A stretch of DNA of 64,000 nucleotides from Actinomyces marseillensis (GTDB taxonomy: Bacteria; Actinomycetota; Actinomycetes; Actinomycetales; Actinomycetaceae), in contig NZ_LT707420.1 in assembly GCF_900155605.1 (NCBI RefSeq), positions 1,080,690 to 1,144,689 on the forward strand, written 5' to 3'. Below the pieces are notes generated by a model. The model searched no databases and was not told where the DNA came from. It worked only from the letters and a program-made list of their open reading frames with translations. Positions within the stretch are counted from its first letter, which is position 1. Every line of letters starts with the position of its first letter. Of this stretch, positions 1-64,000 are shown one piece after another. A program made the translations under genes and the position numbers.

Positions 1-238
1 ACACTGCGCAAATTCCTCCGCCCGCGGGGATCCAATCGATACCGCCGAAAACCGCGCCGACGACGATCCCGGGGAAGATCGAGTGGACCGAGGCCTCGGC
101 GCCGAATTGCCAGTTGCGTAGATTGACCAGGGTTCCAACCGCGCCCGATGCAATCCCGAAGAGAACAAGGAAGAACAGAGGACGGAGGAAAAAGGGAGAC
201 TGCCACAGGGGCGGAGCGCTTACGATCGCGTTAAACAT
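1..238 (-). CDS. Metal ABC transporter permease, N-terminal part (cut by window edge)
   Basis: The reading frame on the minus strand opens with ATG at 238 and runs off the window start, giving 79 residues. It begins MFNAIVSAPPLWQSPFF, followed by a hydrophobic segment (FLVLFGIASGAVGTLVNLRNW) and a second one (IFPGIVVGAVFGGIDW), as in the ZnuB/MntB (ABC-3) permease family, which forms the membrane channel of zinc or manganese importers. The start overlaps the stop of the upstream ATPase gene by 8 bases, so translation is probably coupled. The assignment rests mainly on the adjoining ATPase and metal-binding lipoprotein; the substrate metal cannot be read from this fragment. Confidence 0.75.
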   Translation of the reverse strand, partial: MFNAIVSAPPLWQSPFFLRPLFFLVLFGIASGAVGTLVNLRNWQFGAEASVHSIFPGIVVGAVFGGIDWIPAGGGICAV

Positions 239-983
239 TGTTAATCCCGCCGAAAGCTTCATTGATGATTTCCGGACGGAAAACTTGAGAGGTCGGCCCG
301 TAGGCAACTTGGCGTCCAGCCACGATGAGGCTCTCATCGCACACTTCGGTTGCGACCCGATAGTCATGGGTTGAAATCATGAACGCGGTTCCCTGTGCTT
401 TTGCTTGGTTGATGAGCGAGAGAAGAGCTTCGCGGTTGGGCTCATCCAAACCGTTGAAAGGTTCGTCAAGCAATACCATGCGAGGCTTGGCGACCAGGGC
501 GCGCGCGACCAGAACACGCTGGCGTTGGCCGCCGGAAAGGGTCCCAAAGCGCTCGCGGGCGCGATCGGCTAAGCCAATCTGTTCTAATGCTGCGCTGACC
601 TCTTCTTTCTGTTCACGGCTGAGTGGACGCAGAGGCTTTGTCTTGGGGTACATTCCCATTTCGACGACCTGACGAAGGTTGATTGGGAAACTCAGGTCGA
701 TGTCGCTGTTTTGTGGGACGTAGCCGAGGAAATCCAGCGGGCAGCTCAGTTCTCCGGAGATGAGTTGGGCGCTTCCCAAGAGCGCTCGCATGAGCGTTGT
801 CTTTCCCGATCCATTTGGACCGATCAAAGCGAGGGCATGTCCGGGGCTGAGCGAGAGGGTGATTCCCGTCAGGACCGGTGTCTGGGAATAGCCGATGCTG
901 GCATTTTTGGCTGAGAAGACAGTGGCGCCAGCATCGCGGCCCTCGTCAGGCTCCGAAAACATAGGAGCGTCTGCGTTCATCAT
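231..983 (-). CDS. Metal ABC transporter ATP-binding protein
   Basis: This 250-residue nucleotide-binding subunit would power uptake of a divalent metal across the cytoplasmic membrane. Visible motifs are Walker A (GPNGSGKTT, about residue 55), a Q-loop region (GYVPQNSDIDLSFP), the ABC signature LSGGQRQR, Walker B (MVLLDEPFNGLD) and the switch histidine (STHD). The acidic N-terminal extension before the core (about 20 residues) is not needed for function in the family. The gene starts 6 bases after the stop of the lipoprotein gene, with an AGGCGAG ribosome-binding site lying over that stop, and overlaps the permease start. The family of zinc/manganese/iron importers (ZnuC/MntA-like) fits best because of the neighbours. 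Confidence 0.88.
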   Translation of the reverse strand: MMNADAPMFSEPDEGRDAGATVFSAKNASIGYSQTPVLTGITLSLSPGHALALIGPNGSGKTTLMRALLGSAQLISGELSCPLDFLGYVPQNSDIDLSFPINLRQVVEMGMYPKTKPLRPLSREQKEEVSAALEQIGLADRARERFGTLSGGQRQRVLVARALVAKPRMVLLDEPFNGLDEPNREALLSLINQAKAQGTAFMISTHDYRVATEVCDESLIVAGRQVAYGPTSQVFRPEIINEAFGGINNV

Positions 984-989
984 GCTCGC

Positions 990-2159
990 CTAACGCGTGA
1001 GTTGCTCGGGCAGGGGAGCAAGCGTTCCGTCCCATGCCCGTGTCATGGTTGTGACGTTATGGATGATCGAGCCGATGTAGGTTTCTCCTTCGCTTCCCAC
1101 GGGGCCAAGTGAATCCCCGTAGAGTGCGTCGTCGCCGATGATGGCCTTGACTCCAGCGGCGCGCGCAATCGTTTCAATCGACTTTGAGTTATTGGAGTTC
1201 TCAGCGAAAATCGCGCTCGCTCCGGATTTCTTCACTTCCTCGGTTGCCTGTGCGATGTGCTCAGCGGTTGCATCCTGCTGTTCGTTGAAATCAGACAGTG
1301 CAGCACCGATAAAACGAATGTCGTAGCGTTTCGACAAGTATCCGAAGGCATCGTGGGAGCTAAAGAGGACGCGCTTATCAGCGGGAACGCTGTCAAAGCT
1401 GGCCTTCGCCCACGCATCGAGGGAATCGATACGCTTTGCGTATTCTTCGGTTGCCGCACTGTATGCCTCGGCGTGATCGGGGTCCGCCGCTGAGAGGAAT
1501 TCACCGATGTTGCGAACCTGCAGGGCTGCGTTCGCTGGAGAGGTCCAGACGTGAGGATCGTAGGCGAACTCCGGCTCGCTCTCTCCTTCTTCCGGTGGGA
1601 AAGGCCAAGGTGCGGCCTCGACAGTGTGCGTGCCACGGGAAACGGAATAGGGGAGTTGCTTGTCGCGCTGTTCCTGGCCCTGGGGATCCTTGAGGTCGGC
1701 GGCAGTGAGGACTCCTGAGGTCACTCCCATCGTTCCTTTGAACCCGGAGGCGCTCACGGCCTGATCCAGGAAATGCTCGAGGTCGACGCCCGAGACGAGC
1801 AGGACTTTCGCCGACGCAAGTGCTTGCAGTTGCTGGGGAGTCATTTCGTGCTCGTGTGCCGAGGCGTTGGGGGCAAGCAGGCAGGTGAGCTGCACTTTTG
1901 CGCTGGCTTGCTCGGCGGGGGCCCCAATATGGGATTGCGTTCCCGAGGCATCAGTTTTATCGAGTGATATGGAGTTTTGAGCCGAGGGCTGCTGCGCAAT
2001 TTGGGTGACATAGTCGCAGATCTGGGTGGTGCTTGCGACGAGGGAGAGTGAGGTGGAGCCCGACTGTGAAGATGCAGTTGAGCACGCGGCGATCGAAGTC
2101 GCACCCAGTAGGCAGGCTGCTGTGGCGGCAAGGAATGAACGCGAGTAAGCGACGGACAT
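990..2159 (-). CDS. Metal-binding lipoprotein of a Zn/Mn-type ABC transporter
   Basis: The product (389 aa) has a signal peptide with lipobox I-A-A-C at Cys26, so it is expected to be lipid-anchored outside the membrane. It matches the cluster A-I (ZnuA/PsaA, family 9) solute-binding proteins: an AHEHEMTPQQLQAL segment with candidate metal-binding histidines near residue 102, DLEHFLDQAV, DPHVWTSPANA, SSHDAFGYLSKRY and the late acidic ligands in IFAENSNNSKS and GDDALYGDS. A Pro/Glu-rich insertion (PWPFPPEEGESEPEF) sits before DPHVW. It is the first gene of a three-gene operon with ATPase and permease. The start is supported by AAGAGGAA 8 bases upstream. Zinc or manganese is the likely substrate; which one is not decided. 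Confidence 0.88.
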   Translation of the reverse strand: MSVAYSRSFLAATAACLLGATSIAACSTASSQSGSTSLSLVASTTQICDYVTQIAQQPSAQNSISLDKTDASGTQSHIGAPAEQASAKVQLTCLLAPNASAHEHEMTPQQLQALASAKVLLVSGVDLEHFLDQAVSASGFKGTMGVTSGVLTAADLKDPQGQEQRDKQLPYSVSRGTHTVEAAPWPFPPEEGESEPEFAYDPHVWTSPANAALQVRNIGEFLSAADPDHAEAYSAATEEYAKRIDSLDAWAKASFDSVPADKRVLFSSHDAFGYLSKRYDIRFIGAALSDFNEQQDATAEHIAQATEEVKKSGASAIFAENSNNSKSIETIARAAGVKAIIGDDALYGDSLGPVGSEGETYIGSIIHNVTTMTRAWDGTLAPLPEQLTR

Positions 2160-2196
2160 TGAAGTTCCTCTTCATTGGGGTGATGTTTACTTATAT

Positions 2197-2232
2197 CTTT
2201 ATCAAAGTTCGCATGACCGAACTTTGATAAAG
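2197..2232. promoter_or_regulatory. 15-bp perfect inverted repeat, candidate metal-regulator operator
   Basis: Arms CTTTATCAAAGTTCG (2197-2211) and its exact complement (2218-2232) are separated by CATGAC. It lies in the 264-base gap between the divergent metal-transporter operon and glyA, 38 bases upstream of the lipoprotein ATG and overlapping where its promoter should be. The position suggests an operator for a metal-responsive repressor (Zur, MntR/DtxR or ArsR/SmtB type). I do not recognise the sequence as the textbook Zur or DtxR box. It is not followed by a U-run in either direction, so a terminator is less likely. Confidence 0.55.
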
Positions 2233-2423
2233 GTTATCACAATTCACGAAAGTTAGGTAGGCCTTTGTTCCCGAGGAGGCCTCGCGCTTGTGGCTCTCAA
2301 AGCGCTCAGTACGCACTATGCATGTCATTTTTGGGCGCGATCTTGCCAAATTGGCGCTGTGGGGTAAGGTTGATCCAAATTCGCCGGGCACGCGTGGCCC
2401 CCGGACTCGCAGAAGGACTGAAG

Positions 2424-3713
2424 ATGGATACGCTCAACGATTTGCCACTGCGCCAACTCGACCCTGAAATTCAAGCGGTTCTGGATCAGGAACTGGAACG
2501 CCAGCAGAACACGCTCGAAATGATCGCCTCGGAAAACTTTGTTCCGCGTGCGGTTCTTGAAGCGCAGGGATCTGTCCTGACCAACAAGTACGCCGAGGGC
2601 TACCCCGGTCGTCGCTACTACGGTGGATGCGAGTTCGTCGATGTTGCGGAGTCTCTTGCGATTTCGCGCGCGAAGGAAGTCTTTACCGGCGCGGACTACG
2701 TCAACGTCCAGCCTCACTCGGGTGCGCAGGCGAACGCGGCGGCTCTCATGGCAATGGCGAACGTCGGTGATACTCTCCTCGGTCTCTCCCTTGCCCACGG
2801 CGGCCACCTCACTCACGGCATGCGCATCAACTTCTCGGGTAAGAACTACCACGCTGTTGGTTACGAGGTTGATCCGCAAACCATGCGCATCGAGCCTGAG
2901 CAGGTTCGCGAGGCCGCGCTTCGTGAGCGTCCCCGCGTGCTGATCGCGGGATGGTCGGCCTACCCTCGTCACCTTGACTTTGCTGCGTTCCGCGAAATTG
3001 CGGACGAGGTCGGTGCGGCGCTGTGGGTCGATATGGCGCACTTCGCAGGCTTGGTTGCTGCAGGCTTGCATCCCTCCCCGGTTCCTCATGCCGATATCGT
3101 CACCACGACCGTCCACAAGACTTTGGGCGGGCCTCGTTCGGGAATGATTCTGTCCTCGCGCGGTGAACAGTGGGGTAAGAAGCTTGACAGTGCGGTCTTC
3201 CCCGGTCAGCAGGGTGGTCCGCTGATGCATGTCGTCGCTGCGAAGGCGATTTCCATGAAGGTCGCTCAGACAGAGGAATTCAAGGATCGTCAGCAGCGAA
3301 CCCTTGATGGTGCGCAGGCAATTGCTCAGCGTCTCTTGGCGCCCGATGCACAGGCAGCGGGAATTCGCCTTGTCACGGGTGGTACCGATGTGCACCTCGT
3401 CTTGGTGGATCTGGTGAACTCCTCATTGGATGGCCAGCAGGCCGAAGACCTGCTCCACGAGGTTGGTATCACGGTTAATCGCAATGCGGTGCCTTTCGAC
3501 CCGCGTCCCCCAAGGGTGACCTCGGGGCTGCGCATTGGAACTCCCGCGCTGGCAACGCGCGGTTTCAGCATTGCTGATTTCGAAGAAGTTGGCGACATTA
3601 TTGCGACTGCTCTCATTCAGGGCACAAGCGGGAGTGTTGATGTCGATGGATTGCGTGCGCGCGTGCGCGCTCTCACCGATGCTCACCCCCTGTACGCGGG
3701 GCTCAACCAATGA
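2424..3713 (+). CDS. glyA: Serine hydroxymethyltransferase
   Basis: PLP enzyme (429 aa) that interconverts serine and glycine, loading the C1 unit on tetrahydrofolate. Family signatures run in order: [56 protein letters not shown], the PLP-lysine segment [16 protein letters not shown] (about residue 230) and [24 protein letters not shown]. The frame is open upstream to 2265, but the ATG at 2424 is preferred: it follows AGAAGGAC by about 6 bases and gives the usual N-terminus and length. The last bases overlap folD by 4, so glyA-folD form an operon in which both products act on folate C1 units. The 5' region (2233-2423) shows no riboswitch I can name. Confidence 0.95.
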
Positions 3714-4612
3714 GAGCTCCGTGGGAAGGTGACGCACGCGTTCTGGACGGCACGGCGTGCGCGGCTCAGATCAAAGATGAGCTTCGAGGCCGAGTTCAGG
3801 CCTTGCGGGAACGGGGAGTAGTCCCTGGCCTTGGTACCGTCTTAGTAGGGGAAGATCCCGGTTCGGTCGCTTACGTCGCCGGTAAGCATCGTGACTGCGC
3901 GGAAGTGGGTATTGAATCGATTCGCGTCGATTTGCCTGCCGAGGCTTCGCAGGAGGAAATCCTTGCGGCAGTCGAAAAGCTGAACGCTGATCCCGCTTGC
4001 ACGGGTTTCATCGTTCAGCTGCCACTTCCTCGCGGCGTTGATACGAATCGAATTCTCGAGGCGATTGATCCGGATAAGGACGCCGATGGTCTCCACCCGA
4101 CAAATCTTGGGCGACTCGTGCTGCGGGGGAGCGAAGCTATTACCTCGCCTCTACCGTGTACGCCGCGCGCTGTCATCGAGCTGATCGAGCGCAATGGGAT
4201 CGATCTTAACGGCGCGGATGTATGCGTCGTCGGGCGAGGCGTTACGGTTGGGCGATCAATCGGGCTTTTGCTCACACGCAAGGATGTCAATGCAACGGTG
4301 ACTATCTGTCATACGGGAACCTGTGATTTGGCGATGCATACTCGAGCTGCGGATGTTGTTGTCGCAGCCACAGGCTATGCGGGGCTTGTTACTGCTGAGA
4401 TGGTGCGACCTGGCGCGGTTGTTCTTGATGTCGGGGTCTCCCGCGTGGTGAGCCCAGATACTGGGAAAGCGCGTTTGATGGGAGATGTGGCTGATGGAGT
4501 TGATCGCGTTGCTGCTTGGCTGTCACCTAATCCTGGGGGAGTGGGGCCGATGACGCGCGCGCTCCTTCTGATGAATGTTGTCGAGGCCGCAGAGCGCTAC
4601 GTGAAAGGCTGA
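3710..4612 (+). CDS. folD: Bifunctional methylenetetrahydrofolate dehydrogenase / cyclohydrolase
   Basis: FolD (300 aa) oxidises 5,10-methylene-THF to methenyl-THF with NADP and hydrolyses it to 10-formyl-THF, using the product of GlyA. Seen in sequence: the catalytic Tyr-x3-Lys motif in [17 protein letters not shown] (about residues 47-63), the substrate-site segment [12 protein letters not shown], the Rossmann fold [16 protein letters not shown], the CHTGT loop and the closing PGGVGPMT motif. The ATG overlaps the glyA stop (ATGA), indicating translational coupling. The first 8 residues (MRAPWEGD) are unlike other FolD N-termini and a start a few codons later is possible. Transcription probably ends at the hairpin at 4635-4674. 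Confidence 0.95.
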
Positions 4613-4634
4613 AGATTCGCCTCGTTGATCTCTT

Positions 4635-4674
4635 CACACTGAAAGCCTGGGTTGTCCCCCAGGCTTTCAGTGTG
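4635..4674 (+). terminator. 17-bp hairpin terminator after folD
   Basis: Perfect 17-bp stem (4635-4651 with 4658-4674) around loop TTGTCC, 22 bases after the folD stop. The following TTCTGTGT is only a weak U-tract. Confidence 0.75.
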
Positions 4675-4680
4675 TTCTGT

Positions 4681-4713
4681 GTCACATGTGACGAATATTT
4701 CAGGAATATATTC
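4681..4713. promoter_or_regulatory. Two palindromes upstream of the arc operon (candidate Crp/Fnr-type and ArgR-type sites)
   Basis: GTCACATGTGAC (4681-4692) is a perfect 12-bp palindrome whose halves resemble Crp-family half sites (GTGAC/GTCAC). Directly after it GAATATATTC (4704-4713) is a perfect 10-bp AT-rich palindrome, with a further GAATAT half at 4693-4698, similar in character to ARG boxes. Arginine deiminase operons in other bacteria are controlled by ArgR-family and Crp/Fnr-family (ArcR) proteins, so the location is suggestive. Regulator identity is inference. Confidence 0.4.
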
Positions 4714-4727
4714 TTTTGTTTACTTAT

Positions 4728-4830
4728 CGGACAAATTTGCCTAGCCTAGTCCGGTCGATACATTTCGCAGGAATAAGGGACTTTTGTCCGCATATTTATG
4801 CAGGCTAAGCATTTTCACAGCTTTGGACAA
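4728..4830. promoter_or_regulatory. Repeated GGACAA/TTGTCC motif and possible promoter upstream of arcA
   Basis: CGGACAAA (4728-4735) and its exact inverted copy TTTGTCCG (4783-4790) are joined by a third GGACAA at 4825-4830. The palindrome GCATATTTATGC (4790-4801) lies between a possible -35 TTGTCC (4784-4789) and a possible -10 TAAGCA (4806-4811). This is a 16-base spacer. The arrangement looks like an operator cluster over the arc promoter. No regulator is identifiable from the sequence. Confidence 0.35.
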
Positions 4831-4918
4831 GTGATTTTTCTGGAACGAAGTGGTACGCTTGTTCCATCTCCAGGTGATCTAACTCATGATGCGAAGAAGC
4901 AGAAGAGGACCACAAGAA

Positions 4919-6142
4919 ATGCAACCAAGTGTTACTTCCGAGATCGGGCGCCTCCGCCAGGTGATCATTCATCGCCCCGGACGCGAAATGCTGCGCCTGA
5001 CCCCATCGAATATGGAACATCTCCTTTTCGATGACATGCTTTGGCTTGAGCACGCTCAAGCAGAGCACGACGACTTCGCGAACTCCCTGCGCACTCAGGG
5101 AACAGAGGTCCTCTACTTCCAGGATCTACTGGCCGAAGCAATGGATATTCCTGCGGCTCGCCAGCATGTTCTGACCTCTGTATTCACCGAAGAGAGCCAC
5201 GGCGTTGCGATTGCCGAAGCGATGCGCGCCTACGGCGAATCCCTTACGGGAGCTCAGCTTGCAGAACTCATGGTTGCAGGCCTGACCAAGGAAGAATTCG
5301 CCGAACTCAACCTCGGCCCCATTTCTTCCGTGATCTACGACGCTATGGGTCCGACCTCTTTCGTTGTCGCCCCTCTGCCGAACCACCTCTTCACTCGCGA
5401 CACCTCCTGCTGGGTTTACGATGGCGTTGCAATCAACTCGATGCGCAAGGAAGCACGTCGCCGCGAGACCATTAACTACGAAGCGATCTATAACTACCTC
5501 CCGCGTTTCCAGGACCCCTCAATCAAGAAGTGGTGCAACGGCAACGAGGCAGGCCCGGCAACCGTTGAAGGCGGAGACGTCCTGGTTATCGGAAATGGCG
5601 CTGTGCTGGTCGGCATGAGCGAACGCACCACCCCTGCCGGTGTTGAGCGAATGGCTCGTCGTCTCTTCGGCAACAGCGAGGTCAAGCAGGTTATCGCCTT
5701 GGATATGGCCAAGGAACGTGCACAGATGCACCTCGATACCGTCATGACCCAGGCTGACTTCGGAGTCTTCACCAAGTACGCTGGCATGGGAATGGTTGAA
5801 TCCATGACTCTGACCTCCGACGGTGAAGGCGGCATCAAGGTCGCAGCACACGATCCTCAGGACATGCACAAGGTCATCGCACAGGCCCTCGGCTTGGATG
5901 ATATTAAGATCCTGACTCCTCCGATGGATGCCCTCGCAGCAGAACGCGAACAGTGGAACGACGGCTCCAACGTCCTCGCGGGCGCCCCCGGCGTTGTCTA
6001 CGCCTACGAGCGCAACATCACCACCAACGACTTCTTGACCGAAAACGGCATCACAGTGATCACTGTCCCAGGCGACGAGCTTGGCCGAGGCCGTGGCGGC
6101 CCGCGCTGCATGTCGTGCCCGGTCGTGCGTGAAGCGGTCTGA
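4919..6142 (+). CDS. arcA: Arginine deiminase
   Basis: Hydrolyses L-arginine to citrulline and ammonia, the first step of the ADI pathway that yields ATP and base. At 407 aa it has the usual length. Family motifs are SEIGRLRQVIIHRPG at the N-terminus, LPNHLFTRDTSCWV (substrate-binding FTRD), the EGGDVLVIGNGAVLVGMSERT block, the catalytic-histidine region MHLDTVMTQADFG and the C-terminal GRGRGGPRCMSCPVVR containing the nucleophilic cysteine of ADIs. A longer frame begins at 4886, but the ATG at 4919 follows AGAGGA by about 9 bases and gives the conserved N-terminus. It is the first gene of arcA-argF-arcC. Candidate operators lie at 4681-4830. Confidence 0.95.
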   Translation: MQPSVTSEIGRLRQVIIHRPGREMLRLTPSNMEHLLFDDMLWLEHAQAEHDDFANSLRTQGTEVLYFQDLLAEAMDIPAARQHVLTSVFTEESHGVAIAEAMRAYGESLTGAQLAELMVAGLTKEEFAELNLGPISSVIYDAMGPTSFVVAPLPNHLFTRDTSCWVYDGVAINSMRKEARRRETINYEAIYNYLPRFQDPSIKKWCNGNEAGPATVEGGDVLVIGNGAVLVGMSERTTPAGVERMARRLFGNSEVKQVIALDMAKERAQMHLDTVMTQADFGVFTKYAGMGMVESMTLTSDGEGGIKVAAHDPQDMHKVIAQALGLDDIKILTPPMDALAAEREQWNDGSNVLAGAPGVVYAYERNITTNDFLTENGITVITVPGDELGRGRGGPRCMSCPVVREAV

Positions 6143-6196
6143 GCGGCCTGCCCTCCACGCGGAAGAAACAACAAAACTCTCTGAAAGGAAACAACA

Positions 6197-7207
6197 ATGG
6201 AGTTCCCCCTGCACGGACGTCACTTCTTGAAGGAAACCGACTTCACCGTTGAAGAGTGGCTCTACCTTCTCGATCTGGCGGCCGAACTGAAGGCCGCAAA
6301 GAAGGCCGGCCGCGAGGTTAAGTACCTCGTCGACAAGAACATCGCGCTGATCTTCGAGAAGACCTCGACCCGTACCCGCTGCTCCTTCGAGGTTGCGGCA
6401 TACGACCAGGGCGCACACGTCACCTACCTGGATCCCTCCGGCTCCCAGATGGGCCACAAGGAATCCGTCGCCGACACCGCTCGCGTTCTCGGCCGCTTCT
6501 ACGACGGCATTGAGTTCCGTGGCTCCAAGCAGGCACACGTTGACGAGCTTGCTGCTCTGTCCGGTGTTCCGGTGTGGAACGGTCTGACCGACGACTGGCA
6601 CCCCACCCAGATGCTCGCTGACCAGCTGACCATGCTCGAGGCCTCCGGCAAGAAGCCGAACGAAATCAGCATCGCTTACGTGGGCGACGCCCGCAACAAC
6701 GTCGGCAACTCGATCCTCATCTCCTGCGCCATGATCGGCATGGATGTCCGCATGGTTGCCCCCAAGGAACTCTTCAACGCTCCCGAGGTCGTTGCAGCTG
6801 CTGAAGAACTCGCAGCAAAGTCCGGTGGCAAGGTCCTCGTCACCGACAACATCGAAGAGGGCGTCAAGGGCGCAGACTTCATCTACACCGACATCTGGTT
6901 GTCGATGGGTGAAAGCAAGGAAAAGTGGGATGAGCGCATCGCTCTGCTCCGTCCCTTCCAGGTTAACGCTGAGCTCATGGCAGCAACCGGAAACCCGGAC
7001 GTCAAGTTCCTGCACTGCCTGCCTTCCTTCCACGACATCAACACCACCGTTGGCCAGGACATCTTCGAGAAGACCGGTATGGGCAACGGCCTGGAAGTGA
7101 CCAACGACGTGTTCGAGTCTCCCGCTTCGATCGTCTTCGATCAGGCTGAGAACCGCATGCACACCATCAAGGCCGTCATGGTCGCCACCCTCGGAGAAGA
7201 AAAGTAA
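6197..7207 (+). CDS. arcB: Ornithine carbamoyltransferase (catabolic, ADI pathway)
   Basis: Converts citrulline and phosphate to ornithine and carbamoyl phosphate, the second step of the ADI pathway; in the reverse direction it serves arginine synthesis. Seen: the carbamoyl-phosphate site [15 protein letters not shown] (about residues 52-66), [16 protein letters not shown], the Rossmann segment [14 protein letters not shown] and the catalytic-cysteine motif [10 protein letters not shown], in 336 aa. Start ATG 6197 is preceded by CTGAAAGGAAAC. It sits 54 bases after arcA and 1 base before arcC, so the catabolic role is favoured by context. The gene could equally be named argF. Confidence 0.93.
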
Positions 7208-7208
7208 C

Positions 7209-8132
7209 ATGCGCATCGTAGTTGCACTGGGCGGTAACGCCCTCCTCAAGCGCGGTGAAAAGCCGGACGCTCGCAACCAGATTGAAAACGTCAACCTGGC
7301 AGCAGAGCAGCTCGCTAAGCTCGCAAAGGACCACGAACTGGTCATCACCCACGGCAATGGCCCGCAGGTTGGTGTCCTGGCACTGGAATCCGCATCCGAT
7401 GCTCGTCTGTCCGAGCCCTACCCCTTCGATACGCTGGGTGCAGAAACCCAGGGCATGATCGGCTACTGGCTCCAGCAGGGTGTGAAGAATGCTCTCCCCA
7501 GTGCCAATGTCATGGCTTTGATCAACCAGACTCTGGTTCTGGCCGACGATCCCGCCTTCGCGAACCCCACCAAGTTCATTGGCGAGGTTTACTCGAAGGA
7601 AGAAGCTGAGAAGCTTGCCGCAGAGCGCGGTTGGGTTGTCAAGGCTGACGGTGAATACTTCCGCCGCGTCGTGGGCTCGCCCAAGCCGCAGCGCGTGATT
7701 GAAACCCCGCTCATCAAGGTCCTCCTTGATGCCGGCGCCACGGTGATCTGTGGCGGTGGCGGCGGCGTTCCGGTCGTTCGCAACGGCGAAGGCAAGCTCG
7801 AAGGCGTCGAGGCTGTTATCGACAAGGACCTGACGGCAGCTGTCATGGCAGACTCCCTCGAAGCGGACATGCTGATCATCCTGACCGACGTTGATGGTGC
7901 ACAGCTTGACTACGGCACCCCCAACGCTCGTCGCATTGATCGCGCAACCCCGGCCGAGATGCGTGGATACGGATTCCCCGCTGGCTCAATGGGCCCGAAG
8001 GTCGAGGCCGTGTGCCGTTTCGTCGAGCTGACCGGCGGCGTCGCTGCAATCGGTCGCCTCGAGGATGCCACGAAGATCATCGCCGGTGATGCCGGCACGA
8101 TCGTGACGCCCGACGGAACCTACAACGCCTGA
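7209..8132 (+). CDS. arcC: Carbamate kinase
   Basis: Transfers phosphate from carbamoyl phosphate to ADP, giving ATP, CO2 and ammonia: the energy-yielding last step of arginine deimination. Amino-acid-kinase motifs are the N-terminal VVALGGNALLKRGEK, HGNGPQVGVLALES, the glycine-rich CGGGGGVPVVRNG (about residue 180) and the ATP-site IDKDLTAAVMADSLEADMLIILTDVDG, followed by GSMGPKVEAVCRFVE. Length (307 aa) is typical. It starts one base after the arcB stop. The strong hairpin at 8151-8194 probably ends the arcABC transcript. Confidence 0.95.
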   Translation: MRIVVALGGNALLKRGEKPDARNQIENVNLAAEQLAKLAKDHELVITHGNGPQVGVLALESASDARLSEPYPFDTLGAETQGMIGYWLQQGVKNALPSANVMALINQTLVLADDPAFANPTKFIGEVYSKEEAEKLAAERGWVVKADGEYFRRVVGSPKPQRVIETPLIKVLLDAGATVICGGGGGVPVVRNGEGKLEGVEAVIDKDLTAAVMADSLEADMLIILTDVDGAQLDYGTPNARRIDRATPAEMRGYGFPAGSMGPKVEAVCRFVELTGGVAAIGRLEDATKIIAGDAGTIVTPDGTYNA

Positions 8133-8150
8133 TAAGGCTCAATAGCACTT

Positions 8151-8194
8151 CCGCTTCCCCCTCACGCTCCACACACCTCCCGAGGGGGAAGCGG
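8151..8194 (+). terminator. 12-bp hairpin after arcC
   Basis: CCGCTTCCCCCT (8151-8162) pairs perfectly with 8183-8194 around a 20-base loop, 18 bases after the arcC stop. There is no U-tract. It may end the arc transcript, or be the first element of the structured region that continues to 8292. Confidence 0.55.
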
Positions 8195-8200
8195 ACCCAA

Positions 8201-8292
8201 GGGCCACAGTGCCCAAGGGAACCAAGCTTCTTCGGGGAACCGAAGAAGGGCGGGAAAACCCGCCCACTTGGAGATCGCCAACTTTGGTTGGC
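8201..8292 (+). promoter_or_regulatory. Run of short hairpins in the leader of the amidinotransferase gene
   Basis: Four further stems follow in series: GGGC/GCCC (8201-8204 with 8211-8214), CTTCTTCGG/CCGAAGAAG with a GGAA loop (8227-8248), GGGCGGG/CCCGCCC with an AAAA loop (8248-8265) and GCCAAC/GTTGGC with loop TTTG (8277-8292). CCCAAGGG occurs twice (8196-8203 and 8211-8218 region). Together with the stem at 8151-8194 they fill most of the 245 bases before the amidinotransferase. This suggests a structured 5' leader, a regulatory RNA candidate, or processing signals. It matches no riboswitch I know. Confidence 0.4.
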
Positions 8293-8377
8293 AACTGTTT
8301 CGAGAGCGGTTTTCTCCGCCATCCCTCAAAGAAATTTGGGGATAAATTAACAACACACTCACAAGGGAGTGAACACA

Positions 8378-9505
8378 ATGACGAAGATCGTCAATTCCTG
8401 GAATGATTTCGATCCGCTGAAGCACGTTATCGTTGGCCGTGCAGACTTCTCCGTAATTCCGCCCGAAGAGCCCGCAACCTCCGAAAAGGTTCCGGTTGAC
8501 TCCGAGATGCGCGGCATGTGGGGACCCCGTCCTACCGCCACCGTTGAAGCAGCTAACGAGCAGCTCGACAACTACGTCAAGATCCTCGAAGGCCTCGGCG
8601 TCAAGGTTGACCGCCCGACTCCTCTGCAGTGGAACCAGGAGATCAAGACTCCCGACTTCCGCACCGAGTCCGGCTTCACCCAGATGCCTCCTCGTGACAT
8701 CCTGCTCACGATGGGCAACGAGATCCTCTCCTCAGCAAACTCCTTCCGCTGCCGCTACTTCGAGTACCTGGCCTACTGGCCGCTCATGAACGAGTACTTC
8801 GAGCAGGACCCCGAGTTCCTCTGGACCCAGGCTCCCCGTCCTCGTCTGACCGACAAGTCCTACAAGCACAACTACTACGATGAGCGCATCACCATCGAGG
8901 AGCGCCTCGTTCGTACCGCTAACAAGGACTTCGTGACCACCGAGTTCGAACCCATGTGGGACGCAGCTGACGTCATGCGCGTTGGTAAGGATCTGTTCAT
9001 CCAGCACGGCCTTACCACCAACCGCAAGGCAATGGAGTGGTTCAAGCGCTACTACCCCGATTTCCGCGTTCACGCTGTGAACTTCCCCGGTGATCCCTAC
9101 CCGATCCACATCGACGCGACCTTCGTGCCGCTGCGTCCGGGCCTGATCATCAACAACCCCCACCGTCGTCTGCCCGAAGAGCAGCGCAAGATCTTCGAAG
9201 CCAACGATTGGCAGATCGTTGACGCCGCAGATCCGGCACACACCACCCCGCCGCCGCTGTGCTACTCCTCGGTGTGGTTGTCCATGAACTGCTTGGTCAT
9301 CGACCACAAGACCGTCTGTGTTGAGGCCTCTGAGGTCCACCAGATGGAGCAGATGGACAAGCTGGGCATGAACGTCATCCCCGTTCCCTTCCGTGATGCT
9401 TACGCATTCGGCGGCGGCCTGCACTGCGCGACCGCTGACGTTTACCGTGAAGGTGGCTGCGAGGATTACTTCCCCAACCAGGTCGACGATCCCACGCTGG
9501 TCTGA
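8378..9505 (+). CDS. Arginine:X amidinotransferase (glycine amidinotransferase / StrB family)
   Basis: Transfers the amidino group of arginine to an amine acceptor, releasing ornithine and a guanidino compound (guanidinoacetate if the acceptor is glycine, homoarginine if lysine, guanidino-inositols in StrB-type enzymes). The 375-aa protein follows the family end to end: WNDFDPLKHVIVGRAD, TPDFRTESGFTQMPPRDIL, FVTTEFEPMWDAADVMRVG (catalytic Asp), PIHIDATFVPLRPGLIINNP (catalytic His), SSVWLSMNCLV and GGGLHCATADVYREGG, whose Cys is the expected nucleophile. ATG 8378 follows AGGGAG by 8 bases; a GTG at 8369 is in frame but lies over that site. It lies just after the arginine deiminase operon and before two transporters. 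The acceptor is unknown. Confidence 0.88.
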   Translation: MTKIVNSWNDFDPLKHVIVGRADFSVIPPEEPATSEKVPVDSEMRGMWGPRPTATVEAANEQLDNYVKILEGLGVKVDRPTPLQWNQEIKTPDFRTESGFTQMPPRDILLTMGNEILSSANSFRCRYFEYLAYWPLMNEYFEQDPEFLWTQAPRPRLTDKSYKHNYYDERITIEERLVRTANKDFVTTEFEPMWDAADVMRVGKDLFIQHGLTTNRKAMEWFKRYYPDFRVHAVNFPGDPYPIHIDATFVPLRPGLIINNPHRRLPEEQRKIFEANDWQIVDAADPAHTTPPPLCYSSVWLSMNCLVIDHKTVCVEASEVHQMEQMDKLGMNVIPVPFRDAYAFGGGLHCATADVYREGGCEDYFPNQVDDPTLV

Positions 9506-9517
9506 CGATCTAAAGGC

Positions 9518-9559
9518 TAGGCCCCCCCGATTCCTCCAATTCTGTATCGGGGGGGCCTA
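9518..9559 (+). terminator. 14-bp GC-rich hairpin after the amidinotransferase
   Basis: Perfect 14-bp stem (9518-9531 with 9546-9559, core of seven G-C pairs) around a 14-base loop, 12 bases after the stop codon. No U-tract follows. The remaining stretch to the next gene (9560-9728) holds only short weak hairpins. Confidence 0.7.
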
Positions 9560-9728
9560 CCCCCTATCTGCACAAGAATTCCCCGGTGGTGAATGTCGTG
9601 ACTAGCCGGGGAGTAACGGGGACGTGGTTGCCCAATCGGGAACGCTAATCGAGCTTGTTGTTCCCACTAAGCCCGCGGACCTGGTTCTGCTGAAGCATTA
9701 ACACTTCCAGGTTTTAGAAAGGACGAAG

Positions 9729-10745
9729 ATGTCCACACAATCTAGCTACAAAATGAACGACAAGCTCGGTGTCATCATGATCCTCATTGCTGCTACCGGT
9801 ATGGCAATGGTTGGTACCTTCTCGCGTGGCGCTACAAAGGGACTGCTCCCAGAAGACAAAGCGGTTATCGGTTCGTTCTTGTCCTTTGGTCGTATGACCA
9901 CCGCGATGTTTGGCTTCCTGCTCATCGCGATCATTACCGGAAAATTCCATGATCTGTGGAAGGCTAAGGTTTCCTTCTCGGTCATCATGGGTGGCGTGAG
10001 TATTGGCCTGTCTCTCGGTTTCTACATTTCGTCGACTCTGATGACGTCGATTGCAAACGCAGTCTTCTTGATCTACACCGGTCCTTTGTTCTGCGCGATT
10101 TTGGCCCGAATCTTCCGTAAGGAACACATCAGCCTTATGGCGGGCGGATTCCTGGCAATGGTCTTCGTCGGCATGCTCATGACCATAGGAATCATCGACT
10201 GGGAGAACGGACACCTGAGCTTCGGTCTTGACCTTTCAGGTGCCAGCGCAGAGTACCCGCAGAAGCCTCTTGGTGACCTCTTCGGCTTCCTCTCCGGCGT
10301 TTTCTACGGCCTCTCGATGTTCTTCTACGGCTACCGCCGCGATATGGACTCCACCGTTCGTGGATTCTGGAACTTCGTGTGCGCCGCAAGCGCTGCACTC
10401 GTCATGAGCATCATTCTGCGTCCCTGGCACGGCGTCGCATCCTTCACCGCTTCTAACTGGGGCTGGGCTGTCATCCTCTTCATCGTCTGTGGTTTGATCG
10501 CCCTTGGTTCACTTGTTGTCGCTGGCCGTAACCTTGTCGCTGTGAAGATCTCGACGATCTCCTACTGGGAATGCCCGGTTGCTATTTTCCTCGGTGTCGT
10601 CGTTTGGGGCGAGAGCATGACCGTCATGGGTGCCATCGGTGGCCTGCTGATCATTGTCGGCGGCATTGGCCCGATCTTGTTTAGGGATAAGGCCGCGGCT
10701 CCCGTAGAGGAGGGGGATGCACTTCAGGAGGTCGAGGCGCGATGA
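9729..10745 (+). CDS. DMT-superfamily (EamA) transporter
   Basis: A 338-aa integral membrane protein with about ten hydrophobic segments in two EamA-like halves, e.g. IMILIAATGMAMVGTFSRGATKG at the N-terminus, SVIMGGVSIGLSLGFYISSTLMTSIANAVFLIYTGPLFCAIL in the first half and TISYWECPVAIFLGVVVWGESMTVMGAIGGLLIIVGG in the second. DMT proteins mostly export amino acids, nucleotides or metabolites. The start is backed by AGAAAGGACG, and the end overlaps the next transporter gene by 4 bases. Its place behind the amidinotransferase makes export of a guanidino compound or ornithine possible (inference). The C-terminal tail is charged and cytoplasmic. Confidence 0.8.
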   Translation: MSTQSSYKMNDKLGVIMILIAATGMAMVGTFSRGATKGLLPEDKAVIGSFLSFGRMTTAMFGFLLIAIITGKFHDLWKAKVSFSVIMGGVSIGLSLGFYISSTLMTSIANAVFLIYTGPLFCAILARIFRKEHISLMAGGFLAMVFVGMLMTIGIIDWENGHLSFGLDLSGASAEYPQKPLGDLFGFLSGVFYGLSMFFYGYRRDMDSTVRGFWNFVCAASAALVMSIILRPWHGVASFTASNWGWAVILFIVCGLIALGSLVVAGRNLVAVKISTISYWECPVAIFLGVVVWGESMTVMGAIGGLLIIVGGIGPILFRDKAAAPVEEGDALQEVEAR

Positions 10746-12130
10746 GTGGTCAAGCACCGTCTGATAGTGGCAACGAACACCACACCTTCCTCCATCATGA
10801 AATGAGCGCCGAAGAACAGGAGAAACTCAAGACTCTCAGGCGCGCTGCTGGCGCCTCGTTCATCGGTAACTTTATTGAGTGGTTTGACTACGCCTCGTAC
10901 GGCTACCTGGCAGCTGTCATCGGTACGGTCTTTATCCCTTCCGAGGATAAGAACGTCCAGCTGATTTCAGCATTCGCCATCTTCGCAATGTCCTTCATCC
11001 TGCGTCCCGTTGGTGGTCTCATCTGGGGAATTTGGGGTGACAAATATGGTCGTCGATCGGCCCTTTCCTGGTCGATCCTCATCATGTCGGGTTCGACATT
11101 CCTAATTGCGTTCCTGCCAGGACATAAGACAATCGGTCTAGCTTCAGCCATCTGCCTTCTCGTCCTCCGTATGATCCAGGGCTTCTCGGCCTCGGGTGAA
11201 TACGCTGGAGCGGGAACATTCCTTGCAGAATATGCACCGCCGAAGAAACGCGGTATGTATACTGCGCTGGTTCCCGCATCGACTGCAGTTGGTTTGCTGG
11301 CCGCATCGTTCTTGACCGCCTGCCTCTTCCACTTCCTGTCGGATGCACAGATCGAATCGTGGGGATGGAGGATCCCATTCCTCCTTGCAGGTCCCCTCGG
11401 GATGATCGGCCGCTACATCCGACTCCACCTGGAAGACTCGCCAACCTACATTGCGATGAAGGAAGCGATCAGCGGAGGACAAAAGCAGAGCGTACCAATG
11501 TCGAAGGTCCTCAGGGACCACACCCGTACGATTTGTGTCTCCTTCGGCGTGGCATCGCTGAATGCAGTCGCCTTCTACCTGTTGCTGAGCTACATGCCGA
11601 CCTATGTTGAGCAGGAACTTGGCTTCTCGTCAGATTTGGCTACGGCACTGTCGACTGCACCGCTGATTGTCTACATCGGCTCGATCATGGTGATGGGTCA
11701 CCTGTCAGATACGCACGGACGGCGAAAGATGCTGCTGATTGCATCGGTTGCCTTCATCGTCCTGACAGTTCCGATCTTCATGCTCATGGGAACTCGTAAC
11801 GTCTGGGTCGTCCTTCTGTGTGAAATTGCATTTGCAATCATGCTGACGATCAACGACGGTACCTTGGCGACCTTCCTCGCCGAGTCTTTCCCGACCGAGG
11901 TTCGCTACACCGGATTCGCATTGTCCTTCAATACGGCGAATGCTCTTCTTGGTGGAACCGCTCCGACAATTGCCACGGCACTGATCCAATACACGGGTTC
12001 GTCCCTGGCACCCGCCTACTACCTGGCGTTCATTGCCTTCTTGGCGCTCACTGCCATGCTTGCGATTCCACAGCACGCGACAAGTGCTCTCGATCGTGAG
12101 CAAGCGGAAAGCGCCCAGTCTCAGGGGTAA
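10742..12130 (+). CDS. MFS transporter of the metabolite:H+ symporter (ProP-like) family
   Basis: A 462-aa twelve-helix permease. The MHS hallmark GNFIEWFDYASYGYLA lies at about residues 39-54, followed by the MFS loop 2-3 motif WGDKYGRRSAL, RMIQGFSASGEYAGAGTFLAEYAPPKKRG in helices 4-5, and the second-half repeat GHLSDTHGRRKML. Relatives carry proline/betaine, alpha-ketoglutarate, citrate or shikimate with protons. The ATG overlaps the DMT gene stop (ATGA), so the two transporters are co-translated. Together they could import a precursor and export a product of the amidinotransferase; the substrate cannot be read. The 18-bp hairpin at 12140-12189 ends the unit. Confidence 0.87.
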   Translation: MSGQAPSDSGNEHHTFLHHEMSAEEQEKLKTLRRAAGASFIGNFIEWFDYASYGYLAAVIGTVFIPSEDKNVQLISAFAIFAMSFILRPVGGLIWGIWGDKYGRRSALSWSILIMSGSTFLIAFLPGHKTIGLASAICLLVLRMIQGFSASGEYAGAGTFLAEYAPPKKRGMYTALVPASTAVGLLAASFLTACLFHFLSDAQIESWGWRIPFLLAGPLGMIGRYIRLHLEDSPTYIAMKEAISGGQKQSVPMSKVLRDHTRTICVSFGVASLNAVAFYLLLSYMPTYVEQELGFSSDLATALSTAPLIVYIGSIMVMGHLSDTHGRRKMLLIASVAFIVLTVPIFMLMGTRNVWVVLLCEIAFAIMLTINDGTLATFLAESFPTEVRYTGFALSFNTANALLGGTAPTIATALIQYTGSSLAPAYYLAFIAFLALTAMLAIPQHATSALDREQAESAQSQG

Positions 12131-12139
12131 CAGGAAAAT

Positions 12140-12189
12140 AGAACTCGGAACCTTTGCACGGTGTTGCGACGGCAAAGGTTCCGAGTTCT
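12140..12189 (+). terminator. Rho-independent terminator after the MHS transporter
   Basis: Perfect 18-bp stem (12140-12157 with 12172-12189), 14-base loop, followed by TTTTCTC. A textbook intrinsic terminator 9 bases after the stop. Confidence 0.9.
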
Positions 12190-12305
12190 TTTTCTCACCT
12201 ATTTCAATCAGCAAAAGACATAGGTGGGGGATAGTATGACCGTTAAGCGCATAACCCTGAATAAATAAGATTTTTTAGGACGCTCGTACTAGAAAGGGGA
12301 CCCAG

Positions 12306-12908
12306 ATGTCTGCTGGCGCAATCTCGCACACTGCAAGTACGCGAAAAGGCTTCGATAAGCGCCAGCTGATCATTGACGCTGCTGCCACCTTGCTTCGTGA
12401 GGGTGGTCCGGAAGCGGTTTCACACCGTTCCGTCGCGCGGCTTGCCGGGTGCTCTTTATCCGCAACAACATACTATTTTGACGGTCTTGAGGATCTTCTT
12501 CATCAAGCGGGTCTGGCTAACATGAGTCGTTGGTCTGAGCGTGCCGAACGTGCTGCGTTTAGAGCTCGCAAGCTCAAGAGTGATGCTTCGGTAAAGGAAC
12601 GGATCGATTTGATCCTTTCTGCGACGCTTCCTGATGATGAAAATCTTAAAGGGCACTATGAGCAGCTCGTCTCCGCGGGCGGAGCGGCGCTTGTGGCCAG
12701 TGCATATCAATTCGGTCGTGTTCGACTCAATATTGCGGTAACAACTGTTTTGTCGGCGGTCGGGGTTGACCTTCCGGCTGAAGTTGTTATTGCGCTTGTT
12801 GATGGCGCTGCCGTTTCTGCGCTTTCTGAAGGTCGTGATGTTCGCCTCACCGCCTTTGAGCTTCTCGATAGTGCGTTACATAAATATTGGAAAATAGACA
12901 TAGTTTAG
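12306..12908 (+). CDS. TetR-family transcriptional regulator
   Basis: A 200-aa one-component regulator. The N-terminal helix-turn-helix is clear: KRQLIIDAAATLLREGGPEAVSHRSVARLAGCSLSATTYYFDGLEDLLHQAG (about residues 19-70) with the typical TTYYF recognition-helix end. The C-terminal part is a variable ligand-binding domain. RBS AGAAAGGGGA lies 5 bases before the ATG. It stands alone between the amidinotransferase/transporter unit and the LysP-like permease and may control either or both; candidate palindromes lie at 12903-12928 and 13086-13105. The ligand is unknown. Confidence 0.88.
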   Translation: MSAGAISHTASTRKGFDKRQLIIDAAATLLREGGPEAVSHRSVARLAGCSLSATTYYFDGLEDLLHQAGLANMSRWSERAERAAFRARKLKSDASVKERIDLILSATLPDDENLKGHYEQLVSAGGAALVASAYQFGRVRLNIAVTTVLSAVGVDLPAEVVIALVDGAAVSALSEGRDVRLTAFELLDSALHKYWKIDIV

Positions 12909-12928
12909 GCGTGTGGATTGGCCTAAAC
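12903..12928 (+). terminator. Hairpin at the end of the TetR gene
   Basis: GTTTAGGC (12903-12910, overlapping the stop codon) pairs exactly with 12921-12928. No U-tract follows. It could be a weak terminator or an operator in front of the permease gene. Confidence 0.4.
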
Positions 12929-13085
12929 GATGGCTGTTCCTCATAAGCTGTGTCCGCTTGTCCAATTAATGGGATCGTAAAAAGAAAGAAAAGTCCGCAA
13001 TCTTGCCATTTCTGCTGCAAAATTTCTGCGATTACGCTGGGAATGAATAGTATTGGCGATGCATAGTAGTACACTCGTACCACTA

Positions 13086-13105
13086 ACTTGAGCCTTGGCT
13101 CAGGT
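13086..13105. promoter_or_regulatory. Palindrome in front of the LysP-like gene
   Basis: ACTTGAGCCTTGGCTCAGGT is a 20-base inverted repeat (10-bp arms with one G-T pair) ending 26 bases before the permease ATG. Possible operator, or a stem that affects translation. Confidence 0.4.
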
Positions 13106-13131
13106 CACAAAAGATTCGTAGGAGAATCATT

Positions 13132-14691
13132 ATGTTCTGGTCGCAACCTCAAATAAAAGAAGATTCTGCAGGCCTCGATGCGCAGCAATGCGGCGGTTGC
13201 GGGAAGGTCGCTGAGCGCACAGATCTCAAGCGTGGTCTGAGCGGTCGACACATGCAGATGATCGCCATCGGCGGTGCGATCGGAACCGGTCTCTTCGTCG
13301 CCTCGGGCGCTACGGTTTCAACGGCCGGTCCGGGGGGCGCGCTCGTCGCCTACACGGCAATCGGCCTCATGGTACTTCTCCTGATGCAGTCGCTCGGTGA
13401 AATGAGCGCGCACATGCCGGTTGTCGGCAACTTCCAAACCTATGCCGCGCGCTTCATTAGCCCTTCCTTTGGCTTCGCGATGGGGTGGAACTACTGGTTT
13501 AACTGGGCCGTAACGGTCTCAGCTGACCTTGTCGCCTCGGGAATCGTCATGTCCTACTGGTTCCCGGACGTTCCTGGGTGGATGTGGGCAGCGGGCTTCC
13601 TTGTCCTTCTCACCGTTTTGAACGCGCTTAGTGCGCGGGTTTATGGCGAAGCCGAGTTCTGGCTGGCAACCATTAAGGTCGTGACCATCATCGTCTTCCT
13701 GGTCTCCGGTGTTGCCATGATCTTCGGCATTTTGGGCAACGGGTCGCCTGGCTTTGCGAACTGGCGCATTGAAGACGCGCCCTTCCATGGCGGATTCTTG
13801 CCGATCGTCACGATCTTTATGATCGCCGGCTTCTCATTCCAAGGAACCGAGCTTGTTGGCGTTGCTGCAGCAGAATCGGGCAATCCTCACCGTGATGTGC
13901 CTCGCGCCATTAAGTCGGTCTTCTGGCGCATCATGTTCTTCTACATTGGTGCTATCGCCATTATCGGTACGCTGATTCCATTCACTGACCCGAACCTGTT
14001 GCGCAGCAGTGAATCGGATATCGCATACTCGCCCTTCACCCTGGTCTTCGACCGTTTGGGCATCGCAGCCGCCGCAGCCGTGATGAATGCGGTCATCTTG
14101 ACGTCGATTCTCTCGGCCGGTAACTCGGGCCTCTATGCCTCTTCGCGAATGCTGCACTCGATGGCTCTCATTGGCCAGGCCCCCCGCGTTTTCTGCCACG
14201 TGACGAAGAGGGGAGTCCCGCTTAATGCGATGCTCGCTACTGCTGCCGTTTCGGCTCTTGGCTTCTGCACGGCGCTGGTTGGTGAGGGAACGGCATACAC
14301 CTGGTTGGTGAGTATCGTCGGTGTTTCGGGAATCTTTATGTGGCTAGGTATTGCGGCGTGCCATATTCGTTTCCGTCGCGCCTACCTGCTCCAGGGTTAC
14401 AAGCTCGAGGACCTGCCGTATTGCGCGCCATTCTTCCCCTTCGGACCGATTTTGGCTTTCGGTATGTGTCTGATCGTGCTTCTCGGCCAGAACTACGAGG
14501 CGATCTTCCTTGGCCAGATGTGGGAGATCATCTCGGCATACATTGGTGTCCCGCTCTTCTTGGGAGTCTGGCTGGGCTACCACCTCATCAAGAAGGACCG
14601 CATGACACCGCTCGCTGAGCTTGATGTTCGTGGAGTGACTCGCGAGCAGATCGAAGAAGATATCGAGCGCACCAAGCACTACGACGACTGA
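13132..14691 (+). CDS. LysP-like amino acid permease (APC superfamily, AAT family)
   Basis: A 519-aa twelve-helix permease. The first helix region LSGRHMQMIAIGGAIGTGLFVASGATVSTAGPGGALV and GFAMGWNYWFNWAVTVSADLVASGIVMSYWFPDVPGWMW agree closely with the lysine permease LysP, suggesting uptake of lysine or another basic amino acid with protons. The helix-8 area ILTSILSAGNSGLYASSRML is also typical. An extra Cys-containing N-terminus (QQCGGCGKV, residues 19-27) precedes the transporter core and is unusual. RBS GTAGGAGAATC precedes the ATG. Substrate by homology only; arginine or ornithine would also fit the neighbourhood. Confidence 0.85.
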   Translation: MFWSQPQIKEDSAGLDAQQCGGCGKVAERTDLKRGLSGRHMQMIAIGGAIGTGLFVASGATVSTAGPGGALVAYTAIGLMVLLLMQSLGEMSAHMPVVGNFQTYAARFISPSFGFAMGWNYWFNWAVTVSADLVASGIVMSYWFPDVPGWMWAAGFLVLLTVLNALSARVYGEAEFWLATIKVVTIIVFLVSGVAMIFGILGNGSPGFANWRIEDAPFHGGFLPIVTIFMIAGFSFQGTELVGVAAAESGNPHRDVPRAIKSVFWRIMFFYIGAIAIIGTLIPFTDPNLLRSSESDIAYSPFTLVFDRLGIAAAAAVMNAVILTSILSAGNSGLYASSRMLHSMALIGQAPRVFCHVTKRGVPLNAMLATAAVSALGFCTALVGEGTAYTWLVSIVGVSGIFMWLGIAACHIRFRRAYLLQGYKLEDLPYCAPFFPFGPILAFGMCLIVLLGQNYEAIFLGQMWEIISAYIGVPLFLGVWLGYHLIKKDRMTPLAELDVRGVTREQIEEDIERTKHYDD

Positions 14692-14704
14692 TTCGATACG
14701 AACT

Positions 14705-14750
14705 AGCGCCGAGGTCTGAAATCCACGTGGGGTTTCGAGGCCTCGGCGCT
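14705..14750. terminator. Hairpin between converging permease and hypothetical gene
   Basis: AGCGCCGAGG (14705-14714) pairs exactly with 14741-14750 and the stem can extend imperfectly inward. It lies between converging genes and may serve both directions. The rest of the gap to 14824 shows nothing clear. Confidence 0.65.
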
Positions 14751-14823
14751 CGCGTTTATTCAGTTCTCCGCACCCGCTAGCTTCTGTGCGTCAGTTGATT
14801 GCCGAGGCCGGGGTTGCGTGAGG

Positions 14824-15804
14824 TCAGCGGCCACCTTCACTCCAGCGTCCGTTCGGGTTGCCGTTGGACCACTGTCCATCCTTGTAAATCTCGTTGCCGC
14901 TATTGTCATGGCAGGTGGTAGAACCGTTGGTCTTGAGAGTGCAGTTGTAGCCGAGGCTGGGGTCTGATTCTTCGGTATAAGTCCAGTATGTTTCTCCGCT
15001 GGAGCGTCCCTGAGAAGCGCCAGCGGAACCGGCTGACTGTGAGGCGGAGCCGCCACCGTTAGAACGTGAATGGGAAGAGGAAGCGCCGGTCGAGCGAGAA
15101 GCCCCAACGCTGGACGAAGCAGCAGAGGCCTGCTCGGCTTCCCACTGGCCTCGTGAATCGCGAACCTGATTCGACTTCTCGCCCAAAGCATGTACAGCAT
15201 CGGTGAGCTTCTTTTCCTCATCGACGTTCCACTTGCGGTCATCGCCCACGTGCGAGCGATTCTTCACAGCTTCGTGTGCTTCGTCAATAGTCTTCGTGGT
15301 GTCGTCGATGGTGGACTGTAAGCCGTCACGGGTCGCATTGTCCTTGACTTTCCCATCGGTTTCACCCATGAGATTCTTCGCGTCATTCAGGGCTTGATCT
15401 GCCTTGTTGGCAGCCTCATCAAGCTTCTTAATGGTCAGATCGTCGAGTTCACCCGCGATGGGGGCCAGAGCAGCGTTGAGCTTGTTGGTGGAGGTCTTAG
15501 CCTGATCGAGGACCTTCTTCAGCGACTCGATCTTCTCGTTACTGGCCTTCGTATTGTTGGGAGCCTCAGTCAGAGCGGTAACAGTCGCGTCCGAATCAGC
15601 GTAAGTAGCTTTAAGTGCGGTTACGTTCTCGGAAGCGAGAGCGTATTCGTCAGCCAAAGCGATAGAAGCCTGTGCAGCGGCGCGTGCAGTAGTGAAGTCA
15701 TTTTCTGCATCGACCAATTGAGCTTGAACATCTTTCACGGCCGCGGCAGTTGAATGCGCGGTAAAGGCATAAGCTCCGCTCGCTGCAATCGCGATGATGA
15801 CCAC
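14824..15804 (-). CDS. Membrane-anchored coiled-coil protein of unknown function
   Basis: Not recognised. From the GTG at 15804 it has 326 residues: a hydrophobic segment at the very start (VIIAIAASGAYAFTA), a long alpha-helical, Ala/Asp/Lys-rich region (about 20-215) with coiled-coil character, a Ser/Gly/Ala-rich linker (about 220-265), and a C-terminal domain with YWTYTEESDPSLGYNC, TTCHDNSG and repeated W/G/N. It looks extracellular and tethered by one N-terminal helix. The start is doubtful: GTG 15804 has no ribosome-binding site and cuts into the membrane helix. The frame stays open to 15987, adding RRRGFFTLSGV and a segment with two cysteines, but offers only a CTG (15981). A 5' frameshift or a non-standard start is likely. 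Confidence 0.55.
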   Translation of the reverse strand: MVIIAIAASGAYAFTAHSTAAAVKDVQAQLVDAENDFTTARAAAQASIALADEYALASENVTALKATYADSDATVTALTEAPNNTKASNEKIESLKKVLDQAKTSTNKLNAALAPIAGELDDLTIKKLDEAANKADQALNDAKNLMGETDGKVKDNATRDGLQSTIDDTTKTIDEAHEAVKNRSHVGDDRKWNVDEEKKLTDAVHALGEKSNQVRDSRGQWEAEQASAASSSVGASRSTGASSSHSRSNGGGSASQSAGSAGASQGRSSGETYWTYTEESDPSLGYNCTLKTNGSTTCHDNSGNEIYKDGQWSNGNPNGRWSEGGR

Positions 15805-16052
15805 CCCGGAGAGCGTAAAGAATCCACGTCTCCGGCTGGGTGAGGCCGTCGCTTGCTGGTCACGTGAGGGTGTGGAAACGGGATCTGTTGAATCAAGATC
15901 AGTGGAAGAAATCGAGCGTACGTGCGGACATCCTTCAAATCGAATACTGCATGTGTCGGGATATTTTCCGTGTACGTCCAGTAGCTTTTAATGTGCTGAA
16001 CTCCTTGTGTGATCTCTTCCCTTCTTGGAGTTCGAGGACTGAGACGTCCGCA

Positions 16053-16478
16053 CTATTTTCGATGTCGTGGTTTCGCCTGATTCTGAGTTGTTCGTCGTCC
16101 GGGAATGACTTTATCGAGAATCCAGATGATGGCACTTTGGACGAAAGAAACCTCTGTCACGATGTAGGCAATGGTCGCAAGCGTGGGGAGAAAGAAGAAT
16201 ACGATAGCGACATTGGATACGCGAAAGGTGCACTCTGACGCACAAAACAAGAGTGCTTTTGCGTGCGCTAATGAGTAGATACTCAGTGCAGTGTAGGGGA
16301 GGAGTCCCCACTTATTGACAAGATTCTGTTTCTTTTGATCGGAATAGTCTGTTTCTTTGAGGGCCCACCAAATCAAGCGCTTGAATGCTGCAATGCTCAG
16401 AAAACCAATGAAAATCACCACGAGTACGATGCTGGAATCGTGGGATAGGGATGATGGCGAGAGAACAGACGAATTCAT
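16053..16478 (-). CDS. Small membrane protein, unknown
   Basis: A 141-aa frame with three hydrophobic stretches: SSIVLVVIFIGFLSIAAF near residue 16-33, LLPYTALSIYSLAHAKALLFC in the middle and VAIVFFFLPTLATIAYIVTEV near residue 90-110, ending in a basic tail (PGRRTTQNQAKPRHRK). No family recognised. It is on the same strand as, and upstream of, the coiled-coil protein gene; the gap (15988-16052) is short. No clear ribosome-binding site precedes the ATG, so the start is uncertain. Confidence 0.5.
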   Translation of the reverse strand: MNSSVLSPSSLSHDSSIVLVVIFIGFLSIAAFKRLIWWALKETDYSDQKKQNLVNKWGLLPYTALSIYSLAHAKALLFCASECTFRVSNVAIVFFFLPTLATIAYIVTEVSFVQSAIIWILDKVIPGRRTTQNQAKPRHRK

Positions 16479-16516
16479 GATTCAAGCATAAGTCGCTGTC
16501 GCAGTATGAGGTTTTC

Positions 16517-16981
16517 CTAGTGCTCGTCTTGGGGTGGGAGTGTTTGGCCTGGCGGTAGGTGTTCTTTGGCGTTGTCGAGCAGATTGGGGTCGGGTGTGAA
16601 GCAGAAAGTGATTGTTTCTGGTGAGTTGCCCCATCGTGAAAGAGTGATGCCGGTGAGCTCGAAGGTTCCGGTGCCGGGGATTGTGACAGGCTCTCCTTCA
16701 ATGAGGTCACCGTTATAACCAGGTAGTGGAGGATCGTATGCCCACCCGCCATCTAGAGTTGTTTTCATTCTGCCGTTTTCAATCCAGGCTCCTGAAAAGA
16801 CAAAACTCGGATCGATGCTTCCTTGGACTGGGTAGAAGACGGCGTTGGAATGTACTGCGGCCGTTTGGCAGGGTTGTGACATGGGTTCTTTCACTTCGTA
16901 ATGCTGTGTGCATCCGGCGAGTAATAGTGGAATTGTGAGAGCGGTGCTCAGAAGCAGGGCTGTTGGCTGTCTTTTGACCAT
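16517..16981 (-). CDS. Small secreted lipoprotein, unknown
   Basis: 154 residues starting MVKRQPTALLLSTALTIPLLLAGC: a signal peptide with lipobox L-A-G-C (Cys24), so a lipid-anchored extracellular protein. The mature part contains TAAVHSNAVFYPVQGS, WAYDPPLPGYNGDLIEGEPVTIPGTGTFELTGI and FCFTPDPN; it looks like a compact beta-rich domain but matches nothing I can name. The frame is open far upstream, but the ATG at 16981 follows GGAGAAA and begins the signal peptide. It neighbours two other uncharacterised envelope genes on the same strand. Confidence 0.7.
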   Translation of the reverse strand: MVKRQPTALLLSTALTIPLLLAGCTQHYEVKEPMSQPCQTAAVHSNAVFYPVQGSIDPSFVFSGAWIENGRMKTTLDGGWAYDPPLPGYNGDLIEGEPVTIPGTGTFELTGITLSRWGNSPETITFCFTPDPNLLDNAKEHLPPGQTLPPQDEH

Positions 16982-17308
16982 TACGAAATTTCTCCGATCG
17001 TGACATTGGGAACTCCCATGGCAGCCATCCTCCAAGCGGTCTTCGTCGACTAGTTCGCACACTACCGTCCTTTGCTCCGGTTTGAAGACATTTTCATCAA
17101 TCGTCATCGAACTGCGATCAAGCCGTAACTGAGGTGCAAGAAGAGCAATTCTGTGTCGCTCGACACAAAAAGCGCTCAAAAAACTCCAAAAAATTAAGAC
17201 ACGCCCCGAAAAGTCGCGGAAAAGCTGACAAAACTGGGATTCATTCCCTAATCTGTTCCCTGAAGCCACCAAAGTGGCATCCATAACCGACAAGAATGAG
17301 GTTTTTCT
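16982..17308 (+). promoter_or_regulatory. Intergenic region with promoter for the HU gene
   Basis: This 327-base gap between the divergent lipoprotein gene and hup holds no convincing gene. A promoter for hup is proposed at CTGACA (17226-17231) and TAATCT (17250-17255) with an 18-base spacer, about 50 bases before the ATG. A palindrome TGTGTCG-CT-CGACACA lies at 17152-17167 and could be an operator for either side. The stretch 17160-17225 is A/T-rich compared with the flanks. Confidence 0.45.
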
Positions 17309-17590
17309 ATGTCCGTCAACCGCACTGAACTTGTTGCCAAGATCGCCGAGCGCGCCAACATCTCGAAGGTCCACGCTGACGCCGCCCTTGCTGCGTTCCA
17401 GGATGTCCTCGTTGAGTCCCTGTCCAAGGGTGAGACCGTCAAGGTGACCGGCCTGCTCTCCGTCGAGCGCGTTGAGCGTGCAGCCCGCACCGGCCGTAAC
17501 CCCCGTACCGGCGAAGAAATCAAGATCCCCGCAGGCTTCGGCGTCAAGCTCTCCGCTGGCTCCACCCTGAAGAAGGCTGTCGCCAAGTGA
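17309..17590 (+). CDS. hup: HU-family DNA-binding protein
   Basis: A 93-aa nucleoid protein that bends and compacts DNA as a dimer. It aligns over its full length with HU: MSVNRTELVAKIAERANISK for the helical base, ALAAFQDVLVESLSKGETVKVTGLLSVERVERAARTGRNPRTGEEIKIPAG with the DNA-binding arm (RNPRTGEEIKIPA signature, about residues 58-72) and FGVKLSAGSTLKKAVAK. It lacks the Lys/Ala-rich tail of mycobacterial HupB, so it is the short type. The codon choice is highly biased, as in strongly expressed genes. Start supported by AATGAGG. The hairpin at 17654-17680 follows. Confidence 0.95.
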   Translation: MSVNRTELVAKIAERANISKVHADAALAAFQDVLVESLSKGETVKVTGLLSVERVERAARTGRNPRTGEEIKIPAGFGVKLSAGSTLKKAVAK

Positions 17591-17653
17591 CCTCAGCTCT
17601 ACGCTGAAATGCGTTGACGCAATCTTTTGCGTCCCAACGCACGCGTGAATAGT

Positions 17654-17680
17654 GTGCCCCGGTCTTCGTGATCGGGGCAC
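17654..17680 (+). terminator. Hairpin terminator after hup
   Basis: GTGCCCCGGTC (17654-17664) pairs with GATCGGGGCAC (17670-17680), one G-T pair, loop TTCGT. A smaller stem GACGCAA/TTGCGTC lies just before it (about 17614-17630). Confidence 0.7.
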
Positions 17681-17857
17681 AACTGTATCTCGCACAGATC
17701 ACACCCGCCTATTTCTCCTCGCTCCAAAGCTGGGTGTAAGCTGAAGGTACACAAACTGTACACACAGGCGTGTTCGTTGCTTGGCCTCGTAACCCCATAC
17801 TGAAGCGGCCACAGCCTCGCCCGCGCCTTGCGATCCCAACATCAATGAGGAGTTTCA

Positions 17858-18631
17858 ATGCGGATTGCCATCCTGCCCACCCCCGAAGATATTGCCGTCG
17901 TCGCAGCCGACCGTATCCAACAGCTCCTCGCGCGCAAGCCCACCGCTGTTCTTGGCCTCGCAACGGGATCGACCCCTCTTCCTCTCTACGACGAACTGAC
18001 AAAGCGCTGCGAAGCAGGCCAAATCTCCTTCGCCCAGACCCAGTCCTTCAACCTCGACGAATATGTCGGCCTGCCCGAAGACCACCCCGAAGGCTACGCA
18101 AACTTCATCCACCGTTTCCTTGTCGACCGCGTAGATTTCCCCAAGGGCGCCGCGCACGGCCCCAACGTGTGGACCGGCGACAACGATCAGGCCGCAGCAG
18201 ACTACGACAAGGCAATCCGCGACGCCGGCGGCATTGACCTCCAGATTCTCGGAATCGGCGCAGACGGACACATCGGCTTCAACGAGCCCGGCGGGTCCTT
18301 TGCCTCGCGCACCCACGTCGACGTGCTCACCGAGCAGACCCGCCGCGACAACGCGCGCTTCTTCGACGGAGACATCACCAAGGTTCCGACCCACTGCATC
18401 ACCCAGGGCCTAGGAACCATCATGGAATCCGGAGAAGCACTCTTGATCGCCACCGGCGCGGGTAAGGCAGAGGCCGTTCGTCAGCTGGTCGAAGGCGCGA
18501 TTTCTGCACGTTGGCCTGCGACGATCCTCCAGATGCACCCCAACGCGGTCGTCCTCCTGGACGAAGACGCAGCAGTCGGCCTGGAACTGGCCGATTTCTA
18601 CCGCGAGGTCTGGGCTAAGCACCAAGCGTAA
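17858..18631 (+). CDS. nagB: Glucosamine-6-phosphate deaminase
   Basis: Converts glucosamine 6-phosphate to fructose 6-phosphate and ammonia, feeding amino sugars into glycolysis. Motifs: the phosphate loop LGLATGSTPLPLYDEL (about residue 35), the catalytic segment SFNLDEYVGLPEDHPEGYANF, LGIGADGHIGFNEPG and SFASRTHVDVLTEQTR, in 257 aa. RBS TGAGGAG precedes ATG 17858. It is monocistronic here, with no nagA or transporter beside it, so regulation must come from elsewhere. An inverted repeat (CGCGGCCG, 18642-18649 with 18670-18677) follows the stop. Confidence 0.94.
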   Translation: MRIAILPTPEDIAVVAADRIQQLLARKPTAVLGLATGSTPLPLYDELTKRCEAGQISFAQTQSFNLDEYVGLPEDHPEGYANFIHRFLVDRVDFPKGAAHGPNVWTGDNDQAAADYDKAIRDAGGIDLQILGIGADGHIGFNEPGGSFASRTHVDVLTEQTRRDNARFFDGDITKVPTHCITQGLGTIMESGEALLIATGAGKAEAVRQLVEGAISARWPATILQMHPNAVVLLDEDAAVGLELADFYREVWAKHQA

Positions 18632-18641
18632 TTCCAGTATT

Positions 18642-18677
18642 CGCGGCCGTTTCTGATCCACATCGGAAGCGGCCGCG
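18642..18677 (+). terminator. Hairpin after nagB
   Basis: CGCGGCCG (18642-18649) pairs exactly with 18670-18677, loop 20 bases, 11 bases after the stop. No U-tract. Moderate support only. Confidence 0.5.
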
Positions 18678-18693
18678 TCATACAATAGGGCAC

Positions 18694-19029
18694 ATGTCTT
18701 TTCTCGATGAACCCCAGGGATCTTCCGCGCCGCAGGGCCCGCAAACCCAGTCTTCGACAGGTCTGCTTGAGCGCACCGAGGTTGAACAAGAGAAAAGCCC
18801 CGGCGACGGCGATCGTTTCGCTCACTTCGTGCGCCGCGACAAGGCTGATTCCTCAATGATCACGGGGCAACCCGTTGTTGCCCTCTGCGGCAAGGTCTGG
18901 ATTCCCACTCGGGATGCCTCTAAGTACCCCGTGTGCCCCACATGCAAGGAACTTCGTGATTCGATGGGCAAGAACGGGCGCAATTGGCCCTTCTCTGATG
19001 GGGGAGATCAGGGGGGCAGCGCGCAGTGA
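18694..19029 (+). CDS. DUF3039-family protein
   Basis: A 111-aa protein of the actinobacterial DUF3039 family, function unknown. The conserved part is DRFAHFVRRDKADSSMITGQPVVALCGKVWIPTRDASKYPVCPTCKELRD (about residues 45-95), which contains Cys68 and a CPTC pair with a preceding basic stretch, suggestive of a zinc-binding or small nucleic-acid-associated fold. The N-terminal 40 residues are Gln/Ser/Pro-rich and probably disordered. The stop overlaps the next gene, a helicase, by 4 bases (GTGA). The pairing of this family with a helicase gene suggests a joint role in DNA metabolism (inference). Confidence 0.82.
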   Translation: MSFLDEPQGSSAPQGPQTQSSTGLLERTEVEQEKSPGDGDRFAHFVRRDKADSSMITGQPVVALCGKVWIPTRDASKYPVCPTCKELRDSMGKNGRNWPFSDGGDQGGSAQ

Positions 19030-20825
19030 CTCCCGCCGCGCAAGGCCCTTTGCACGCTTCTTCTTCCGCAGTCACTTCTCTTCCTCCCGCTTTTCCCCGC
19101 CGAGCCCCCTGGGGGACCGCGGGTAGCCTTCGAGCGTGGCAAGCTGCAGCCTTGGAACAGTACATGGCTGCCTCTCCCAAGGATTTCCTTGCCGTTGCAA
19201 CCCCGGGTGCCGGCAAAACGACCTTTGCTCTGCGCATCGCGGTCGAGCTGATGGGCGCCGGAGTAGTTGACAAAGTGACGATCGTTTGCCCGACCGAACA
19301 CCTCAAGAGCCAGTGGGCCGAGGCAGCGGGTCGCGTAGGAATCCACATCGACCCCGCATTTTCGAACTCGCAGGGAATGGCAGGATCGCACTTTGACGGA
19401 GTGGCGGTCACCTACGCGCAGGTTGCGTCTAATCCCATGGTTCATGCCGCGCGCACGCGCCTGCACCGCACCCTGGTGATCCTCGACGAGATTCACCACG
19501 CGGGAGATTCCCTGTCGTGGGGCGATGGCATTCGCGATGCTTTTGACGAGGCCACGCGCCGCCTTGCCCTCACCGGCACTCCTTTCCGTTCCGACACCTC
19601 CGCCATCCCATTCGTTCGCTACGAAGAAGACGAAGAGGGGATCAAGCGCTCTCAAGCCGACTTCACCTACGGGTACGGCGATGCTCTGCGCGACTTCGTT
19701 GTGCGTCCGGTGCTCTTCATGTCCTACTCGGGACAGATGTCGTGGCGAACGAACGCGGGAGATATCTACACCGCGCGCCTTGGAGAACCTCTCACGAAGG
19801 ACCTCATGAAACAGGCGTGGCGAACCGCTTTGGATCCCAAGGGAGAATGGATGAGCGCCGTTCTCCAAGCGGCTGATCAGCGCCTGGAAGAAGTGCGTCG
19901 CCAAGTCCCTGACGCCGGTGGTCTGGTGATTGCCGCAGATCAAGATAAAGCTCGCGCGTACGCTCGCCAGCTGCGTGCGATCACTGGGCATCGGCCAACC
20001 GTTGTCCTCTCGGACGACGCCGATGCCTCCGAGCGCATCGATGAGTTCCGCGAATCGACCGATAAGTGGATGGTCGCGGTGCGTATGGTCTCCGAAGGCG
20101 TGGACGTTCCCCGACTGAGCGTGGGGGTGTACGCAACCAACGCCTCGACTTCCCTTTTCTTTGCGCAGGCGGTTGGGCGTTTTGTGCGCGCCAGGCGCCG
20201 AGGCGAAACTGCGACGGTTTTCATTCCCTCCGTTCTTCCCCTGCTGAATTTGGCCGGGGAGATGGAAGTTCAGCGCGATCATGCGCTGAACCGGCCTCCC
20301 TCGAAAGAGGGGGACATGTGGAACCCCGAAGACGCCATGGTTGCTCAGGCGAACAAGACCGAGAGCGCCTCGAGTGATCTTCTCAACCAATTCGAGGCCT
20401 TGGGCGCGGATGCACAATTTGATTCTGTCCTGTTTGACGGGGCGGCTTGGGGGACCGAGGCCGATGTGGGCTCTGTTGAAGAGCAAGAATACTTGGGGAT
20501 CCCGGGTCTCTTGGAACCCGAACAGGTAACGACTTTGCTTCGAGCGCGCCAAGAAGAACAGCTTGCCACCCAGCGCCGTGAGGCCAGTGCGAGGCGTGCA
20601 CGCGAGGACAACGCGAATATCCCCGCTCACCGCGTGCGCGCGGCAAAACGCAAGGAGCTCTCTCGCCTGGTTTCTTCATGGTCGAGGCGTTCAGGGCAAG
20701 CTCACGCGACGATTCACGCGGAACTGCGCAGGCGAGCCGGCGGCCCCGAGGTCGCTCAGGCCACAACCGAACAGATCGAAGCCCGTATCGCGCTCTTACG
20801 CGAGTGGTTTGTCGGGCGCGGGTAG
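19026..20825 (+). CDS. DEAD/DEAH-box helicase (superfamily 2)
   Basis: A 599-aa SF2 helicase or translocase. Motif I VATPGAGKTTFALRIA (about residue 60), motif Ia region IVCPTEHLKSQWAEAA, motif II VILDEIHHAGDS (DEIH), motif III LALTGTPFRSD, motif V MVSEGVDVPRLSVGVYATNAST and motif VI FFAQAVGRFVRARR are all present. The C-terminal 150 residues are charged, Arg-rich and helical. The family appears in actinobacteria next to DUF3039 and is often listed as a DNA-repair helicase; its true substrate is not known. GTG start overlaps the upstream gene stop, implying coupling. The hairpin at 20869-20904 lies between this and the converging pncB. Confidence 0.88.
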   Translation: MTPAAQGPLHASSSAVTSLPPAFPRRAPWGTAGSLRAWQAAALEQYMAASPKDFLAVATPGAGKTTFALRIAVELMGAGVVDKVTIVCPTEHLKSQWAEAAGRVGIHIDPAFSNSQGMAGSHFDGVAVTYAQVASNPMVHAARTRLHRTLVILDEIHHAGDSLSWGDGIRDAFDEATRRLALTGTPFRSDTSAIPFVRYEEDEEGIKRSQADFTYGYGDALRDFVVRPVLFMSYSGQMSWRTNAGDIYTARLGEPLTKDLMKQAWRTALDPKGEWMSAVLQAADQRLEEVRRQVPDAGGLVIAADQDKARAYARQLRAITGHRPTVVLSDDADASERIDEFRESTDKWMVAVRMVSEGVDVPRLSVGVYATNASTSLFFAQAVGRFVRARRRGETATVFIPSVLPLLNLAGEMEVQRDHALNRPPSKEGDMWNPEDAMVAQANKTESASSDLLNQFEALGADAQFDSVLFDGAAWGTEADVGSVEEQEYLGIPGLLEPEQVTTLLRARQEEQLATQRREASARRAREDNANIPAHRVRAAKRKELSRLVSSWSRRSGQAHATIHAELRRRAGGPEVAQATTEQIEARIALLREWFVGRG

Positions 20826-20868
20826 GCGGTTTATCCGAGGCTAGCTGACTTGGAAACGATAGACAGGT

Positions 20869-20904
20869 GTGGGGCTGCGGTGAAAGGAATCACCGCAGCC
20901 CCAC
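20869..20904. terminator. 15-bp hairpin between converging helicase and pncB
   Basis: Perfect 15-bp stem (20869-20883 with 20890-20904), loop AAGGAA. It is placed to end transcription from both sides. Confidence 0.8.
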
Positions 20905-20926
20905 GGCCGCAAACAGCGTTGAGTCC

Positions 20927-22258
20927 TTAGACGTAACGCGTTGGAATAGCAGGTTCGCCTTCGGAGAGGCGCCATGCTTGGTAAGGCAATTCATTACGCG
21001 AGCGCAAGTGACGAGCCTGTGCCTGAGCCAGAGCCTCAGAGCTCCATCCCTCGGCCAAGATCTCACCGTCAACAATGAGTGGAACCTGCAGGGGACGCGC
21101 GCCGTTTTCCTCAAAGAAAGCTGCAGCTTCTTCAGCGCTTCCCGTCACCAAGACTTCCTCGCTGGCATAGCCGTCTTCATCGTAAAGACGACCGGCATAC
21201 TTCTTACCGGCAACGGTGTTCTTCGAAGCAGACTTCTTCGCAACACCCACCATATTTCCGTCACTGTCCTCGCGGGATACGAGTTTGTATACCAAGGCGG
21301 CGGTGGGGACGCCGGAACCGGTAATCAGACGTGTGCCAACACCGTAAGAATCGACGGGCGCAGCCCCCAGAGCAGCAATAGCGTACTCATCCAAATCGGA
21401 AGTCACAGTGATCTTCGTGGAGGTCGCACCGAGCGCATCCAGTTGTCCGCGAACCGTAAAGGCCTGAGCGACGAGGTCGCCACTGTCCAAGCGCACGGCG
21501 CCAAGCTCTCCACCTGCTGCGCGCGCGGCCTCGACAGCGGTCTTCACACCCTCGGTGACGTTGTAGGTATCAACCAAGAGAGTCGTCGAGGGACCAAGAG
21601 AAGCGATCTGAGCGTCGAACGCTTGGCGTTCGCTGTCGTGAAGCAGGGTGAATGCGTGGGCGGCAGTACCGATCACCGGGATGCCGTAGCGCTTGCCGGC
21701 CTCGAGATCTGAAGTGCCTGCAAAGCCGCCGATAACTGAGGCGCGTGCTGCAGAGACAGCTGCGCGCTCGTGGCCTCGGCGTGCACCCATGTCCAGGCAG
21801 GGGCGTCCGTGCGCGGCAATTGTCATTCGTGAAGCAGCAGAAGCAACTGCGCAGTCGTAGTTGTAGATCGACAGGAGGAGTGTCTCGAGGAGGGTACATT
21901 CGGCGAAAGTGCCCTCAACGGTGAGTAAGGGGGAGCCTGGGAAATAGCATTCGCCTTCCGCGTAGCCCGAAATCGTGCCCTTAAAGCGGAAATCGGAAAG
22001 GTATTCCAGCGCGGCGTCTGAGACGATTTTCTTCTCAGCCAACCACTGGATTTGTTCGGGGGAGAACTCGAAGCGCGCCATGGCCTCGAGAACGCGACCG
22101 GTCCCCGCGACGACGCCGTAGCGGCGAGTGGCGGGAAGACGACGCCCGAATAATTCAAAGACGCAATGTCGGTTCGTAGTTCCCGACTTCATTGCGGCAT
22201 CGAGCATGGTGAATTCGTACATATCCGTCAGAAGCGACGTTTCAAATGATGCGGGCAT
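20927..22258 (-). CDS. pncB: Nicotinate phosphoribosyltransferase
   Basis: Makes nicotinate mononucleotide from nicotinate and PRPP with ATP, the salvage entry to NAD. The 443-aa protein shows the NAPRTase pattern: LLTDMYEFTMLDAAMKSG at the N-terminus, FELFGRRLPATRRYGVVAGTGRVLEAM, LDMGARRGHERAAVSAARASVIGGFAGTSDLEAGKRYGIPVIGTAAHAF (phosphoribosyl site), TTLLVDTYNVTEGVKTA and GAVRLDSGDLVAQA, then SYGVGTRLITGSGVPTAALVYKLV. It stands alone and is divergent from clpS, with only 87 bases between the starts. Only a weak GAGAT motif precedes the ATG. Confidence 0.93.
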   Translation of the reverse strand: MPASFETSLLTDMYEFTMLDAAMKSGTTNRHCVFELFGRRLPATRRYGVVAGTGRVLEAMARFEFSPEQIQWLAEKKIVSDAALEYLSDFRFKGTISGYAEGECYFPGSPLLTVEGTFAECTLLETLLLSIYNYDCAVASAASRMTIAAHGRPCLDMGARRGHERAAVSAARASVIGGFAGTSDLEAGKRYGIPVIGTAAHAFTLLHDSERQAFDAQIASLGPSTTLLVDTYNVTEGVKTAVEAARAAGGELGAVRLDSGDLVAQAFTVRGQLDALGATSTKITVTSDLDEYAIAALGAAPVDSYGVGTRLITGSGVPTAALVYKLVSREDSDGNMVGVAKKSASKNTVAGKKYAGRLYDEDGYASEEVLVTGSAEEAAAFFEENGARPLQVPLIVDGEILAEGWSSEALAQAQARHLRSRNELPYQAWRLSEGEPAIPTRYV

Positions 22259-22345
22259 ATCTCAAATCTAATCGCATCTGTGGAAATATGTGCAAGAAAT
22301 GCCAAAAATGCAGACAGGAGGGCATTTCCTGCGTAGGCTTAAGGT

Positions 22346-22636
22346 ATGTCGGGCGTTCCTGTGACGGCGAAAAATCCCAATGTCGGGACCGTAAAAGCGT
22401 CGGTGCCGAGGTGGAACCTCATTGTCTGGGATGACCCGATTAACTCATTGGGCTACATCGCCGAAGTCCTTCACCGGCACTTCGGTTACCCGCGTCCTAC
22501 GTGCGAAGCACTGACTTTGCAGGTGCACAGTGATGGAAAGGCCATCATCGCCACTGGGCTACGTGAACGCGTCGAAGCAGACCTACAAACACTTCACGAC
22601 TACGGAGTGCAATCAACATTGGAGCGTGCCACGTGA
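22346..22636 (+). CDS. clpS: ATP-dependent Clp protease adaptor ClpS
   Basis: A 96-aa adaptor that delivers N-degron substrates to ClpA/ClpC. The core WNLIVWDDPINSLGYIAEVLHRHFGY contains the conserved DDP/N segment that binds the N-terminal residue, followed by CEALTLQVHSDGKAIIATGLRERVEADLQTLHDYG with the conserved V-H-x-x-G-x-A pattern. It is the first gene of clpS-DUF2017-murI-MBL hydrolase, an order common in actinobacteria. The stop overlaps the next start by 4 bases. Confidence 0.93.
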   Translation: MSGVPVTAKNPNVGTVKASVPRWNLIVWDDPINSLGYIAEVLHRHFGYPRPTCEALTLQVHSDGKAIIATGLRERVEADLQTLHDYGVQSTLERAT

Positions 22637-23208
22637 TCGGCCCCTTTACCGTCTCACGACGGGGAATCAGCGCACCGATTGGAAGGGACTACAACCTTCT
22701 GATCCAGCAGTTGATTCACGAAATACTCGTGGTCTTAGACGACCCGGGGGATTTCCCCATGTTCTTATCCGCTGCGACAGGACTCGAAAGTGAACGCGCA
22801 GCGGCAATCGATCCTGCCCTCGACTTCCTTCTTCCCCCCATGAGCGCAGATCCTCAGGAGGCTGCGCGGCTGCGCGCGCTGACCGAAGATACCCTGCGTT
22901 CACAAAAATCTGCGCGTCTGCGCACCGTGTGTAACCAACTCAACGAAGTGCTGGTCGACGGGACGAACTACCTCGTTCTCGATGAAGAATCGACGTGGAA
23001 TTGGCTGGGTGCTCTGACCGACATGCGCCTTGCTTTGGCCGGGGAACTTGGGATTCACGACGATTCGGACCTGATCCGGATTGAGACAATTGCTCAGGAA
23101 AAACCTGAGGGAACACGCGAGCAAAGTGCAGCAGCCATCTACCTTCTGATGACATGGTGGCAAGAGTCACTGCTCAAATCAGTGCATCTCCAGGGTGAAG
23201 CGAGTTAG
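22633..23208 (+). CDS. DUF2017-family protein
   Basis: A 191-aa protein of the actinobacterial DUF2017 family, always seen near clpS and of unknown function. It has an amphipathic helical make-up: LLIQQLIHEILVVLDD (about 17-32), an acidic middle, RLRTVCNQLNEVLVDG, and ESTWNWLGALTDMRLALAGELGI (about residues 120-142) with conserved W/R/L positions. GTG start overlaps the clpS stop. The link to clpS suggests a part in regulated proteolysis (inference). Confidence 0.85.
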   Translation: MIGPFTVSRRGISAPIGRDYNLLIQQLIHEILVVLDDPGDFPMFLSAATGLESERAAAIDPALDFLLPPMSADPQEAARLRALTEDTLRSQKSARLRTVCNQLNEVLVDGTNYLVLDEESTWNWLGALTDMRLALAGELGIHDDSDLIRIETIAQEKPEGTREQSAAAIYLLMTWWQESLLKSVHLQGEAS

Positions 23209-23217
23209 TTTCATTGT

Positions 23218-24060
23218 ATGGATAACGCGCCGATTGGTATTTTCGACTCTGGCCTGGGTGGGCTGACGGTTGCGCGTGCCATCATCGATCAACTTCCAGA
23301 TGAAGACATCGTCTACCTGGGGGACACGGCTCACGCTCCCTATGGCCCGCGTCCGATCGCTGAAGTTCGCCAATTGACACTGTGGGGCCTTGATCGCCTC
23401 GTCGAGGCAGGGGCGAAGGCGCTGGTTATTGCCTGCAATACTGCGACTGCTGCTGCGCTGTCGGACGCTCGCGAACGCTACTGGGTTGGCCAGCGCATTC
23501 CCGTCATCGAGGTCGTGACCCCCGCTGCGCGCGCTGCTGTTGTCGCGACGCACAATCGTAAAATCGGCGTGATTGGAACTCAAGCAACTATCCAGTCAGA
23601 AGCCTATGTCAATGCTCTTGCCGCAGTTCCGGGTCTTCGAGTCTTCCAACAGGCCTGCCCACTTTTCGTCCAGTACGTCGAGGCCGGGCAAACGGCTGGC
23701 CCCGAATTGGAAGGAATCGCCCGCGAGTACCTTACGCCCCTGAAAGAAGAAGGGGTCGATACCTTGATTCTGGGGTGCACGCACTACCCGCTTCTCACCG
23801 GAGTGATCGGCCGAGTCATGGGGGATACCGTCCGTTTGGTGACCTCTTCTGCAACGACGGCGAATGTCACCTACAACGAGTTGGTTGACCGTGATCTGCT
23901 CCACGCACCGCGCCGCGGCGCAAGTGATGAACCCCAGCATCAGTTCCTCACCACCGATGCATCCTCACGCTTCCCGATCCTTGCCCGTCGTTTCTTAGGG
24001 CCCGAGGTCCAAAGCGTCAGTGAAGTTCCCGCCCTCCCACTAGAAGGAGGCGCCCAATGA
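23218..24060 (+). CDS. murI: Glutamate racemase
   Basis: Provides D-glutamate for peptidoglycan. Both catalytic cysteines are visible: the N-terminal APIGIFDSGLGGLTVARAI (catalytic Asp) followed by VIACNTATAAAL (Cys74 area), and the C-terminal LILGCTHYPLLTGVI. YLGDTAHAPYGPRPI and GVIGTQATIQSEAY are also family blocks. 280 aa. The gene starts 9 bases after the DUF2017 stop, and the stop overlaps the MBL hydrolase start (ATGA). Expected cytoplasmic and essential. Confidence 0.95.
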   Translation: MDNAPIGIFDSGLGGLTVARAIIDQLPDEDIVYLGDTAHAPYGPRPIAEVRQLTLWGLDRLVEAGAKALVIACNTATAAALSDARERYWVGQRIPVIEVVTPAARAAVVATHNRKIGVIGTQATIQSEAYVNALAAVPGLRVFQQACPLFVQYVEAGQTAGPELEGIAREYLTPLKEEGVDTLILGCTHYPLLTGVIGRVMGDTVRLVTSSATTANVTYNELVDRDLLHAPRRGASDEPQHQFLTTDASSRFPILARRFLGPEVQSVSEVPALPLEGGAQ

Positions 24061-24866
24061 GGCTTCGCATCATTGGCTGCACGGGGTCAATGTCGGGTCC
24101 GGATTCGCCGGCATCGTGCTATCTGCTTCAAGCCCTCGGCCCCGATGAAAGAACTGGGAGGCAGCGAACCTGGAACATTGTCTTGGACATGGGGCCAGGA
24201 TCTTTCGGTGAATTGTGGCGCTACATCGAGCCAACCAATATCGATGCAGTGATCTTCTCGCACTGCCACGCAGACCACATGGGAGATGTCATTTCCCTGC
24301 ACGTCTACCGCCGCTGGGGACCTGGCGCGTATTGTGACCCCATGGTTCTTGCGGGGCCGGCATGTTTGCCCGGCCGTGTTCGCCAGATCGATGGAGTTGG
24401 CGAAGAAGAAAACTACTCGACAGAGTTTATTTTCAAGGAACTACGCGACACTCAGACATGGACTCTGGGGCCCTTTACCCTAAGTGCAGCGCGGGCATGG
24501 CACTCTGTGCCGGCTTTCGGGATTCGCATTAGCGGCCCTTCTGGTTTTTCAGAAGGCGATGCCTCTGGATCGCGCAGTACTTTCTTCTATACCGGTGACA
24601 CTGACCTATGCGACAGCATCGTTGAGGGTGCTCGCGGGGTTGATCTTCTCCTCAGCGAGGCCGGATTTACTGAAGAAGATACCGTCGAGGGCATTCACAT
24701 GGATGGCACCCGCGCAGGTACCCTTGCCGCGCGTGCCGAAGTTGGCAGAGTCATCCTCACGCATATCCAACCGTGGAATAATCCCGAGGCCACGCGCTTC
24801 CAAGCGGAACAAGCATTTGGCGGGCGCGTGGAACTTGCGACGACCGGCATGTCTGTCGACTTCTAG
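24057..24866 (+). CDS. Metallo-beta-lactamase-fold hydrolase
   Basis: A 269-aa MBL-fold protein with the metal motif FSHCHADHMGDVISLHVYRR (HxHxDH, about residues 64-70), a histidine at AWHSVPAFGIRI, an aspartate in FFYTGDTDLCDSIVEG and a final histidine at ILTHIQPWNNPE. These are the ligands of a di-zinc hydrolase of the RNase Z/cyclic-phosphodiesterase-like group. Homologues follow murI and precede rph in actinobacteria; in mycobacteria one is Rv1339-like, a cyclic nucleotide phosphodiesterase, and that identity is possible here. Translation is coupled to murI. Confidence 0.85.
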   Translation: MRLRIIGCTGSMSGPDSPASCYLLQALGPDERTGRQRTWNIVLDMGPGSFGELWRYIEPTNIDAVIFSHCHADHMGDVISLHVYRRWGPGAYCDPMVLAGPACLPGRVRQIDGVGEEENYSTEFIFKELRDTQTWTLGPFTLSAARAWHSVPAFGIRISGPSGFSEGDASGSRSTFFYTGDTDLCDSIVEGARGVDLLLSEAGFTEEDTVEGIHMDGTRAGTLAARAEVGRVILTHIQPWNNPEATRFQAEQAFGGRVELATTGMSVDF

Positions 24867-24954
24867 TACTCGCAGACACCGCTTTGGTGCAGAGAAAACC
24901 CCGCGAAGCCGGACAATTCCACACCATCTGGCCACGCGTCCTCCTGCGCCTTGC

Positions 24955-25590
24955 TTAGTTGCCTGCTAGGACCTCAATAATCCTCGGCGCAAGCGCGCGG
25001 AAAGCGATCCCGCGGTGACTAATCGCGTTCTTTTCTTCCGCGCTGAGCTGTGCGGCAGTGCGATCCATACCCGAGGGAACAAAAATTGGATCGTAGCCAA
25101 ATCCTTGCTCGCCTTGCGGAGCGGTCGTCAGGTGTCCTTCGACGCGTCCGAGCTCAACGAACTCGCGGCCATCGGGCAGAACAAGCGCTGCAGCAGAAAC
25201 GAATGCCGCGCCTCGTAAATGGAGCGGGACGTCGCTGAGCTGAGCAAGAAGCAACTCAAGGTTCGCGCGGTCGTTCCCGTGAGCTCCGCTCCATCGGGCA
25301 GAGAAGATCCCGGGTGCGCCGCCCATGATGTCCACGCACAGGCCGGAATCATCGGCGAGCGCAGCGATTCCGGTTGCTGCGCACAAAGACCGGGCCTTGA
25401 TCAGGGAATTCTCTTCGAAGGAAGCGCCATCTTCAACGGGCTCGGTAACATCGAAATCGCTCATCCGGCCAATGCGGCCAGCACCCTCGGGGAGGAGGGG
25501 AGCGATGATCGCCTCGAGCTCTGCAACCTTGTGGGCATTTCCGGTCGCAAAAACCAGGCGAGGTGCATCTGCGCTGCGTACGGAGCTCAC
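24955..25590 (-). CDS. rdgB: XTP/dITP diphosphatase (RdgB/HAM1)
   Basis: Hydrolyses non-canonical purine nucleotides (ITP, XTP) to monophosphates, cleaning the nucleotide pool. Motifs: [19 protein letters not shown] at the N-terminus, [43 protein letters not shown] in the centre, [24 protein letters not shown] and [19 protein letters not shown] near the end. 211 aa. It overlaps the rph stop by 4 bases, so the order rph-rdgB is an operon, as in many bacteria. It converges on the MBL hydrolase gene with an 88-base gap that has no strong hairpin. Confidence 0.94.
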
Positions 25591-26366
25591 AGTGTGGCCT
25601 CGGAAGAAACGGTAACTCCCGGCTGCGCTGCCAACGCGCGTGCCTGGAGGTCGCGGATCTGGGCGTTACCGGTGGTTGCCAAGTCAAGGAGCTCGCCGAG
25701 CTCGGTACGGGAGAAGAGCGCATGCTCAGCGGTTCCTTGAACCTCAACGAAAGAACCCGAACCCGTCTGGACAACGTTCATATCCGTCTGCGCGCGCACA
25801 TCTTCAACGTAGGGAAGATCGAGCATGGGGGTGCCATCAATGATGCCAACGGAAATTGCGCTTACAGAATCAGAGAGGACCTTCTCGGGAGAAGAAGCCG
25901 CAACGATCCCCTTCGAAATACCCCAAGAAATGGCCTCGTAAAGCGCAACATAGGCGCCCGAAATGGAAGCGGTGCGGGTTCCGCCATCAGCTCGCAAAAC
26001 ATCGCAGTCAAGAACCAGAGTGTTCTCTCCGAGGGCCTTGATATCAACGATCGCGCGAAGCGAACGGCCGATGAGACGCGAAATTTCGTGGGTGCGGCCG
26101 CCGATTTTACCCTTGACGGATTCACGCTGGGAGCGCTCGGAAGTAGCGCGCGGGAGCATTGAATACTCCGCGGTCACCCAGCCTTCTCCACTGTCGCGCT
26201 TCCATCGCGGCACGCCCTCGGTTAGCGAGGCAACGCACAAAACGCGCGTGTTCCCACATTCAATCAGTGCAGATCCTTCGCCGGTTCCTGCCCAGGAACG
26301 AGTGATAGACATTGGGCGAAGCTGAGAGGGGGTGCGCCCATCGGCGCGAAGCTGAGAAGTAGTCAT
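25587..26366 (-). CDS. rph: Ribonuclease PH
   Basis: Phosphorolytic 3'-5' exoribonuclease that trims tRNA 3' ends. 259 aa with [19 protein letters not shown] at the N-terminus, [66 protein letters not shown] (phosphate-binding and RNA-binding region), [25 protein letters not shown] and [20 protein letters not shown]. Forms a hexamer in the family. The start ATG at 26366 is 60 bases from the divergent nudC ATG. rdgB follows on the same transcript. Confidence 0.95.
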
Positions 26367-26426
26367 GACTCCAGCCTAACGCTCATTTGCGTTGTGGTTG
26401 AAGCGAAGGACGGCTACGGTTACAGC

Positions 26427-27407
26427 ATGCCCCTTTTCGACACGATCAATGGTCTTCCCTTTGCCGATGAACAACTGTTTTTCCCGCGTGAACTTGGCGC
26501 GTGGGTGAAGCGCTTGAACGCGCCCGGGGGCTATAGTGCACTCCTCAAAGAACTCGAAAAAGACGCACAAGAGCTTCGCATCCTCGCGATGACGACTGAA
26601 GGTAAGGTCGCGGTGCTCCCTGTGAACAAAGGGCTTTACGAAGCGTGGAATATGGGGGCAGTAGTTGAAGACTGCGATCGCGTGTTCTTTGCCGGAGTAG
26701 ATTCGCGCGAGGTTGTGCGTTTTATCGCGATCGTATCCGAAGAAAGCCTTGCCTCCCTGCGCGATAAGTGGGATGTGCCGTTGGAGGAACTTTCCTGGCT
26801 TTCCTTGCGTCACGAGGCCGCGCACTTGGAAAGTGCGGATCGCACCAGTGCTGGACGGGCACTGGCATTACTGCGCTGGCAAGAAAATAACCAGTATTGC
26901 TCGTGCTGCGGCGGGCAGATGTGCAGTGAAAATGGGGGAGAAATCCAACGCTGCGTGCAGTGCGATCGTTTAGAATACCCGCGCCAAGATCCTGCGGTTA
27001 TCGTCTTGATTACCGATGAAGAAGACCGGATTCTCCTTGGGCACAATCGATCGTGGACACCCGCATTCATGTCGCTGATCGCCGGATTCGTGGAGGCAGG
27101 AGAAACCCCCGAGCACGCTGTTGTTCGCGAAGCCAAGGAAGAAGCAAACCTCGACGTCGAAGACGTCCGTTATTTCGCAACTCAGCCCTGGCCATTCCCA
27201 CGCTCGGTCATGATGGGCTTCACCGCCTCGGTGAACGGTACCCCAACTCCTCAACCCGATATGGACGAAGTCGATGCCATGCGTTGGGTGACTCGCGATG
27301 AACTGATGACCCTTGTCGAATCGGGAGAACTCGAGATTCCCACTCACACCGCGATCGCACGAAAGATGATCGACATGTGGCTCCATCACCTTGGACGGGC
27401 TTCGTGA
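26427..27407 (+). CDS. nudC: NAD(+)/NADH diphosphatase (Nudix)
   Basis: Cleaves NADH or NAD to NMN(H) and AMP and can remove NAD caps from RNA. About 326 aa. The four-cysteine zinc ribbon CSCCGGQMCSENGGEIQRCVQC lies near residue 162, the Nudix box is GFVEAGETPEHAVVREAKEEANL, and the NudC-specific motif SQPWPFPxS appears as TQPWPFPRS. I chose ATG 26427; the frame is open to a GTG at 26394, and neither has a strong ribosome-binding site. The stop overlaps the uvrD2 start. The order nudC-uvrD2 is the same as in Mycobacterium (Rv3199c-Rv3198c). Confidence 0.92.
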   Translation: MPLFDTINGLPFADEQLFFPRELGAWVKRLNAPGGYSALLKELEKDAQELRILAMTTEGKVAVLPVNKGLYEAWNMGAVVEDCDRVFFAGVDSREVVRFIAIVSEESLASLRDKWDVPLEELSWLSLRHEAAHLESADRTSAGRALALLRWQENNQYCSCCGGQMCSENGGEIQRCVQCDRLEYPRQDPAVIVLITDEEDRILLGHNRSWTPAFMSLIAGFVEAGETPEHAVVREAKEEANLDVEDVRYFATQPWPFPRSVMMGFTASVNGTPTPQPDMDEVDAMRWVTRDELMTLVESGELEIPTHTAIARKMIDMWLHHLGRAS

Positions 27408-29485
27408 ACGCCCGCGACGAATCCGCGGCCGAGAAACTTCTGGAGGCTCTCGACCCGGACCAACGTATGGTCGCTCAGTATGCGGCCGGCCCCATGGCCG
27501 TACTCGCGGGAGCCGGGACGGGAAAGACTCGTGCGATCACCTATCGCATTGCCTACGGCGTCGCGCGTGGGATTTATGAGCCGACCAATGTCTTGGCCGT
27601 AACCTTTACTAAACGTGCGGCTGTTGAAATGCGCGAGCGTTTGGCAGCTTTAGGTGTTCCCGGTGTCCAAGCGCGTACTTTCCACTCAGCGGCACTGCGC
27701 CAATTGCAGTTCTTTTGGCCCAGCACCATTGGCGGGTCGATGCCCCCGCTGATCGAGCACAAGGCCTCGTTGATTTCGTCGGCAGCGGCGCGCTTGGGGA
27801 TCCGTGCGGATAAAGCGCTGGTTCGCGATCTTGCGGCGGAAGTTGAGTGGGCGAAAGTCTCCATGCTTGACGCCGATGCTTATGCCGATACCGTTCGCGC
27901 GAATACTCGCACCACGCCGGGAGATTTGAGTGTGGACGACGTGCTCTCTGTCATGGATGCCTATCAGATCGCCAAGGAAGAGCGAGGCGTCCTTGATTTT
28001 GAGGACGTTCTAGTCCTCACCGCGGGAATCCTGCAAGATTACCCGGCAATTGCCAAGCGGATCCGCGACCAGTATCGCTATTTCGTCGTCGATGAATACC
28101 AGGACGTGTCTGCGTTGCAGCAGCACTTGCTCAACTTGTGGTTGGGTGGGCGCCACGATATTTGCGTCGTCGGAGACGTTGCGCAAACAATTTATTCTTT
28201 CGCCGGTGCCTCTCCGCGCTACCTCCAAGATTTCGCTGAGGCGCACAAAGGCGCGCGACTTGTCGAACTTGTGCGCGACTATCGCTCGACCCCGCAGATT
28301 GTCAGTGCCGCCAATACTTTGATGAAAGGGCAACATTCTTCGGTGCTCAAGGGAGCAGTGAAGCTGGTGTCTCAAAGAGAAGACGGCGTTCCCGTCAGTT
28401 ATCGCAGTTTTGACGATGACACGGATGAAGCACGAGGCATCGCGGAAGATATTCGCTCGCTCCACGAGGCGGGTGCGGCGTATTCTTCGATCGCAATCTT
28501 GTACCGCACCAACGGACAGTCTGAGTCCTTTGAGGCACAACTTGCCGAGGCCGGGATTCCTTTCATCGTCCACTCGGGAATGCGCTTCTTCGAACGTGAG
28601 GAAGTACGGCGCGCAATGTACCTGCTCAAGAAACAGGCGACCATGTTGCGAAACGAAGGCAAGGATGAGAGCGACCTTGTCCAATTGGTCGAAGACCTAG
28701 TGGGAATTGCCGGGTGGAGTGCAAAGGCCCCCAGCGGGCAAGGAGCCCTTCGAGAACGCTGGGATAACCTCAACGCAATCGTTGAGATGGCGCGCCAGCG
28801 AAGGGATGCGTCTTTCGTAGCTTTCGTCGCTGATCTTGCCGAAAGAGAGATCTCACAGGCCGCACCTGCAACCCAAGGAGTGACGCTTTCAACGCTTCAT
28901 GCTGCAAAAGGACTGGAATGGGACAACGTCTTTGTCGCGGGAGTAAGTGAAGGACTGATCCCAATTTCCTTAGCTCAAGGAGAAGACGCGATCGAAGAAG
29001 AGAAACGCCTACTCTATGTGGGAATGACGCGTGCTCGTGATCGCCTCTGTGTCTCATACTCGCGTTCTCGTCATGGCGGTAATGGAAAACGCAAAGCCTC
29101 GCGTTTCTTGAAAGATCTGTGGCCTCGGGACGACAAGAACCGAACCCGGGTGGGCCGAGGCGGTGCGCTTGAAGGAGGCAGCTCCAAGAAGAGCGCAGCG
29201 CGAGTGGCCCGCGCGGATTTTGAAGAAAACAATTCCCCGGAAGTCATCGAGCTTTTTGAGCGCTTGCGTGCATGGAGAAAAGCCGAGGCCGAAGCGCGTT
29301 TGATCCCCGCATTTGCGGTCCTCACCGACAAAACCCTGCGCGATGTTGCAATTGCTCAGCCAAAAACCCTTGTTCAGCTTCGCGTCATCAAAGGGATTGG
29401 TGAAGTCAAGATCGACTACTTCGGGCCTCAAATTTTGGCAATTATCCGAGGTGAAGAGGTCACAGTCGATACTGATCCTGCTTAA
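27404..29485 (+). CDS. uvrD2: ATP-dependent DNA helicase UvrD2
   Basis: SF1 3'-5' helicase of 693 aa. Motifs: Q-motif region LLEALDPDQRMVAQY, Walker A AGAGTGKTRAITYRIA, TFTKRAAVEMRERL, motif II YFVVDEYQDVSALQQ, motif III GDVAQTIYSFAGA, LVRDYRSTPQIV, motif V LSTLHAAKGLEWDNVFVAGVSEG and motif VI EEEKRLLYVGMTRARD. An HRDC domain closes the protein (FAVLTDKTLRDVAIAQPKTLVQLRVIKGIG). The GTG at 27404 overlaps the nudC stop and follows GGACGGG; an upstream in-frame ATG at 27377 lies inside nudC. Compared with Mycobacterium UvrD2, the charged linker before HRDC has no obvious CxxC zinc cluster. The stop overlaps the converging gene stop. Confidence 0.94.
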   Translation: MNARDESAAEKLLEALDPDQRMVAQYAAGPMAVLAGAGTGKTRAITYRIAYGVARGIYEPTNVLAVTFTKRAAVEMRERLAALGVPGVQARTFHSAALRQLQFFWPSTIGGSMPPLIEHKASLISSAAARLGIRADKALVRDLAAEVEWAKVSMLDADAYADTVRANTRTTPGDLSVDDVLSVMDAYQIAKEERGVLDFEDVLVLTAGILQDYPAIAKRIRDQYRYFVVDEYQDVSALQQHLLNLWLGGRHDICVVGDVAQTIYSFAGASPRYLQDFAEAHKGARLVELVRDYRSTPQIVSAANTLMKGQHSSVLKGAVKLVSQREDGVPVSYRSFDDDTDEARGIAEDIRSLHEAGAAYSSIAILYRTNGQSESFEAQLAEAGIPFIVHSGMRFFEREEVRRAMYLLKKQATMLRNEGKDESDLVQLVEDLVGIAGWSAKAPSGQGALRERWDNLNAIVEMARQRRDASFVAFVADLAEREISQAAPATQGVTLSTLHAAKGLEWDNVFVAGVSEGLIPISLAQGEDAIEEEKRLLYVGMTRARDRLCVSYSRSRHGGNGKRKASRFLKDLWPRDDKNRTRVGRGGALEGGSSKKSAARVARADFEENNSPEVIELFERLRAWRKAEAEARLIPAFAVLTDKTLRDVAIAQPKTLVQLRVIKGIGEVKIDYFGPQILAIIRGEEVTVDTDPA

Positions 29486-30264
29486 GAAGCCAGGGGATAG
29501 CGAAGATTGTGGCTGAGTAGGTCATACTCGGTACGCGGCAGTGAAGCGAGGCAATGCGCGCCAGCGGGGGAGCGCCTTTCACAGTCAGGTTCTGGCAGGC
29601 AGAGTGCGTCTTTTGATGCCGCGCCGTGACAGCCACAGTCGGGGTTGATGCTGAGTTCATGCCACGAAACATCTCCCGAAGCCGAGATTCGAAGAAAACG
29701 ATTCGTGCAGGTGGAGTGTTCACAGCCAAAACGCGCAAAGTCGTAGATCATCAAAGAAAGCCACGAGGCCGCCATATGAGTGAGCCACGGAAGTGGTGAC
29801 TCGAGGCGCCACAGAGCAATGTCTCGTCCTTTTGGAGGGCTACCTTCTCTCGAGGATGAATCGATGCAGCGAGCACAGCAGGTGATGCCTGGAATGACAA
29901 GAGGGCCAATATCCCACCAGCCCTCACTCTGACAGCTCAGGACGTGGGGAATATCTTCGAGCATGAAAGAATCGCTTTGTTCAAGGTTATGAGCACCTTG
30001 AGAAGACACGATTGCCAGATCGACGGGCGAATACGAATTGCAATAGCGTAGATCGGGGTAGCGATGCTCAAGATGAACACGCATTGCTTGAGAGCGGCGC
30101 GGAAACGGGGGCTCATCTGGGAATAGGTGCGCTAATTCTGCGCTGAGCCGTCGAGAATCGACCAAGCGCATTCTTGTACTTGGCAGAGTCTGAACGATGA
30201 GGTCGACTGCAGCGACCGTGACCGGGTCAATCCCGTTGATTTCAAGGCTGAGAGAGTTCGTCAT
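29482..30264 (-). CDS. Rv3196-like protein (TOMM leader-binding / ThiF-like fragment)
   Basis: A 260-aa protein of a family kept beside uvrD2 in actinobacteria, where databases often call it TOMM precursor leader-binding protein. Visible: VDLIVQTLPSTRMRLVDSRRLSAELAHLFP (alpha/beta), VDLAIVSSQGAHNLEQSDSFMLEDIPHVLSC, then GPLVIPGITCCARCIDSS, whose CxxC is typical of E1/YcaO partner proteins, and late Cys residues in GCEHSTCTN, NPDCGCHG, SKDALCLPEPDC. The cysteines could bind one or two zinc ions. No YcaO cyclodehydratase or precursor peptide lies nearby, so a bacteriocin role is doubtful. Gene position (between uvrD2 and the DUF2342 protease) is the main evidence. Confidence 0.65.
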   Translation of the reverse strand: MTNSLSLEINGIDPVTVAAVDLIVQTLPSTRMRLVDSRRLSAELAHLFPDEPPFPRRSQAMRVHLEHRYPDLRYCNSYSPVDLAIVSSQGAHNLEQSDSFMLEDIPHVLSCQSEGWWDIGPLVIPGITCCARCIDSSSREGSPPKGRDIALWRLESPLPWLTHMAASWLSLMIYDFARFGCEHSTCTNRFLRISASGDVSWHELSINPDCGCHGAASKDALCLPEPDCERRSPAGAHCLASLPRTEYDLLSHNLRYPLAS

Positions 30265-30398
30265 TGTTCCTCCGCACTGTCATGGATAAATTCCATTGTG
30301 TACGCAAGGACACTTCGAGCGGGTACGTTGGCGCAATCTGTGGAAAACGCCGAAGGCGCGCGCACCCTGTGGACAGGCTCGATACTTGCCTGTCAGTA

Positions 30399-31928
30399 TC
30401 AGGAAAGATCGCTGTCGGCTTCGCTTGGTGGTTCTTCTGAGGAATCATCCCCCGAATCTGTTGGATGAGCGGCCTCGTCTGGGTTCCCAATCTGGTACCC
30501 CGCCTTACGAAGGGTATCGGCCTCGGGATCCATTGAGGGATCAAGGCCCTCAGCCCACCCCATCGAACCGTCCAAAAGAGACTCCAGTGCCTGATCCATA
30601 TCGGCGCTGGCCTCGGCTTCGGCATGGCGAAGAGCGACGAAGGTTTCCGGAGAATCAAGCTCATTGCTATTGGGGATCAGATCCGGGTGCGCCCACAAAT
30701 CCTCACGCGCATGGGTTCCGCCGTCTTCAAACACCAACTGGAAGAGCTTTGCGGCATCTCGTGCGCGTCGTGGACGCATTTTCAACCCGATGAGACTCCC
30801 GAGAATCTTCTCAACCGGACCGCCCAGTGCGCGCCGGCGACGCATGAGCTCACGAAGCTGTTCAAGGTGAGGCAAGTAGGGCAGGGCCGCCTGAGCAGTG
30901 ACGACATCAACCCAACCTTCAATGAGGGCAAGGAGGTTTTCAACTCGCTCCATTGCAGCGATCTGCTCGGGAGTGGGGGCAGCTGCGAAGATTTGCTCGT
31001 TGAGAGTGTCTTCGGTGAATTCACCGTTTTCCGGATCGAAATGTGCTGCGGCCTCGGCGACTGCATGTGAATCGATCGCAATGTGCTGGGCATAGCGCTC
31101 AACCGCGCGGGTCAGATCCCCAGAAAGCCACGGGACTCCGGAAAAGAGGCGGCGGTGCGCGCACTCACGCAGGGCAATGAATTGAAGAACCTCTTCGAAG
31201 GGGATATCTAGCTCATCGGCGAAATCCTCAACATTGCGCGCGACCAGCGCAGTTGTCGAGCCATTGGTCAAAGGAATACCGACATCGGTGGACCCCATGG
31301 CGCTCTGCGCAATTTTGCCCAAGGCAACACCGATCTGGCTCGCGAAAAGGAAAGAAGACATCTTCGGCAAGATATTGCGCGTTGAGTTGAGCAAACTGGC
31401 GATATCAGGCATGTCTTCTGATGCTGAGGGGTCAAGCTCGGGCAGGTGCTGTTCTTGCTCGTTGAGCACGTCCTCGAAGGCCTTGGCGACGTTAGCTGCA
31501 ACCGGCTCGCAGATCTTCTTCCACACCTCCGCAGTGCCGTCGATCCACTCGGCGCGAGTCCAGACCTGACGGTTGACGGGACCGGGAGAGAACTCGACGG
31601 TGGCATCCAGCCACAGATCTGCGACAGTCATCGCTTCACGGGCGCGCTGTGCTTGAGCGGCAGTCACCGCAGTTTCTCGTGAATCCCATGCCTTCGACTG
31701 AGCGAGCTGAAGGGCGCTCTTCCAATCCACAGGTCCAACTGAAGGTCCATTCATCATGATGGAGAACTGAGTCAGTGCCTGACGCATGACCTCGGGATCG
31801 GGGAATTGACTGTTGAGACTTTCGGGGTCAATCCCGCGAGCGCGCATGGATTCCATTGCCGCTCGGGCTGCCTGCTCGCCGAGCAGGTTACGGAGAAACT
31901 CTTCCATGTTCGATTCGTTGTCGCTCAT
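30399..31928 (-). CDS. Zinc-dependent metalloprotease-like protein (DUF2342 / zincin_2 family)
   Basis: A 509-aa protein of the actinobacterial zincin-like family (Rv3195-like). Diagnostic parts: the N-terminal MSDNESNMEEFLRNLLGEQA with an acidic Met-rich start, SQIGVALGKIAQSAMGSTDVGIPL (about residue 205), VEDFADELDIPFEEVLQFIALRECAHRRLFSGVPWLSGDL with a degenerate metal motif (R-E-C-A-H where zincins have H-E-x-x-H), and FNPENGEFT-like VAEAAAHFDPENGEFTEDTLNEQIF. The C-terminus is acidic and disordered. Because the first histidine of the classical motif is absent, catalysis is uncertain. It lies in the conserved block with uvrD2 and the PDZ/Lon-like gene, divergent from the latter. Confidence 0.82.
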   Translation of the reverse strand: MSDNESNMEEFLRNLLGEQAARAAMESMRARGIDPESLNSQFPDPEVMRQALTQFSIMMNGPSVGPVDWKSALQLAQSKAWDSRETAVTAAQAQRAREAMTVADLWLDATVEFSPGPVNRQVWTRAEWIDGTAEVWKKICEPVAANVAKAFEDVLNEQEQHLPELDPSASEDMPDIASLLNSTRNILPKMSSFLFASQIGVALGKIAQSAMGSTDVGIPLTNGSTTALVARNVEDFADELDIPFEEVLQFIALRECAHRRLFSGVPWLSGDLTRAVERYAQHIAIDSHAVAEAAAHFDPENGEFTEDTLNEQIFAAAPTPEQIAAMERVENLLALIEGWVDVVTAQAALPYLPHLEQLRELMRRRRALGGPVEKILGSLIGLKMRPRRARDAAKLFQLVFEDGGTHAREDLWAHPDLIPNSNELDSPETFVALRHAEAEASADMDQALESLLDGSMGWAEGLDPSMDPEADTLRKAGYQIGNPDEAAHPTDSGDDSSEEPPSEADSDLS

Positions 31929-32062
31929 GTGTTGAGCCTAGCTGTGAGCTGGGCCGCGTTCTAGCTCAATGCCCAGTTTCGAACGAACTTAGCTCACAGC
32001 GCAATCGTCTTCGGATACCGGCACATACTTCCGCCTCACGAATATTTCCATACTGAGGGACA

Positions 32063-33253
32063 ATGACAGGTATGAATGAACTCCATGACGATCACGACGT
32101 GAACGATGAAGACCCGCAGGCCAATGCTCGTAGCCTGCGCTGGCTACGTAGACTAACGGTCACGCTTGTCGTCATGAGCATTCTTGGTGTGGCTGCAGCG
32201 GTTGTCCCGCTGCCCTACGTCGCACGCCTTCCCGGGCCGACGGTGAATATTTTGGGCGCCGCGGCAACGAAAGATGGTACTGAGGAGCTTCTCTCCATCA
32301 CAGGGACCAACCCCCTGACGGGTGAAGAAATCAAAAACCCAGATCCTTCGACCAATGCGGACAGCGGCCAATTGCGAATGGTGACGGTCTCTGAGATGGG
32401 AGGACCTGGGCGCAGGCTCAACGTCTACGGGTGGATTCAAGCGGAACTCACCCCGGCCTCGGAACTGGTTCCCTATTCGAAGGTCTATCCCGATAACGTC
32501 ACCCGCGAGCAGGTTGATAACGCCAACAAAGCACAAATGACGGGGTCGCAATCGACGGCGAAAGTCGCAGCCTTGATGGAGCTTGGCTGGAAAGTCCCCG
32601 CGACGGTCAAGATTACGGGCACCGTCGAGGGATCCGACGCGCAGGGGAAACTGCGTGAGGGCGATATCCTCCAATCGATCGAAACCCCCGACGGGGTCCT
32701 TCACTCAATCGAAACTCCCGCTGATCCTTTTGCGATCATGCGCAAGGTCGCTCCCGGCTCGATACTCAAAGTCACGGTGAAAAACGGTGAGGATCAACGG
32801 ACAGAAACAGTTGTTTCTGCTGCCTCTATCGGAGAAACAGAAGGCTCGAAGCTTGGGATCTACCTGGACGCGCAGGTGAATCTTCCCGTAGATATTCATT
32901 TCTCCTTGGAGAACATCGGCGGCCCCTCCGCGGGAATGATGTTCTCGCTGGGCATCATTGACCGCCTCAGCGAAGGAGACATGACGGGCGGGAAGTCGAT
33001 CGCCGGAACTGGGACCATGTCCTATGACGGCAAAGTCGGGGCAATCGGTGGAATTGCACAGAAAATGCAGGGTGCAAAACGCGACGGAGCCAGCTGGTTC
33101 CTTGCCCCTGAAAGCAATTGCGATCAGGTCATTGGGCACGTCCCGGAGGGATTGCGGGTCGTGCGTGTGTCAACCCTTCATGAAGCTCACGAGGCAGTAG
33201 ATGCGATTGCCGCAGACCGTGGGGATTCCCTTCCGACCTGCGAAGCCAAGTAA
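32063..33253 (+). CDS. YlbL-family PDZ and Lon-type S16 protease
   Basis: A 396-aa membrane-anchored protease-like protein. It has a short acidic N-terminus, one transmembrane helix (LTVTLVVMSILGVAAAVVPLPYV, about 33-55), the family block RLPGPTVNILGAA, a PDZ domain (about 180-260; LREGDILQSIETPDG, FAIMRKVAPGSILKVTV) and a C-terminal Lon-like domain with the catalytic serine in IGGPSAGMMFSLGIIDRLS and the lysine in GKVGAIGGIAQKMQGAKRDGASWFLAP. The active part would face the outside. Rv3194c is the mycobacterial counterpart. It converges on the PPA1309-family gene. Confidence 0.9.
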   Translation: MTGMNELHDDHDVNDEDPQANARSLRWLRRLTVTLVVMSILGVAAAVVPLPYVARLPGPTVNILGAAATKDGTEELLSITGTNPLTGEEIKNPDPSTNADSGQLRMVTVSEMGGPGRRLNVYGWIQAELTPASELVPYSKVYPDNVTREQVDNANKAQMTGSQSTAKVAALMELGWKVPATVKITGTVEGSDAQGKLREGDILQSIETPDGVLHSIETPADPFAIMRKVAPGSILKVTVKNGEDQRTETVVSAASIGETEGSKLGIYLDAQVNLPVDIHFSLENIGGPSAGMMFSLGIIDRLSEGDMTGGKSIAGTGTMSYDGKVGAIGGIAQKMQGAKRDGASWFLAPESNCDQVIGHVPEGLRVVRVSTLHEAHEAVDAIAADRGDSLPTCEAK

Positions 33254-33294
33254 GCCAAAGAACGTCAGGGGCAGGCGCGCGCCTCATCGATTCC

Positions 33295-33840
33295 TTAGGA
33301 AAGCGAGGCTAAGAGCGCGTCCGTTAGCCCGGGGACCAATTGCGAACCCTGACCGACCTTGTCATCGCTGTCGAAAGTACGCGCGCGCAGAGCGCTCCAC
33401 GTCTCACCGCTGCGCAGGGCTCCTGCTGCAATGCGAACATCGGTAGCCTTGGGATGATTCGAAATGAAAGCAAGAGCTTCATCGGGATCTTCCGGAGCCT
33501 GTGCTTCCACCTCGGGGGGAACAATGACGCGTTCGAGGCTCAGCGCTGCGCCGACGACCGAAGGTGGCCACGCGAGGTGGGCGAGCATCTCTTCGAGGTC
33601 TTCCCCCTGGAAGTCTTCTTGGATGATTGCACTCAAATGAGTATCAGTACCGTCCCATTCTTGGCGCAAGGCGTCTTTGAGTTCTTCAGGAAGATCAGGC
33701 TGATCGAGAAGAGTCGCTGTGCGCACCAGAGCATAAAGGGAAGGCGCATGATCCCATCCAACCAGTGATGCCGCTTTTTCAATGTCGAGAACGACATGAG
33801 CGAGGGCGAGCTGGTCAGCGGTGGGGGTGAGTTCATTCAT
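33295..33840 (-). CDS. PPA1309-family protein
   Basis: A 181-aa cytoplasmic protein of an actinobacterial family with unknown function. Characteristic text: LAHVVLDIEKAASLVGWDHAPSLYALVRTATLL at the N-terminus, LSAIIQEDFQGEDLEEMLAHLAWPPSVVGAALSLERVIVPPEVE in the middle and ATDVRIAAGALRSGETWSALRAR near the end. It is typically found next to the UPF0182 and PDZ/Lon-like genes, as here, and is encoded divergently from UPF0182 with about 95 bases between them. Confidence 0.85.
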   Translation of the reverse strand: MNELTPTADQLALAHVVLDIEKAASLVGWDHAPSLYALVRTATLLDQPDLPEELKDALRQEWDGTDTHLSAIIQEDFQGEDLEEMLAHLAWPPSVVGAALSLERVIVPPEVEAQAPEDPDEALAFISNHPKATDVRIAAGALRSGETWSALRARTFDSDDKVGQGSQLVPGLTDALLASLS

Positions 33841-33934
33841 GCGCTCATTTTCCCACAGGCACTTGGCACACGCAGATGCATGCGCGGCTGGCTAGAATAC
33901 ACATATCGTGATCATTCTTTAGAGAGGAAGCTTT

Positions 33935-36900
33935 GTGAGCGATTCTCCCTTCTCCATCGGCAATAACCCCATCCAATTGCCCAAGATCGAGTTCCGTCGC
34001 CCGAAGATCGGCCCCGGAGCCATCACCGTTGTGGTATTGGTGCTCGTGGGGCTTTTTGTCTACGCTGCTTCATCGTTCTGGACCGAAATTCTCTGGTTCC
34101 AGCAGATGCATTCGACTCGGATCATTTTGACCCGATGGGGAGCTATCGCTGCGCTGGCACTCATCGGTGCAGTGATTTCAGTAGCTCTCTTGCGTACGAT
34201 GATTGGTCTGGCTCATCGTCATCGCGTGCCATCGGGCAGGGGAGAAGTAGGCGCGAATCTTCGCCAATACCAAGAAGCGATTGAGCCCCACAAGAAGGGG
34301 CTGGCCTGGCTGGTTGCTCTGCTGATCGGTATCCCCGTTGGAATCAGGCTCGCCGAAGGATGGCAGACTGTCCTCACCTGGCTCAACGCGACACCCTTCG
34401 GGAAGACCGACCCGATTTTCGGGTGGGACGTTTCATTCTTCGTCTTCACTCTTCCCTTCCTTGAGCTGGTCGTCTCTTTCCTCATGCGCCTTGTTCTTCT
34501 CTCCCTGGCGGTCTCGCTTGCTGTGTCCTACCTCTACGGAGGACTGCAGCTCACTCCGCGCCCGCACGCTCGGAAAAACGTGCGACGCCACCTGGGGATC
34601 CTCGCAGCTGTGGCCTCGGTGATCATCGGCGCATACTACTGGATCGGACGCTACTCACTGCTCACTCAAAGTGGAGACAACATTGACGGCGCAATGTATG
34701 CAGACGTCAACGCCACCCTTCCCGCGCACTCAATCCTCGCGGTGATCTCGCTCGCGGTTGCAGTTCTCTTCCTTATTGCCGCTTTCCGAGGCACCTGGCG
34801 CCTTCCCACGATCGGCGTCGTTGTCACCGTGGTTGCCGCATTGGTCATCGGTGGCGCCTACCCCGCGCTCATCGAACAGTTCAGGGTCCGCCCGAACGCG
34901 CGTTCTTTAAACGCTCCCTACATTCAGAACAATATTGATGCGACTTTGAGTGCCTATGGTCTGGACGATTTGGACTACACGACCTATGACGCAACGACCA
35001 GTGCTCAACCCGGTCAGTTGCGCGAAGACTCGGAATCGACCTCGCAGATTCGACTGCTCGACCCGCAGGTGATCCGCAAGACTGTTCAGCAGCTTCAGCA
35101 GTCGCGTCCCTACTACTCCTTTGATTCCGGGTTCTTTGTCGACCGATACACCATCAATGGTGAACGTCGTGACACCGTCATCTCGATGCGTGAACTCAAC
35201 CTTGCTGGACTCTCGCAAGAACAACAGACCTGGGTCAACCGGCACACCGTCTACACCCACGGTTTCGGTGTTGTCGCTGCCTACGGTAACACCATCACTT
35301 CTGATGGTCTTCCCGCCTACTGGGAGCAATCCATCCCCTCGACGGGTGAAATGGGATCCTACGAGCCTCGCGTCTACTTCTCTCAGTCGGCGCCTGATTA
35401 CTCAATCGTTGGTGGCCCAGAGGGCACCGCGCCCCAAGAACTTGACTACCCCGACGACAACGCTCCCGGTGGTCAGGTCTCCACAACCTTCACCGGCAAC
35501 GGTGGTCCCTCGGTTGGGAATGTGTGGAATAAGCTCCTGTACTCGATCAAGTTCGGGTCAACCGATATCTTCTTCTCCTCTCAAACGAATGAAGAATCCC
35601 AGATCCTGTATGACCGTGATCCCTTGCTGCGAGTGGCAAAGGTTGCGCCTTACCTGACCCTGGAACAGAAGGCTTACCCGGCGGTTGTCGATACCGATGG
35701 AGATCCTTCGACCCCGAAGCGTCTGGTGTGGGTTGTTGATGCCTACACGACCACGGATTCCTATCCCTATGCCCAGCACCAATCGCTGTCCTCCAGCACA
35801 GTCGATTCACGTTCACAGTCGGTGGGAGAGTACATCCAAGGAAACTCCATCAACTACATGCGTAACTCGGTGAAGGCCATCGTCGATGCCTATGATGGAT
35901 CGGTGCGTTTGTTCCAGTGGGACGATAACGATCCGATCCTCAATACCTGGACGAAGATCTACCCCGGAACCGTGGAACCCAAGGCAAATATCTCTGCCGA
36001 CCTGATGGGGCACCTGCGCTACCCGGAGGATATGTTCAAGGTTCAGCGTGACCTTCTCACGTCTTACCACGTGCGTGATGCCGCTGATTTTTACACCGGC
36101 GGTGACCGCTGGCGACTCGCAGAAGAAACTTCGACTGCGGCAACAGCCAATGGTTTGTCTCAGAACATGACCTCCGCGCAGCTGCAAGCGATCCGAGTTC
36201 AGCCGCCGTATTACTTGACCATGCAGATGCCTGGGCAAGACTCCGCGGAGTTCTCCCTGACCTCGGTGTTCGTCCCCGGTGGTGAGTCTAAGCGCGAGGC
36301 CATGGCTGGCTTCCTCGCAGTCGATTCGGAAACGGGAAGCCAGGCTGGGCAAGTCCGTGAGGGATACGGCAAACTGCGATTGATCGCACTGCCTTCCTCG
36401 ACGACGGTTCCCGGCCCCGGACAGATCCAAAATGCCTACGACACGAATCAGACAATTGCCTCGCAATTGAACGTGTTGAACCTATCGGATTCAACGGTCA
36501 TTCGGGGTAACCTCTTGACCCTGCCTGTGGGCGGAGGCCTACTTTATGTCCAGCCTGTGTACATTCAAGGATCGGGCGGCGCAAACTATCCGGTGCTGCG
36601 TTTCGTCTTGACGGCTTTTGGTAATCGCGTTGGATTCGCTCCGACTTTGCAAGAGTCACTGGATCAGACCTTCGGTGGAGATTCAGCTGCGAAGGTGACG
36701 GGTAAGGACACCTCCGGTAAGGATAAGAACCAAAATACCGATACGAATAGCGAGCCCTCACAGCAGCTCGCCTCTGCTCTCCAGGACGCTAACCAGGCCA
36801 TCCAAGATGGCCAAAACGCCCTGAAGAACAATGACTGGGCAGCTTATGGTGAATCACAAAAACGCCTCAACGACTCCCTCGCCAAGGCTATTGAGGCTCA

Positions 36901-36937
36901 AAAGGCACTGGAAGCACAAAAGGGCTCTGGTTCCTGA
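33935..36937 (+). CDS. UPF0182 large membrane protein
   Basis: A 1000-aa protein of the UPF0182 family (Rv3193c-like), function unknown. Seven hydrophobic segments fill the first 320 residues (for example GAITVVVLVLVGLFVYAASSFW, WGAIAALALIGAVISVALL, FVFTLPFLELVVSFLMRLVLLSLAVSLAVSYLYGGL), followed by a large extracytoplasmic part with ARSLNAPYIQNNIDATLSAYGL, ELNLAGLSQEQQTWVNRHTVYTHGFGVVAAYGN, NSVKAIVDAYDGSVRLF and FGNRVGFAPTLQESLDQTFGG. The C-terminal tail (after about 920) is Gln/Asp/Lys-rich and helical. GTG start at 33935 follows AGAGAGGAAGC. A strong terminator follows at 36962. Confidence 0.93.
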   Translation: MSDSPFSIGNNPIQLPKIEFRRPKIGPGAITVVVLVLVGLFVYAASSFWTEILWFQQMHSTRIILTRWGAIAALALIGAVISVALLRTMIGLAHRHRVPSGRGEVGANLRQYQEAIEPHKKGLAWLVALLIGIPVGIRLAEGWQTVLTWLNATPFGKTDPIFGWDVSFFVFTLPFLELVVSFLMRLVLLSLAVSLAVSYLYGGLQLTPRPHARKNVRRHLGILAAVASVIIGAYYWIGRYSLLTQSGDNIDGAMYADVNATLPAHSILAVISLAVAVLFLIAAFRGTWRLPTIGVVVTVVAALVIGGAYPALIEQFRVRPNARSLNAPYIQNNIDATLSAYGLDDLDYTTYDATTSAQPGQLREDSESTSQIRLLDPQVIRKTVQQLQQSRPYYSFDSGFFVDRYTINGERRDTVISMRELNLAGLSQEQQTWVNRHTVYTHGFGVVAAYGNTITSDGLPAYWEQSIPSTGEMGSYEPRVYFSQSAPDYSIVGGPEGTAPQELDYPDDNAPGGQVSTTFTGNGGPSVGNVWNKLLYSIKFGSTDIFFSSQTNEESQILYDRDPLLRVAKVAPYLTLEQKAYPAVVDTDGDPSTPKRLVWVVDAYTTTDSYPYAQHQSLSSSTVDSRSQSVGEYIQGNSINYMRNSVKAIVDAYDGSVRLFQWDDNDPILNTWTKIYPGTVEPKANISADLMGHLRYPEDMFKVQRDLLTSYHVRDAADFYTGGDRWRLAEETSTAATANGLSQNMTSAQLQAIRVQPPYYLTMQMPGQDSAEFSLTSVFVPGGESKREAMAGFLAVDSETGSQAGQVREGYGKLRLIALPSSTTVPGPGQIQNAYDTNQTIASQLNVLNLSDSTVIRGNLLTLPVGGGLLYVQPVYIQGSGGANYPVLRFVLTAFGNRVGFAPTLQESLDQTFGGDSAAKVTGKDTSGKDKNQNTDTNSEPSQQLASALQDANQAIQDGQNALKNNDWAAYGESQKRLNDSLAKAIEAQKALEAQKGSGS

Positions 36938-36961
36938 TGTGCTGACACATGAGTGATGTTG

Positions 36962-36995
36962 TGGGGGCGGGAGGATTTCAATCCTCCCGCCCCCA
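36962..36995 (+). terminator. 16-bp hairpin terminator after the UPF0182 gene
   Basis: Perfect 16-bp stem (36962-36977 with 36980-36995) around a minimal loop; lies between converging genes. No clear U-tract. Confidence 0.75.
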
Positions 36996-37071
36996 ACGAC
37001 ATTCACATCTCAAGCGTTGTATCTAGGCCCTTCCTCATTAGTTTTTCGAGGAAAGGTGTGGGTACAAACTT

Positions 37072-38541
37072 TCAGTCGGATAAACGGGCCTTCAATGTGA
37101 CGACGGTTCCGCCACCTTCAGCAGGCTCCCAATCGATGCTGCCTCGAAGTTCGCCGCGAACCATCTGATTAACGATCTGCGTTCCCAAACCCGTCATCGC
37201 CCGACCGGGCTGGATTCCTGCGCCGTTGTCAGTAACTGTGACAGTGAGCTGGTCACCGTTGCGCTGCGCGTGGACGCGGATCAGCCCATCCTTATCCGCA
37301 AGACCGTGCTCAACCGAATTCGACACGAGCTCGTTAAGAACAGTCGCCATGGCCTGCGCTTGCGCTGCTGCAAGGCTGCCGAACTCGCCGGTTGTCGTCA
37401 CATCGACCGCATGATCGGTTGAAGCGAGCGTTCCGGCCATTCGCACAATCGTTCGCGCGACATCGTCAAAATCAACCTGTTCATTGACGTCTTGTGAGAG
37501 GGCCTCGTGAACGGTTGCAATCGCTTGGACTCGTCGCTCGGCTTCCTTAAGCGCGGCCTGAACGCTTTCCAGATCAGAACGGCGAGACTGAAGACGCAGC
37601 AGAGCTGACACCGTCTGCAGATTATTCTTCACGCGGTGGTGAATTTCGCGAATCGTTGCGTCCTTTGTCATGAGTTCTTGTTCGCGTCGGCGAATCTCGG
37701 TGATATCACGCGTCAAGATGACGGCGCCCAGACGCTTATGACCGTCAACAAGCGGAAGTGCGCGCAAGGATATTGTGACCCCCTGAACCGATAGCTCGAC
37801 GCGCCAAGGGGCGCGTCCCATCACAACGACCGCCAAAGACTCTTCAACGCTGTTCTCATCGCTGACAGCATCTGTGATGCGTTCGGCCAAGATTTCGCCA
37901 AATACAGAATCTTGACGGATTCCAATGCGACGCAGGCACGACATAGCGTTGGGGGTCGTCTGAAGGACCTTTCCATCTTGATCGATGAGGATCGCTCCGT
38001 CTTGGACGCGAGGAACGCCATGCGCGGAAGCTGTTGGAGCAGACTTGTAGGGGTACTCGCCCTGAGTGATCATCTCGCAGATGATGTCCGCCGCGTCACT
38101 GGTCCAGGTATCAAAGTTTTGAGCAAGACGAGGCGACGATAGATTCGTTTCGCGCGTGAGCACTGCGATAACTTCGCCCTCGTAGGGGATGGGCACGCAG
38201 ACTTCGAGAACCGAATAGGTGCCGGCCCAATGCGGCGAAGTCGGGCGCACGACCTTGCCGGTTCTCATCGCCTCACGCAGCTCGGCCTCGCGAGCAAGAG
38301 GAAGATACAGGCCCCGCGGATCGTCAGCGTGAACGGTGATCGAGGTTGACGGGCGGCAATTCTCTGCGGCGAAGAAACGGTCATCGTCTGTATGAAGCCA
38401 CAACACCAAGTCGGCAGCCGCAAGGTCTGCAAGAACCTGCCAATCAGCCAAGAGCTGGTGCAAATGATCGTGAGCTCCCGGGGACAGCTTAGGAGTGAAT
38501 GAGACTTCTGCAGATTGGGCAAAGCTTGACATGTCCGACAT
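37072..38541 (-). CDS. Cytoplasmic sensor histidine kinase (PdtaS type, HisKA_2)
   Basis: A 489-aa soluble two-component kinase. An N-terminal GAF-like sensor (about 1-170; LHTDDDRFFAAENCRPSTSITV, GLYLPLAREAELREAM) is followed by a PAS domain (about 180-290; DGAILIDQDGKVLQTTPNAMSCLRRIGI, RDITEIRRREQEL), the phospho-acceptor helix ATIREIHHRVKNNLQTVSALLRLQSRR of the HisKA_2 class (His of EIHHR), and an HATPase with VLNELVSNSVEHGLADKD, DNGAGIQPG and GLGTQIVNQMV. Architecture matches Mycobacterium PdtaS, whose partner is the ANTAR regulator PdtaR that binds RNA; no such partner lies in this window. No transmembrane segment. Confidence 0.9.
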   Translation of the reverse strand: MSDMSSFAQSAEVSFTPKLSPGAHDHLHQLLADWQVLADLAAADLVLWLHTDDDRFFAAENCRPSTSITVHADDPRGLYLPLAREAELREAMRTGKVVRPTSPHWAGTYSVLEVCVPIPYEGEVIAVLTRETNLSSPRLAQNFDTWTSDAADIICEMITQGEYPYKSAPTASAHGVPRVQDGAILIDQDGKVLQTTPNAMSCLRRIGIRQDSVFGEILAERITDAVSDENSVEESLAVVVMGRAPWRVELSVQGVTISLRALPLVDGHKRLGAVILTRDITEIRRREQELMTKDATIREIHHRVKNNLQTVSALLRLQSRRSDLESVQAALKEAERRVQAIATVHEALSQDVNEQVDFDDVARTIVRMAGTLASTDHAVDVTTTGEFGSLAAAQAQAMATVLNELVSNSVEHGLADKDGLIRVHAQRNGDQLTVTVTDNGAGIQPGRAMTGLGTQIVNQMVRGELRGSIDWEPAEGGGTVVTLKARLSD

Positions 38542-38655
38542 GTCTTCACAATAGCGGCACTCGCCTTATTGTGAGAATCAACGGGCGGCAAGGATACAAT
38601 CACTCCTGTGGACTTCGCTTCAACAAACGGGCGAAGCAGGCAAGAAGATGGGACA

Positions 38656-39171
38656 ATGATGCAGGTCAATGGGGATGCGCAGTATCAATGCTCGCCAGAG
38701 GCATTCGTCGAAATCAGCACGAACGGGGATTTCGTTCAGACGCGCTTTGGGGAACTTATTCGCGAGGCCGTGGTGGAGCATCCGCAGGCAGGCGCCGTGA
38801 GCGTTCGCGGACAACTCAACCCCGACGCTCTTCCTGCGCGGGCGCGCTCGGCGGTGGAAAACCAAGTCTTCATCGAATACGACGAGGTGTGGACGCAGGT
38901 CGCTCCCAGGCACTTTCAAGCGACATGTACGCTCAGCGCCGAGGCGGTCTCTGTCAGCGCGCACCTGACCCAAAGCGTGAGTCCCGTGGAGTGGGATCGC
39001 AATCAGTGTCAGTGGGCGCTCAGCGGCGAATACAGAATTGCCATCCCTCTTATTGGACGCATGGTCGAGGCCACGGTGGCCTCGCATTTTGACGACTTCT
39101 TCAAGCGAGAGCACACAATAGTTGACACGTGGCTCAAGAGACATGCGGGCGAGTACTACATCGCGGAATAA
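38656..39171 (+). CDS. DUF2505-family protein
   Basis: A protein of about 171 aa of the DUF2505 family (actinobacterial, START/SRPBCC-like fold, function unknown). The N-terminal YQCSPEAFVEISTNGDFVQTRFGEL, middle VWTQVAPRHFQATCTLSAEAVSVSAHLTQ and C-terminal GEYRIAIPLIGRMVEATVASHFDDFFKREHTIVDTWLKRH pattern fit: a ligand-cavity protein with a C-terminal helix. The frame is open upstream to a GTG at 38608; ATG 38656 (or 38659) gives the usual length, and AAGAAG lies 8-10 bases before. Divergent from the pdtaS-like gene. Confidence 0.72.
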   Translation: MMQVNGDAQYQCSPEAFVEISTNGDFVQTRFGELIREAVVEHPQAGAVSVRGQLNPDALPARARSAVENQVFIEYDEVWTQVAPRHFQATCTLSAEAVSVSAHLTQSVSPVEWDRNQCQWALSGEYRIAIPLIGRMVEATVASHFDDFFKREHTIVDTWLKRHAGEYYIAE

Positions 39172-39223
39172 AACCCTTTTACTTTGGGTTGTGAACTGAT
39201 AAAGAACATGGGAAGGACACATC

Positions 39224-39694
39224 ATGGCTGAAGAGATCAGCGAAACAACACAGTCTGTCGCGGCTGCGGGTGGCCCCTCACGGCCTCTGTACCTGGAACG
39301 GACAGGAGTGCGTCAGTACGTCGCTCGTAATGCTCGCGGAGCTGAGGTTCTGGTCGGTGACGGCCCGGGACGCTTCACCCCAGGTGATTTGCTCAAGCTT
39401 GCGCTGGCCGGTTGCATGGCAATGTCCTCTGATGCGCGTTTCGCCGCAGTTTTGGGCGAGGATTTCGCGCAGATTGCCGGCGTTTCCGCCGAATATGACG
39501 AGGCCGCTGACCGCTTCACCTCGATGGAAGTCGAACTTCTTCAGGACCTCTCTTCGCTCAGTGAAGAAGAGACAGTTAATCTTCTTCGTCGTGCTGGCTC
39601 CGCTATCGAGCGCAATTGCACGATCTCGCATAGCATTTCTGAGCCACTGCCTCACACCTTGCATATCGCCTCCGAAGAGGTTCGCGAATCTTGA
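39224..39694 (+). CDS. OsmC-family protein
   Basis: A 156-aa OsmC/Ohr-fold protein, a class that reduces organic peroxides with a pair of cysteines. Visible: RTGVRQYVARNARGAEVLVGDGPGRFTPGDLLKLALAGCMAMSSDARF, with Cys at about residue 65 in the family position, and a second Cys in RNCTISHSISEPLPHTL near the end. A cysteine pair of this spacing is consistent with peroxidase activity. RBS GGAAGGAC precedes the ATG by 6 bases. It is a single-gene unit followed by an inverted repeat (39706-39751). Confidence 0.85.
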   Translation: MAEEISETTQSVAAAGGPSRPLYLERTGVRQYVARNARGAEVLVGDGPGRFTPGDLLKLALAGCMAMSSDARFAAVLGEDFAQIAGVSAEYDEAADRFTSMEVELLQDLSSLSEEETVNLLRRAGSAIERNCTISHSISEPLPHTLHIASEEVRES

Positions 39695-39705
39695 GAGTTG
39701 CTGTC

Positions 39706-39751
39706 TCTTTCGCCAGCGTGTGCCACTAGGCTTGTAGGCGCTGGCGAAAGA
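39706..39751 (+). terminator. 13-bp hairpin between osmC-like gene and thyA
   Basis: TCTTTCGCCAGCG (39706-39718) pairs exactly with 39739-39751, loop 20 bases. It may end the osmC-like gene or shape the thyA leader. Confidence 0.5.
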
Positions 39752-39782
39752 CGCAGAAACGAAAAGCCGGAAGGGAAAAGTA

Positions 39783-40586
39783 ATGAACCAGGTTGATAGG
39801 CAATACGAAGACCTACTGGCAAAGATTATGCGCGAAGGTGCGGAAAAAACCGATCGCACGGGTACAGGCACGCGTTCCCTTTTCGGCGCTCAGCTCCGCT
39901 ACGACCTCTCCCAGGGCTTTCCACTCATTACGACCAAGCGTGTCCACATGAAGTCGATCATTGGCGAGCTCATATGGTTCCTCAGCGGGGATTCAAATGT
40001 CCGCTGGCTTCAAGAAAATGGCGTTCGTATCTGGAATGAATGGGCCGATGAAAATGGTGACTTGGGGCCCGTTTATGGTGTCCAGTGGCGTCGCTGGAAT
40101 GCTGGGGATGGTCGTGAGATTGACCAGATCTCTCAGGTTTTAGAGACACTGAAGACTAACCCTGATTCCCGTCGCATGATTGTGTCCGCCTGGAATGTTG
40201 GGGATCTTCCGCAGATGGCTCTTGAGCCCTGTCATGCGTTCTTCCAGCTTTATGTTGCCCAGGGGCGCTTGTCCCTCCAGCTGTATCAGCGCAGTGCCGA
40301 CATGTTCCTTGGCGTTCCTTTCAATATTGCTTCTTATTCGCTCTTGACCCACATGTTCGCTCAGCAGGCCGGCCTGGAAGTTGGCGACTTTATTTGGACC
40401 GGTGGAGACTGCCACATCTACTCGAACCATGTCGAACAGGTGAATGAGCAGCTCTCGCGTGAGCCCTATCCTTTCCCAACTTTGAAGCTACGCCAAGCGG
40501 ATTCGATGTTCTCTTACGATTTCGACGATATCGAGATCGAGGGCTACGAACATCACCCGACGATCAAAGCGCCGGTGGCCGTGTGA
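39783..40586 (+). CDS. thyA: Thymidylate synthase
   Basis: Methylates dUMP to dTMP with methylene-THF, which is oxidised to dihydrofolate. 267 aa with [80 protein letters not shown], the nucleophile region [36 protein letters not shown] and [13 protein letters not shown] at the end. RBS GGAAGGGAAAAG. Overlaps the DHFR start by 4 bases; the two enzymes form the thymidylate cycle together with GlyA, which supplies methylene-THF. Confidence 0.97.
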
Positions 40587-41191
40587 ATCACCGCGGGGGC
40601 ACTGCCCGGGAAATGACGGTGGGGGAGGAATTACAAGCACAGCATCGCTTGGTCCCTCTTGCATCGATTTGGGCGCAAACTGCTGACGGCCTGCTGGGTT
40701 CTGGGACTGAAATGCTCTGGCGGGTTCCCGCAGATTTTGCGCACTTTAAGTCCGAGACAATGAACTGCCCGATTATTATGGGTCGTTCATCGTGGGATGC
40801 CTTGGGGCGTCCCCTGCCTGGTAGAACGTCCATCGTCATTACCCGGAACCCAGATCTGAAACTGGACGGTGCTCTGGTTGCGCATTCCTTAGATGAAGCA
40901 GTGCGGCTTGGACAAGAGGATGCGCGCGAGCGGGGTAGCGAGCGCGTCTGGATCACGGGCGGCGCACAGATCTACACGCAGTCAATGCCGCTGGTGGATG
41001 AGCTTGTCGTTTCTTTCTTGGAACTTGATGAGCCCTGCATCGAGAAGATCAAGACCAGTGAAAATAAAGTGTTTGCGCCAGAGATTTCCCCTGACGAGTG
41101 GGGGCTTGACCCTCTTCGCAGCGACGAGGCCTGGCGTCCCTCCTCAGGAGATGCCCTCCGCTGGCGAGTCGAGGTCTTCCGCCACCTGTGA
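40583..41191 (+). CDS. dfrA: Dihydrofolate reductase
   Basis: Reduces dihydrofolate to tetrahydrofolate with NADPH, the target of trimethoprim. Motifs: [19 protein letters not shown] (the substrate-loop region), [45 protein letters not shown] (NADPH-binding GRxTW region, here GRSSW) and [20 protein letters not shown]. 202 aa, longer than the usual 160, with an N-terminal extension of about 15 residues and a C-terminal one. The GTG start overlaps thyA; an internal ATG at 40613 has no ribosome-binding site. Also named folA. Confidence 0.93.
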
Positions 41192-42376
41192 AAAGGGCAT
41201 CGTGAGAGTTTTTGCCTCTACCTGGACGTACTCGAGGGGCTCAGGACTGAGATCAATTCCTGAGAGCTTTCGTGCGCTGACTAATGCGCGTGACTCAAAA
41301 GAGCCGAGGAAGGAATTCCAGGACTGCGATGCATTGTTGAGTGCAGCGGAGACTTTGGAGGCATGTTTTCCAAGCGTTTGGAGCCGTTCGTAGAGTTCTT
41401 GAGAGAGCTGAATAATCTCTTGAGCCTGTGTGGAGAGGCTTTGTTGACGCCAGGTGAAGGCAACCGTTCGCAGAATTGCCCACAGGGAAGTGGGGGATGC
41501 AAGAACAACATTCATGTTCAATGCATCGTGCATGAGTGAAGGATCGGTATGCAATGCTGCAGAGAGAACCGATTCACTGGGAATAAAAGCAATGACATAG
41601 TCAGCGGCATGGGGGAGTTCTTTCCAGTATTCCTTTCGGGAGAGTTCACTGACGTGGCGGCGCAAGGACTTTGCGTGCTGGAGCATCAGCTGCTCGTAAG
41701 TGAGTGTCTGATCCGAAGGATCCTCGCCATCCACATGTAGTGGAGTGTCTTCGCTTTGGGCGCGCAAGTAGGCGTCTAGGGGAACCTTCGCATCGATTGG
41801 AATGCACTTGTCTTGGGGGAGAAGGACGATCATGTCAGGGCGTTTGGATCGGCCTGCCGTTTCCACTTGGGTCTCAAAGTGGACGTGTTCGATAAGCCCG
41901 GCAGACTCAACGAGAGAACGCAGCTGGGCTTCTCCCCAAGTTCCACGAAGAGAAGCATGGGAGAGTGTTCGCGTGAGTTCTTGGGTGGACTGCCGAAGTA
42001 AATCTTCCGATTCGCGTGTCCACTTCAATTGTTGATCAAGCGCGCCGATTTGCGCGGCCTGCTGTCGTTCTAAAGAACTGACGGAGGTTTGAAGGAGCTT
42101 TAAGCCTTCGTTGATCGGAAGGATTGTCTGCATGAGCCGTTGGTGCTGCGCAGAATCAAGCTGTGCTGCTTGGGATTGAGAATCGGCCAAGAAGCTTTGG
42201 AAAGTATGTTCTTGTGTGAGGCGTTCGCGCAGTTCTGTCACTTGGGCCTGGCTGCGTGCGAGATCTTGCGAAAGTTCGAGGCGCGCGTGGAGCGCCCCGC
42301 TATGCTTGCCCACTGCCCACGATAAACAGGCTAGGGCTGCGCAGAGGACGAAAAAGAAAAGGCTCTGAAGTGTCAT
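41144..42376 (-). CDS. rmuC: DNA recombination protein RmuC
   Basis: A 410-aa RmuC-family protein, linked to limiting inversions and aberrant recombination. An N-terminal helix (QSLFFFVLCAALACLSWAVG, residues 4-23) anchors it, a coiled-coil region (about 30-130; ELSQDLARSQAQVTELRERL) follows, and the nuclease-like core contains SLRGTWGEAQLRSLVESAGLIEHVHFETQVE, RPDMIVLLPQDKCIPIDAKVPLDAYL, DYVIAFIPSESVLSAAL and VVLASPTSLWAILRTVAFTWRQQ. It faces dfrA and converges on it with a 48-base overlap, so one or both C-termini share DNA. Confidence 0.93.
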   Translation of the reverse strand: MTLQSLFFFVLCAALACLSWAVGKHSGALHARLELSQDLARSQAQVTELRERLTQEHTFQSFLADSQSQAAQLDSAQHQRLMQTILPINEGLKLLQTSVSSLERQQAAQIGALDQQLKWTRESEDLLRQSTQELTRTLSHASLRGTWGEAQLRSLVESAGLIEHVHFETQVETAGRSKRPDMIVLLPQDKCIPIDAKVPLDAYLRAQSEDTPLHVDGEDPSDQTLTYEQLMLQHAKSLRRHVSELSRKEYWKELPHAADYVIAFIPSESVLSAALHTDPSLMHDALNMNVVLASPTSLWAILRTVAFTWRQQSLSTQAQEIIQLSQELYERLQTLGKHASKVSAALNNASQSWNSFLGSFESRALVSARKLSGIDLSPEPLEYVQVEAKTLTMPFSQVAEDLDSPAEGIS

Positions 42377-42458
42377 GGAGCGATGCTAAAACCTGGCACT
42401 TTCATCTGCGTCCAGTTTGAGTGTGTGGATCTACATGACCCATGTCACCCGCCTCGAG

Positions 42459-42487
42459 TTGTGCTTTTGGGCCAAGACAGGTATCTT
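42459..42487 (+). promoter_or_regulatory. Promoter of the initiator tRNA gene
   Basis: TTGTGC (-35, 42459-42464) and TATCTT (-10, 42482-42487) with a 17-base spacer. The tRNA starts 14 bases after the -10 box, leaving a short leader. Confidence 0.6.
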
Positions 42488-42500
42488 TTTTAGGTACCGA

Positions 42501-42577
42501 CGCGGGGTGGAGCAGTTCGGTAGCTCGCCGGGCTCATAACCCGGAGGTCGCAGGTTCAAATCCTGTCCCCGCTACCA
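42501..42577 (+). tRNA. Initiator tRNA-Met (CAT anticodon), CCA encoded
   Basis: 77 nucleotides including an encoded CCA. Anticodon CAT is at 42535-42537. Initiator hallmarks are present: no Watson-Crick pair at 1-72 (C against T) and three G-C pairs at the base of the anticodon stem (GGG/CCC). The other six acceptor pairs, the D-arm, anticodon arm and T-arm (TTCAAAT loop) are intact. A terminator follows at 42588. A degenerate second copy lies at 43528-43603. Confidence 0.93.
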
Positions 42578-42598
42578 TGCAAAAGATATCCCTAGCCA
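42574..42598. repeat. Left arm of a 25-bp inverted repeat around the inserted gene
   Basis: The 25 bases from the last ACCA of tRNA-fMet into the terminator stem recur as an exact inverted copy at 43503-43527, directly before the second tRNA copy. The arms enclose the AT-rich gene and so look like ends of an inserted segment. Confidence 0.85.
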
Positions 42599-42611
42599 TG
42601 AGGCTAGGGAT
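42588..42611 (+). terminator. Terminator after the initiator tRNA gene
   Basis: ATCCCTAGCC (42588-42597) pairs with 42602-42611 around loop ATGA, followed by TTTTTATTA. A strong intrinsic terminator 10 bases after the tRNA. Its left half is part of the 25-bp inverted repeat. Confidence 0.9.
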
Positions 42612-42715
42612 TTTTTATTAAACTTTTATGAAAATTGTATATGTGATGAAATGCAGTCGATTAAATAAATAAGTGTTATTCGATTTTTGATTTATATGCA
42701 TTGGAGAAGTTATAT

Positions 42716-43321
42716 ATGACATCAATAGATTTTTTAAACAAACTGTATAAAAACTTAGATTTACAAGGATATAGTCTTTCTTTTTCTCCAGCTAAGTCTA
42801 AGGACTATATGCTGTACTGCAATGGTAACTTTGTCGGAGGATTGTTTGACGACGAGTTGTGCTTAGTCTATGCAGACAGCGTGAATGACTTGCTCGGACA
42901 CCCAGAACCCGTCTACCGTGGCTACTCAAGCACAGCCTTACACAAAATGTTGATAATACCAGAGGAACACTGGAAAACAGCTTTAAAACTACTCTATGCG
43001 GAGAAATTTGACCATAAGCGATTGGTGTACGACATTACATATACCAGTATTGGCGCAGCTGTAGTGGAGGATTTCTATGACAAGAACATTGTGTTCTTAC
43101 AGTTCTGCTTCGAAAGAAAGCTACTTGTAAAAAACCCTCTAGATCAGCAGAACCGTATCCTTCAAATGGTATATCTAAACAAAGACCTGACTGAAACAGG
43201 CCAATATATATTTCCAAAACTGCTACAAAAATTTCTCATTTATATAGATAATAACGGGAAAACCAGTTTGGAATCCATGTTGAAACGTTGGTACAATAGC
43301 TTGGTTCTCCATAAAAACTAA
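42716..43321 (+). CDS. AT-rich gene of foreign origin, N-terminal TfoX/Sxy-like region
   Basis: A 201-aa protein of no certain family. The base composition is strikingly lower in GC than all neighbours and codons end mostly in A or T, so it is probably acquired, perhaps from a Firmicute-like source. Residues about 20-100 (DYMLYCNGNFVGGLFDDELCLVYADSVNDLL, GHPEPVYRGYSSTALHKMLI) resemble the TfoX/Sxy N-terminal domain of Firmicutes (pattern Y-x-x-G-x-x-x-G-G-x-x-D-D); this is a weak, by-eye match. The rest is unknown. ATG 42716 follows GGAG by 9 bases (a TTG at 42701 lies over that site). No transposase or integrase is present in the interval. Confidence 0.55.
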   Translation: MTSIDFLNKLYKNLDLQGYSLSFSPAKSKDYMLYCNGNFVGGLFDDELCLVYADSVNDLLGHPEPVYRGYSSTALHKMLIIPEEHWKTALKLLYAEKFDHKRLVYDITYTSIGAAVVEDFYDKNIVFLQFCFERKLLVKNPLDQQNRILQMVYLNKDLTETGQYIFPKLLQKFLIYIDNNGKTSLESMLKRWYNSLVLHKN

Positions 43322-43502
43322 TTCTAAGAAGATATACCACATTTTAACGTTGAAATTTGAATGAGTTTAGAAGTTTTTATCAACACTTTTTGTCCTATAG
43401 TCCGAAAAACAAAATGGATGCCACCTGTAATGTGCAGGATAGTATTCATGTGTTCCGCTTAATTCATAACATGTGTCCAGGATTCTGGGTGCATATCACA
43501 TT

Positions 43503-43527
43503 TGGCTAGGGATATCTTTTGCATGGT
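43503..43527. repeat. Right arm of the 25-bp inverted repeat
   Basis: Exact inverted copy of 42574-42598, ending one base before the second tRNA copy. It contains TATCTT at 43513-43518, the same hexamer as the -10 box of the first tRNA, though no good -35 lies upstream. Confidence 0.85.
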
Positions 43528-43603
43528 TGCGGGGTAGAGCAGCTGGTAGCTCGCCGGGCTCATAACCCGGAGGTCGCAGGTTCAAATCCTGTCTCCACTA
43601 CCA
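43528..43603 (+). tRNA. Second, degenerate tRNA-fMet-like copy (CAT anticodon)
   Basis: 76 nucleotides with CCA; anticodon CAT at 43561-43563. The segment from the D-arm to the T-arm is identical to the first copy for 49 bases, but the acceptor stem is damaged: T1 faces T72, C3 faces A70, and a G-T pair sits at 6-67. The D-loop is one base shorter. It may be a decaying duplicate, an attachment-site remnant or a diverged functional tRNA. It has its own terminator (43606-43649). Confidence 0.6.
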
Positions 43604-43605
43604 GA

Positions 43606-43649
43606 AAAACCCGGTATCTCAACAAAAACTCGCTGAGATACCGGGTTTT
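43606..43649 (+). terminator. 16-bp terminator after the second tRNA copy
   Basis: AAAACCCGGTATCTCA (43606-43621) pairs exactly with 43634-43649, then GTTTTACC. A proper intrinsic terminator close to the tRNA end. Confidence 0.85.
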
Positions 43650-43681
43650 GTTTTACCCAATATTGCCCGAGGGGCCAGAAA

Positions 43682-43714
43682 AATTGCGGCCTACGCTTCG
43701 CGTAGACCGCAATT
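43682..43714. terminator. Hairpin downstream of the LARTG protein gene
   Basis: AATTGCGGCCTACGC (43682-43696) pairs with 43700-43714 with one mismatch, loop TTC; A/T-rich on both sides, so it can act on the minus-strand surface-protein transcript and from the left. Confidence 0.7.
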
Positions 43715-43731
43715 AAATGCAGGAAACTTTT

Positions 43732-44772
43732 CTAGCCACGCTTGCGTCTGCGCAAGGCAGCGCCCGCACTTGCGCTCAGTGCTGCTGCCCCAGCAAGGAA
43801 AGCAATCGGGGCACCCGTGCGTGCGAGCGCCGGTTTTGACGGAGCCGATGCACTGGTTGACACTCCTGCCGGACTCGTGCTTGCGCTTACCGAAACCGTC
43901 GTTGACTCACTGGCTGAAGGAGATGTAGCGCTTGTACTCACTGAAGCCGTAGGAGTGCTTGCGGTAGGTGTTGTTGAGCTAACGGACGGAGAAGGCGAGG
44001 GGGTGGGGGTTGCACACGGCGAGGGGTCGAGGATTGGATCGACTTGTGTTCCAGCAGCCAGCGGAGCGACGGTGATATCGGCGGTCCAAGAGTCTGCAGA
44101 GGACTGTGCATTAGCGCCGGTAAATCCCGTGAGTGCGGCGGTGTTAGAGATGGTTGCCCCAGCGCCCTTTTCATTCACGCGTCCCAGCACATGCAGCGTC
44201 GTGTAGTTCATGAAACCGAGCTGCCCTGCGCCGCCGGCCCAGACTCCAGTGCAGTGATCATAAGAACCAAAGACCTTGGCATCAGTACAGGGGAAAGTGA
44301 AGTCTCGAATGAGGCCGTCGTCCGGGTTCGGATCAAAGTCGTGTCCTTCCCGGATCCAGAGGTGATCGACCGGAGGATAGGCAAGGATCTCGTTGTTGCA
44401 CAGTCGGGTCCACGAGTTCTGGTAGGTGATTCCCTCGGGCAGCAGGTCTTTCACATTGATGTTTGTCACTGTGCCAACGCCACGGTTAAGAATGTTGACA
44501 CGGTAAAGAACATAGTCGCCAACGTTAAAGTTCCCAATCGGGAAATTAGCCGTCGAATCGAGAGCGATGGGCAGTCCGTTCGCGCCATAAACAGGCTGAG
44601 CGCCAGACATCTGGACGTGGGCAGCGTCCTTCAAGACAATAAGATCAGCGCCCTGGTTTGGGTCAGCGTTGGCCTGGAACTTGGATGCTGAAACACCGAC
44701 AATTCCGAGTGCAACACAGGCACTGAGGAGTGCTGCACACAAACTGCGGCGTCGAGAATGACGGAGTGTCAT
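43732..44772 (-). CDS. Cell-wall-anchored surface protein (LARTG signal), paralogue 1
   Basis: A 346-aa secreted protein. A signal peptide (RRRSLCAALLSACVALGIVGVSASKFQANA) is followed by a domain with ADLIVLKDAAHVQMSGAQPVYGANGLPIALDST, VGDYVLYRVNILNRGVGTVTNINVKDLLPEGITYQNSW (DUF11-like fold, as in repeats of surface proteins), then a Ser/Thr/Pro-rich wall-spanning stalk (about 255-315) and a sorting signal: LARTG, hydrophobic segment, RRRKRG. The LAxTG form suits class E sortases of actinobacteria. Cys pairs in the domain (LCNNE, PCTD, HCTG) may form disulfides. It is downstream of a close paralogue. No sortase gene is in the window. Confidence 0.85.
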   Translation of the reverse strand: MTLRHSRRRSLCAALLSACVALGIVGVSASKFQANADPNQGADLIVLKDAAHVQMSGAQPVYGANGLPIALDSTANFPIGNFNVGDYVLYRVNILNRGVGTVTNINVKDLLPEGITYQNSWTRLCNNEILAYPPVDHLWIREGHDFDPNPDDGLIRDFTFPCTDAKVFGSYDHCTGVWAGGAGQLGFMNYTTLHVLGRVNEKGAGATISNTAALTGFTGANAQSSADSWTADITVAPLAAGTQVDPILDPSPCATPTPSPSPSVSSTTPTASTPTASVSTSATSPSASESTTVSVSASTSPAGVSTSASAPSKPALARTGAPIAFLAGAAALSASAGAALRRRKRG

Positions 44773-44802
44773 GGTATGTCGGTCCTTCTGTAAACGGGGG
44801 GG

Positions 44803-45831
44803 TTAATTGAGCTTACGCCTGCTCGAGAGGAAAGATGATCCTGCAATAGTGGTGAGTAGCGCTATTCCCCCAAGAAGAGCGAGGGGAACACCCGTCCGTG
44901 CGAGCGTGGTTGTCTGCGGTGCGCGAGAGGCTGCTGTCGCGCTTGTCATTGCCGAGGCCTCGCTAGCGCTAAGCGTGGTAGTGGGGGTACTTGTGGCCGC
45001 GGAGGGAGCGGATGTGCTCACCGATGGTGAGGGCTGCGAAGACGTGGGGGAATCTGAAGGCGTCGGTGTTGAGCAAGGTGAAGGGTCAGTGATCTCCTCA
45101 ACCTGTGCGCCGCTAGCAAGAGGTGCAACCGTAATATCTGCGGTCCATGAGTCAACGGAGAGCTTTGAATTTTGAGGAGAGATCTCCGTAAAACGAGCGG
45201 TGTTGGAAATCGTCTTTCCTGCGCCCTTCTTGTCGACACGTCCAAGGACAAACAAAGTGGAGTATGCGGCGTAACCAAAATACTCAGTGCTGCTCGTCCA
45301 TGTTCCGCTGCAGTGATCGTAGGTCCCTGAAGAGTATCCTTCAGGTGCGCGACAGGGGAAAGTAATCGGGCTATCTGGGTACAGACTCTCATCGGGATTC
45401 ACGCTTTGGCTTTCGCGAACCCACAGATGGTCGGTTGGAGCTATAACAGTGTGTGCGCATCTGCGTGTCCAGGAGTTCTGATAGGTGACCCCTTCGGGAA
45501 GGAACTCCGAAACGGTAAAACTGTTCACATTGGCATAATTGCGATTCAGAACATTGATGCGGTAAACAACGTAGTCTCCGACCTCAAAGCGTCCAATGGG
45601 GCCATCTGCGGTCGAATCAAGGCCAATCGGGAGGCCGAATTCGTCGTAGACGGGCTGTCCGCCAGACATCTGGACGTGGGCTGCATCCTTCAGGAGGATC
45701 AAGTCGGGGACGCGTTCTTCATCTGCCTGAGCCTGGAGTTGTGCGGTGGAGACCCCAGCAATACCCATTGCAACGCTTGCAGTGGCGAGGGCAGCAATGA
45801 TGCTCCACCCTCGCTGTGAACGCCTGAACAT
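44803..45831 (-). CDS. Cell-wall-anchored surface protein (LARTG signal), paralogue 2
   Basis: A 342-aa tandem paralogue of the neighbouring gene with the same plan: signal peptide, PDLILLKDAAHVQMSGGQPVYDEFGLPIGLDST, VGDYVVYRINVLNRNYANVNSFTVSEFLPEGVTYQNSW, a Ser/Thr/Pro stalk and a C-terminal LARTG followed by a hydrophobic stretch and SSRRKLN. Conserved central cysteines recur (RRCAHTV, PCRAP, HCSG). The two genes are 30 bases apart on the minus strand and probably form one transcript started upstream of 45831, within 191 bases of the divergent membrane-protein genes. Confidence 0.85.
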   Translation of the reverse strand: MFRRSQRGWSIIAALATASVAMGIAGVSTAQLQAQADEERVPDLILLKDAAHVQMSGGQPVYDEFGLPIGLDSTADGPIGRFEVGDYVVYRINVLNRNYANVNSFTVSEFLPEGVTYQNSWTRRCAHTVIAPTDHLWVRESQSVNPDESLYPDSPITFPCRAPEGYSSGTYDHCSGTWTSSTEYFGYAAYSTLFVLGRVDKKGAGKTISNTARFTEISPQNSKLSVDSWTADITVAPLASGAQVEEITDPSPCSTPTPSDSPTSSQPSPSVSTSAPSAATSTPTTTLSASEASAMTSATAASRAPQTTTLARTGVPLALLGGIALLTTIAGSSFLSSRRKLN

Positions 45832-46022
45832 AACGAGCCTCCAAAACCTTCAATACTCAGCAAGTTGTCTGAGCACAATACCGAGAAATGCTATCTGTAA
45901 GTAGCTGCTCAGTTCAAGAAAAACTGCCAGTTGTGCCTTAAAACTCATATGTTCTGAGCGAAAGGTCCTCTCTCACAACAGTTGTAGTATAAAAATGTTG
46001 AAACACATTTGAGGAGGACAAA

Positions 46023-46742
46023 ATGAGTGAACCGACGATGCCGCCGAGCCTGCCGCCCATGAGCGGACAGTCAATTCCGCAGGGAAGCGTGCCAGCAACC
46101 GGCAGGATTGAAAACGGTGACTACTATTTCGATAAGTTTGATGATCGTCCGATTCCCACAATGGTGAACCGACTGATCATTGAAAAAGGTTCATGGACTA
46201 AAGCAATTATTGGCTTCGTTTTGGGAGGAGTTTTCCTCCTTGCATGTGTCAATTCCGTGCGCACTGAACAGTCAGTTGTAGCGATGATTCTTTGTTTCTT
46301 GATCGGGGCTCTCTTGATTGTCGCCGGGCTCGCCATGATGCCCCGCAAAGACTACATCGACTACCAGGGCTTCTATGTCACGAGCATTTTTGGCTCGAAG
46401 CGCTTCCCCTGGCCTCATTCGCGTACCAGTTTCTACGTCCGTAACACGCGGGCTGGAAACGCAGCTTCGGCGAGCGCTCGGATGACACAGACCTTTGACG
46501 TGAAACTGATCAGTGCTGAGGGAATGCAGATTCCCTTGGGGATTGTCTTCACCGGTCCGAACTCCGATGAATTGGAATGGCGAGGCGTCGTTCAGTGCTC
46601 GCGTATTTGGGATTGGGGCGTTGCAAGGGGCTACACCGTTGAGACGGGGGAGTACATTCCTCTTTCGGGAGCTGGAATTCACCAAGCACTTCGTCAGTCT
46701 CAGGAAGAACGCTACGGTCTTCGCCAGAACTTCAATCAATAA
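46023..46742 (+). CDS. Two-TM membrane protein with PH-like domain, paralogue A
   Basis: First of three tandem paralogues (239 aa). A Pro-rich N-terminus (PTMPPSLPPMSGQ) precedes NGDYYFDKFDDRPIPTMVNRLIIEKGS, two hydrophobic segments (AIIGFVLGGVFLLACVNS, AMILCFLIGALLIVAGLAMMP, about 60-115) and a soluble part GFYVTSIFGSKRFPWPHSRTSFYVRN, VQCSRIWDWGVARGYTVETGEYIPL and a QEERYGLRQNFNQ tail. The segment R/K-x-x-P-W-P-x-S-R-T resembles the bacterial PH-like (bPH) domains; this is a guess by eye. RBS GAGGAGGAC is strong. Function unknown. Confidence 0.7.
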   Translation: MSEPTMPPSLPPMSGQSIPQGSVPATGRIENGDYYFDKFDDRPIPTMVNRLIIEKGSWTKAIIGFVLGGVFLLACVNSVRTEQSVVAMILCFLIGALLIVAGLAMMPRKDYIDYQGFYVTSIFGSKRFPWPHSRTSFYVRNTRAGNAASASARMTQTFDVKLISAEGMQIPLGIVFTGPNSDELEWRGVVQCSRIWDWGVARGYTVETGEYIPLSGAGIHQALRQSQEERYGLRQNFNQ

Positions 46743-47513
46743 ATGAGTAATCCCTACGCTCCTCAGCCTGCTGAGGATTCTCCTCAACTCTCACTTCCTC
46801 CCGCTGCTGGGGAGCGCTTCGTTATTAAGCCAGAGGAAGAGATCGTCTCGAAGATCGGGACGGTTGTAGACGGTGACTACTACTACGATCAAAACGACGA
46901 GAAGCCGATTCCTCTTGAAGCAAAGAGAATAGTCTTCGAAAAAGGTTCGACCTTTATGGTGATTTTGTCGTGGTGTTTAGCGCTCTTTCTTTCTATGCCC
47001 TTCCCGACGATGCTGGCCAAGGGAACAGACGCGGTCATTGACGCGGATCATCCATTGATCTGGTCCTTCATGCTAGGGATCGATCTGGTGATCATCGTCT
47101 TTCTTATTATTCATGGTTTCCTTTATTTCCCAAGTACAGATTGTCTTGACTCCCAAGGGATCACCCTGTCTATCTTGTCAAGGAAAATACAGATTCCGTG
47201 GCCGCACTCGCGAACGGGTTTGTATGTTCGCCGTGTGAACCAGAAAGGTCGAGCTCTTCAGACAGCTGAAGTGAAGGTCATTCGCCCAGACGGTTCCTCC
47301 GCGTTACTTCCTATTACCTTCAGGGGACTGGATTCAGTCAAAACTGAACGAGATGCTGTCATCCAATGCTCGCGGATCTGGGGCTGGGCGGTGGCAAAGG
47401 GCTATACCCAAGAGAGTGACGAATACATTCCTCTTGCGGGACTAGGGGTTCAGCAGTCTCTTCGCCGTCGCCAAGAAGAACGCTACGGTTTTCGCCAGAA
47501 CTTCAATCAATGA
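46743..47513 (+). CDS. Two-TM membrane protein with PH-like domain, paralogue B
   Basis: Second of the set (256 aa), starting immediately after the stop of paralogue A. It has one copy of NPYAPQPAEDS at the N-terminus, the added block GERFVIKPEEEIVSKIGTVVDGDYYYDQNDEKPIPLEA, two hydrophobic stretches, then STDCLDSQGITLSILSRKIQIPWPHSRTGLYVRR and the same CSRIWGWAVAKGY and RQEERYGFRQNFNQ endings. The shared start block with paralogue C is very alike, so B and C are the most recent duplicates. Function unknown. Confidence 0.75.
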   Translation: MSNPYAPQPAEDSPQLSLPPAAGERFVIKPEEEIVSKIGTVVDGDYYYDQNDEKPIPLEAKRIVFEKGSTFMVILSWCLALFLSMPFPTMLAKGTDAVIDADHPLIWSFMLGIDLVIIVFLIIHGFLYFPSTDCLDSQGITLSILSRKIQIPWPHSRTGLYVRRVNQKGRALQTAEVKVIRPDGSSALLPITFRGLDSVKTERDAVIQCSRIWGWAVAKGYTQESDEYIPLAGLGVQQSLRRRQEERYGFRQNFNQ

Positions 47514-48367
47514 GTAATCCCTACGCTCCTCAGCCTGCTGAAGGTAGTAATCCCTTCGCTCCTCAGCCTGCTGAAGGTAGTAATCCCTACGTTCCTCAGC
47601 CCGCTGAGGATTCTTCTCGAGTATCACTTCCTCCCGGTGCTGGGGAGCGCTTCGTCATTGAGCCAGAGGAAGAGATCGTCTCGAAGATCGGGACGCTTGT
47701 AGACGGTGACTACTACTACGATCTAAACGGCGAGAAGCCGATTCCTCTTGAGGCAGAACGAATAGTGGTTTTGACGGGGGCATGGATCGCCATTATTGTG
47801 CCCTGTGCTTTCGCGCTTTTCCTGTTCATGCCTTTCGTGAAAATGATGAGGGATGGCCCCGCTTCAGTGATCAATCAAGATCACCCAATTGTCTACTCGG
47901 TCATGCTGGGTGTTGATCTGCTGATCGTTATTTTGCTCGTTGTATTGAGCGTTCTTGTCTTCTGGCCCTGTAAGAATTACATCGACAAAGATGGTTTCCG
48001 CGTCACTTTCTGTTTCAGAACAATGCGGTCGCCTTGGCCACGCTCAAGGAGCGGCTTGTACGTGCAGATCCGATCGCGTCGAGGCAGACCCGTCAAGACA
48101 TCTCAAGCGAAGGTCGTTCGCCCAGACGGTTCCGCTATATCGATTCCCATTGCCTTGATGGATATTGACGCAGACGAGGTTGAAAAGAGCACTGTTATCC
48201 AGTGCTCTCGGATCTGGGATTGGGCAGTTGCGAAGGGCTACACCGAAGAGACCGGTGAATATACCCCTCTGAGGCGACATAGCAAAGACGACGTTTTTCG
48301 CCGTCGCCAAGAAGAACGCTACGGCCTTCGTGCCCATGTGAACGACAACCAGGAAAACCTCCAATAG
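47510..48367 (+). CDS. Two-TM membrane protein with PH-like domain, paralogue C, with triplicated N-terminal motif
   Basis: Third member (285 aa), ATGA overlap with B. The N-terminus holds three copies of an 11-residue unit (S-N-P-[YF]-[AV]-P-Q-P-A-E-[GD]; residues 2-34), then GERFVIEPEEEIVSKIGTLVDGDYYYDLNGEKPIPLEA, two hydrophobic segments (IAIIVPCAFALFLFMPF, VMLGVDLLIVILLVVLSVLVFW), and a soluble domain with RVTFCFRTMRSPWPRSRSGLYVQIR and VIQCSRIWDWAVAKGY. The extra units are absent from A and single in B, suggesting repeat expansion. The 46-base palindrome at 48379-48424 ends the set. Confidence 0.75.
   Translation: MSNPYAPQPAEGSNPFAPQPAEGSNPYVPQPAEDSSRVSLPPGAGERFVIEPEEEIVSKIGTLVDGDYYYDLNGEKPIPLEAERIVVLTGAWIAIIVPCAFALFLFMPFVKMMRDGPASVINQDHPIVYSVMLGVDLLIVILLVVLSVLVFWPCKNYIDKDGFRVTFCFRTMRSPWPRSRSGLYVQIRSRRGRPVKTSQAKVVRPDGSAISIPIALMDIDADEVEKSTVIQCSRIWDWAVAKGYTEETGEYTPLRRHSKDDVFRRRQEERYGLRAHVNDNQENLQ
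47513..47611 (+). repeat. Three tandem 33-bp repeats coding the Pro-rich N-terminus
   Basis: Units at 47513-47545, 47546-47578 and 47579-47611, with the first two nearly identical; a single related unit is at 46746-46778 in the gene before. In-frame coding repeats, prone to length change. Confidence 0.9.
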
Positions 48368-48378
48368 GTCTTTCCTTC

Positions 48379-48424
48379 GTATAAAGGTGTGGGCCCGGCA
48401 GCTGCCGGGCCCACACCTTTATAC
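48379..48424. terminator. 46-base perfect palindrome, bidirectional terminator
   Basis: A 23-bp stem without spacer (48379-48401 with 48402-48424) between the converging membrane-protein set and valS. Ends in A/T-rich flanks (TATAAAGG / CCTTTATA), so it can act as a terminator on both strands. Confidence 0.85.
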
Positions 48425-48431
48425 CTAGAAC

Positions 48432-51191
48432 TTAGTTCTTCTTCTTAGCCGGGGCTTCGCCCAACTCGAAGGAAGCGACACGGATGGTGCCTTCATCTTC
48501 GGTAGAGTCTGCCGAGGCCTCGAAGTGGGCAGGACCCTGGATCTTCGTCGCGGCTGCAAGGTCTTCCAGAACTTCCTCAAGCAGGGGGATCATCTGCTCG
48601 GGAGCAGATACCGTCACCTCAAGGAAGGGGGTCCTGGGGGAAACCTTTGCTTCGGACTTCACGCGGCGAAGGACCACGAGTGCCTCGGAGGCAACGCCCA
48701 GCAACACGCTGGAAGCGTCCTCGATCGCGCCCTCGATACTCCCATCAGGGGTGACCTCAAGGTTGGAGGTGGTCGGCCATGCAGCCTGGTGGACGCTGCC
48801 TTCGCGATACCAGCTCCACACCTCTTCGGTCACGAAGGGCAGGTAGGGAGCAAGCAAACGAACGAAAGTATCGATGGCGATCGCCAGCGCTGCGTGGGCA
48901 GAAGCAGAAGCCTGATCACTCCACTTGCCCTCGCGGTTGTAGGCGCGTTCCTTCACGAGCTCCAAGTAGTCATCGCAGAAGGTCCAGAAGAAGGACTCGG
49001 TGACTTCCAGTGCACGCGCGTGCTCGTAGTTTTCCAGAGCCGTGGTCGCAGAAGAGACAACCTCGCGCAAAGCGGCAAGCATCGAACGGTCGAGGGGCTG
49101 GACAACGTGCGTGATATCCAGATCCAGATCTGCGTCTCCACCCATCGTGAGAGCGAACTTCGAAGCGTTAAGTACCTTGATGGCCAGGCGACGGCCAATC
49201 TTCATCTGGGATTCATCGAAAGCAGCATCCAAGCCCAGTCGAGCAGATGCCGCCCAGTAGCGCACCGCGTCCGAGCCGAACTTCTCGAGCAAGCCCATGG
49301 GGGTGACGACATTGCCCTTAGACTTCGACATCTTCTTGTGATCCGAATCCAAGATCCACCCCGAAAGGCCTGCGTGTGCCCAGGGGAGTGCGCCAAATTC
49401 CAGATCGGCACGGACGACCGTTGAGAACAGCCAGGTTCGAATGATGTCCTGCCCCTGCGGACGCAAGTCCATCGGGTAGGTACGCGAGAACAAGTCCTCG
49501 TCCTCAAGCCAACCGCAGGCAATCTGCGGAGAGAGGGACGAGGTCGCCCAAGTATCCATGATGTCGAGTTCGCCGACGAAACCACCGGCTACTCCTCGCT
49601 GATCCTCGGTGTAACCGGGAGCCGTATCCGATGAGGGATCGACAGGAAGCTGATCTTCGCTGGGGGTGATGATCTGGGTGTAATCGACTTCGCCACTGTC
49701 ATCAACGCGGTACCACAGGGGGAAGGGGACGCCGAAGAAACGCTGACGGGAGACCAACCAGTCGTTGTTGAGGCCGCGTACCCAGTTTTCGTAGCGCACG
49801 CGCATGAAATCCGGGTGGAACTCCAGTTCCTTACCGCGCTCGATGAGTTCCTCGTTCAGGTCTTTGTCCGTTGCAGGATTGACCCACGGCTTGCCGCCGT
49901 TACGGATGTACCACTGACGCGAAGTGACGATCTCCAGGGGTTTGTCGCCCTTTTCGAAGAAGTTCGTCTGGCGCATCGTCTTCTGAGGTTCACCGCGCAT
50001 CTCGCCGCTTGCCTCGAGGCGTGCCACTAGGGCCTCGCGAGCAGAGAAGGTCGTCTTCCCCGCAAGCTCAGCGAAGGCCTCGCGACCCTCATCGGTGGTG
50101 ATCCATTCGGGGGTTTCGGTCTGCAGGCGACCATCCTTGCGCAAAACGGTGCGGAGCGGAAGGTTCAGGTCGCGCCACCAATCGATATCGGTCGTGTCGC
50201 CGAAAGTACAGCACATGGCGATACCGGCGCCCTTGTCCATCTCCGCCTCGGGGTGGGGAAGAACAGGGACCTCAACACCGAAAACGGGGGATGCAACTGT
50301 GGTACCGAACAGTGGCTTGTAGCGCTCGTCGTCGGGGTGAGCAATCAGGGCCACGCACGCGGGAAGCAGTTCGGGGCGAGTCGTCTCGATGCAGACATCA
50401 ACACCGTTCTCAACCGGCGCACCGGCTGCAGCGGCCTCGGCAGCGCGCGCGGGGTCGGTGATGTGGAAGGCGAGGCGGTGGTAGAAGCCCGGGTATTCGC
50501 GGCTCTCAAGCTCAGCCTGAGCAACCGCAGTCTGGAAGGTAACGTCCCACAGGCCAGGAGCCTCAGCCTGGTAGGCCTCGCCACGCTCAAGATTGCGCAG
50601 GAAAGCAGCCTGGGCAACCTTGCGGGCACGTGTACCAATGGTCTGGTAGTTCTGGGTCCAGTCAACCGACAGGCCCAGGTGGCGCCACAGGTCCTCGAAG
50701 TGCTTCTCATCTTCAACGGTCAAGCGCTCACACAGTTCCACGAAATTACGACGCGAGATCGGCACCTGATCGCGAGCCTTGATGGACTTGCCTTCGCCGC
50801 CAACGTGCGGGGGCTCGAAGTTCGGATCATAGGGGAGGGTTGCATCAACGCGAACCCCAAAGTAGTTCTGCACGCGGCGCTCTGTGGGCAGACCATTGTC
50901 GTCCCAGCCCATGGGGTAGAAGACCGATTTGCCCAGCATTCGCTGGAAACGCGCGACGACGTCGGTGTGCGTGTATGAGAACACGTGGCCGACGTGAAGC
51001 GAACCCGAAACCGTGGGCGGGGGAGTGTCAATCGAGTAAACCTCTTGGCGGGGGCGGCTTCGATCAAAACGATAGGTTCCCTGATCTTCCCAACGCTGGT
51101 TCCACTGGGCTTCGAGGCCTTCAGTGGCGACCTTGTCCGGCACCTGGGGTGCGGGCAGCGAGGTGGGTTCGGCTTGGCGCTGAGCGCTCAT
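48432..51191 (-). CDS. valS: Valine-tRNA ligase
   Basis: Class Ia aminoacyl-tRNA synthetase of 919 aa charging tRNA-Val. HIGH signature is SGSLHVGHVFSYTHTD (about residue 60) and the KMSKS loop is HKKMSKSKGNVVTPMGLLEKFGSDAVRYW; the editing domain (about 190-420) and the anticodon-binding domain follow. RBS GGAGAA precedes ATG 51191. Residues 1-20 are a disordered extension. It stands alone and meets the membrane-protein set at the palindrome. No T-box leader is visible upstream, and the gap 51192-51436 shows nothing clear. Confidence 0.95.
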   Translation of the reverse strand: MSAQRQAEPTSLPAPQVPDKVATEGLEAQWNQRWEDQGTYRFDRSRPRQEVYSIDTPPPTVSGSLHVGHVFSYTHTDVVARFQRMLGKSVFYPMGWDDNGLPTERRVQNYFGVRVDATLPYDPNFEPPHVGGEGKSIKARDQVPISRRNFVELCERLTVEDEKHFEDLWRHLGLSVDWTQNYQTIGTRARKVAQAAFLRNLERGEAYQAEAPGLWDVTFQTAVAQAELESREYPGFYHRLAFHITDPARAAEAAAAGAPVENGVDVCIETTRPELLPACVALIAHPDDERYKPLFGTTVASPVFGVEVPVLPHPEAEMDKGAGIAMCCTFGDTTDIDWWRDLNLPLRTVLRKDGRLQTETPEWITTDEGREAFAELAGKTTFSAREALVARLEASGEMRGEPQKTMRQTNFFEKGDKPLEIVTSRQWYIRNGGKPWVNPATDKDLNEELIERGKELEFHPDFMRVRYENWVRGLNNDWLVSRQRFFGVPFPLWYRVDDSGEVDYTQIITPSEDQLPVDPSSDTAPGYTEDQRGVAGGFVGELDIMDTWATSSLSPQIACGWLEDEDLFSRTYPMDLRPQGQDIIRTWLFSTVVRADLEFGALPWAHAGLSGWILDSDHKKMSKSKGNVVTPMGLLEKFGSDAVRYWAASARLGLDAAFDESQMKIGRRLAIKVLNASKFALTMGGDADLDLDITHVVQPLDRSMLAALREVVSSATTALENYEHARALEVTESFFWTFCDDYLELVKERAYNREGKWSDQASASAHAALAIAIDTFVRLLAPYLPFVTEEVWSWYREGSVHQAAWPTTSNLEVTPDGSIEGAIEDASSVLLGVASEALVVLRRVKSEAKVSPRTPFLEVTVSAPEQMIPLLEEVLEDLAAATKIQGPAHFEASADSTEDEGTIRVASFELGEAPAKKKN

Positions 51192-51436
51192 ACATATTCT
51201 CCATCCGAGTCGTGGACTTATTACCGTCCAAGCCTACGTTTCATCGGCCCCCCGGTCTAGCGAGAACGCGCCGATGAGTCGCTCACAGTGGGGACTAGAC
51301 TGGAGAATGCAAAGCAGCGTGCACACGAGCAAAAGGATCCCTTCGTTACATCCGCTCATCGAACGGTCTGCGCGAGCGAAGAAGGAGAGTCTGAGTAGTC
51401 TGGATGAAGGATCGCTCACACTTGAAAGGGATAGTC

Positions 51437-52810
51437 ATGGCTGCGGTGCAAACACGTGAAATCGGAGAAGAAACACTCGATCTTCTTCGACGGCTCATCG
51501 CCTTGCAATCGGTCAATGACCTCACCCCAGATTCAGGACAGGAAATCAAGGCTGCCAATCTTTTCGAAGATTACTTTGCCGACCTTCCCGTAACGTGTGA
51601 ACGCATTGAAGCCCATCCTGGTCGCACGACTTTAGTCGTCACCATTGATGGAACGGATCCCAGTTGCGAAGCTCTCACCCTTCTGGGGCACACCGACGTT
51701 GTTCCAGTCGATGACAAGCATTGGACGCACCCACCTTTTGAGGGGGAAATCAGCGGTGACCAAATTTGGGGACGAGGGAGTGTGGATATGCTCCACCTCA
51801 CCGCAGCCATGGCTGTCGTTACTCGCCGCATCGCCCAAGAAATCGCCGACGGTGGGGTGCGTCCGCAAGCAAGCCTGACTTTCGTTGCTGCTGCGGATGA
51901 GGAAGCACGAGGCGGACTGGGAGTTCCGTGGATCGGTGAGCATCATCCCGAGGCTTTCTCGTGGGATGCTTCGCTATCTGAAATGGGAGGCGCCCATATT
52001 CGAGGCGCTCGAGGCCGAGATAGCGTCGTCGTCATTGTCGGTGAAAAGGGAGCCGCACAACGGCGTCTTCATGTGCGCGGGGATGCCGGTCATGGATCGA
52101 TTCCCCTTGGTCGAGTCAGCGCTGTCGAGATGCTGGGCAGGGTTTCGCGTGCTCTTGCACACGCCCAATGGCCCCATGCAAGCGATGAAATCTGGGCGGG
52201 TTTTGTACGCGCTTTCGAGTTTGACGCTTCGCTGGAATCCGCGCTGCTCGATGGTACCTACGATGGTGACTACAGTGAATTTGGTGATCTTGCTGCCTAC
52301 GCTCACGCCGTTTCGCATATGACTGTTGCGCAAACCGTTGTCAGGGCCGGAGGTCCGATCAACGTTCTTCCCTCTTCTGGCTACATTGAACTCGATATCC
52401 GTACTCTGCCTGGGCAAAGTGATGATGACGTCGATCGCGCGATTTTCGAGGCCTTGGGGGAGCTGGCCCCCAGCGTCCAGATCGAGCGCTTGCTCAGCGA
52501 ACCAGCCACGGCCTCGTCAATCGAGACGACACTCTACCGAGCAATCGAAGAAGTTCTTCGCGAAGCGCACCCCGGCGCAGTCGTGGTCCCCATCCTCTTC
52601 CCGGGAGGATCAGACCTGAGAGTCGGTAGACGCAAGGGGGGAGTGGGCTACGGTTTTGGATCGTGTGCTTCCGGCGCGACTCTCGGCGAGGTCTATTCGC
52701 AACTTCATGCGCACGACGAACATATGCCCATCGAAGACGTCTTCTCGACCGCGCGTGATCTAGAACGCCTTGTTCGCCGCTATATTGGCGCTTCGCTTCA
52801 TGCCCAGTGA
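51437..52810 (+). CDS. M20-family metallopeptidase
   Basis: A 457-aa di-zinc amidohydrolase. Metal ligands appear in order: LLGHTDVVPVDDKHWTHPPFEG (His), GRGSVDMLHLTAAMAVVTRRI (Asp), FVAAADEEARGGLGVPW (catalytic Glu and metal Glu), LSEMGG, and GSCASGATLGEVYSQLHAHDEHMPIE (last His). The central dimerisation domain contains HVRGDAGHGSIPLG. Relatives cleave di- and tripeptides or N-acyl amino acids. The next genes encode a peptide importer, so it probably degrades imported peptides in the cytoplasm. I chose ATG 51437 because GAAAGGG lies 6 bases before; ATG 51404 is in frame but weaker. Confidence 0.85.
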   Translation: MAAVQTREIGEETLDLLRRLIALQSVNDLTPDSGQEIKAANLFEDYFADLPVTCERIEAHPGRTTLVVTIDGTDPSCEALTLLGHTDVVPVDDKHWTHPPFEGEISGDQIWGRGSVDMLHLTAAMAVVTRRIAQEIADGGVRPQASLTFVAAADEEARGGLGVPWIGEHHPEAFSWDASLSEMGGAHIRGARGRDSVVVIVGEKGAAQRRLHVRGDAGHGSIPLGRVSAVEMLGRVSRALAHAQWPHASDEIWAGFVRAFEFDASLESALLDGTYDGDYSEFGDLAAYAHAVSHMTVAQTVVRAGGPINVLPSSGYIELDIRTLPGQSDDDVDRAIFEALGELAPSVQIERLLSEPATASSIETTLYRAIEEVLREAHPGAVVVPILFPGGSDLRVGRRKGGVGYGFGSCASGATLGEVYSQLHAHDEHMPIEDVFSTARDLERLVRRYIGASLHAQ

Positions 52811-52928
52811 GTGTGAGATTCACTGTTACAAACGACCAGCACGTGGCACAACTCGCCAAGGGAGCTGTTGACCCATATCGTTATATTTGTGCACACCCGT
52901 GCGCGCCGAAGGAACAAAGGAGAATTGG

Positions 52929-54518
52929 ATGCCAGCATCACGCATCACCATGAAAGCAGCCGCTCTTGTCTCAGCCGCTGTCCTTATGTGTACCTCGCTG
53001 GCAGCCTGTGCGCCGAAGAATGCTTCTTCGACGCAATCCTCGAGTAAGGCAGGGACAGTTACGGTTGGTCTTCCGGGTTCTTTGTCGACTCTGGATACCG
53101 CCCATGAAACCGGAATTATCAACTACTACGTTGCACAGGTAACCTCTGAAGGTCTGCTCGCTGTCGATAAGGACGGCAAGCTGGTTCCGGCAATCGCGAC
53201 GGCTTACCACACGGATGATGCGAAAACTTGGGTATTCCAGATCCGTCAGGACGCGAAGTTCCAAGATGGTAACCCCGTGACCATTGAAGATGTTCTCTTC
53301 TCGATCAACGTCGCGAAGGCTCCCGAAAAGTCGCCTTCCTCGGCCGTGTACTGGACGGCAGGCATCGAGGCCGCGCAGACCGGAGAGTGGGAAATTACCA
53401 TTACCCTTCCTTCTCCGGCCGTGAATTTCGGGTGGACCGTGACGGCAAACGGTGGCCTGTGGATCACTGAGAAGTCCTTCTACGAGGCCGCGCAGTCCTA
53501 TGGTTCATCCAAGGATCTGATCATGGGGACTGGCCCCTACAAGGCAACATCGTTCCAGCCCGACTCGAAGGCAGTTTTTGAGAAAAGCGGAACCTGGTGG
53601 GGTGGAGATACCCCCGCGCAGACCATCGAGTTTGATTTCTTCTCTGATGAAAACTCGCGTCTTCTCGCTCAGCAAAGCGGTCAGATCGACATCTCGACTC
53701 AGCTCCCGACGGATCAGCTTTCTCAGTTTGAATCGATCAACGGAGTGAAGGTCCTGACCGAATCCGACCGTTCCTTCGTGGGGCTGACCTTCGATGAAGG
53801 CGTTGCTCCCTTCGATGACATTCACGTCCGTAAGGCAATCGCTCACGCTGTCGACCGCAAGGCCATCGTCGACTCGATCCTCAAGGGCCGAGGCGAGGTT
53901 GCGACCGGAATTGAACCCAACGATCAGTTGGGCAGCGAGATCGGCGTCGATAAGGCTCGCGGGCTCCAAGCCAATCTCCCCGTTGACTCCTTCAACATGG
54001 AGCAGGCTCGCGCAGAGCTCGCTCAGTCGAAGGTCCCCAACGGTTTCGACACCGAACTGACCTACCCGGCCTCGATTCCTGAAATGGGATCCGCAGCGCT
54101 CGCTATTGCGGAGAACCTCAAGCAGATCGGAATTAACGTCACGGTGACTTCGAAGCCCATCGAAGAGTGGGTTTCCAAGGTGGGAACGGGTGAATACGGC
54201 CTGTACTACATGAGCTACACCTCGACGACCGGTGACCCCGCTGAAATCGCCGGCTGGCTGCTCGGTCCTAGTAATCCCGCACGTTATGTGAATGAGGAAG
54301 TTCAAGGTCTCATCGCCTCGTCGAACCAGGAGACGGATCCTCAAAAGCGCGCCGAACAAATTGTTGACGCTGAGCGAATTGCTCAGCAGAACACGATTTA
54401 CTCGCCGATCTGGTGGGGCAAGACTTCAACTGCTTTCTCCAAGACCGTCACTCCCAATAACTACACGTCCTACTTCTTCATGACCCCCTGGGCCGCGTCC
54501 CTGAACGTCACGAAGTGA
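52929..54518 (+). CDS. Peptide ABC transporter substrate-binding lipoprotein (family 5)
   Basis: A 529-aa OppA/DppA-type binding protein. Signal peptide MKAAALVSAAVLMCTSLAAC with lipobox S-L-A-A-C (about residue 28), then the family 5 pattern: TVTVGLPGSLSTLDTAHETG, VTSEGLLAVDKDGKLVPAIATAYHTDDAKTWVFQIRQDAKFQDGNPVTIEDVLFS (the conserved W-x-F-x-x-R-x-x-x-F-x-D-G), DIHVRKAIAHAVDRKAIVDSI and the C-terminal PIWWGKTSTAFSKTV. Binds peptides, or nickel or opines in some relatives. AAAGGAGAA precedes ATG 52929; the GTG at 52887 is less likely. Followed by two permeases, the double ATPase and a peptidase in one operon. Confidence 0.9.
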   Translation: MPASRITMKAAALVSAAVLMCTSLAACAPKNASSTQSSSKAGTVTVGLPGSLSTLDTAHETGIINYYVAQVTSEGLLAVDKDGKLVPAIATAYHTDDAKTWVFQIRQDAKFQDGNPVTIEDVLFSINVAKAPEKSPSSAVYWTAGIEAAQTGEWEITITLPSPAVNFGWTVTANGGLWITEKSFYEAAQSYGSSKDLIMGTGPYKATSFQPDSKAVFEKSGTWWGGDTPAQTIEFDFFSDENSRLLAQQSGQIDISTQLPTDQLSQFESINGVKVLTESDRSFVGLTFDEGVAPFDDIHVRKAIAHAVDRKAIVDSILKGRGEVATGIEPNDQLGSEIGVDKARGLQANLPVDSFNMEQARAELAQSKVPNGFDTELTYPASIPEMGSAALAIAENLKQIGINVTVTSKPIEEWVSKVGTGEYGLYYMSYTSTTGDPAEIAGWLLGPSNPARYVNEEVQGLIASSNQETDPQKRAEQIVDAERIAQQNTIYSPIWWGKTSTAFSKTVTPNNYTSYFFMTPWAASLNVTK

Positions 54519-55468
54519 TGGTGCGTTTTCTTGCTCGACGCCTCGCGGGTTTCGCGGCGGTACTGCTAGCCCTGTCTTTCATCATCTTCTCCCTCTTGGA
54601 CATGGTCCCGGGAGATCCGGTGAAGATCTTGGTTGGCACCCGCCGCCTGACCCCCGAGGTTCGTGCTGCCATTACGCAAAAATACGGCCTCGACGAGCCC
54701 TTCTTTGTTCGTTATTGGCACTGGCTCTCCCGTGCGCTCACGGGCGATTTTGGCGATTCGGTACGTTCGGCGACTCCCGTTACGGATGTTCTTGCCGGTC
54801 GCGTCGGCCTGACGGCAACGCTCACGCTGATGGCCTTCATCATCGCGATCTGTGTCGGTGTGCCACTGGGGATTTGGGCAGCACGCCGCGCAGGAAGCTG
54901 GGTTGATCGCTCCATCGTCGGATGGAGCGTCGTTGGCATTTCCGCTCCCGGTTTCGCCTTGGGGCTTGTCCTTCTCTACGTCTTTGGACTTATGCTCGGA
55001 TGGTTCCCCATCTTCGGGCAAGGGGAGGGACTCCTCGACACCCTCTGGCACCTTGCCCTTCCCGCACTTGCACTGGCAACGGGGATTGGCGCAATGATCG
55101 TCAGGATTACGCGCGCCGCGGTCGTTGCCGAACTCAAACAGGATTACGTGACTTTCGCGCGCTCGCGCGGCTTGGCCTCCGGGCGTATCACTCGCATGTA
55201 CCTGCGCGCGGCCTCGTTGCCGATCATTACTTCCGCGGGACTGATCTTGGGCACTCTTTTCGGCTCGACGGTTCTCGTGGAGGAAGCTTTTTCTCTTCCC
55301 GGACTGGGGCAGCTCCTTGCCGACTCCATCACCTATAAGGATGTGCCCGTCGTCCAGGCGATTGCGCTTTTGGTTGCGGTGGTGATCATCGCCGTTACTT
55401 TCGTTGTGGATGTCGCTGCTTTTGCGATCGATCCGCGTCAAAAGCTTGAAGAAGGGGGTGCCGCATGA
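54518..55468 (+). CDS. Peptide ABC transporter permease (DppB type)
   Basis: A 316-aa permease with about six transmembrane helices. The family marks are the N-terminal LARRLAGFAAVLLALSFIIFSLLDMVPGDPVKILVG, a large first extracytoplasmic loop, and the EAA loop RAAVVAELKQDYVTFARSRGLASGRITRMYLRAASLPIITSAG, which contacts the ATPase. The end overlaps the next permease (ATGA). The ATG at 54518 overlaps the binding-protein stop by one base; a GTG one codon earlier is possible. Confidence 0.9.
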   Translation: MVRFLARRLAGFAAVLLALSFIIFSLLDMVPGDPVKILVGTRRLTPEVRAAITQKYGLDEPFFVRYWHWLSRALTGDFGDSVRSATPVTDVLAGRVGLTATLTLMAFIIAICVGVPLGIWAARRAGSWVDRSIVGWSVVGISAPGFALGLVLLYVFGLMLGWFPIFGQGEGLLDTLWHLALPALALATGIGAMIVRITRAAVVAELKQDYVTFARSRGLASGRITRMYLRAASLPIITSAGLILGTLFGSTVLVEEAFSLPGLGQLLADSITYKDVPVVQAIALLVAVVIIAVTFVVDVAAFAIDPRQKLEEGGAA

Positions 55469-56331
55469 GCAGCGCTCAGCCTACTGATCGTTTCCGTTCG
55501 ACTTTACGAGGCCTCGGCCACTTTGCGCGTGCTATCCCCGGTTCCGTCGCGCTCTCCTTTGTGATCCTGGGTCTGGTTGCGCTCTGCGTTTTCTTCTCTT
55601 CGTTGCTGGTTCCCAACGCGCTGGGCCAGGACGTGAGCTTGGGGGTGAGCCCCGCCGGGACGGCGGGCCACATTTTTGGAACCGATAAAGTCGGTCGAGA
55701 TATTCTTGCCCTCACTATTGCGGGGACTCGATCGGCGGTCCTTGGCCCCATCGTCATTGCCGGCGGCTCAATGGTATTGGGCTTGCTCTTTGGAATGACT
55801 GCCGGCTGGTGGGGAGGCTGGTGGGACACACTGGTTTCTCGCTCGTGCGAAATCCTGCTTTCCATGCCGGTTACCTTGTTGGCGATCGTTGTCGCGGGCG
55901 TGATTGGAGGCTCCTACTGGGTGACCGTGGGCGTTCTGATCATCTTGTTTGCTCCCTCAGATATCCGCATGATCCGCGCGGCGACCCTCCAACAGAAACC
56001 GCAGCCCTATATCGAATCTGCTCAGGTTCTGGGACTGTCTTCTCCACGCATCTTGGGCATCCACATTCTGCCCAACATCACCCCGATCGTGTGGGCGAAC
56101 CTCTTTGTCAACGTCGCTTTTGCTCTTGTCTCTCTTTCAGGCCTGTCCTACCTCGGCTTTGGCGTGGGAGCTCAGGATGCAGACTGGGGACGCCAGCTTG
56201 CCGATGGACGTTTCATCCTCGCTCAAAATCCGGCCGCCTGCGTGATTCCGGGCCTTGCGATCATTATCACCGCCACCGCAATTAACATCGCTGGCGATTG
56301 GTGGAGCGAAAGGCAGGAGGTACGCTCATGA
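55465..56331 (+). CDS. Peptide ABC transporter permease (DppC type)
   Basis: The second channel subunit (288 aa). N-terminal helix VALSFVILGLVALCVFFSSLLVP, the conserved GTDKVGRDILALTIAGTRSAVLGPIVIAGGSMVLGLLFGMTAGWWGGWWD, and the EAA loop RMIRAATLQQKPQPYIESAQVLGLSSPRILGIHILPNITPIVWANLFV, then SGLSYLGFGVGAQDADWGRQLADGR. About six helices. Start overlaps the DppB-type gene by 4 bases and the stop overlaps the ATPase start. Confidence 0.92.
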   Translation: MSSAQPTDRFRSTLRGLGHFARAIPGSVALSFVILGLVALCVFFSSLLVPNALGQDVSLGVSPAGTAGHIFGTDKVGRDILALTIAGTRSAVLGPIVIAGGSMVLGLLFGMTAGWWGGWWDTLVSRSCEILLSMPVTLLAIVVAGVIGGSYWVTVGVLIILFAPSDIRMIRAATLQQKPQPYIESAQVLGLSSPRILGIHILPNITPIVWANLFVNVAFALVSLSGLSYLGFGVGAQDADWGRQLADGRFILAQNPAACVIPGLAIIITATAINIAGDWWSERQEVRS

Positions 56332-57908
56332 CGACTGACGATAAGGGGTTGGTGGCCTCGGGTATCAGTGTCTGGGCTGCCGATGGCCGTAGCCTCGTCG
56401 ACGACGTGACGATTCGTGCCCGTGCAGGTCACACCTTGGTGATCGTCGGGGAATCTGGCGCAGGCAAATCCATGCTTGCCCGCACGATCTGTGCCCTTAC
56501 CCCGCATTCTCTTCGCGCTCAAGGGCGCATCGCCCTGCAGGGACGCGAATACGACATTGTTCGCGACGCGCGAGCTTTCAAGGACCTTCGTGGCCAAGGC
56601 ATCGTCTGGCTTCCTCAGGACCCCTTCACGTCCTTGTCGCCGACTCAGCGATGCGGAGATCAAATCATCGCCGGGCAGCGCCTTTCTCAGCGTGACCGTC
56701 GCGAGCGGATCGGGGAGCGTTTGCGTGAGGTCGGTCTTCCCGAGCGAGTCGCCCGAGCGTATCCGCATGAACTCTCCGGTGGTATGCGTCAACGCGTCGC
56801 CATTGCGGCCGCACTGGATTCTTCTCCCGCTGTCTTCATCGCCGACGAACCAACAACGGCTTTGGACGTGACGACTCAAAAGGAAATTCTTGATCTTTTG
56901 AGTGATCTTCGTTCGATCCGGGGAATGGCTCTGGTTCTCATCACTCACGACTTGGCTCTTGCTCGCGAATACGGGGATGAAGTAGTTGTGATGCGCCATG
57001 GGCGCGTCGTCGAATCGGGTAGCGTTGAGAAGGTTTTATCTCACCCAGAAACTCCATATACACGTGAGCTCGCCGCTGCTGAGCCTCGACTTGATGGTCC
57101 CAATCCTCGCCCTGAGAGTCCGGCTTCTACCGCGCACACTGAACTTCCTCTTCTTGTTGAGGCTCGTGAGCTGGTCAAGGTTTTTCGTGGCCACGGGCGT
57201 GGAGGAAGACATATCGCTGTCGATGGCGTTTCCCTCGCGATAAAACCACAAGAATCAGTGGGCATTGTCGGCGAATCGGGTTCGGGAAAGACAACGCTCG
57301 CGCGTCTGATCATTGGATTGGAAAAGGCCGATTCGGGCAGCGTGAGTATCAACGGCGTCGAGCGAGGACCTCGTCACGCGCGCGCCGGGGGACCGCCGCC
57401 GATTGGCATCGTCTTCCAAAATCCCTACTCGGCTCTCAATCCTGCTCGAAGCGTCGGCGCGACCCTTGCCGAGGCCTTGCGCGTGGGCGGCCGCGAGGTC
57501 AGTGAGGTAGCGCAGCTTCTTCAATCCGTTGATCTTCCCGCTTCCTATGCGGATCGCTACCCTGCGCGTTTGTCGGGCGGCGAGCGTCAACGCGTGGCAA
57601 TTGCGCGCGCCTTGGCAACGCATCCCCAGCTTCTGATCTGCGACGAGGCCGTTTCCGCCCTTGATGTTTCGGTGCAGGCATCCGTTCTGGAGCTTCTGCT
57701 TCGCCTACAACGCACAGAAGGCTTCGCTTTGCTCTTCATTACGCATGACCTTGCAGTTGCACGCCAGATGTGCGACCGGTTAATTGTCATGAAAGATGGA
57801 GTCGTCGTCGAAGAAGGGCCTACGGAAGATATTCTGCATTCTCCGCGCCAGTACTACACTCGCGCGCTTCTTGCTGCCGTTCCCGGACAAGAAGGCCACG
57901 ATGACTAA
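56328..57908 (+). CDS. Peptide ABC transporter ATPase, two nucleotide-binding domains fused
   Basis: A 526-aa protein combining the two ATPases that in Opp/Dpp systems are separate (DppD and DppF). Domain 1: Walker A VGESGAGKSMLAR, Q-loop WLPQDPFTS, signature LSGGMRQRVAIAAAL, Walker B FIADEPTTALD. Domain 2 (from about 280): Walker A VGESGSGKTTLAR, VFQNPYSALNP, LSGGERQRVAIARAL, LLICDEAVSALDVSVQ. Start at ATG 56328 overlaps the permease stop and follows GGCAGGAGG by 7 bases. The stop overlaps the C39-like peptidase start by 8 bases, so both are translated together. Confidence 0.92.
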   Translation: MTTDDKGLVASGISVWAADGRSLVDDVTIRARAGHTLVIVGESGAGKSMLARTICALTPHSLRAQGRIALQGREYDIVRDARAFKDLRGQGIVWLPQDPFTSLSPTQRCGDQIIAGQRLSQRDRRERIGERLREVGLPERVARAYPHELSGGMRQRVAIAAALDSSPAVFIADEPTTALDVTTQKEILDLLSDLRSIRGMALVLITHDLALAREYGDEVVVMRHGRVVESGSVEKVLSHPETPYTRELAAAEPRLDGPNPRPESPASTAHTELPLLVEARELVKVFRGHGRGGRHIAVDGVSLAIKPQESVGIVGESGSGKTTLARLIIGLEKADSGSVSINGVERGPRHARAGGPPPIGIVFQNPYSALNPARSVGATLAEALRVGGREVSEVAQLLQSVDLPASYADRYPARLSGGERQRVAIARALATHPQLLICDEAVSALDVSVQASVLELLLRLQRTEGFALLFITHDLAVARQMCDRLIVMKDGVVVEEGPTEDILHSPRQYYTRALLAAVPGQEGHDD

Positions 57909-59007
57909 GGATATTTCGCGGATTTCGATTGAACCTGGTGACAATGGCTACGAGCGTCTGATTGCTCGAGGGGTCTCGCAAGAGCGTGCGAAAGACTGGG
58001 CGCGCCTTGGGCCTAAAATGCATGGAACCCTGTGGATCAACGGCCCCGTGGCGGTGTGGGAAGTCCACCGTGAGCTCTCAGCTCACTTGCGCATCGCGGG
58101 ATGGACTTGTCTGTATGGCGCCCAAGAAGTAGATGAAGACGCGCAAGCGATTCTCTTGCGTGAAATCGTGGAAGAGCTCTGCGATGACATGCGTTCACGG
58201 GATTTTCCCCTGATTAAAGCCGATTCATGGGCTGATGAAGGGGTTTTTATTGATGTCCTTCGCTCGAGTGGTTTTGAGCAGGTAACAATCAACGGGAACC
58301 CGCATCCCATTGAAAATGATCGAGACTACTCGCATAGCGGTTGGCTGTTGTGGAATCCCGAATACGCGTCAGAAACCACGAATTTGGCGATCCCCGCATA
58401 CGAGCACCAAAAGACGGAATTCACCTGCGGTCCCGCAAGCGCACTGATGACACTCGGCGAGATTGAAGGCGACCCGCACACTGATTTTGTCAATGAGCTC
58501 AACCTTTGGCGTCAAGCGACCTACTCAGGGGGAGTGGGACACTTCGGCTTGGCCTCGGCACTAGCGGACCACGGCGCACAGGTAGAGGTCCTTGTGTCGA
58601 CGAATGAGCCCATCGTGGGAATTTCTAAAACCACGATGCTGGGAAAGCGGGCGCGGATCGCTCTTCACTGCGAGCATATGGCGCGCGCACGCGAATTGGG
58701 AGTCACCTCCCAGGTAAGGGAATTGTCTATAGAAGACATCACCTCGGCACTGGAAGCGGGCAGACACGTCATTGCCCTAGTCGACCTTGCTCCGCTCAAT
58801 GGGGAAGATACCCCGCACTGGCTTCTCATTTGGGGACGTGTTGGAGACTTTCTTTTGATGCACGATCCCTGGTACGACGAAGAGTTCGGCGAGACCTGGG
58901 TGGAAACCTATGTCCAGCCCCTCCATACACGCGACCTCTGGGAGGCCGCACAGTGGGCTGACGACACCCACGAGCGCGCTCTCCTTAGCGTCCGTACTTC
59001 TCGCTGA
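57901..59007 (+). CDS. C39-like cysteine peptidase coupled to the peptide importer
   Basis: A 368-aa cytoplasmic-looking protein (no signal peptide). The N-terminal 160 residues (DNGYERLIARGVSQERAKDWARL, LWINGPVAVWEVHRELSAHL) are not recognised. Residues about 165-365 fit the peptidase C39-like family: YEHQKTEFTCGPASALMTLGEI with the catalytic Cys, and DTPHWLLIWGRVGDFLLMHDPWYDEEFGE with the catalytic His and Asp. Overlap of 8 bases with the ATPase gene shows tight coupling. In bacteriocin exporters C39 domains cut leader peptides; here the partner is an importer, so degradation or processing of imported peptides is likelier (inference). Confidence 0.75.
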   Translation: MTKDISRISIEPGDNGYERLIARGVSQERAKDWARLGPKMHGTLWINGPVAVWEVHRELSAHLRIAGWTCLYGAQEVDEDAQAILLREIVEELCDDMRSRDFPLIKADSWADEGVFIDVLRSSGFEQVTINGNPHPIENDRDYSHSGWLLWNPEYASETTNLAIPAYEHQKTEFTCGPASALMTLGEIEGDPHTDFVNELNLWRQATYSGGVGHFGLASALADHGAQVEVLVSTNEPIVGISKTTMLGKRARIALHCEHMARARELGVTSQVRELSIEDITSALEAGRHVIALVDLAPLNGEDTPHWLLIWGRVGDFLLMHDPWYDEEFGETWVETYVQPLHTRDLWEAAQWADDTHERALLSVRTSR

Positions 59008-60586
59008 AATTCTTTTCAAAGGTTTCCAACGATACTCCGCGTGTTTCGGGAACGATGAAAATGTAGAAGCACAAGGAAACAACGTTGATGAGGCCAAACA
59101 CGGCGTAGGTCCACGTTGCTCCCAAGTGCGTAATCATAACCGGGAAAACCCAGGTGACAACTGCATTCATCAACCAACCGCAGCCGACAGCGAAACCCTG
59201 CGCCACGCCTCGGATCTTGGAAGGGAAGATTTCCGAAACCAAAACCCAGTTGACGGTTCCGGACTGCTTGGCGAAGACGAAGAGTGATACCAAAACCACG
59301 ACCAGCCAGGGAAGATATGTCGGGATTGATTGCGAGATTGTTCCATCACTTTGAACGTAGGGAGAGATCCCGAAGCCAAAGACGATCGCTAAAGCAAAAA
59401 GAGAAAGAGTCACGCCAGTTTCTTGGTAGATACCGACGTGGCGGCGAGCAAGACGCGACACCAGATAGAGGCCAAAACCGGCTCCTAGGCACGCCACAGC
59501 ACCTGTAATGACGTTCAGAGTAATGGAATCTGCTGCGGAGAAACCTGCTGCGGCAAGGATCTTGGGCAGGTAGTACATCGCGGTATTGATACCTGTGAGT
59601 TGGTCAAAGCAGGCAAGACCAACGCCAATAACAAGTAAACGCCGAGTCCACTTGACCGACACCGTACGGCGCAGTGACCACTGTCCTTGAGCGTGCTGAT
59701 CATGCTGAAGTGCCGCGATCTGTTCGATTTCTTCACGTAGGTTGTCGCGCTTGGGGTCGCGGATACGCTTGAGTGCGCCGATGGCCTCGTAGTAGCGGTC
59801 CTTGGAAGCGTACCAGCGCCCAGACTCAGGCATGAGGCGCATTCCCAGCCATAGACACACGGCCGGGATCGTTGCAAGTACAAGCATCCAACGCCATGCC
59901 AAGCCATCACCACTGGTCACGACTGCGGTTGTTACGTGCTGGACTTGATCCCAGGGATACCATTGGCCGCCGCTCAAAGTACCTGAGGGGTCTTCGGAAA
60001 CAAAGACCTGTGGTCCGCCGTGTGCGCTGGAAAGGATCGCGTTCATCGAATAGGCGAGAAGCTGGCCGAAGACGATCATGAACTGGTCAAGCGCAACCAG
60101 AGAACCCCGGACGCGCGTTGGGGCAGACTCTGCGAGGTAAACGGGAACAGTTGCCGAGGCGCCACCGACGGCAAGCCCCAAGATGAAGCGGAAAATGTAC
60201 AAAATTGCGACATTCGGAGCGAAAGTACACCCCAGCGTTCCGAGAATGAAGATTCCTGCCAAAAGGAGAATATTGTGGCGGCGCCCGTAGCGATCAGATA
60301 GTCGGCCGCCGACGATCGCTCCCAGCGCGGCACCGAGGGCTAGAAAGGCGCCGACCAGCCCTTCTTCGAATTCATTGATGGCAAGGCCTCCGGCGCTGCG
60401 AGGCATATACATATAGGGCAGCGCGCCGGCGATGACTCCCGTGTCATATCCGAAGAGCAGGGAACCGAAGGTGGCAACTCCTGCAAGGAACGCGATGGAG
60501 CGCTTTGGCCCCGAAGCTGGAGTGTCTCGAGTCAGATCGTCGAGTTCCTTTTTGCTCAGCGCAGGAGGCGTTGAAGAATGAGTCAT
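58985..60586 (-). CDS. Sugar-porter family MFS transporter
   Basis: A 533-aa twelve-helix transporter. Family marks: FGSLLFGYDTGVIAGALPYM in helix 1, VGGRLSDRYGRRHNILLLAGIFILG with the D-R-Y-G-R-R loop, GLAVGGASATVPVYLAESAPTRVRGSLVALDQF, GMRLMPESGRWYASKDRYYEAI, DQLTGINTAMYYLPKIL in helix 7 and VPETRGVSLETFEKNF at the C-terminus. It imports a sugar or polyol, identity unknown. The 3' end overlaps that of the C39-like gene by 23 bases (converging). I chose ATG 60586; ATG 60613 is in frame. Confidence 0.88.
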   Translation of the reverse strand: MTHSSTPPALSKKELDDLTRDTPASGPKRSIAFLAGVATFGSLLFGYDTGVIAGALPYMYMPRSAGGLAINEFEEGLVGAFLALGAALGAIVGGRLSDRYGRRHNILLLAGIFILGTLGCTFAPNVAILYIFRFILGLAVGGASATVPVYLAESAPTRVRGSLVALDQFMIVFGQLLAYSMNAILSSAHGGPQVFVSEDPSGTLSGGQWYPWDQVQHVTTAVVTSGDGLAWRWMLVLATIPAVCLWLGMRLMPESGRWYASKDRYYEAIGALKRIRDPKRDNLREEIEQIAALQHDQHAQGQWSLRRTVSVKWTRRLLVIGVGLACFDQLTGINTAMYYLPKILAAAGFSAADSITLNVITGAVACLGAGFGLYLVSRLARRHVGIYQETGVTLSLFALAIVFGFGISPYVQSDGTISQSIPTYLPWLVVVLVSLFVFAKQSGTVNWVLVSEIFPSKIRGVAQGFAVGCGWLMNAVVTWVFPVMITHLGATWTYAVFGLINVVSLCFYIFIVPETRGVSLETFEKNFSEKYGR

Positions 60587-60691
60587 GGTCTCTATTGTGC
60601 ATCCCCTCTTCATTGCTCGTGCACATATTCGGTGAATTGTTCATGTGTTCTGGGGGAATGAACAGGTGCTCGTTGTCGTCTGACGTATAGG

Positions 60692-60737
60692 CCGAGGCCG
60701 GAGCCGGCACGCCACGCGCACCCAGCCCCGGCCTCGG
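60692..60737 (-). terminator. Hairpin after the YuiF-type transporter gene
   Basis: CCGAGGCCGG (60692-60701) pairs exactly with 60728-60737, loop 26 bases. It lies just after the stop of the antiporter gene on the minus strand. Confidence 0.6.
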
Positions 60738-60757
60738 GAATACAGATTGTGAACTGC

Positions 60758-62119
60758 TCAGAGGACCATTGCAGCAACCCAACCGCCAATCAAGAGCGGA
60801 ACGTTGTAGTGCAAGAAGGTCGGGATCACAGTGTCTCGCATGTGGTCGTGCTGGCCATCGACGTTGAGTCCCGCTGTCGGGCCGAGCGTTGAATCCGAGG
60901 CCGGTGAACCGGCGTCACCCAGCGCTCCAGCGGTGCCGATGATCGCCACCGTCGCCATGGGAGAGAAGCCCAGCGTGAGACACAGAGGGACGTAGATTGC
61001 CGAGATGATCGGCAGGGTCGAGAAGGAGGAGCCGATGCCCATGGTGATCACGAGGCCGACGAGGAGCATGATGATTGCCGCGAGGACCTTTGAGCCGTTG
61101 AAAAGAGCTGCGGTTCCATCAACCAAAGGCTTAATCTGACCGGATTCGTTGAGGACCGAGGCGTAGCCCTGAGCGGTGATCATGATCAAGCCGATGAGGC
61201 TCATCATCTTCATGCCGCCACTGAAGACATCGTCGGCCTGCTGCCAGGGGACGACTCGCATGAAGAGCATCATGCACAGACCCACCAAGGAACCAACGAG
61301 CAGCGGATCGGCCTCGGAATCCATTCGCGTGAGCACGGTCTGAATGACGAAGCACACGACAAGGGCGGCCACGGCGGCCCAGACCTTCTTCATATCAATC
61401 GGCTTGTCCTCGGATGAAGCGAAGGAGGAGTCGCGCTGCTCGTAGGCGCGCGGCTTGCGGTAGGAGAAGAAAAGCGCGATCGCACAACCGATTGCCATTG
61501 AAGCCGCGGGAATTGCCATTGCTGCCATGGGGTTGACAGAAGACACGTCCATGCCGGCGTCGTTGATGTTCTTGTAGAGAATGTCGTGCAAGAAGATTCG
61601 CCCGAAGCCGATGGGGAAGAACATGTAGGCAGTGACGATACCGAAGGTAATCGCACAGGCAATCATGCGGCGATCCATCTTGAGCTCGTTCATCACGCCA
61701 ATGAGCGGCGGAATAAGGAGCGGAATGAAGGCGATGTGAATGGGGATCAGGTTTTGACTCATCACACCCATGACGAGGACGCCGCCGACAATTCCCCATT
61801 TGGCGCCGCGAGCAACGCGTGCGGAGCTCGCTGCATCCGCATTGCGCATGCGGTTCACAATTGCGCGCGCAAGCAGGGTCGGCAGACCTGAGTGAGCGAC
61901 CGCCATAGCAAAAGCGCCGAGCAATGCGTAGGAAAGGGCAATCTTTGCGCCTCCGGCGAGGCCGGTTTGGAAAGCGACCATCGTGCCAGTGATTCCCATT
62001 CCGGCGACAAGGCCGGCGACAACAGAGGCCACAAAGAGAGAGATAACGACGTGCACTCGGGCGAGGCTGAGCGCCAGCATGACGATGACCGAGAGGACGA
62101 CTGCATTCAACAAAAGCAT
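60758..62119 (-). CDS. YuiF/NhaC-like Na+/H+ antiporter family protein
   Basis: A 453-aa membrane protein with about 12 hydrophobic segments: LLNAVVLSVIVMLALSLARVHVVISLFVASVVAGLVAGMGI, ALSYALLGAFAMAVAHSGLPTLLARAIVNRM, IPIHIAFIPLLIPPLIGVMNELKMDRRMIACAITFGIVTAYMFFPIGFGRIFL and SSFSTLPIISAIYVPLCLTLGFSPMATVAIIGTAGALGDAGSPASDSTLGPTAGLNVDGQHDHMRDTVIPTF. Relatives include YuiF, thought to be an amino acid (histidine) or Na+/H+ exchanger. The late GSPASDSTLGPT run is a family signature. Single gene, 162 bases after proC; that gap has no clear element. Confidence 0.82.
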   Translation of the reverse strand: MLLLNAVVLSVIVMLALSLARVHVVISLFVASVVAGLVAGMGITGTMVAFQTGLAGGAKIALSYALLGAFAMAVAHSGLPTLLARAIVNRMRNADAASSARVARGAKWGIVGGVLVMGVMSQNLIPIHIAFIPLLIPPLIGVMNELKMDRRMIACAITFGIVTAYMFFPIGFGRIFLHDILYKNINDAGMDVSSVNPMAAMAIPAASMAIGCAIALFFSYRKPRAYEQRDSSFASSEDKPIDMKKVWAAVAALVVCFVIQTVLTRMDSEADPLLVGSLVGLCMMLFMRVVPWQQADDVFSGGMKMMSLIGLIMITAQGYASVLNESGQIKPLVDGTAALFNGSKVLAAIIMLLVGLVITMGIGSSFSTLPIISAIYVPLCLTLGFSPMATVAIIGTAGALGDAGSPASDSTLGPTAGLNVDGQHDHMRDTVIPTFLHYNVPLLIGGWVAAMVL

Positions 62120-62280
62120 GTGTATTCCAAGAGGTTGCGTGTGTGTTTAAAACTGACGTGGATAAGGAGCGAAAGCTTCAGTCGGGTGCGAAGTGAGATG
62201 GAATGCGTGAGCTTTATGGATAAGCTCCGATGAATCTTCGCGGGCGCGGGGGATTATCCTGACGGCGTCTCGTGACGACG

Positions 62281-63087
62281 TCAGCCAAGATGATGGTCGC
62301 GCTCAACAGCAGCGTCGACCGCCGCGACAATCGCGGAAGATAGACCCGCGTCTTGGGCGGCGAGGAGACCAGCGATGGTGGTTCCTCCCGGGGAAGAGAC
62401 CCGGTCAATAAGGTTTGCGGGCACTTGCCCGTTGTCGAGGCCATTGAGCATGAGTTGCGCGCTTCCCAAGAACGCTTGGGCGACGATGCGCGTCGAATCG
62501 GCCTTGGTGAGGCCGTGGTTTACGCCGGCCTCGGCCATCGCATCGATCATGCGGAAGATCCATGCCGGGGAGGAGGAAGCGATCGCTGTAAAGACAGGGA
62601 AGTACTTCTCATCCAGCACGATAGTTTGGCCGACCGAATCGAGGAGCTTGCGTGCTGCAGTGAGCTGCTCGTCTGTTGTCCCCATGGGGCAAAGGGCACT
62701 CATCGACTTGCCGATCTGCGCATTGACATTGGGCATGACGCGGACCAGGGGAACAGCAGCCCCGAAATCAGAGTAAATCTGATCGGTTGTGCGACCTGCA
62801 GCAATAGAAATGACGCAGAGTTCCTTGGCGCAAAGAACGCTCTCGCGGATCTCGCGAATGACCTCTGACTGGACATTCGGTTTCACTGCAAGGACCAGAA
62901 GGTCGCTCTGCTCAGCGACCTGGCGGTTTGACGCGAGTGCAACGCCTCCCAGCTCATCTGCCAAGTCTTCGGCGGCCTTGTGGTGTCGATCAGCGAACAT
63001 CAGATCCGAGCCGCTGAAGCCAGCGGCCACGGCACCGCGTGCAATGGCTGAAGCCATTGCACCTGTTCCGATGAAGCCGATACGCAT
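62281..63087 (-). CDS. proC: Pyrroline-5-carboxylate reductase
   Basis: Reduces 1-pyrroline-5-carboxylate to proline with NADPH; it can also complete ornithine-to-proline flow, linking to the ornithine made by the ADI pathway in this window (inference). 268 aa: RIGFIGTGAMASAIARGAVAAGF (Rossmann), LVLAVKPNVQSEVIREI, ISIAAGRTTDQIYSDF, VRVMPNVNAQIGKSMSALCP, SSPAWIFRMIDAMAEAGVNHGLTKADSTRIVAQAFLGSAQLML and SPGGTTIAGLLAAQDAGLSSAIVAAVDAAVERDHHLG. The ATG at 63087 follows AAGGAC by 5 bases; an earlier ATG (63135) adds 16 non-conserved residues. Confidence 0.93.
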   Translation of the reverse strand: MRIGFIGTGAMASAIARGAVAAGFSGSDLMFADRHHKAAEDLADELGGVALASNRQVAEQSDLLVLAVKPNVQSEVIREIRESVLCAKELCVISIAAGRTTDQIYSDFGAAVPLVRVMPNVNAQIGKSMSALCPMGTTDEQLTAARKLLDSVGQTIVLDEKYFPVFTAIASSSPAWIFRMIDAMAEAGVNHGLTKADSTRIVAQAFLGSAQLMLNGLDNGQVPANLIDRVSSPGGTTIAGLLAAQDAGLSSAIVAAVDAAVERDHHLG

Positions 63088-63182
63088 GACAGTCCTTGAG
63101 TGAGAAGGTGTGTATGTTGGCGTTATTTTAACCACACTTTACGTGTTGATTGCAACAAGGTCTCATTCTGCGTCCGCCAAAG

Positions 63183-63219
63183 TTATCCACAGAAACAGAG
63201 TGCAGACGATTCATCCACA
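63183..63219. promoter_or_regulatory. DnaA-box-like sequences between proC and comEA
   Basis: TTATCCACA (63183-63191) is an exact DnaA box and TCATCCACA (63211-63219) differs at one base. Two such sites 28 bases apart in a divergent promoter region may be DnaA-regulated or chance. No origin features (dnaA, dnaN) are near. Confidence 0.35.
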
Positions 63220-63271
63220 GATTGACGCATCGGGGGAGCGCTAAGGGGAGAGAAGCGAGCACACTGCATGA

Positions 63272-64000
63272 ATGAACACTGACACGCAAATGCGCCGAAG
63301 ACGTCACCTTCAACAGATAGTGCTCTCCAAGGAAACGCATGGCCATGATGAGGAAGAACGTGACAAACCAGCGTCGCCTTCTCCTTTGCGCTGGAAACTA
63401 CAGTGGAAAACAGCTGCGGTCGTGCTTGCGGTTTGTGGAGTCTTCGCTGTGCTTGGGGTTGTGTTGGCTCCGTGGAAATCAGGAAGCGCGTCTCATCCTC
63501 CTTCCATCGACGAGGCCTTGGCTGAGGAATCCGCCTCCGCGCAGCCCGCGTCATCGGAATCCGCCAGTGCTCTTTCGCATAGCATCGGTCCCCAGATCGT
63601 CCTCCACGTGACGGGGGAAGTGCGCCGCCCCGGAGTAATCCGCCTCGTCAAAGGGACGCGAGTCATGGATGCAATCGAAGAAGCTGGTGGTTTCACCGAA
63701 GACGCCGATACACAGAGCATCAATCTTGCGCGAGTCCTTGTTGATGGTGAGCAGCTCAAAGTGCGCTCACTCAAGCAGGCGCAGTCTTCTCAGGCAGAAG
63801 GAAAGGAAGAGGCTCCTCGAACGTGCGTTGATGTCGCAAGCGCCGATGTCGCTGGACTTCAGAATCTCGACGGTGTTGGGCCATCCCTTGCCAATCGAAT
63901 CATCACCTATCGCCAATCTCATCCCATCAGCGGCGTTGAGGATCTTGATGCTGTACCGGGGATCGGGCCATCGATTCTTGAAAAAATTCGTCAAGGTGCG
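63272..64000 (+). CDS. comEA: Competence protein ComEA (3' end beyond window)
   Basis: At least 243 residues with no stop before the window end. A charged cytoplasmic N-terminus (about 50 residues) leads to one transmembrane helix (AAVVLAVCGVFAVLGVVLAP), an Ala/Ser/Glu-rich linker, an SLBB domain (IVLHVTGEVRRPGVIRLVKGTRVMDAIEEAGGFTEDADTQSINLARVLVDGEQLKV, about 110-165) and the helix-hairpin-helix DNA-binding region (LQNLDGVGPSLANRIITYRQSHPISGVEDLDAVPGIGPSILEKIRQG) at the cut end. ComEA receives DNA outside the membrane in natural transformation. ComEC would be expected next on the same strand. The start is chosen on frame and length; ATG at 63290 is an alternative. Confidence 0.88.
   Translation, partial: MNTDTQMRRRRHLQQIVLSKETHGHDEEERDKPASPSPLRWKLQWKTAAVVLAVCGVFAVLGVVLAPWKSGSASHPPSIDEALAEESASAQPASSESASALSHSIGPQIVLHVTGEVRRPGVIRLVKGTRVMDAIEEAGGFTEDADTQSINLARVLVDGEQLKVRSLKQAQSSQAEGKEEAPRTCVDVASADVAGLQNLDGVGPSLANRIITYRQSHPISGVEDLDAVPGIGPSILEKIRQGA

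Follow-up and report, generated by a model that had tools for sequence, protein, structure and literature searches.

A tandem array of predicted membrane proteins beside valS in Actinomyces marseillensis has near-identical ends and anciently diverged cores

Three adjacent paralogous genes, A, B, and C, lie head to tail in a stretch of 64,000 nt from the genome of Actinomyces marseillensis, which is the window referred to throughout. The array is a mosaic with constant ends, free cores, and a changing number of genes. B and C are near-identical over their first ~180 nt, the junction formed by the tails of A and B is near-identical as well, and these ends are recent relative to the cores; the cores of B and C are anciently diverged, with 42% nucleotide mismatch. 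The explanation we favor, and on the whole think probable, is that this is an old, coupled array whose ends were recently exchanged and whose gene C would have been lost in the closest relative, Actinomyces sp. S6-Spd3, with a role as scaffold or chaperone being the low-confidence part of the proposal.

The genes, as given by the open reading frame listing, and the signals read in the sequence around them are as follows.

43732-44772, minus strand: second DUF11 wall protein
44803-45831, minus strand: DUF11 wall protein with an LARTG-type C-terminus, divergent neighbor of the array
46011-46017, plus strand: ribosome-binding site of gene A, GAGGAGG
46023-46742, plus strand: gene A, 239 aa, predicted transmembrane (TM) hairpin/PH-like protein, without the repeat
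46743-47513, plus strand: gene B, 256 aa, one repeat unit, A-like C-terminal tail RQNFNQ
47510-48367, plus strand: gene C, 285 aa, three repeat units, tail RAHVNDNQENLQ
48379-48424, no strand: 46-nt perfect palindrome in the gap between C and valS
48432-51191, minus strand: valS, convergent neighbor

The last of these is named from its sequence, which we take to be that of valyl-tRNA synthetase. The ATG of B directly abuts the stop codon of A, and the end of B has 4 nt (ATGA) in common with the start of C. No ribosome-binding site comparable to that of A was seen in the sequence before B or C, and since their starts abut or overlap the upstream stop, A, B, and C are probably translationally coupled. 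The palindrome is identical in S6-Spd3 (a 100% reverse-strand match) and, going by its sequence, is perhaps a two-way terminator; it is absent from the output of a terminator scan. A search of the genome (2.0 Mb, 2 contigs) gives A, B, and C only, with no fourth copy.

The proteins share a membrane layout and C-terminal blocks, as the initial annotation had it. Each has two hydrophobic segments, which fall between residues 57 and 109 in A, 68 and 135 in B, and 82 and 159 in C, and all three have the block around Q-C-S-R-I-W-x-W. Identity over aligned codons is 42% for A/B, 37% for A/C, and 55% for B/C. The orientation of the hydrophobic segments was read by eye from the flanking charges, and the predicted PH-like domain would then be cytosolic. 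The family is probably one of membrane-anchored PH-like (bPH) proteins with a disordered cytosolic tail.

The depth of the B/C divergence was measured as Nei-Gojobori pS per 30-codon window along the columns of the B/C alignment. It is 0.05-0.13 over columns 16-75, rises to 0.39 in window 61-90 and to 0.61-0.83 in the windows spanning columns 76-210, and is 0.40-0.74 beyond them, and for the whole gene the values are unsaturated at dS 0.94 and pS 0.54. As a scale for these numbers, comparison of the window with S6-Spd3 gives pS of 0.17 for valS, 0.09 for A, and 0.14 for B, and the two wall genes have 0.19 and 0.25. The B/C core values are so far above these that the cores of B and C must have parted long before the two lineages split. 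A tree of cores is in agreement. It joins C to the pair of B and the S6-Spd3 B-type gene (S6B) with support 100/96, and joins A to its S6-Spd3 counterpart and 2 single-gene relatives with 99/97, all seven coming together at 100/99, so that the B/C split precedes the split of the window genome from S6-Spd3. The tree was made with 34 of the 38 gathered rows, leaving out L026 (the same protein as L019) and dropping 3 rows for short or missing cores, while the distant L015 and the fused L049 never entered. The C branch is long (0.57), which calls for caution over the placement of C. Read as a gene history, the core tree favors loss over recent growth in gene number.

The heads and junctions of the genes are alike to a degree that the cores are not. 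The segments concerned are these.

46746-46933, plus strand: homogenised head of B, 172/188 nt identical to C 47579-47766
47579-47766, plus strand: homogenised head of C, matching 46746-46933 in B
46704-46742, plus strand: 3' end of A, near-identical to that of B
47475-47513, plus strand: 3' end of B, the near-identical counterpart of 46704-46742, leading into the start of C as that of A leads into the start of B

B and C mismatch at 13/180 nt (7%) in B codons 1-60 versus 228/540 in codons 61-240. Codons that encode the same residue differ in 3 of 50 cases in the head versus 38 of 71 in the core (Fisher p = 1.6e-8). B, C, and S6B together vary at 274 sites, and B equals C at 11 of the first 22, which extend up to nt 165 of B, versus 10 of the remaining 252, a contrast reached by 0 of 10000 permutations. 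The boundary is sharp and is placed around nt 165-180 of B, ahead of the first hydrophobic segment. At the 3' side, the last ~36 nt of B nearly match those of A, encoding RQNFNQ, and the A/B and B/C junctions have in common a 33-nt exact run that passes through the start codon. The paralog segments are thus more alike than their cores, bounded sharply, and unexplained by constraint, as in a tandem array under gene conversion. Within the head, mismatch is not significantly different between B/C and B/S6B (p = 0.31), which puts the exchange near or after the split from S6-Spd3, a loose dating. Deep divergence of the copies, which the initial annotation had named as contrary to its reading, is found in the cores and not in the ends.

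The 11-residue unit at the N-terminus is absent from A, single in B, and triple in C, and is coded by near-identical 33-bp repeats, as previously described.

46746-46778, plus strand: single unit of B, 33 bp, SNPYAPQPAED
47513-47545, plus strand: first unit of C, SNPYAPQPAEG
47546-47578, plus strand: second unit of C, SNPFAPQPAEG
47579-47611, plus strand: third unit of C, SNPYVPQPAED

Tandem Repeats Finder reports the C array as 2.9 copies of 33 bp with 93% match and a score of 169, the sole other array listed in the window scoring 56. Self-match at lag 33 is 58/62 bases at the C array, and at the other lags of 20-59 in the window it is at most 34/62. The earlier proposal of repeat growth by near-identical units is supported. 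Units 1 and 2 of C are one base apart, and the third unit of C has the ending GAGGAT in common with the unit of B. S6B also has one unit, altered to SNLHDPQPAED. A change in copy number keeps the frame because 33 bases are 11 codons; unit number is thus a means to vary protein length and is no on/off switch.

Searching the genome with the repeat tail of C gives, besides C itself, a match to B only, the third match being chance-like at E = 0.77, and sharing of the tail with other proteins of the genome was accordingly unseen. A coarse MxxPY-type pattern hit one unrelated-looking site in the genome and missed B and C themselves, and so it is a poor test of tail sharing. A short hairpin is possible within the unit (TCCTCAGCCCGCTGAGGA). 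An origin of this hairpin-forming 16-mer from a dispersed repeat was considered and rejected, the pattern being confined genome-wide to B and C.

Relatives at the valS locus provide the other part of the history. S6-Spd3 (locus L016) has A, at 98% aa identity, and one B-type gene, which ends in the codons of the C tail and is identical to C over a 57-nt run at the 3' end. A likely crossover site is present in the window.

47461-47488, plus strand: B copy of a 28-nt exact match, equal to C 48297-48324
48297-48324, plus strand: C copy of the 28-nt exact match, equal to B 47461-47488

A crossover between B and C at this match would delete C and give exactly what S6-Spd3 has; the proposed loss is based on one draft genome. 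The records 331_TPYO (L017) and ph3 (L018) each have one A-type gene at valS. In the genus, a family member is found in 6 of the 35 genomes and valS in all 35. Thirty valS loci (of the 35 genomes) were surveyed, taking from each the two longest frames within ~1.5 kb of flank, and among them a family gene lies beside valS only in the window genome and these three relatives. Different genes occupy the valS flank in other Actinomyces species. The homologs of genomes G007 and G008 are on the same contig as valS, ~12-14 kb away.

The initial annotation remarked that the array lies beside duplicated wall proteins. The position is right (43732-45831), but the pair is itself old, with 54% aa identity and saturated pS. 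Wall genes resembling those of the window are divergent and upstream of the array in 4 of 4 genomes with the array at valS. The G007 and G008 loci (~3.6 kb) showed none by eye, and in L019 an open reading frame for an LPSTG-type surface protein is ~1 kb downstream. A link between the array and the DUF11 wall genes is at most a possibility.

The sequence of events that we propose starts from old genes. One gene-conversion tract would have copied the A/B junction and the head of B onto the B/C junction and the head of C, roughly when the lineage parted from S6-Spd3. S6-Spd3 would have lost C by crossover at the 28-nt match, and the 33-bp unit would then have grown in C by slippage or unequal recombination. 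The alternative that survives best, which we rate as possible though clearly less probable, is that C is not ancestral, an S6-like two-gene array being the old state into which a diverged B-type core was imported horizontally via the shared ends. Core divergence with young ends fits import as well as it fits old duplication, the core tree has B and S6B as the rows nearest to C, no other genome contributing a closer one, and the valS flank is changeable. However, import leaves unexplained why B of the window has the tail of A while S6B has the tail of C, which loss by a single crossover does explain, and no donor was found. Recent tandem duplication with repeat growth, as the initial annotation read the array, accounts for the near-identical units and heads, but we regard it as very improbable given a B/C core pS of 0.61-0.83 over columns 76-210, against 0.17 for valS to the nearest relative, and a B/C split lying below the B/S6B split in the core tree. 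Selection on the head sequence without recombination has in its favor that head and core roles differ, so that constraint could differ as well, and is likewise given very little credence, as the boundary is sharp, the likeness extends to synonymous sites, and the orthologs B and S6B differ more in the head than in the core (17/174 nt mismatched versus 26/540), which argues for local recombination and not constraint behind the B/C head likeness.

Beyond the genus, a 12-member profile has matches in 50 of 213 genomes of the Actinomycetaceae, in 6 of 36 genera, with at least 2 matches in 36 of the 50, although these counts include pieces of one gene and overstate gene number. In 393 other genomes of the class sample, with the six best candidates per genome scored, there were 0 matches at E = 1e-4. 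By this sequence profile, the family appears, in the genomes sampled, only in Actinomycetaceae. Neighboring or fused second copies are found in 5 of the 24 loci L026-L049 (L031, L034, L039, L046, and L049), a lower bound since the loci carry only ~1.5 kb of flank, and N-terminal tandem arrays are found in 10 of the 24 (L026, L031, L032, L034, L035, L037, L038, L041, L043, and L046), with putative homolog start positions that were our choice. The cleanest length change in the family is between G007 and G008, two close genomes of a sister lineage, whose cores are 93% nucleotide-identical. The 30-bp tail unit is present there in 5.1 and 8.2 copies, respectively, and the PIP motif is preceded by 115 and 150 residues. 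The difference in copy number makes repeat growth on the N-terminal tail real in the family, with units differing by lineage; repeat-length change is observed in the homologs only. The homologs of G007, G008, and the g3 genomes belong to the same family as A, B, and C by profile, but their tail units are of QYGxPGG and YGQPGQ types, unlike that of the array, so the repeats of the different lineages are probably independent.

Searches for known relatives were otherwise negative. No relative of the family was found in IMG/VR viral contigs, an NCBIfam scan of A, B, and C gave nothing near cut-off, and a PADLOC scan of A and C gave no match. The best PHROGs match among A, B, and C, that of A to phrog_15036 of unknown function (E = 0.0067), covers residues 55-109, which is the hairpin, and was set aside as a hydrophobic-helix match. 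Judging by titles and abstracts, the array is undescribed in the open-access literature searched.

The best of five models of A (eight sequences) has a mean pLDDT of 74.6, the other four having 52.5-65.4. The model of C is poor (pLDDT 48.8), too poor for a structure search. In the A model, there are strands at residues 50-55, 108-113, 116-121, 124-128, 137-141, 156-163, and 169-178 followed by a helix at 181-202, and the PH-like superfold is taken here as seven strands capped by a C-terminal helix. A helical hairpin occupies 58-104, with helices 58-80 and 85-104. There are also short strands at 28-30 and 33-36 and a helix at 218-231, and the first 25 residues are modeled at low confidence. With the A model as query, the VIA search scored 8kei_D at Z = 6.8 with 145 residues aligned at an rmsd of 5.0 and, among PH, PTB, and FERM chains at Z = 3.7-5.2, the CCM2 PTB domain at Z = 5.2 and SSRP1 at Z = 4.4. 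From its numbering, we take chain D of 8kei, a NOX2/p22phox/EROS complex, to be EROS. CCM2 PTB, SSRP1, and 8kei_D align on both sides of the hairpin, while the best-ranked row, 7q21_K (Z = 7.4), and several others are mainly hairpin matches. No chain is at or above Z = 8, the level that the tool calls safe. Foldseek gives no solved fold at E <= 0.001, its top rows (transposase, respiratory complex, and RhoGEF chains) having low TM-scores. A bacterial PH structure of the PF08000 type is absent among the VIA rows listed, an absence that proves nothing.

At the sequence level, the best profile match against PDB sequences is E = 0.49, and in Pfam no bPH family is found for A, B, or C up to E = 10 and no gathering score of a bPH family is reached. 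The family bPH_6 matches weakly to 2 of 12 relatives (best E = 0.0011) and 2 of 28 relatives (best E = 0.0034). The bPH fold guessed at in the initial annotation is thereby supported to a small extent, by bPH_6 in a few relatives and by the Z scores of 3.7-6.8, and not by Pfam for A, B, and C themselves or by any Z of 8. On the model, we consider it rather probable that the fold is PH-like. The matches, weak as they are, fit a TM hairpin inserted near the start of a PH-like domain.

What the proteins do can be proposed only tentatively. Each protein would form a membrane hairpin with both ends cytosolic and with its PH-like domain split by the hairpin, and the proteins would act as scaffold or chaperone for membrane proteins. 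The cores would differ in partner, and in B and C the length of the disordered repeat tail would set valency or reach. This role, suggested by the modeled fold, we hold as a possibility and not as the expectation, and no neighbor gene of the array points to a partner. The main rival, by analogy, is peptide transport or protection by bPH proteins of the YdbS/YdbT type, which we see as slightly less likely still. YdbS is described as having two TM helices and one PHb2 domain, and a transport role is reported for the DdE/DdF pair of enterocin DD14 (PMC8657885). Like A, B, and C, these pairs are adjacent genes of one orientation, and the two TM helices with one PH-like domain predicted for A, B, and C are also similar. 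But YdbS/YdbT and DdE/DdF each consist of one small and one large protein, whereas A, B, and C are three similar-sized paralogs with no Pfam bPH match. No open reading frame resembling the YdbT partner (six TM helices, three PH domains, same orientation) is present in the 42-52 kb region, and no bacteriocin gene was recognized by eye beside the array.

It is improbable, though worth stating, that the array is a core-exchange device in which the ends serve as recombination handles and the NP(Y/F)xPQP repeats are multivalent ligands, perhaps for the PTB-like grooves of neighboring PH-like domains. If so, cores would be swapped, imported, or dropped, as the three, two, and one gene in relatives might reflect, with the products keeping the same translation start, repeat tail, and coupling, and repeat number would tune cross-linking of the proteins of the array.

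Whatever the function, the array shows that a pattern normally read as recent duplication can be deceptive, old genes looking young when neighbors copy their ends. It also points to a membrane protein family, detected here in Actinomycetaceae alone and with no Pfam match for A, B, and C, whose N-terminal repeats seem to have expanded independently in several lineages. The naturally occurring range of tail lengths on one conserved core offers a means of testing tail function.

Two groups of described proteins come closest to the A model. The first is that of membrane-anchored bacterial PH domains, for which Xu et al. (2010, PMC2817789) name the families DUF304, DUF1200, and DUF2244, noting two TM helices at the N-terminus and PHb domains predicted to be intracellular. 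The same authors suggest that TM-anchored bPH proteins are oligomeric transporters or pores, and remark that those families seem to be without strand 1 (PMC2817789), whereas the A model has a strand before the hairpin. The arrangement of TM helices with a probably cytosolic PH-like domain, as in bPH_6 (PF10756) and other membrane bPH proteins, is what is predicted for A, B, and C, to which they add a repeat-bearing N-terminal tail and the conserved R-I-W-x-W helix. The second group is that of the split-PH chaperones EROS/CYBC1 and Ycf4. EROS is described as a PH-like fold interrupted by an antiparallel TM pair (PMC9767466), and Ycf4 is described as kin to EROS (PMC13296129). The order of elements in the A model is similar, and the 8kei_D match is in line with this, a likeness at the level of the model. 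The differences are that the disordered tail is C-terminal in EROS and N-terminal in the array proteins, and that the TM pair comes after strand 2 in EROS and after the strand at 50-55 in the A model.

The gene content directly 3' of valS differs between species in the 30 genomes of the genus that we compared at this locus (L056-L085), with acyl-CoA ligase-like, ATPase-like and other genes, as judged by eye, found in that position. The valS downstream flank is a changeable spot.

The window also has an AT-rich segment on the other side of the family genes:
42501-43603, AT-rich segment of about 0.95 kb lying within these limits, GC 0.36
42701-43321, plus strand, one 206-aa ORF in the segment

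The segment is flanked by two copies of tRNA-Met and has 32-nt inverted repeats (97%) at its borders, while the relatives S6-Spd3 (L016), 331_TPYO (L017) and ph3 (L018) show a single copy of the flanking tRNA-Met and no AT-rich segment. This stretch appears to be a small element that has inserted here. Searches of the 206-aa ORF against Pfam, PHROGs and PADLOC gave no significant match.

The two DUF11 wall genes of the window (43732-45831) have 54% amino acid identity with pS saturated and, going by this divergence, are an old duplicate pair; L017 shows one such gene and L018 two. The L017 record (NZ_JVLH01000006.1) bears the title Trueperella pyogenes. The C-terminal part of valS in L017 has 97% identity to the window's, and the L017 genome (G015) is classified within the window's genus; the label is probably wrong.

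In the close pair of genomes G007 and G008, the G007 locus (L008) has a second tandem array:
L008 2507-2656, 33-bp tandem array, 4.5 copies, 95%, directly upstream of the homologue's start

At the matching place in the G008 locus (L009), no 33-bp array is among the repeats listed. The second tandem copy in G007 (L008 1001-1500, minus strand) lacks the TM hairpin and changes reading frame; that in G008 is an open frame of 210 aa. In another family locus, L049, one open frame (1-2112) holds two family modules and is apparently a fused tandem pair.
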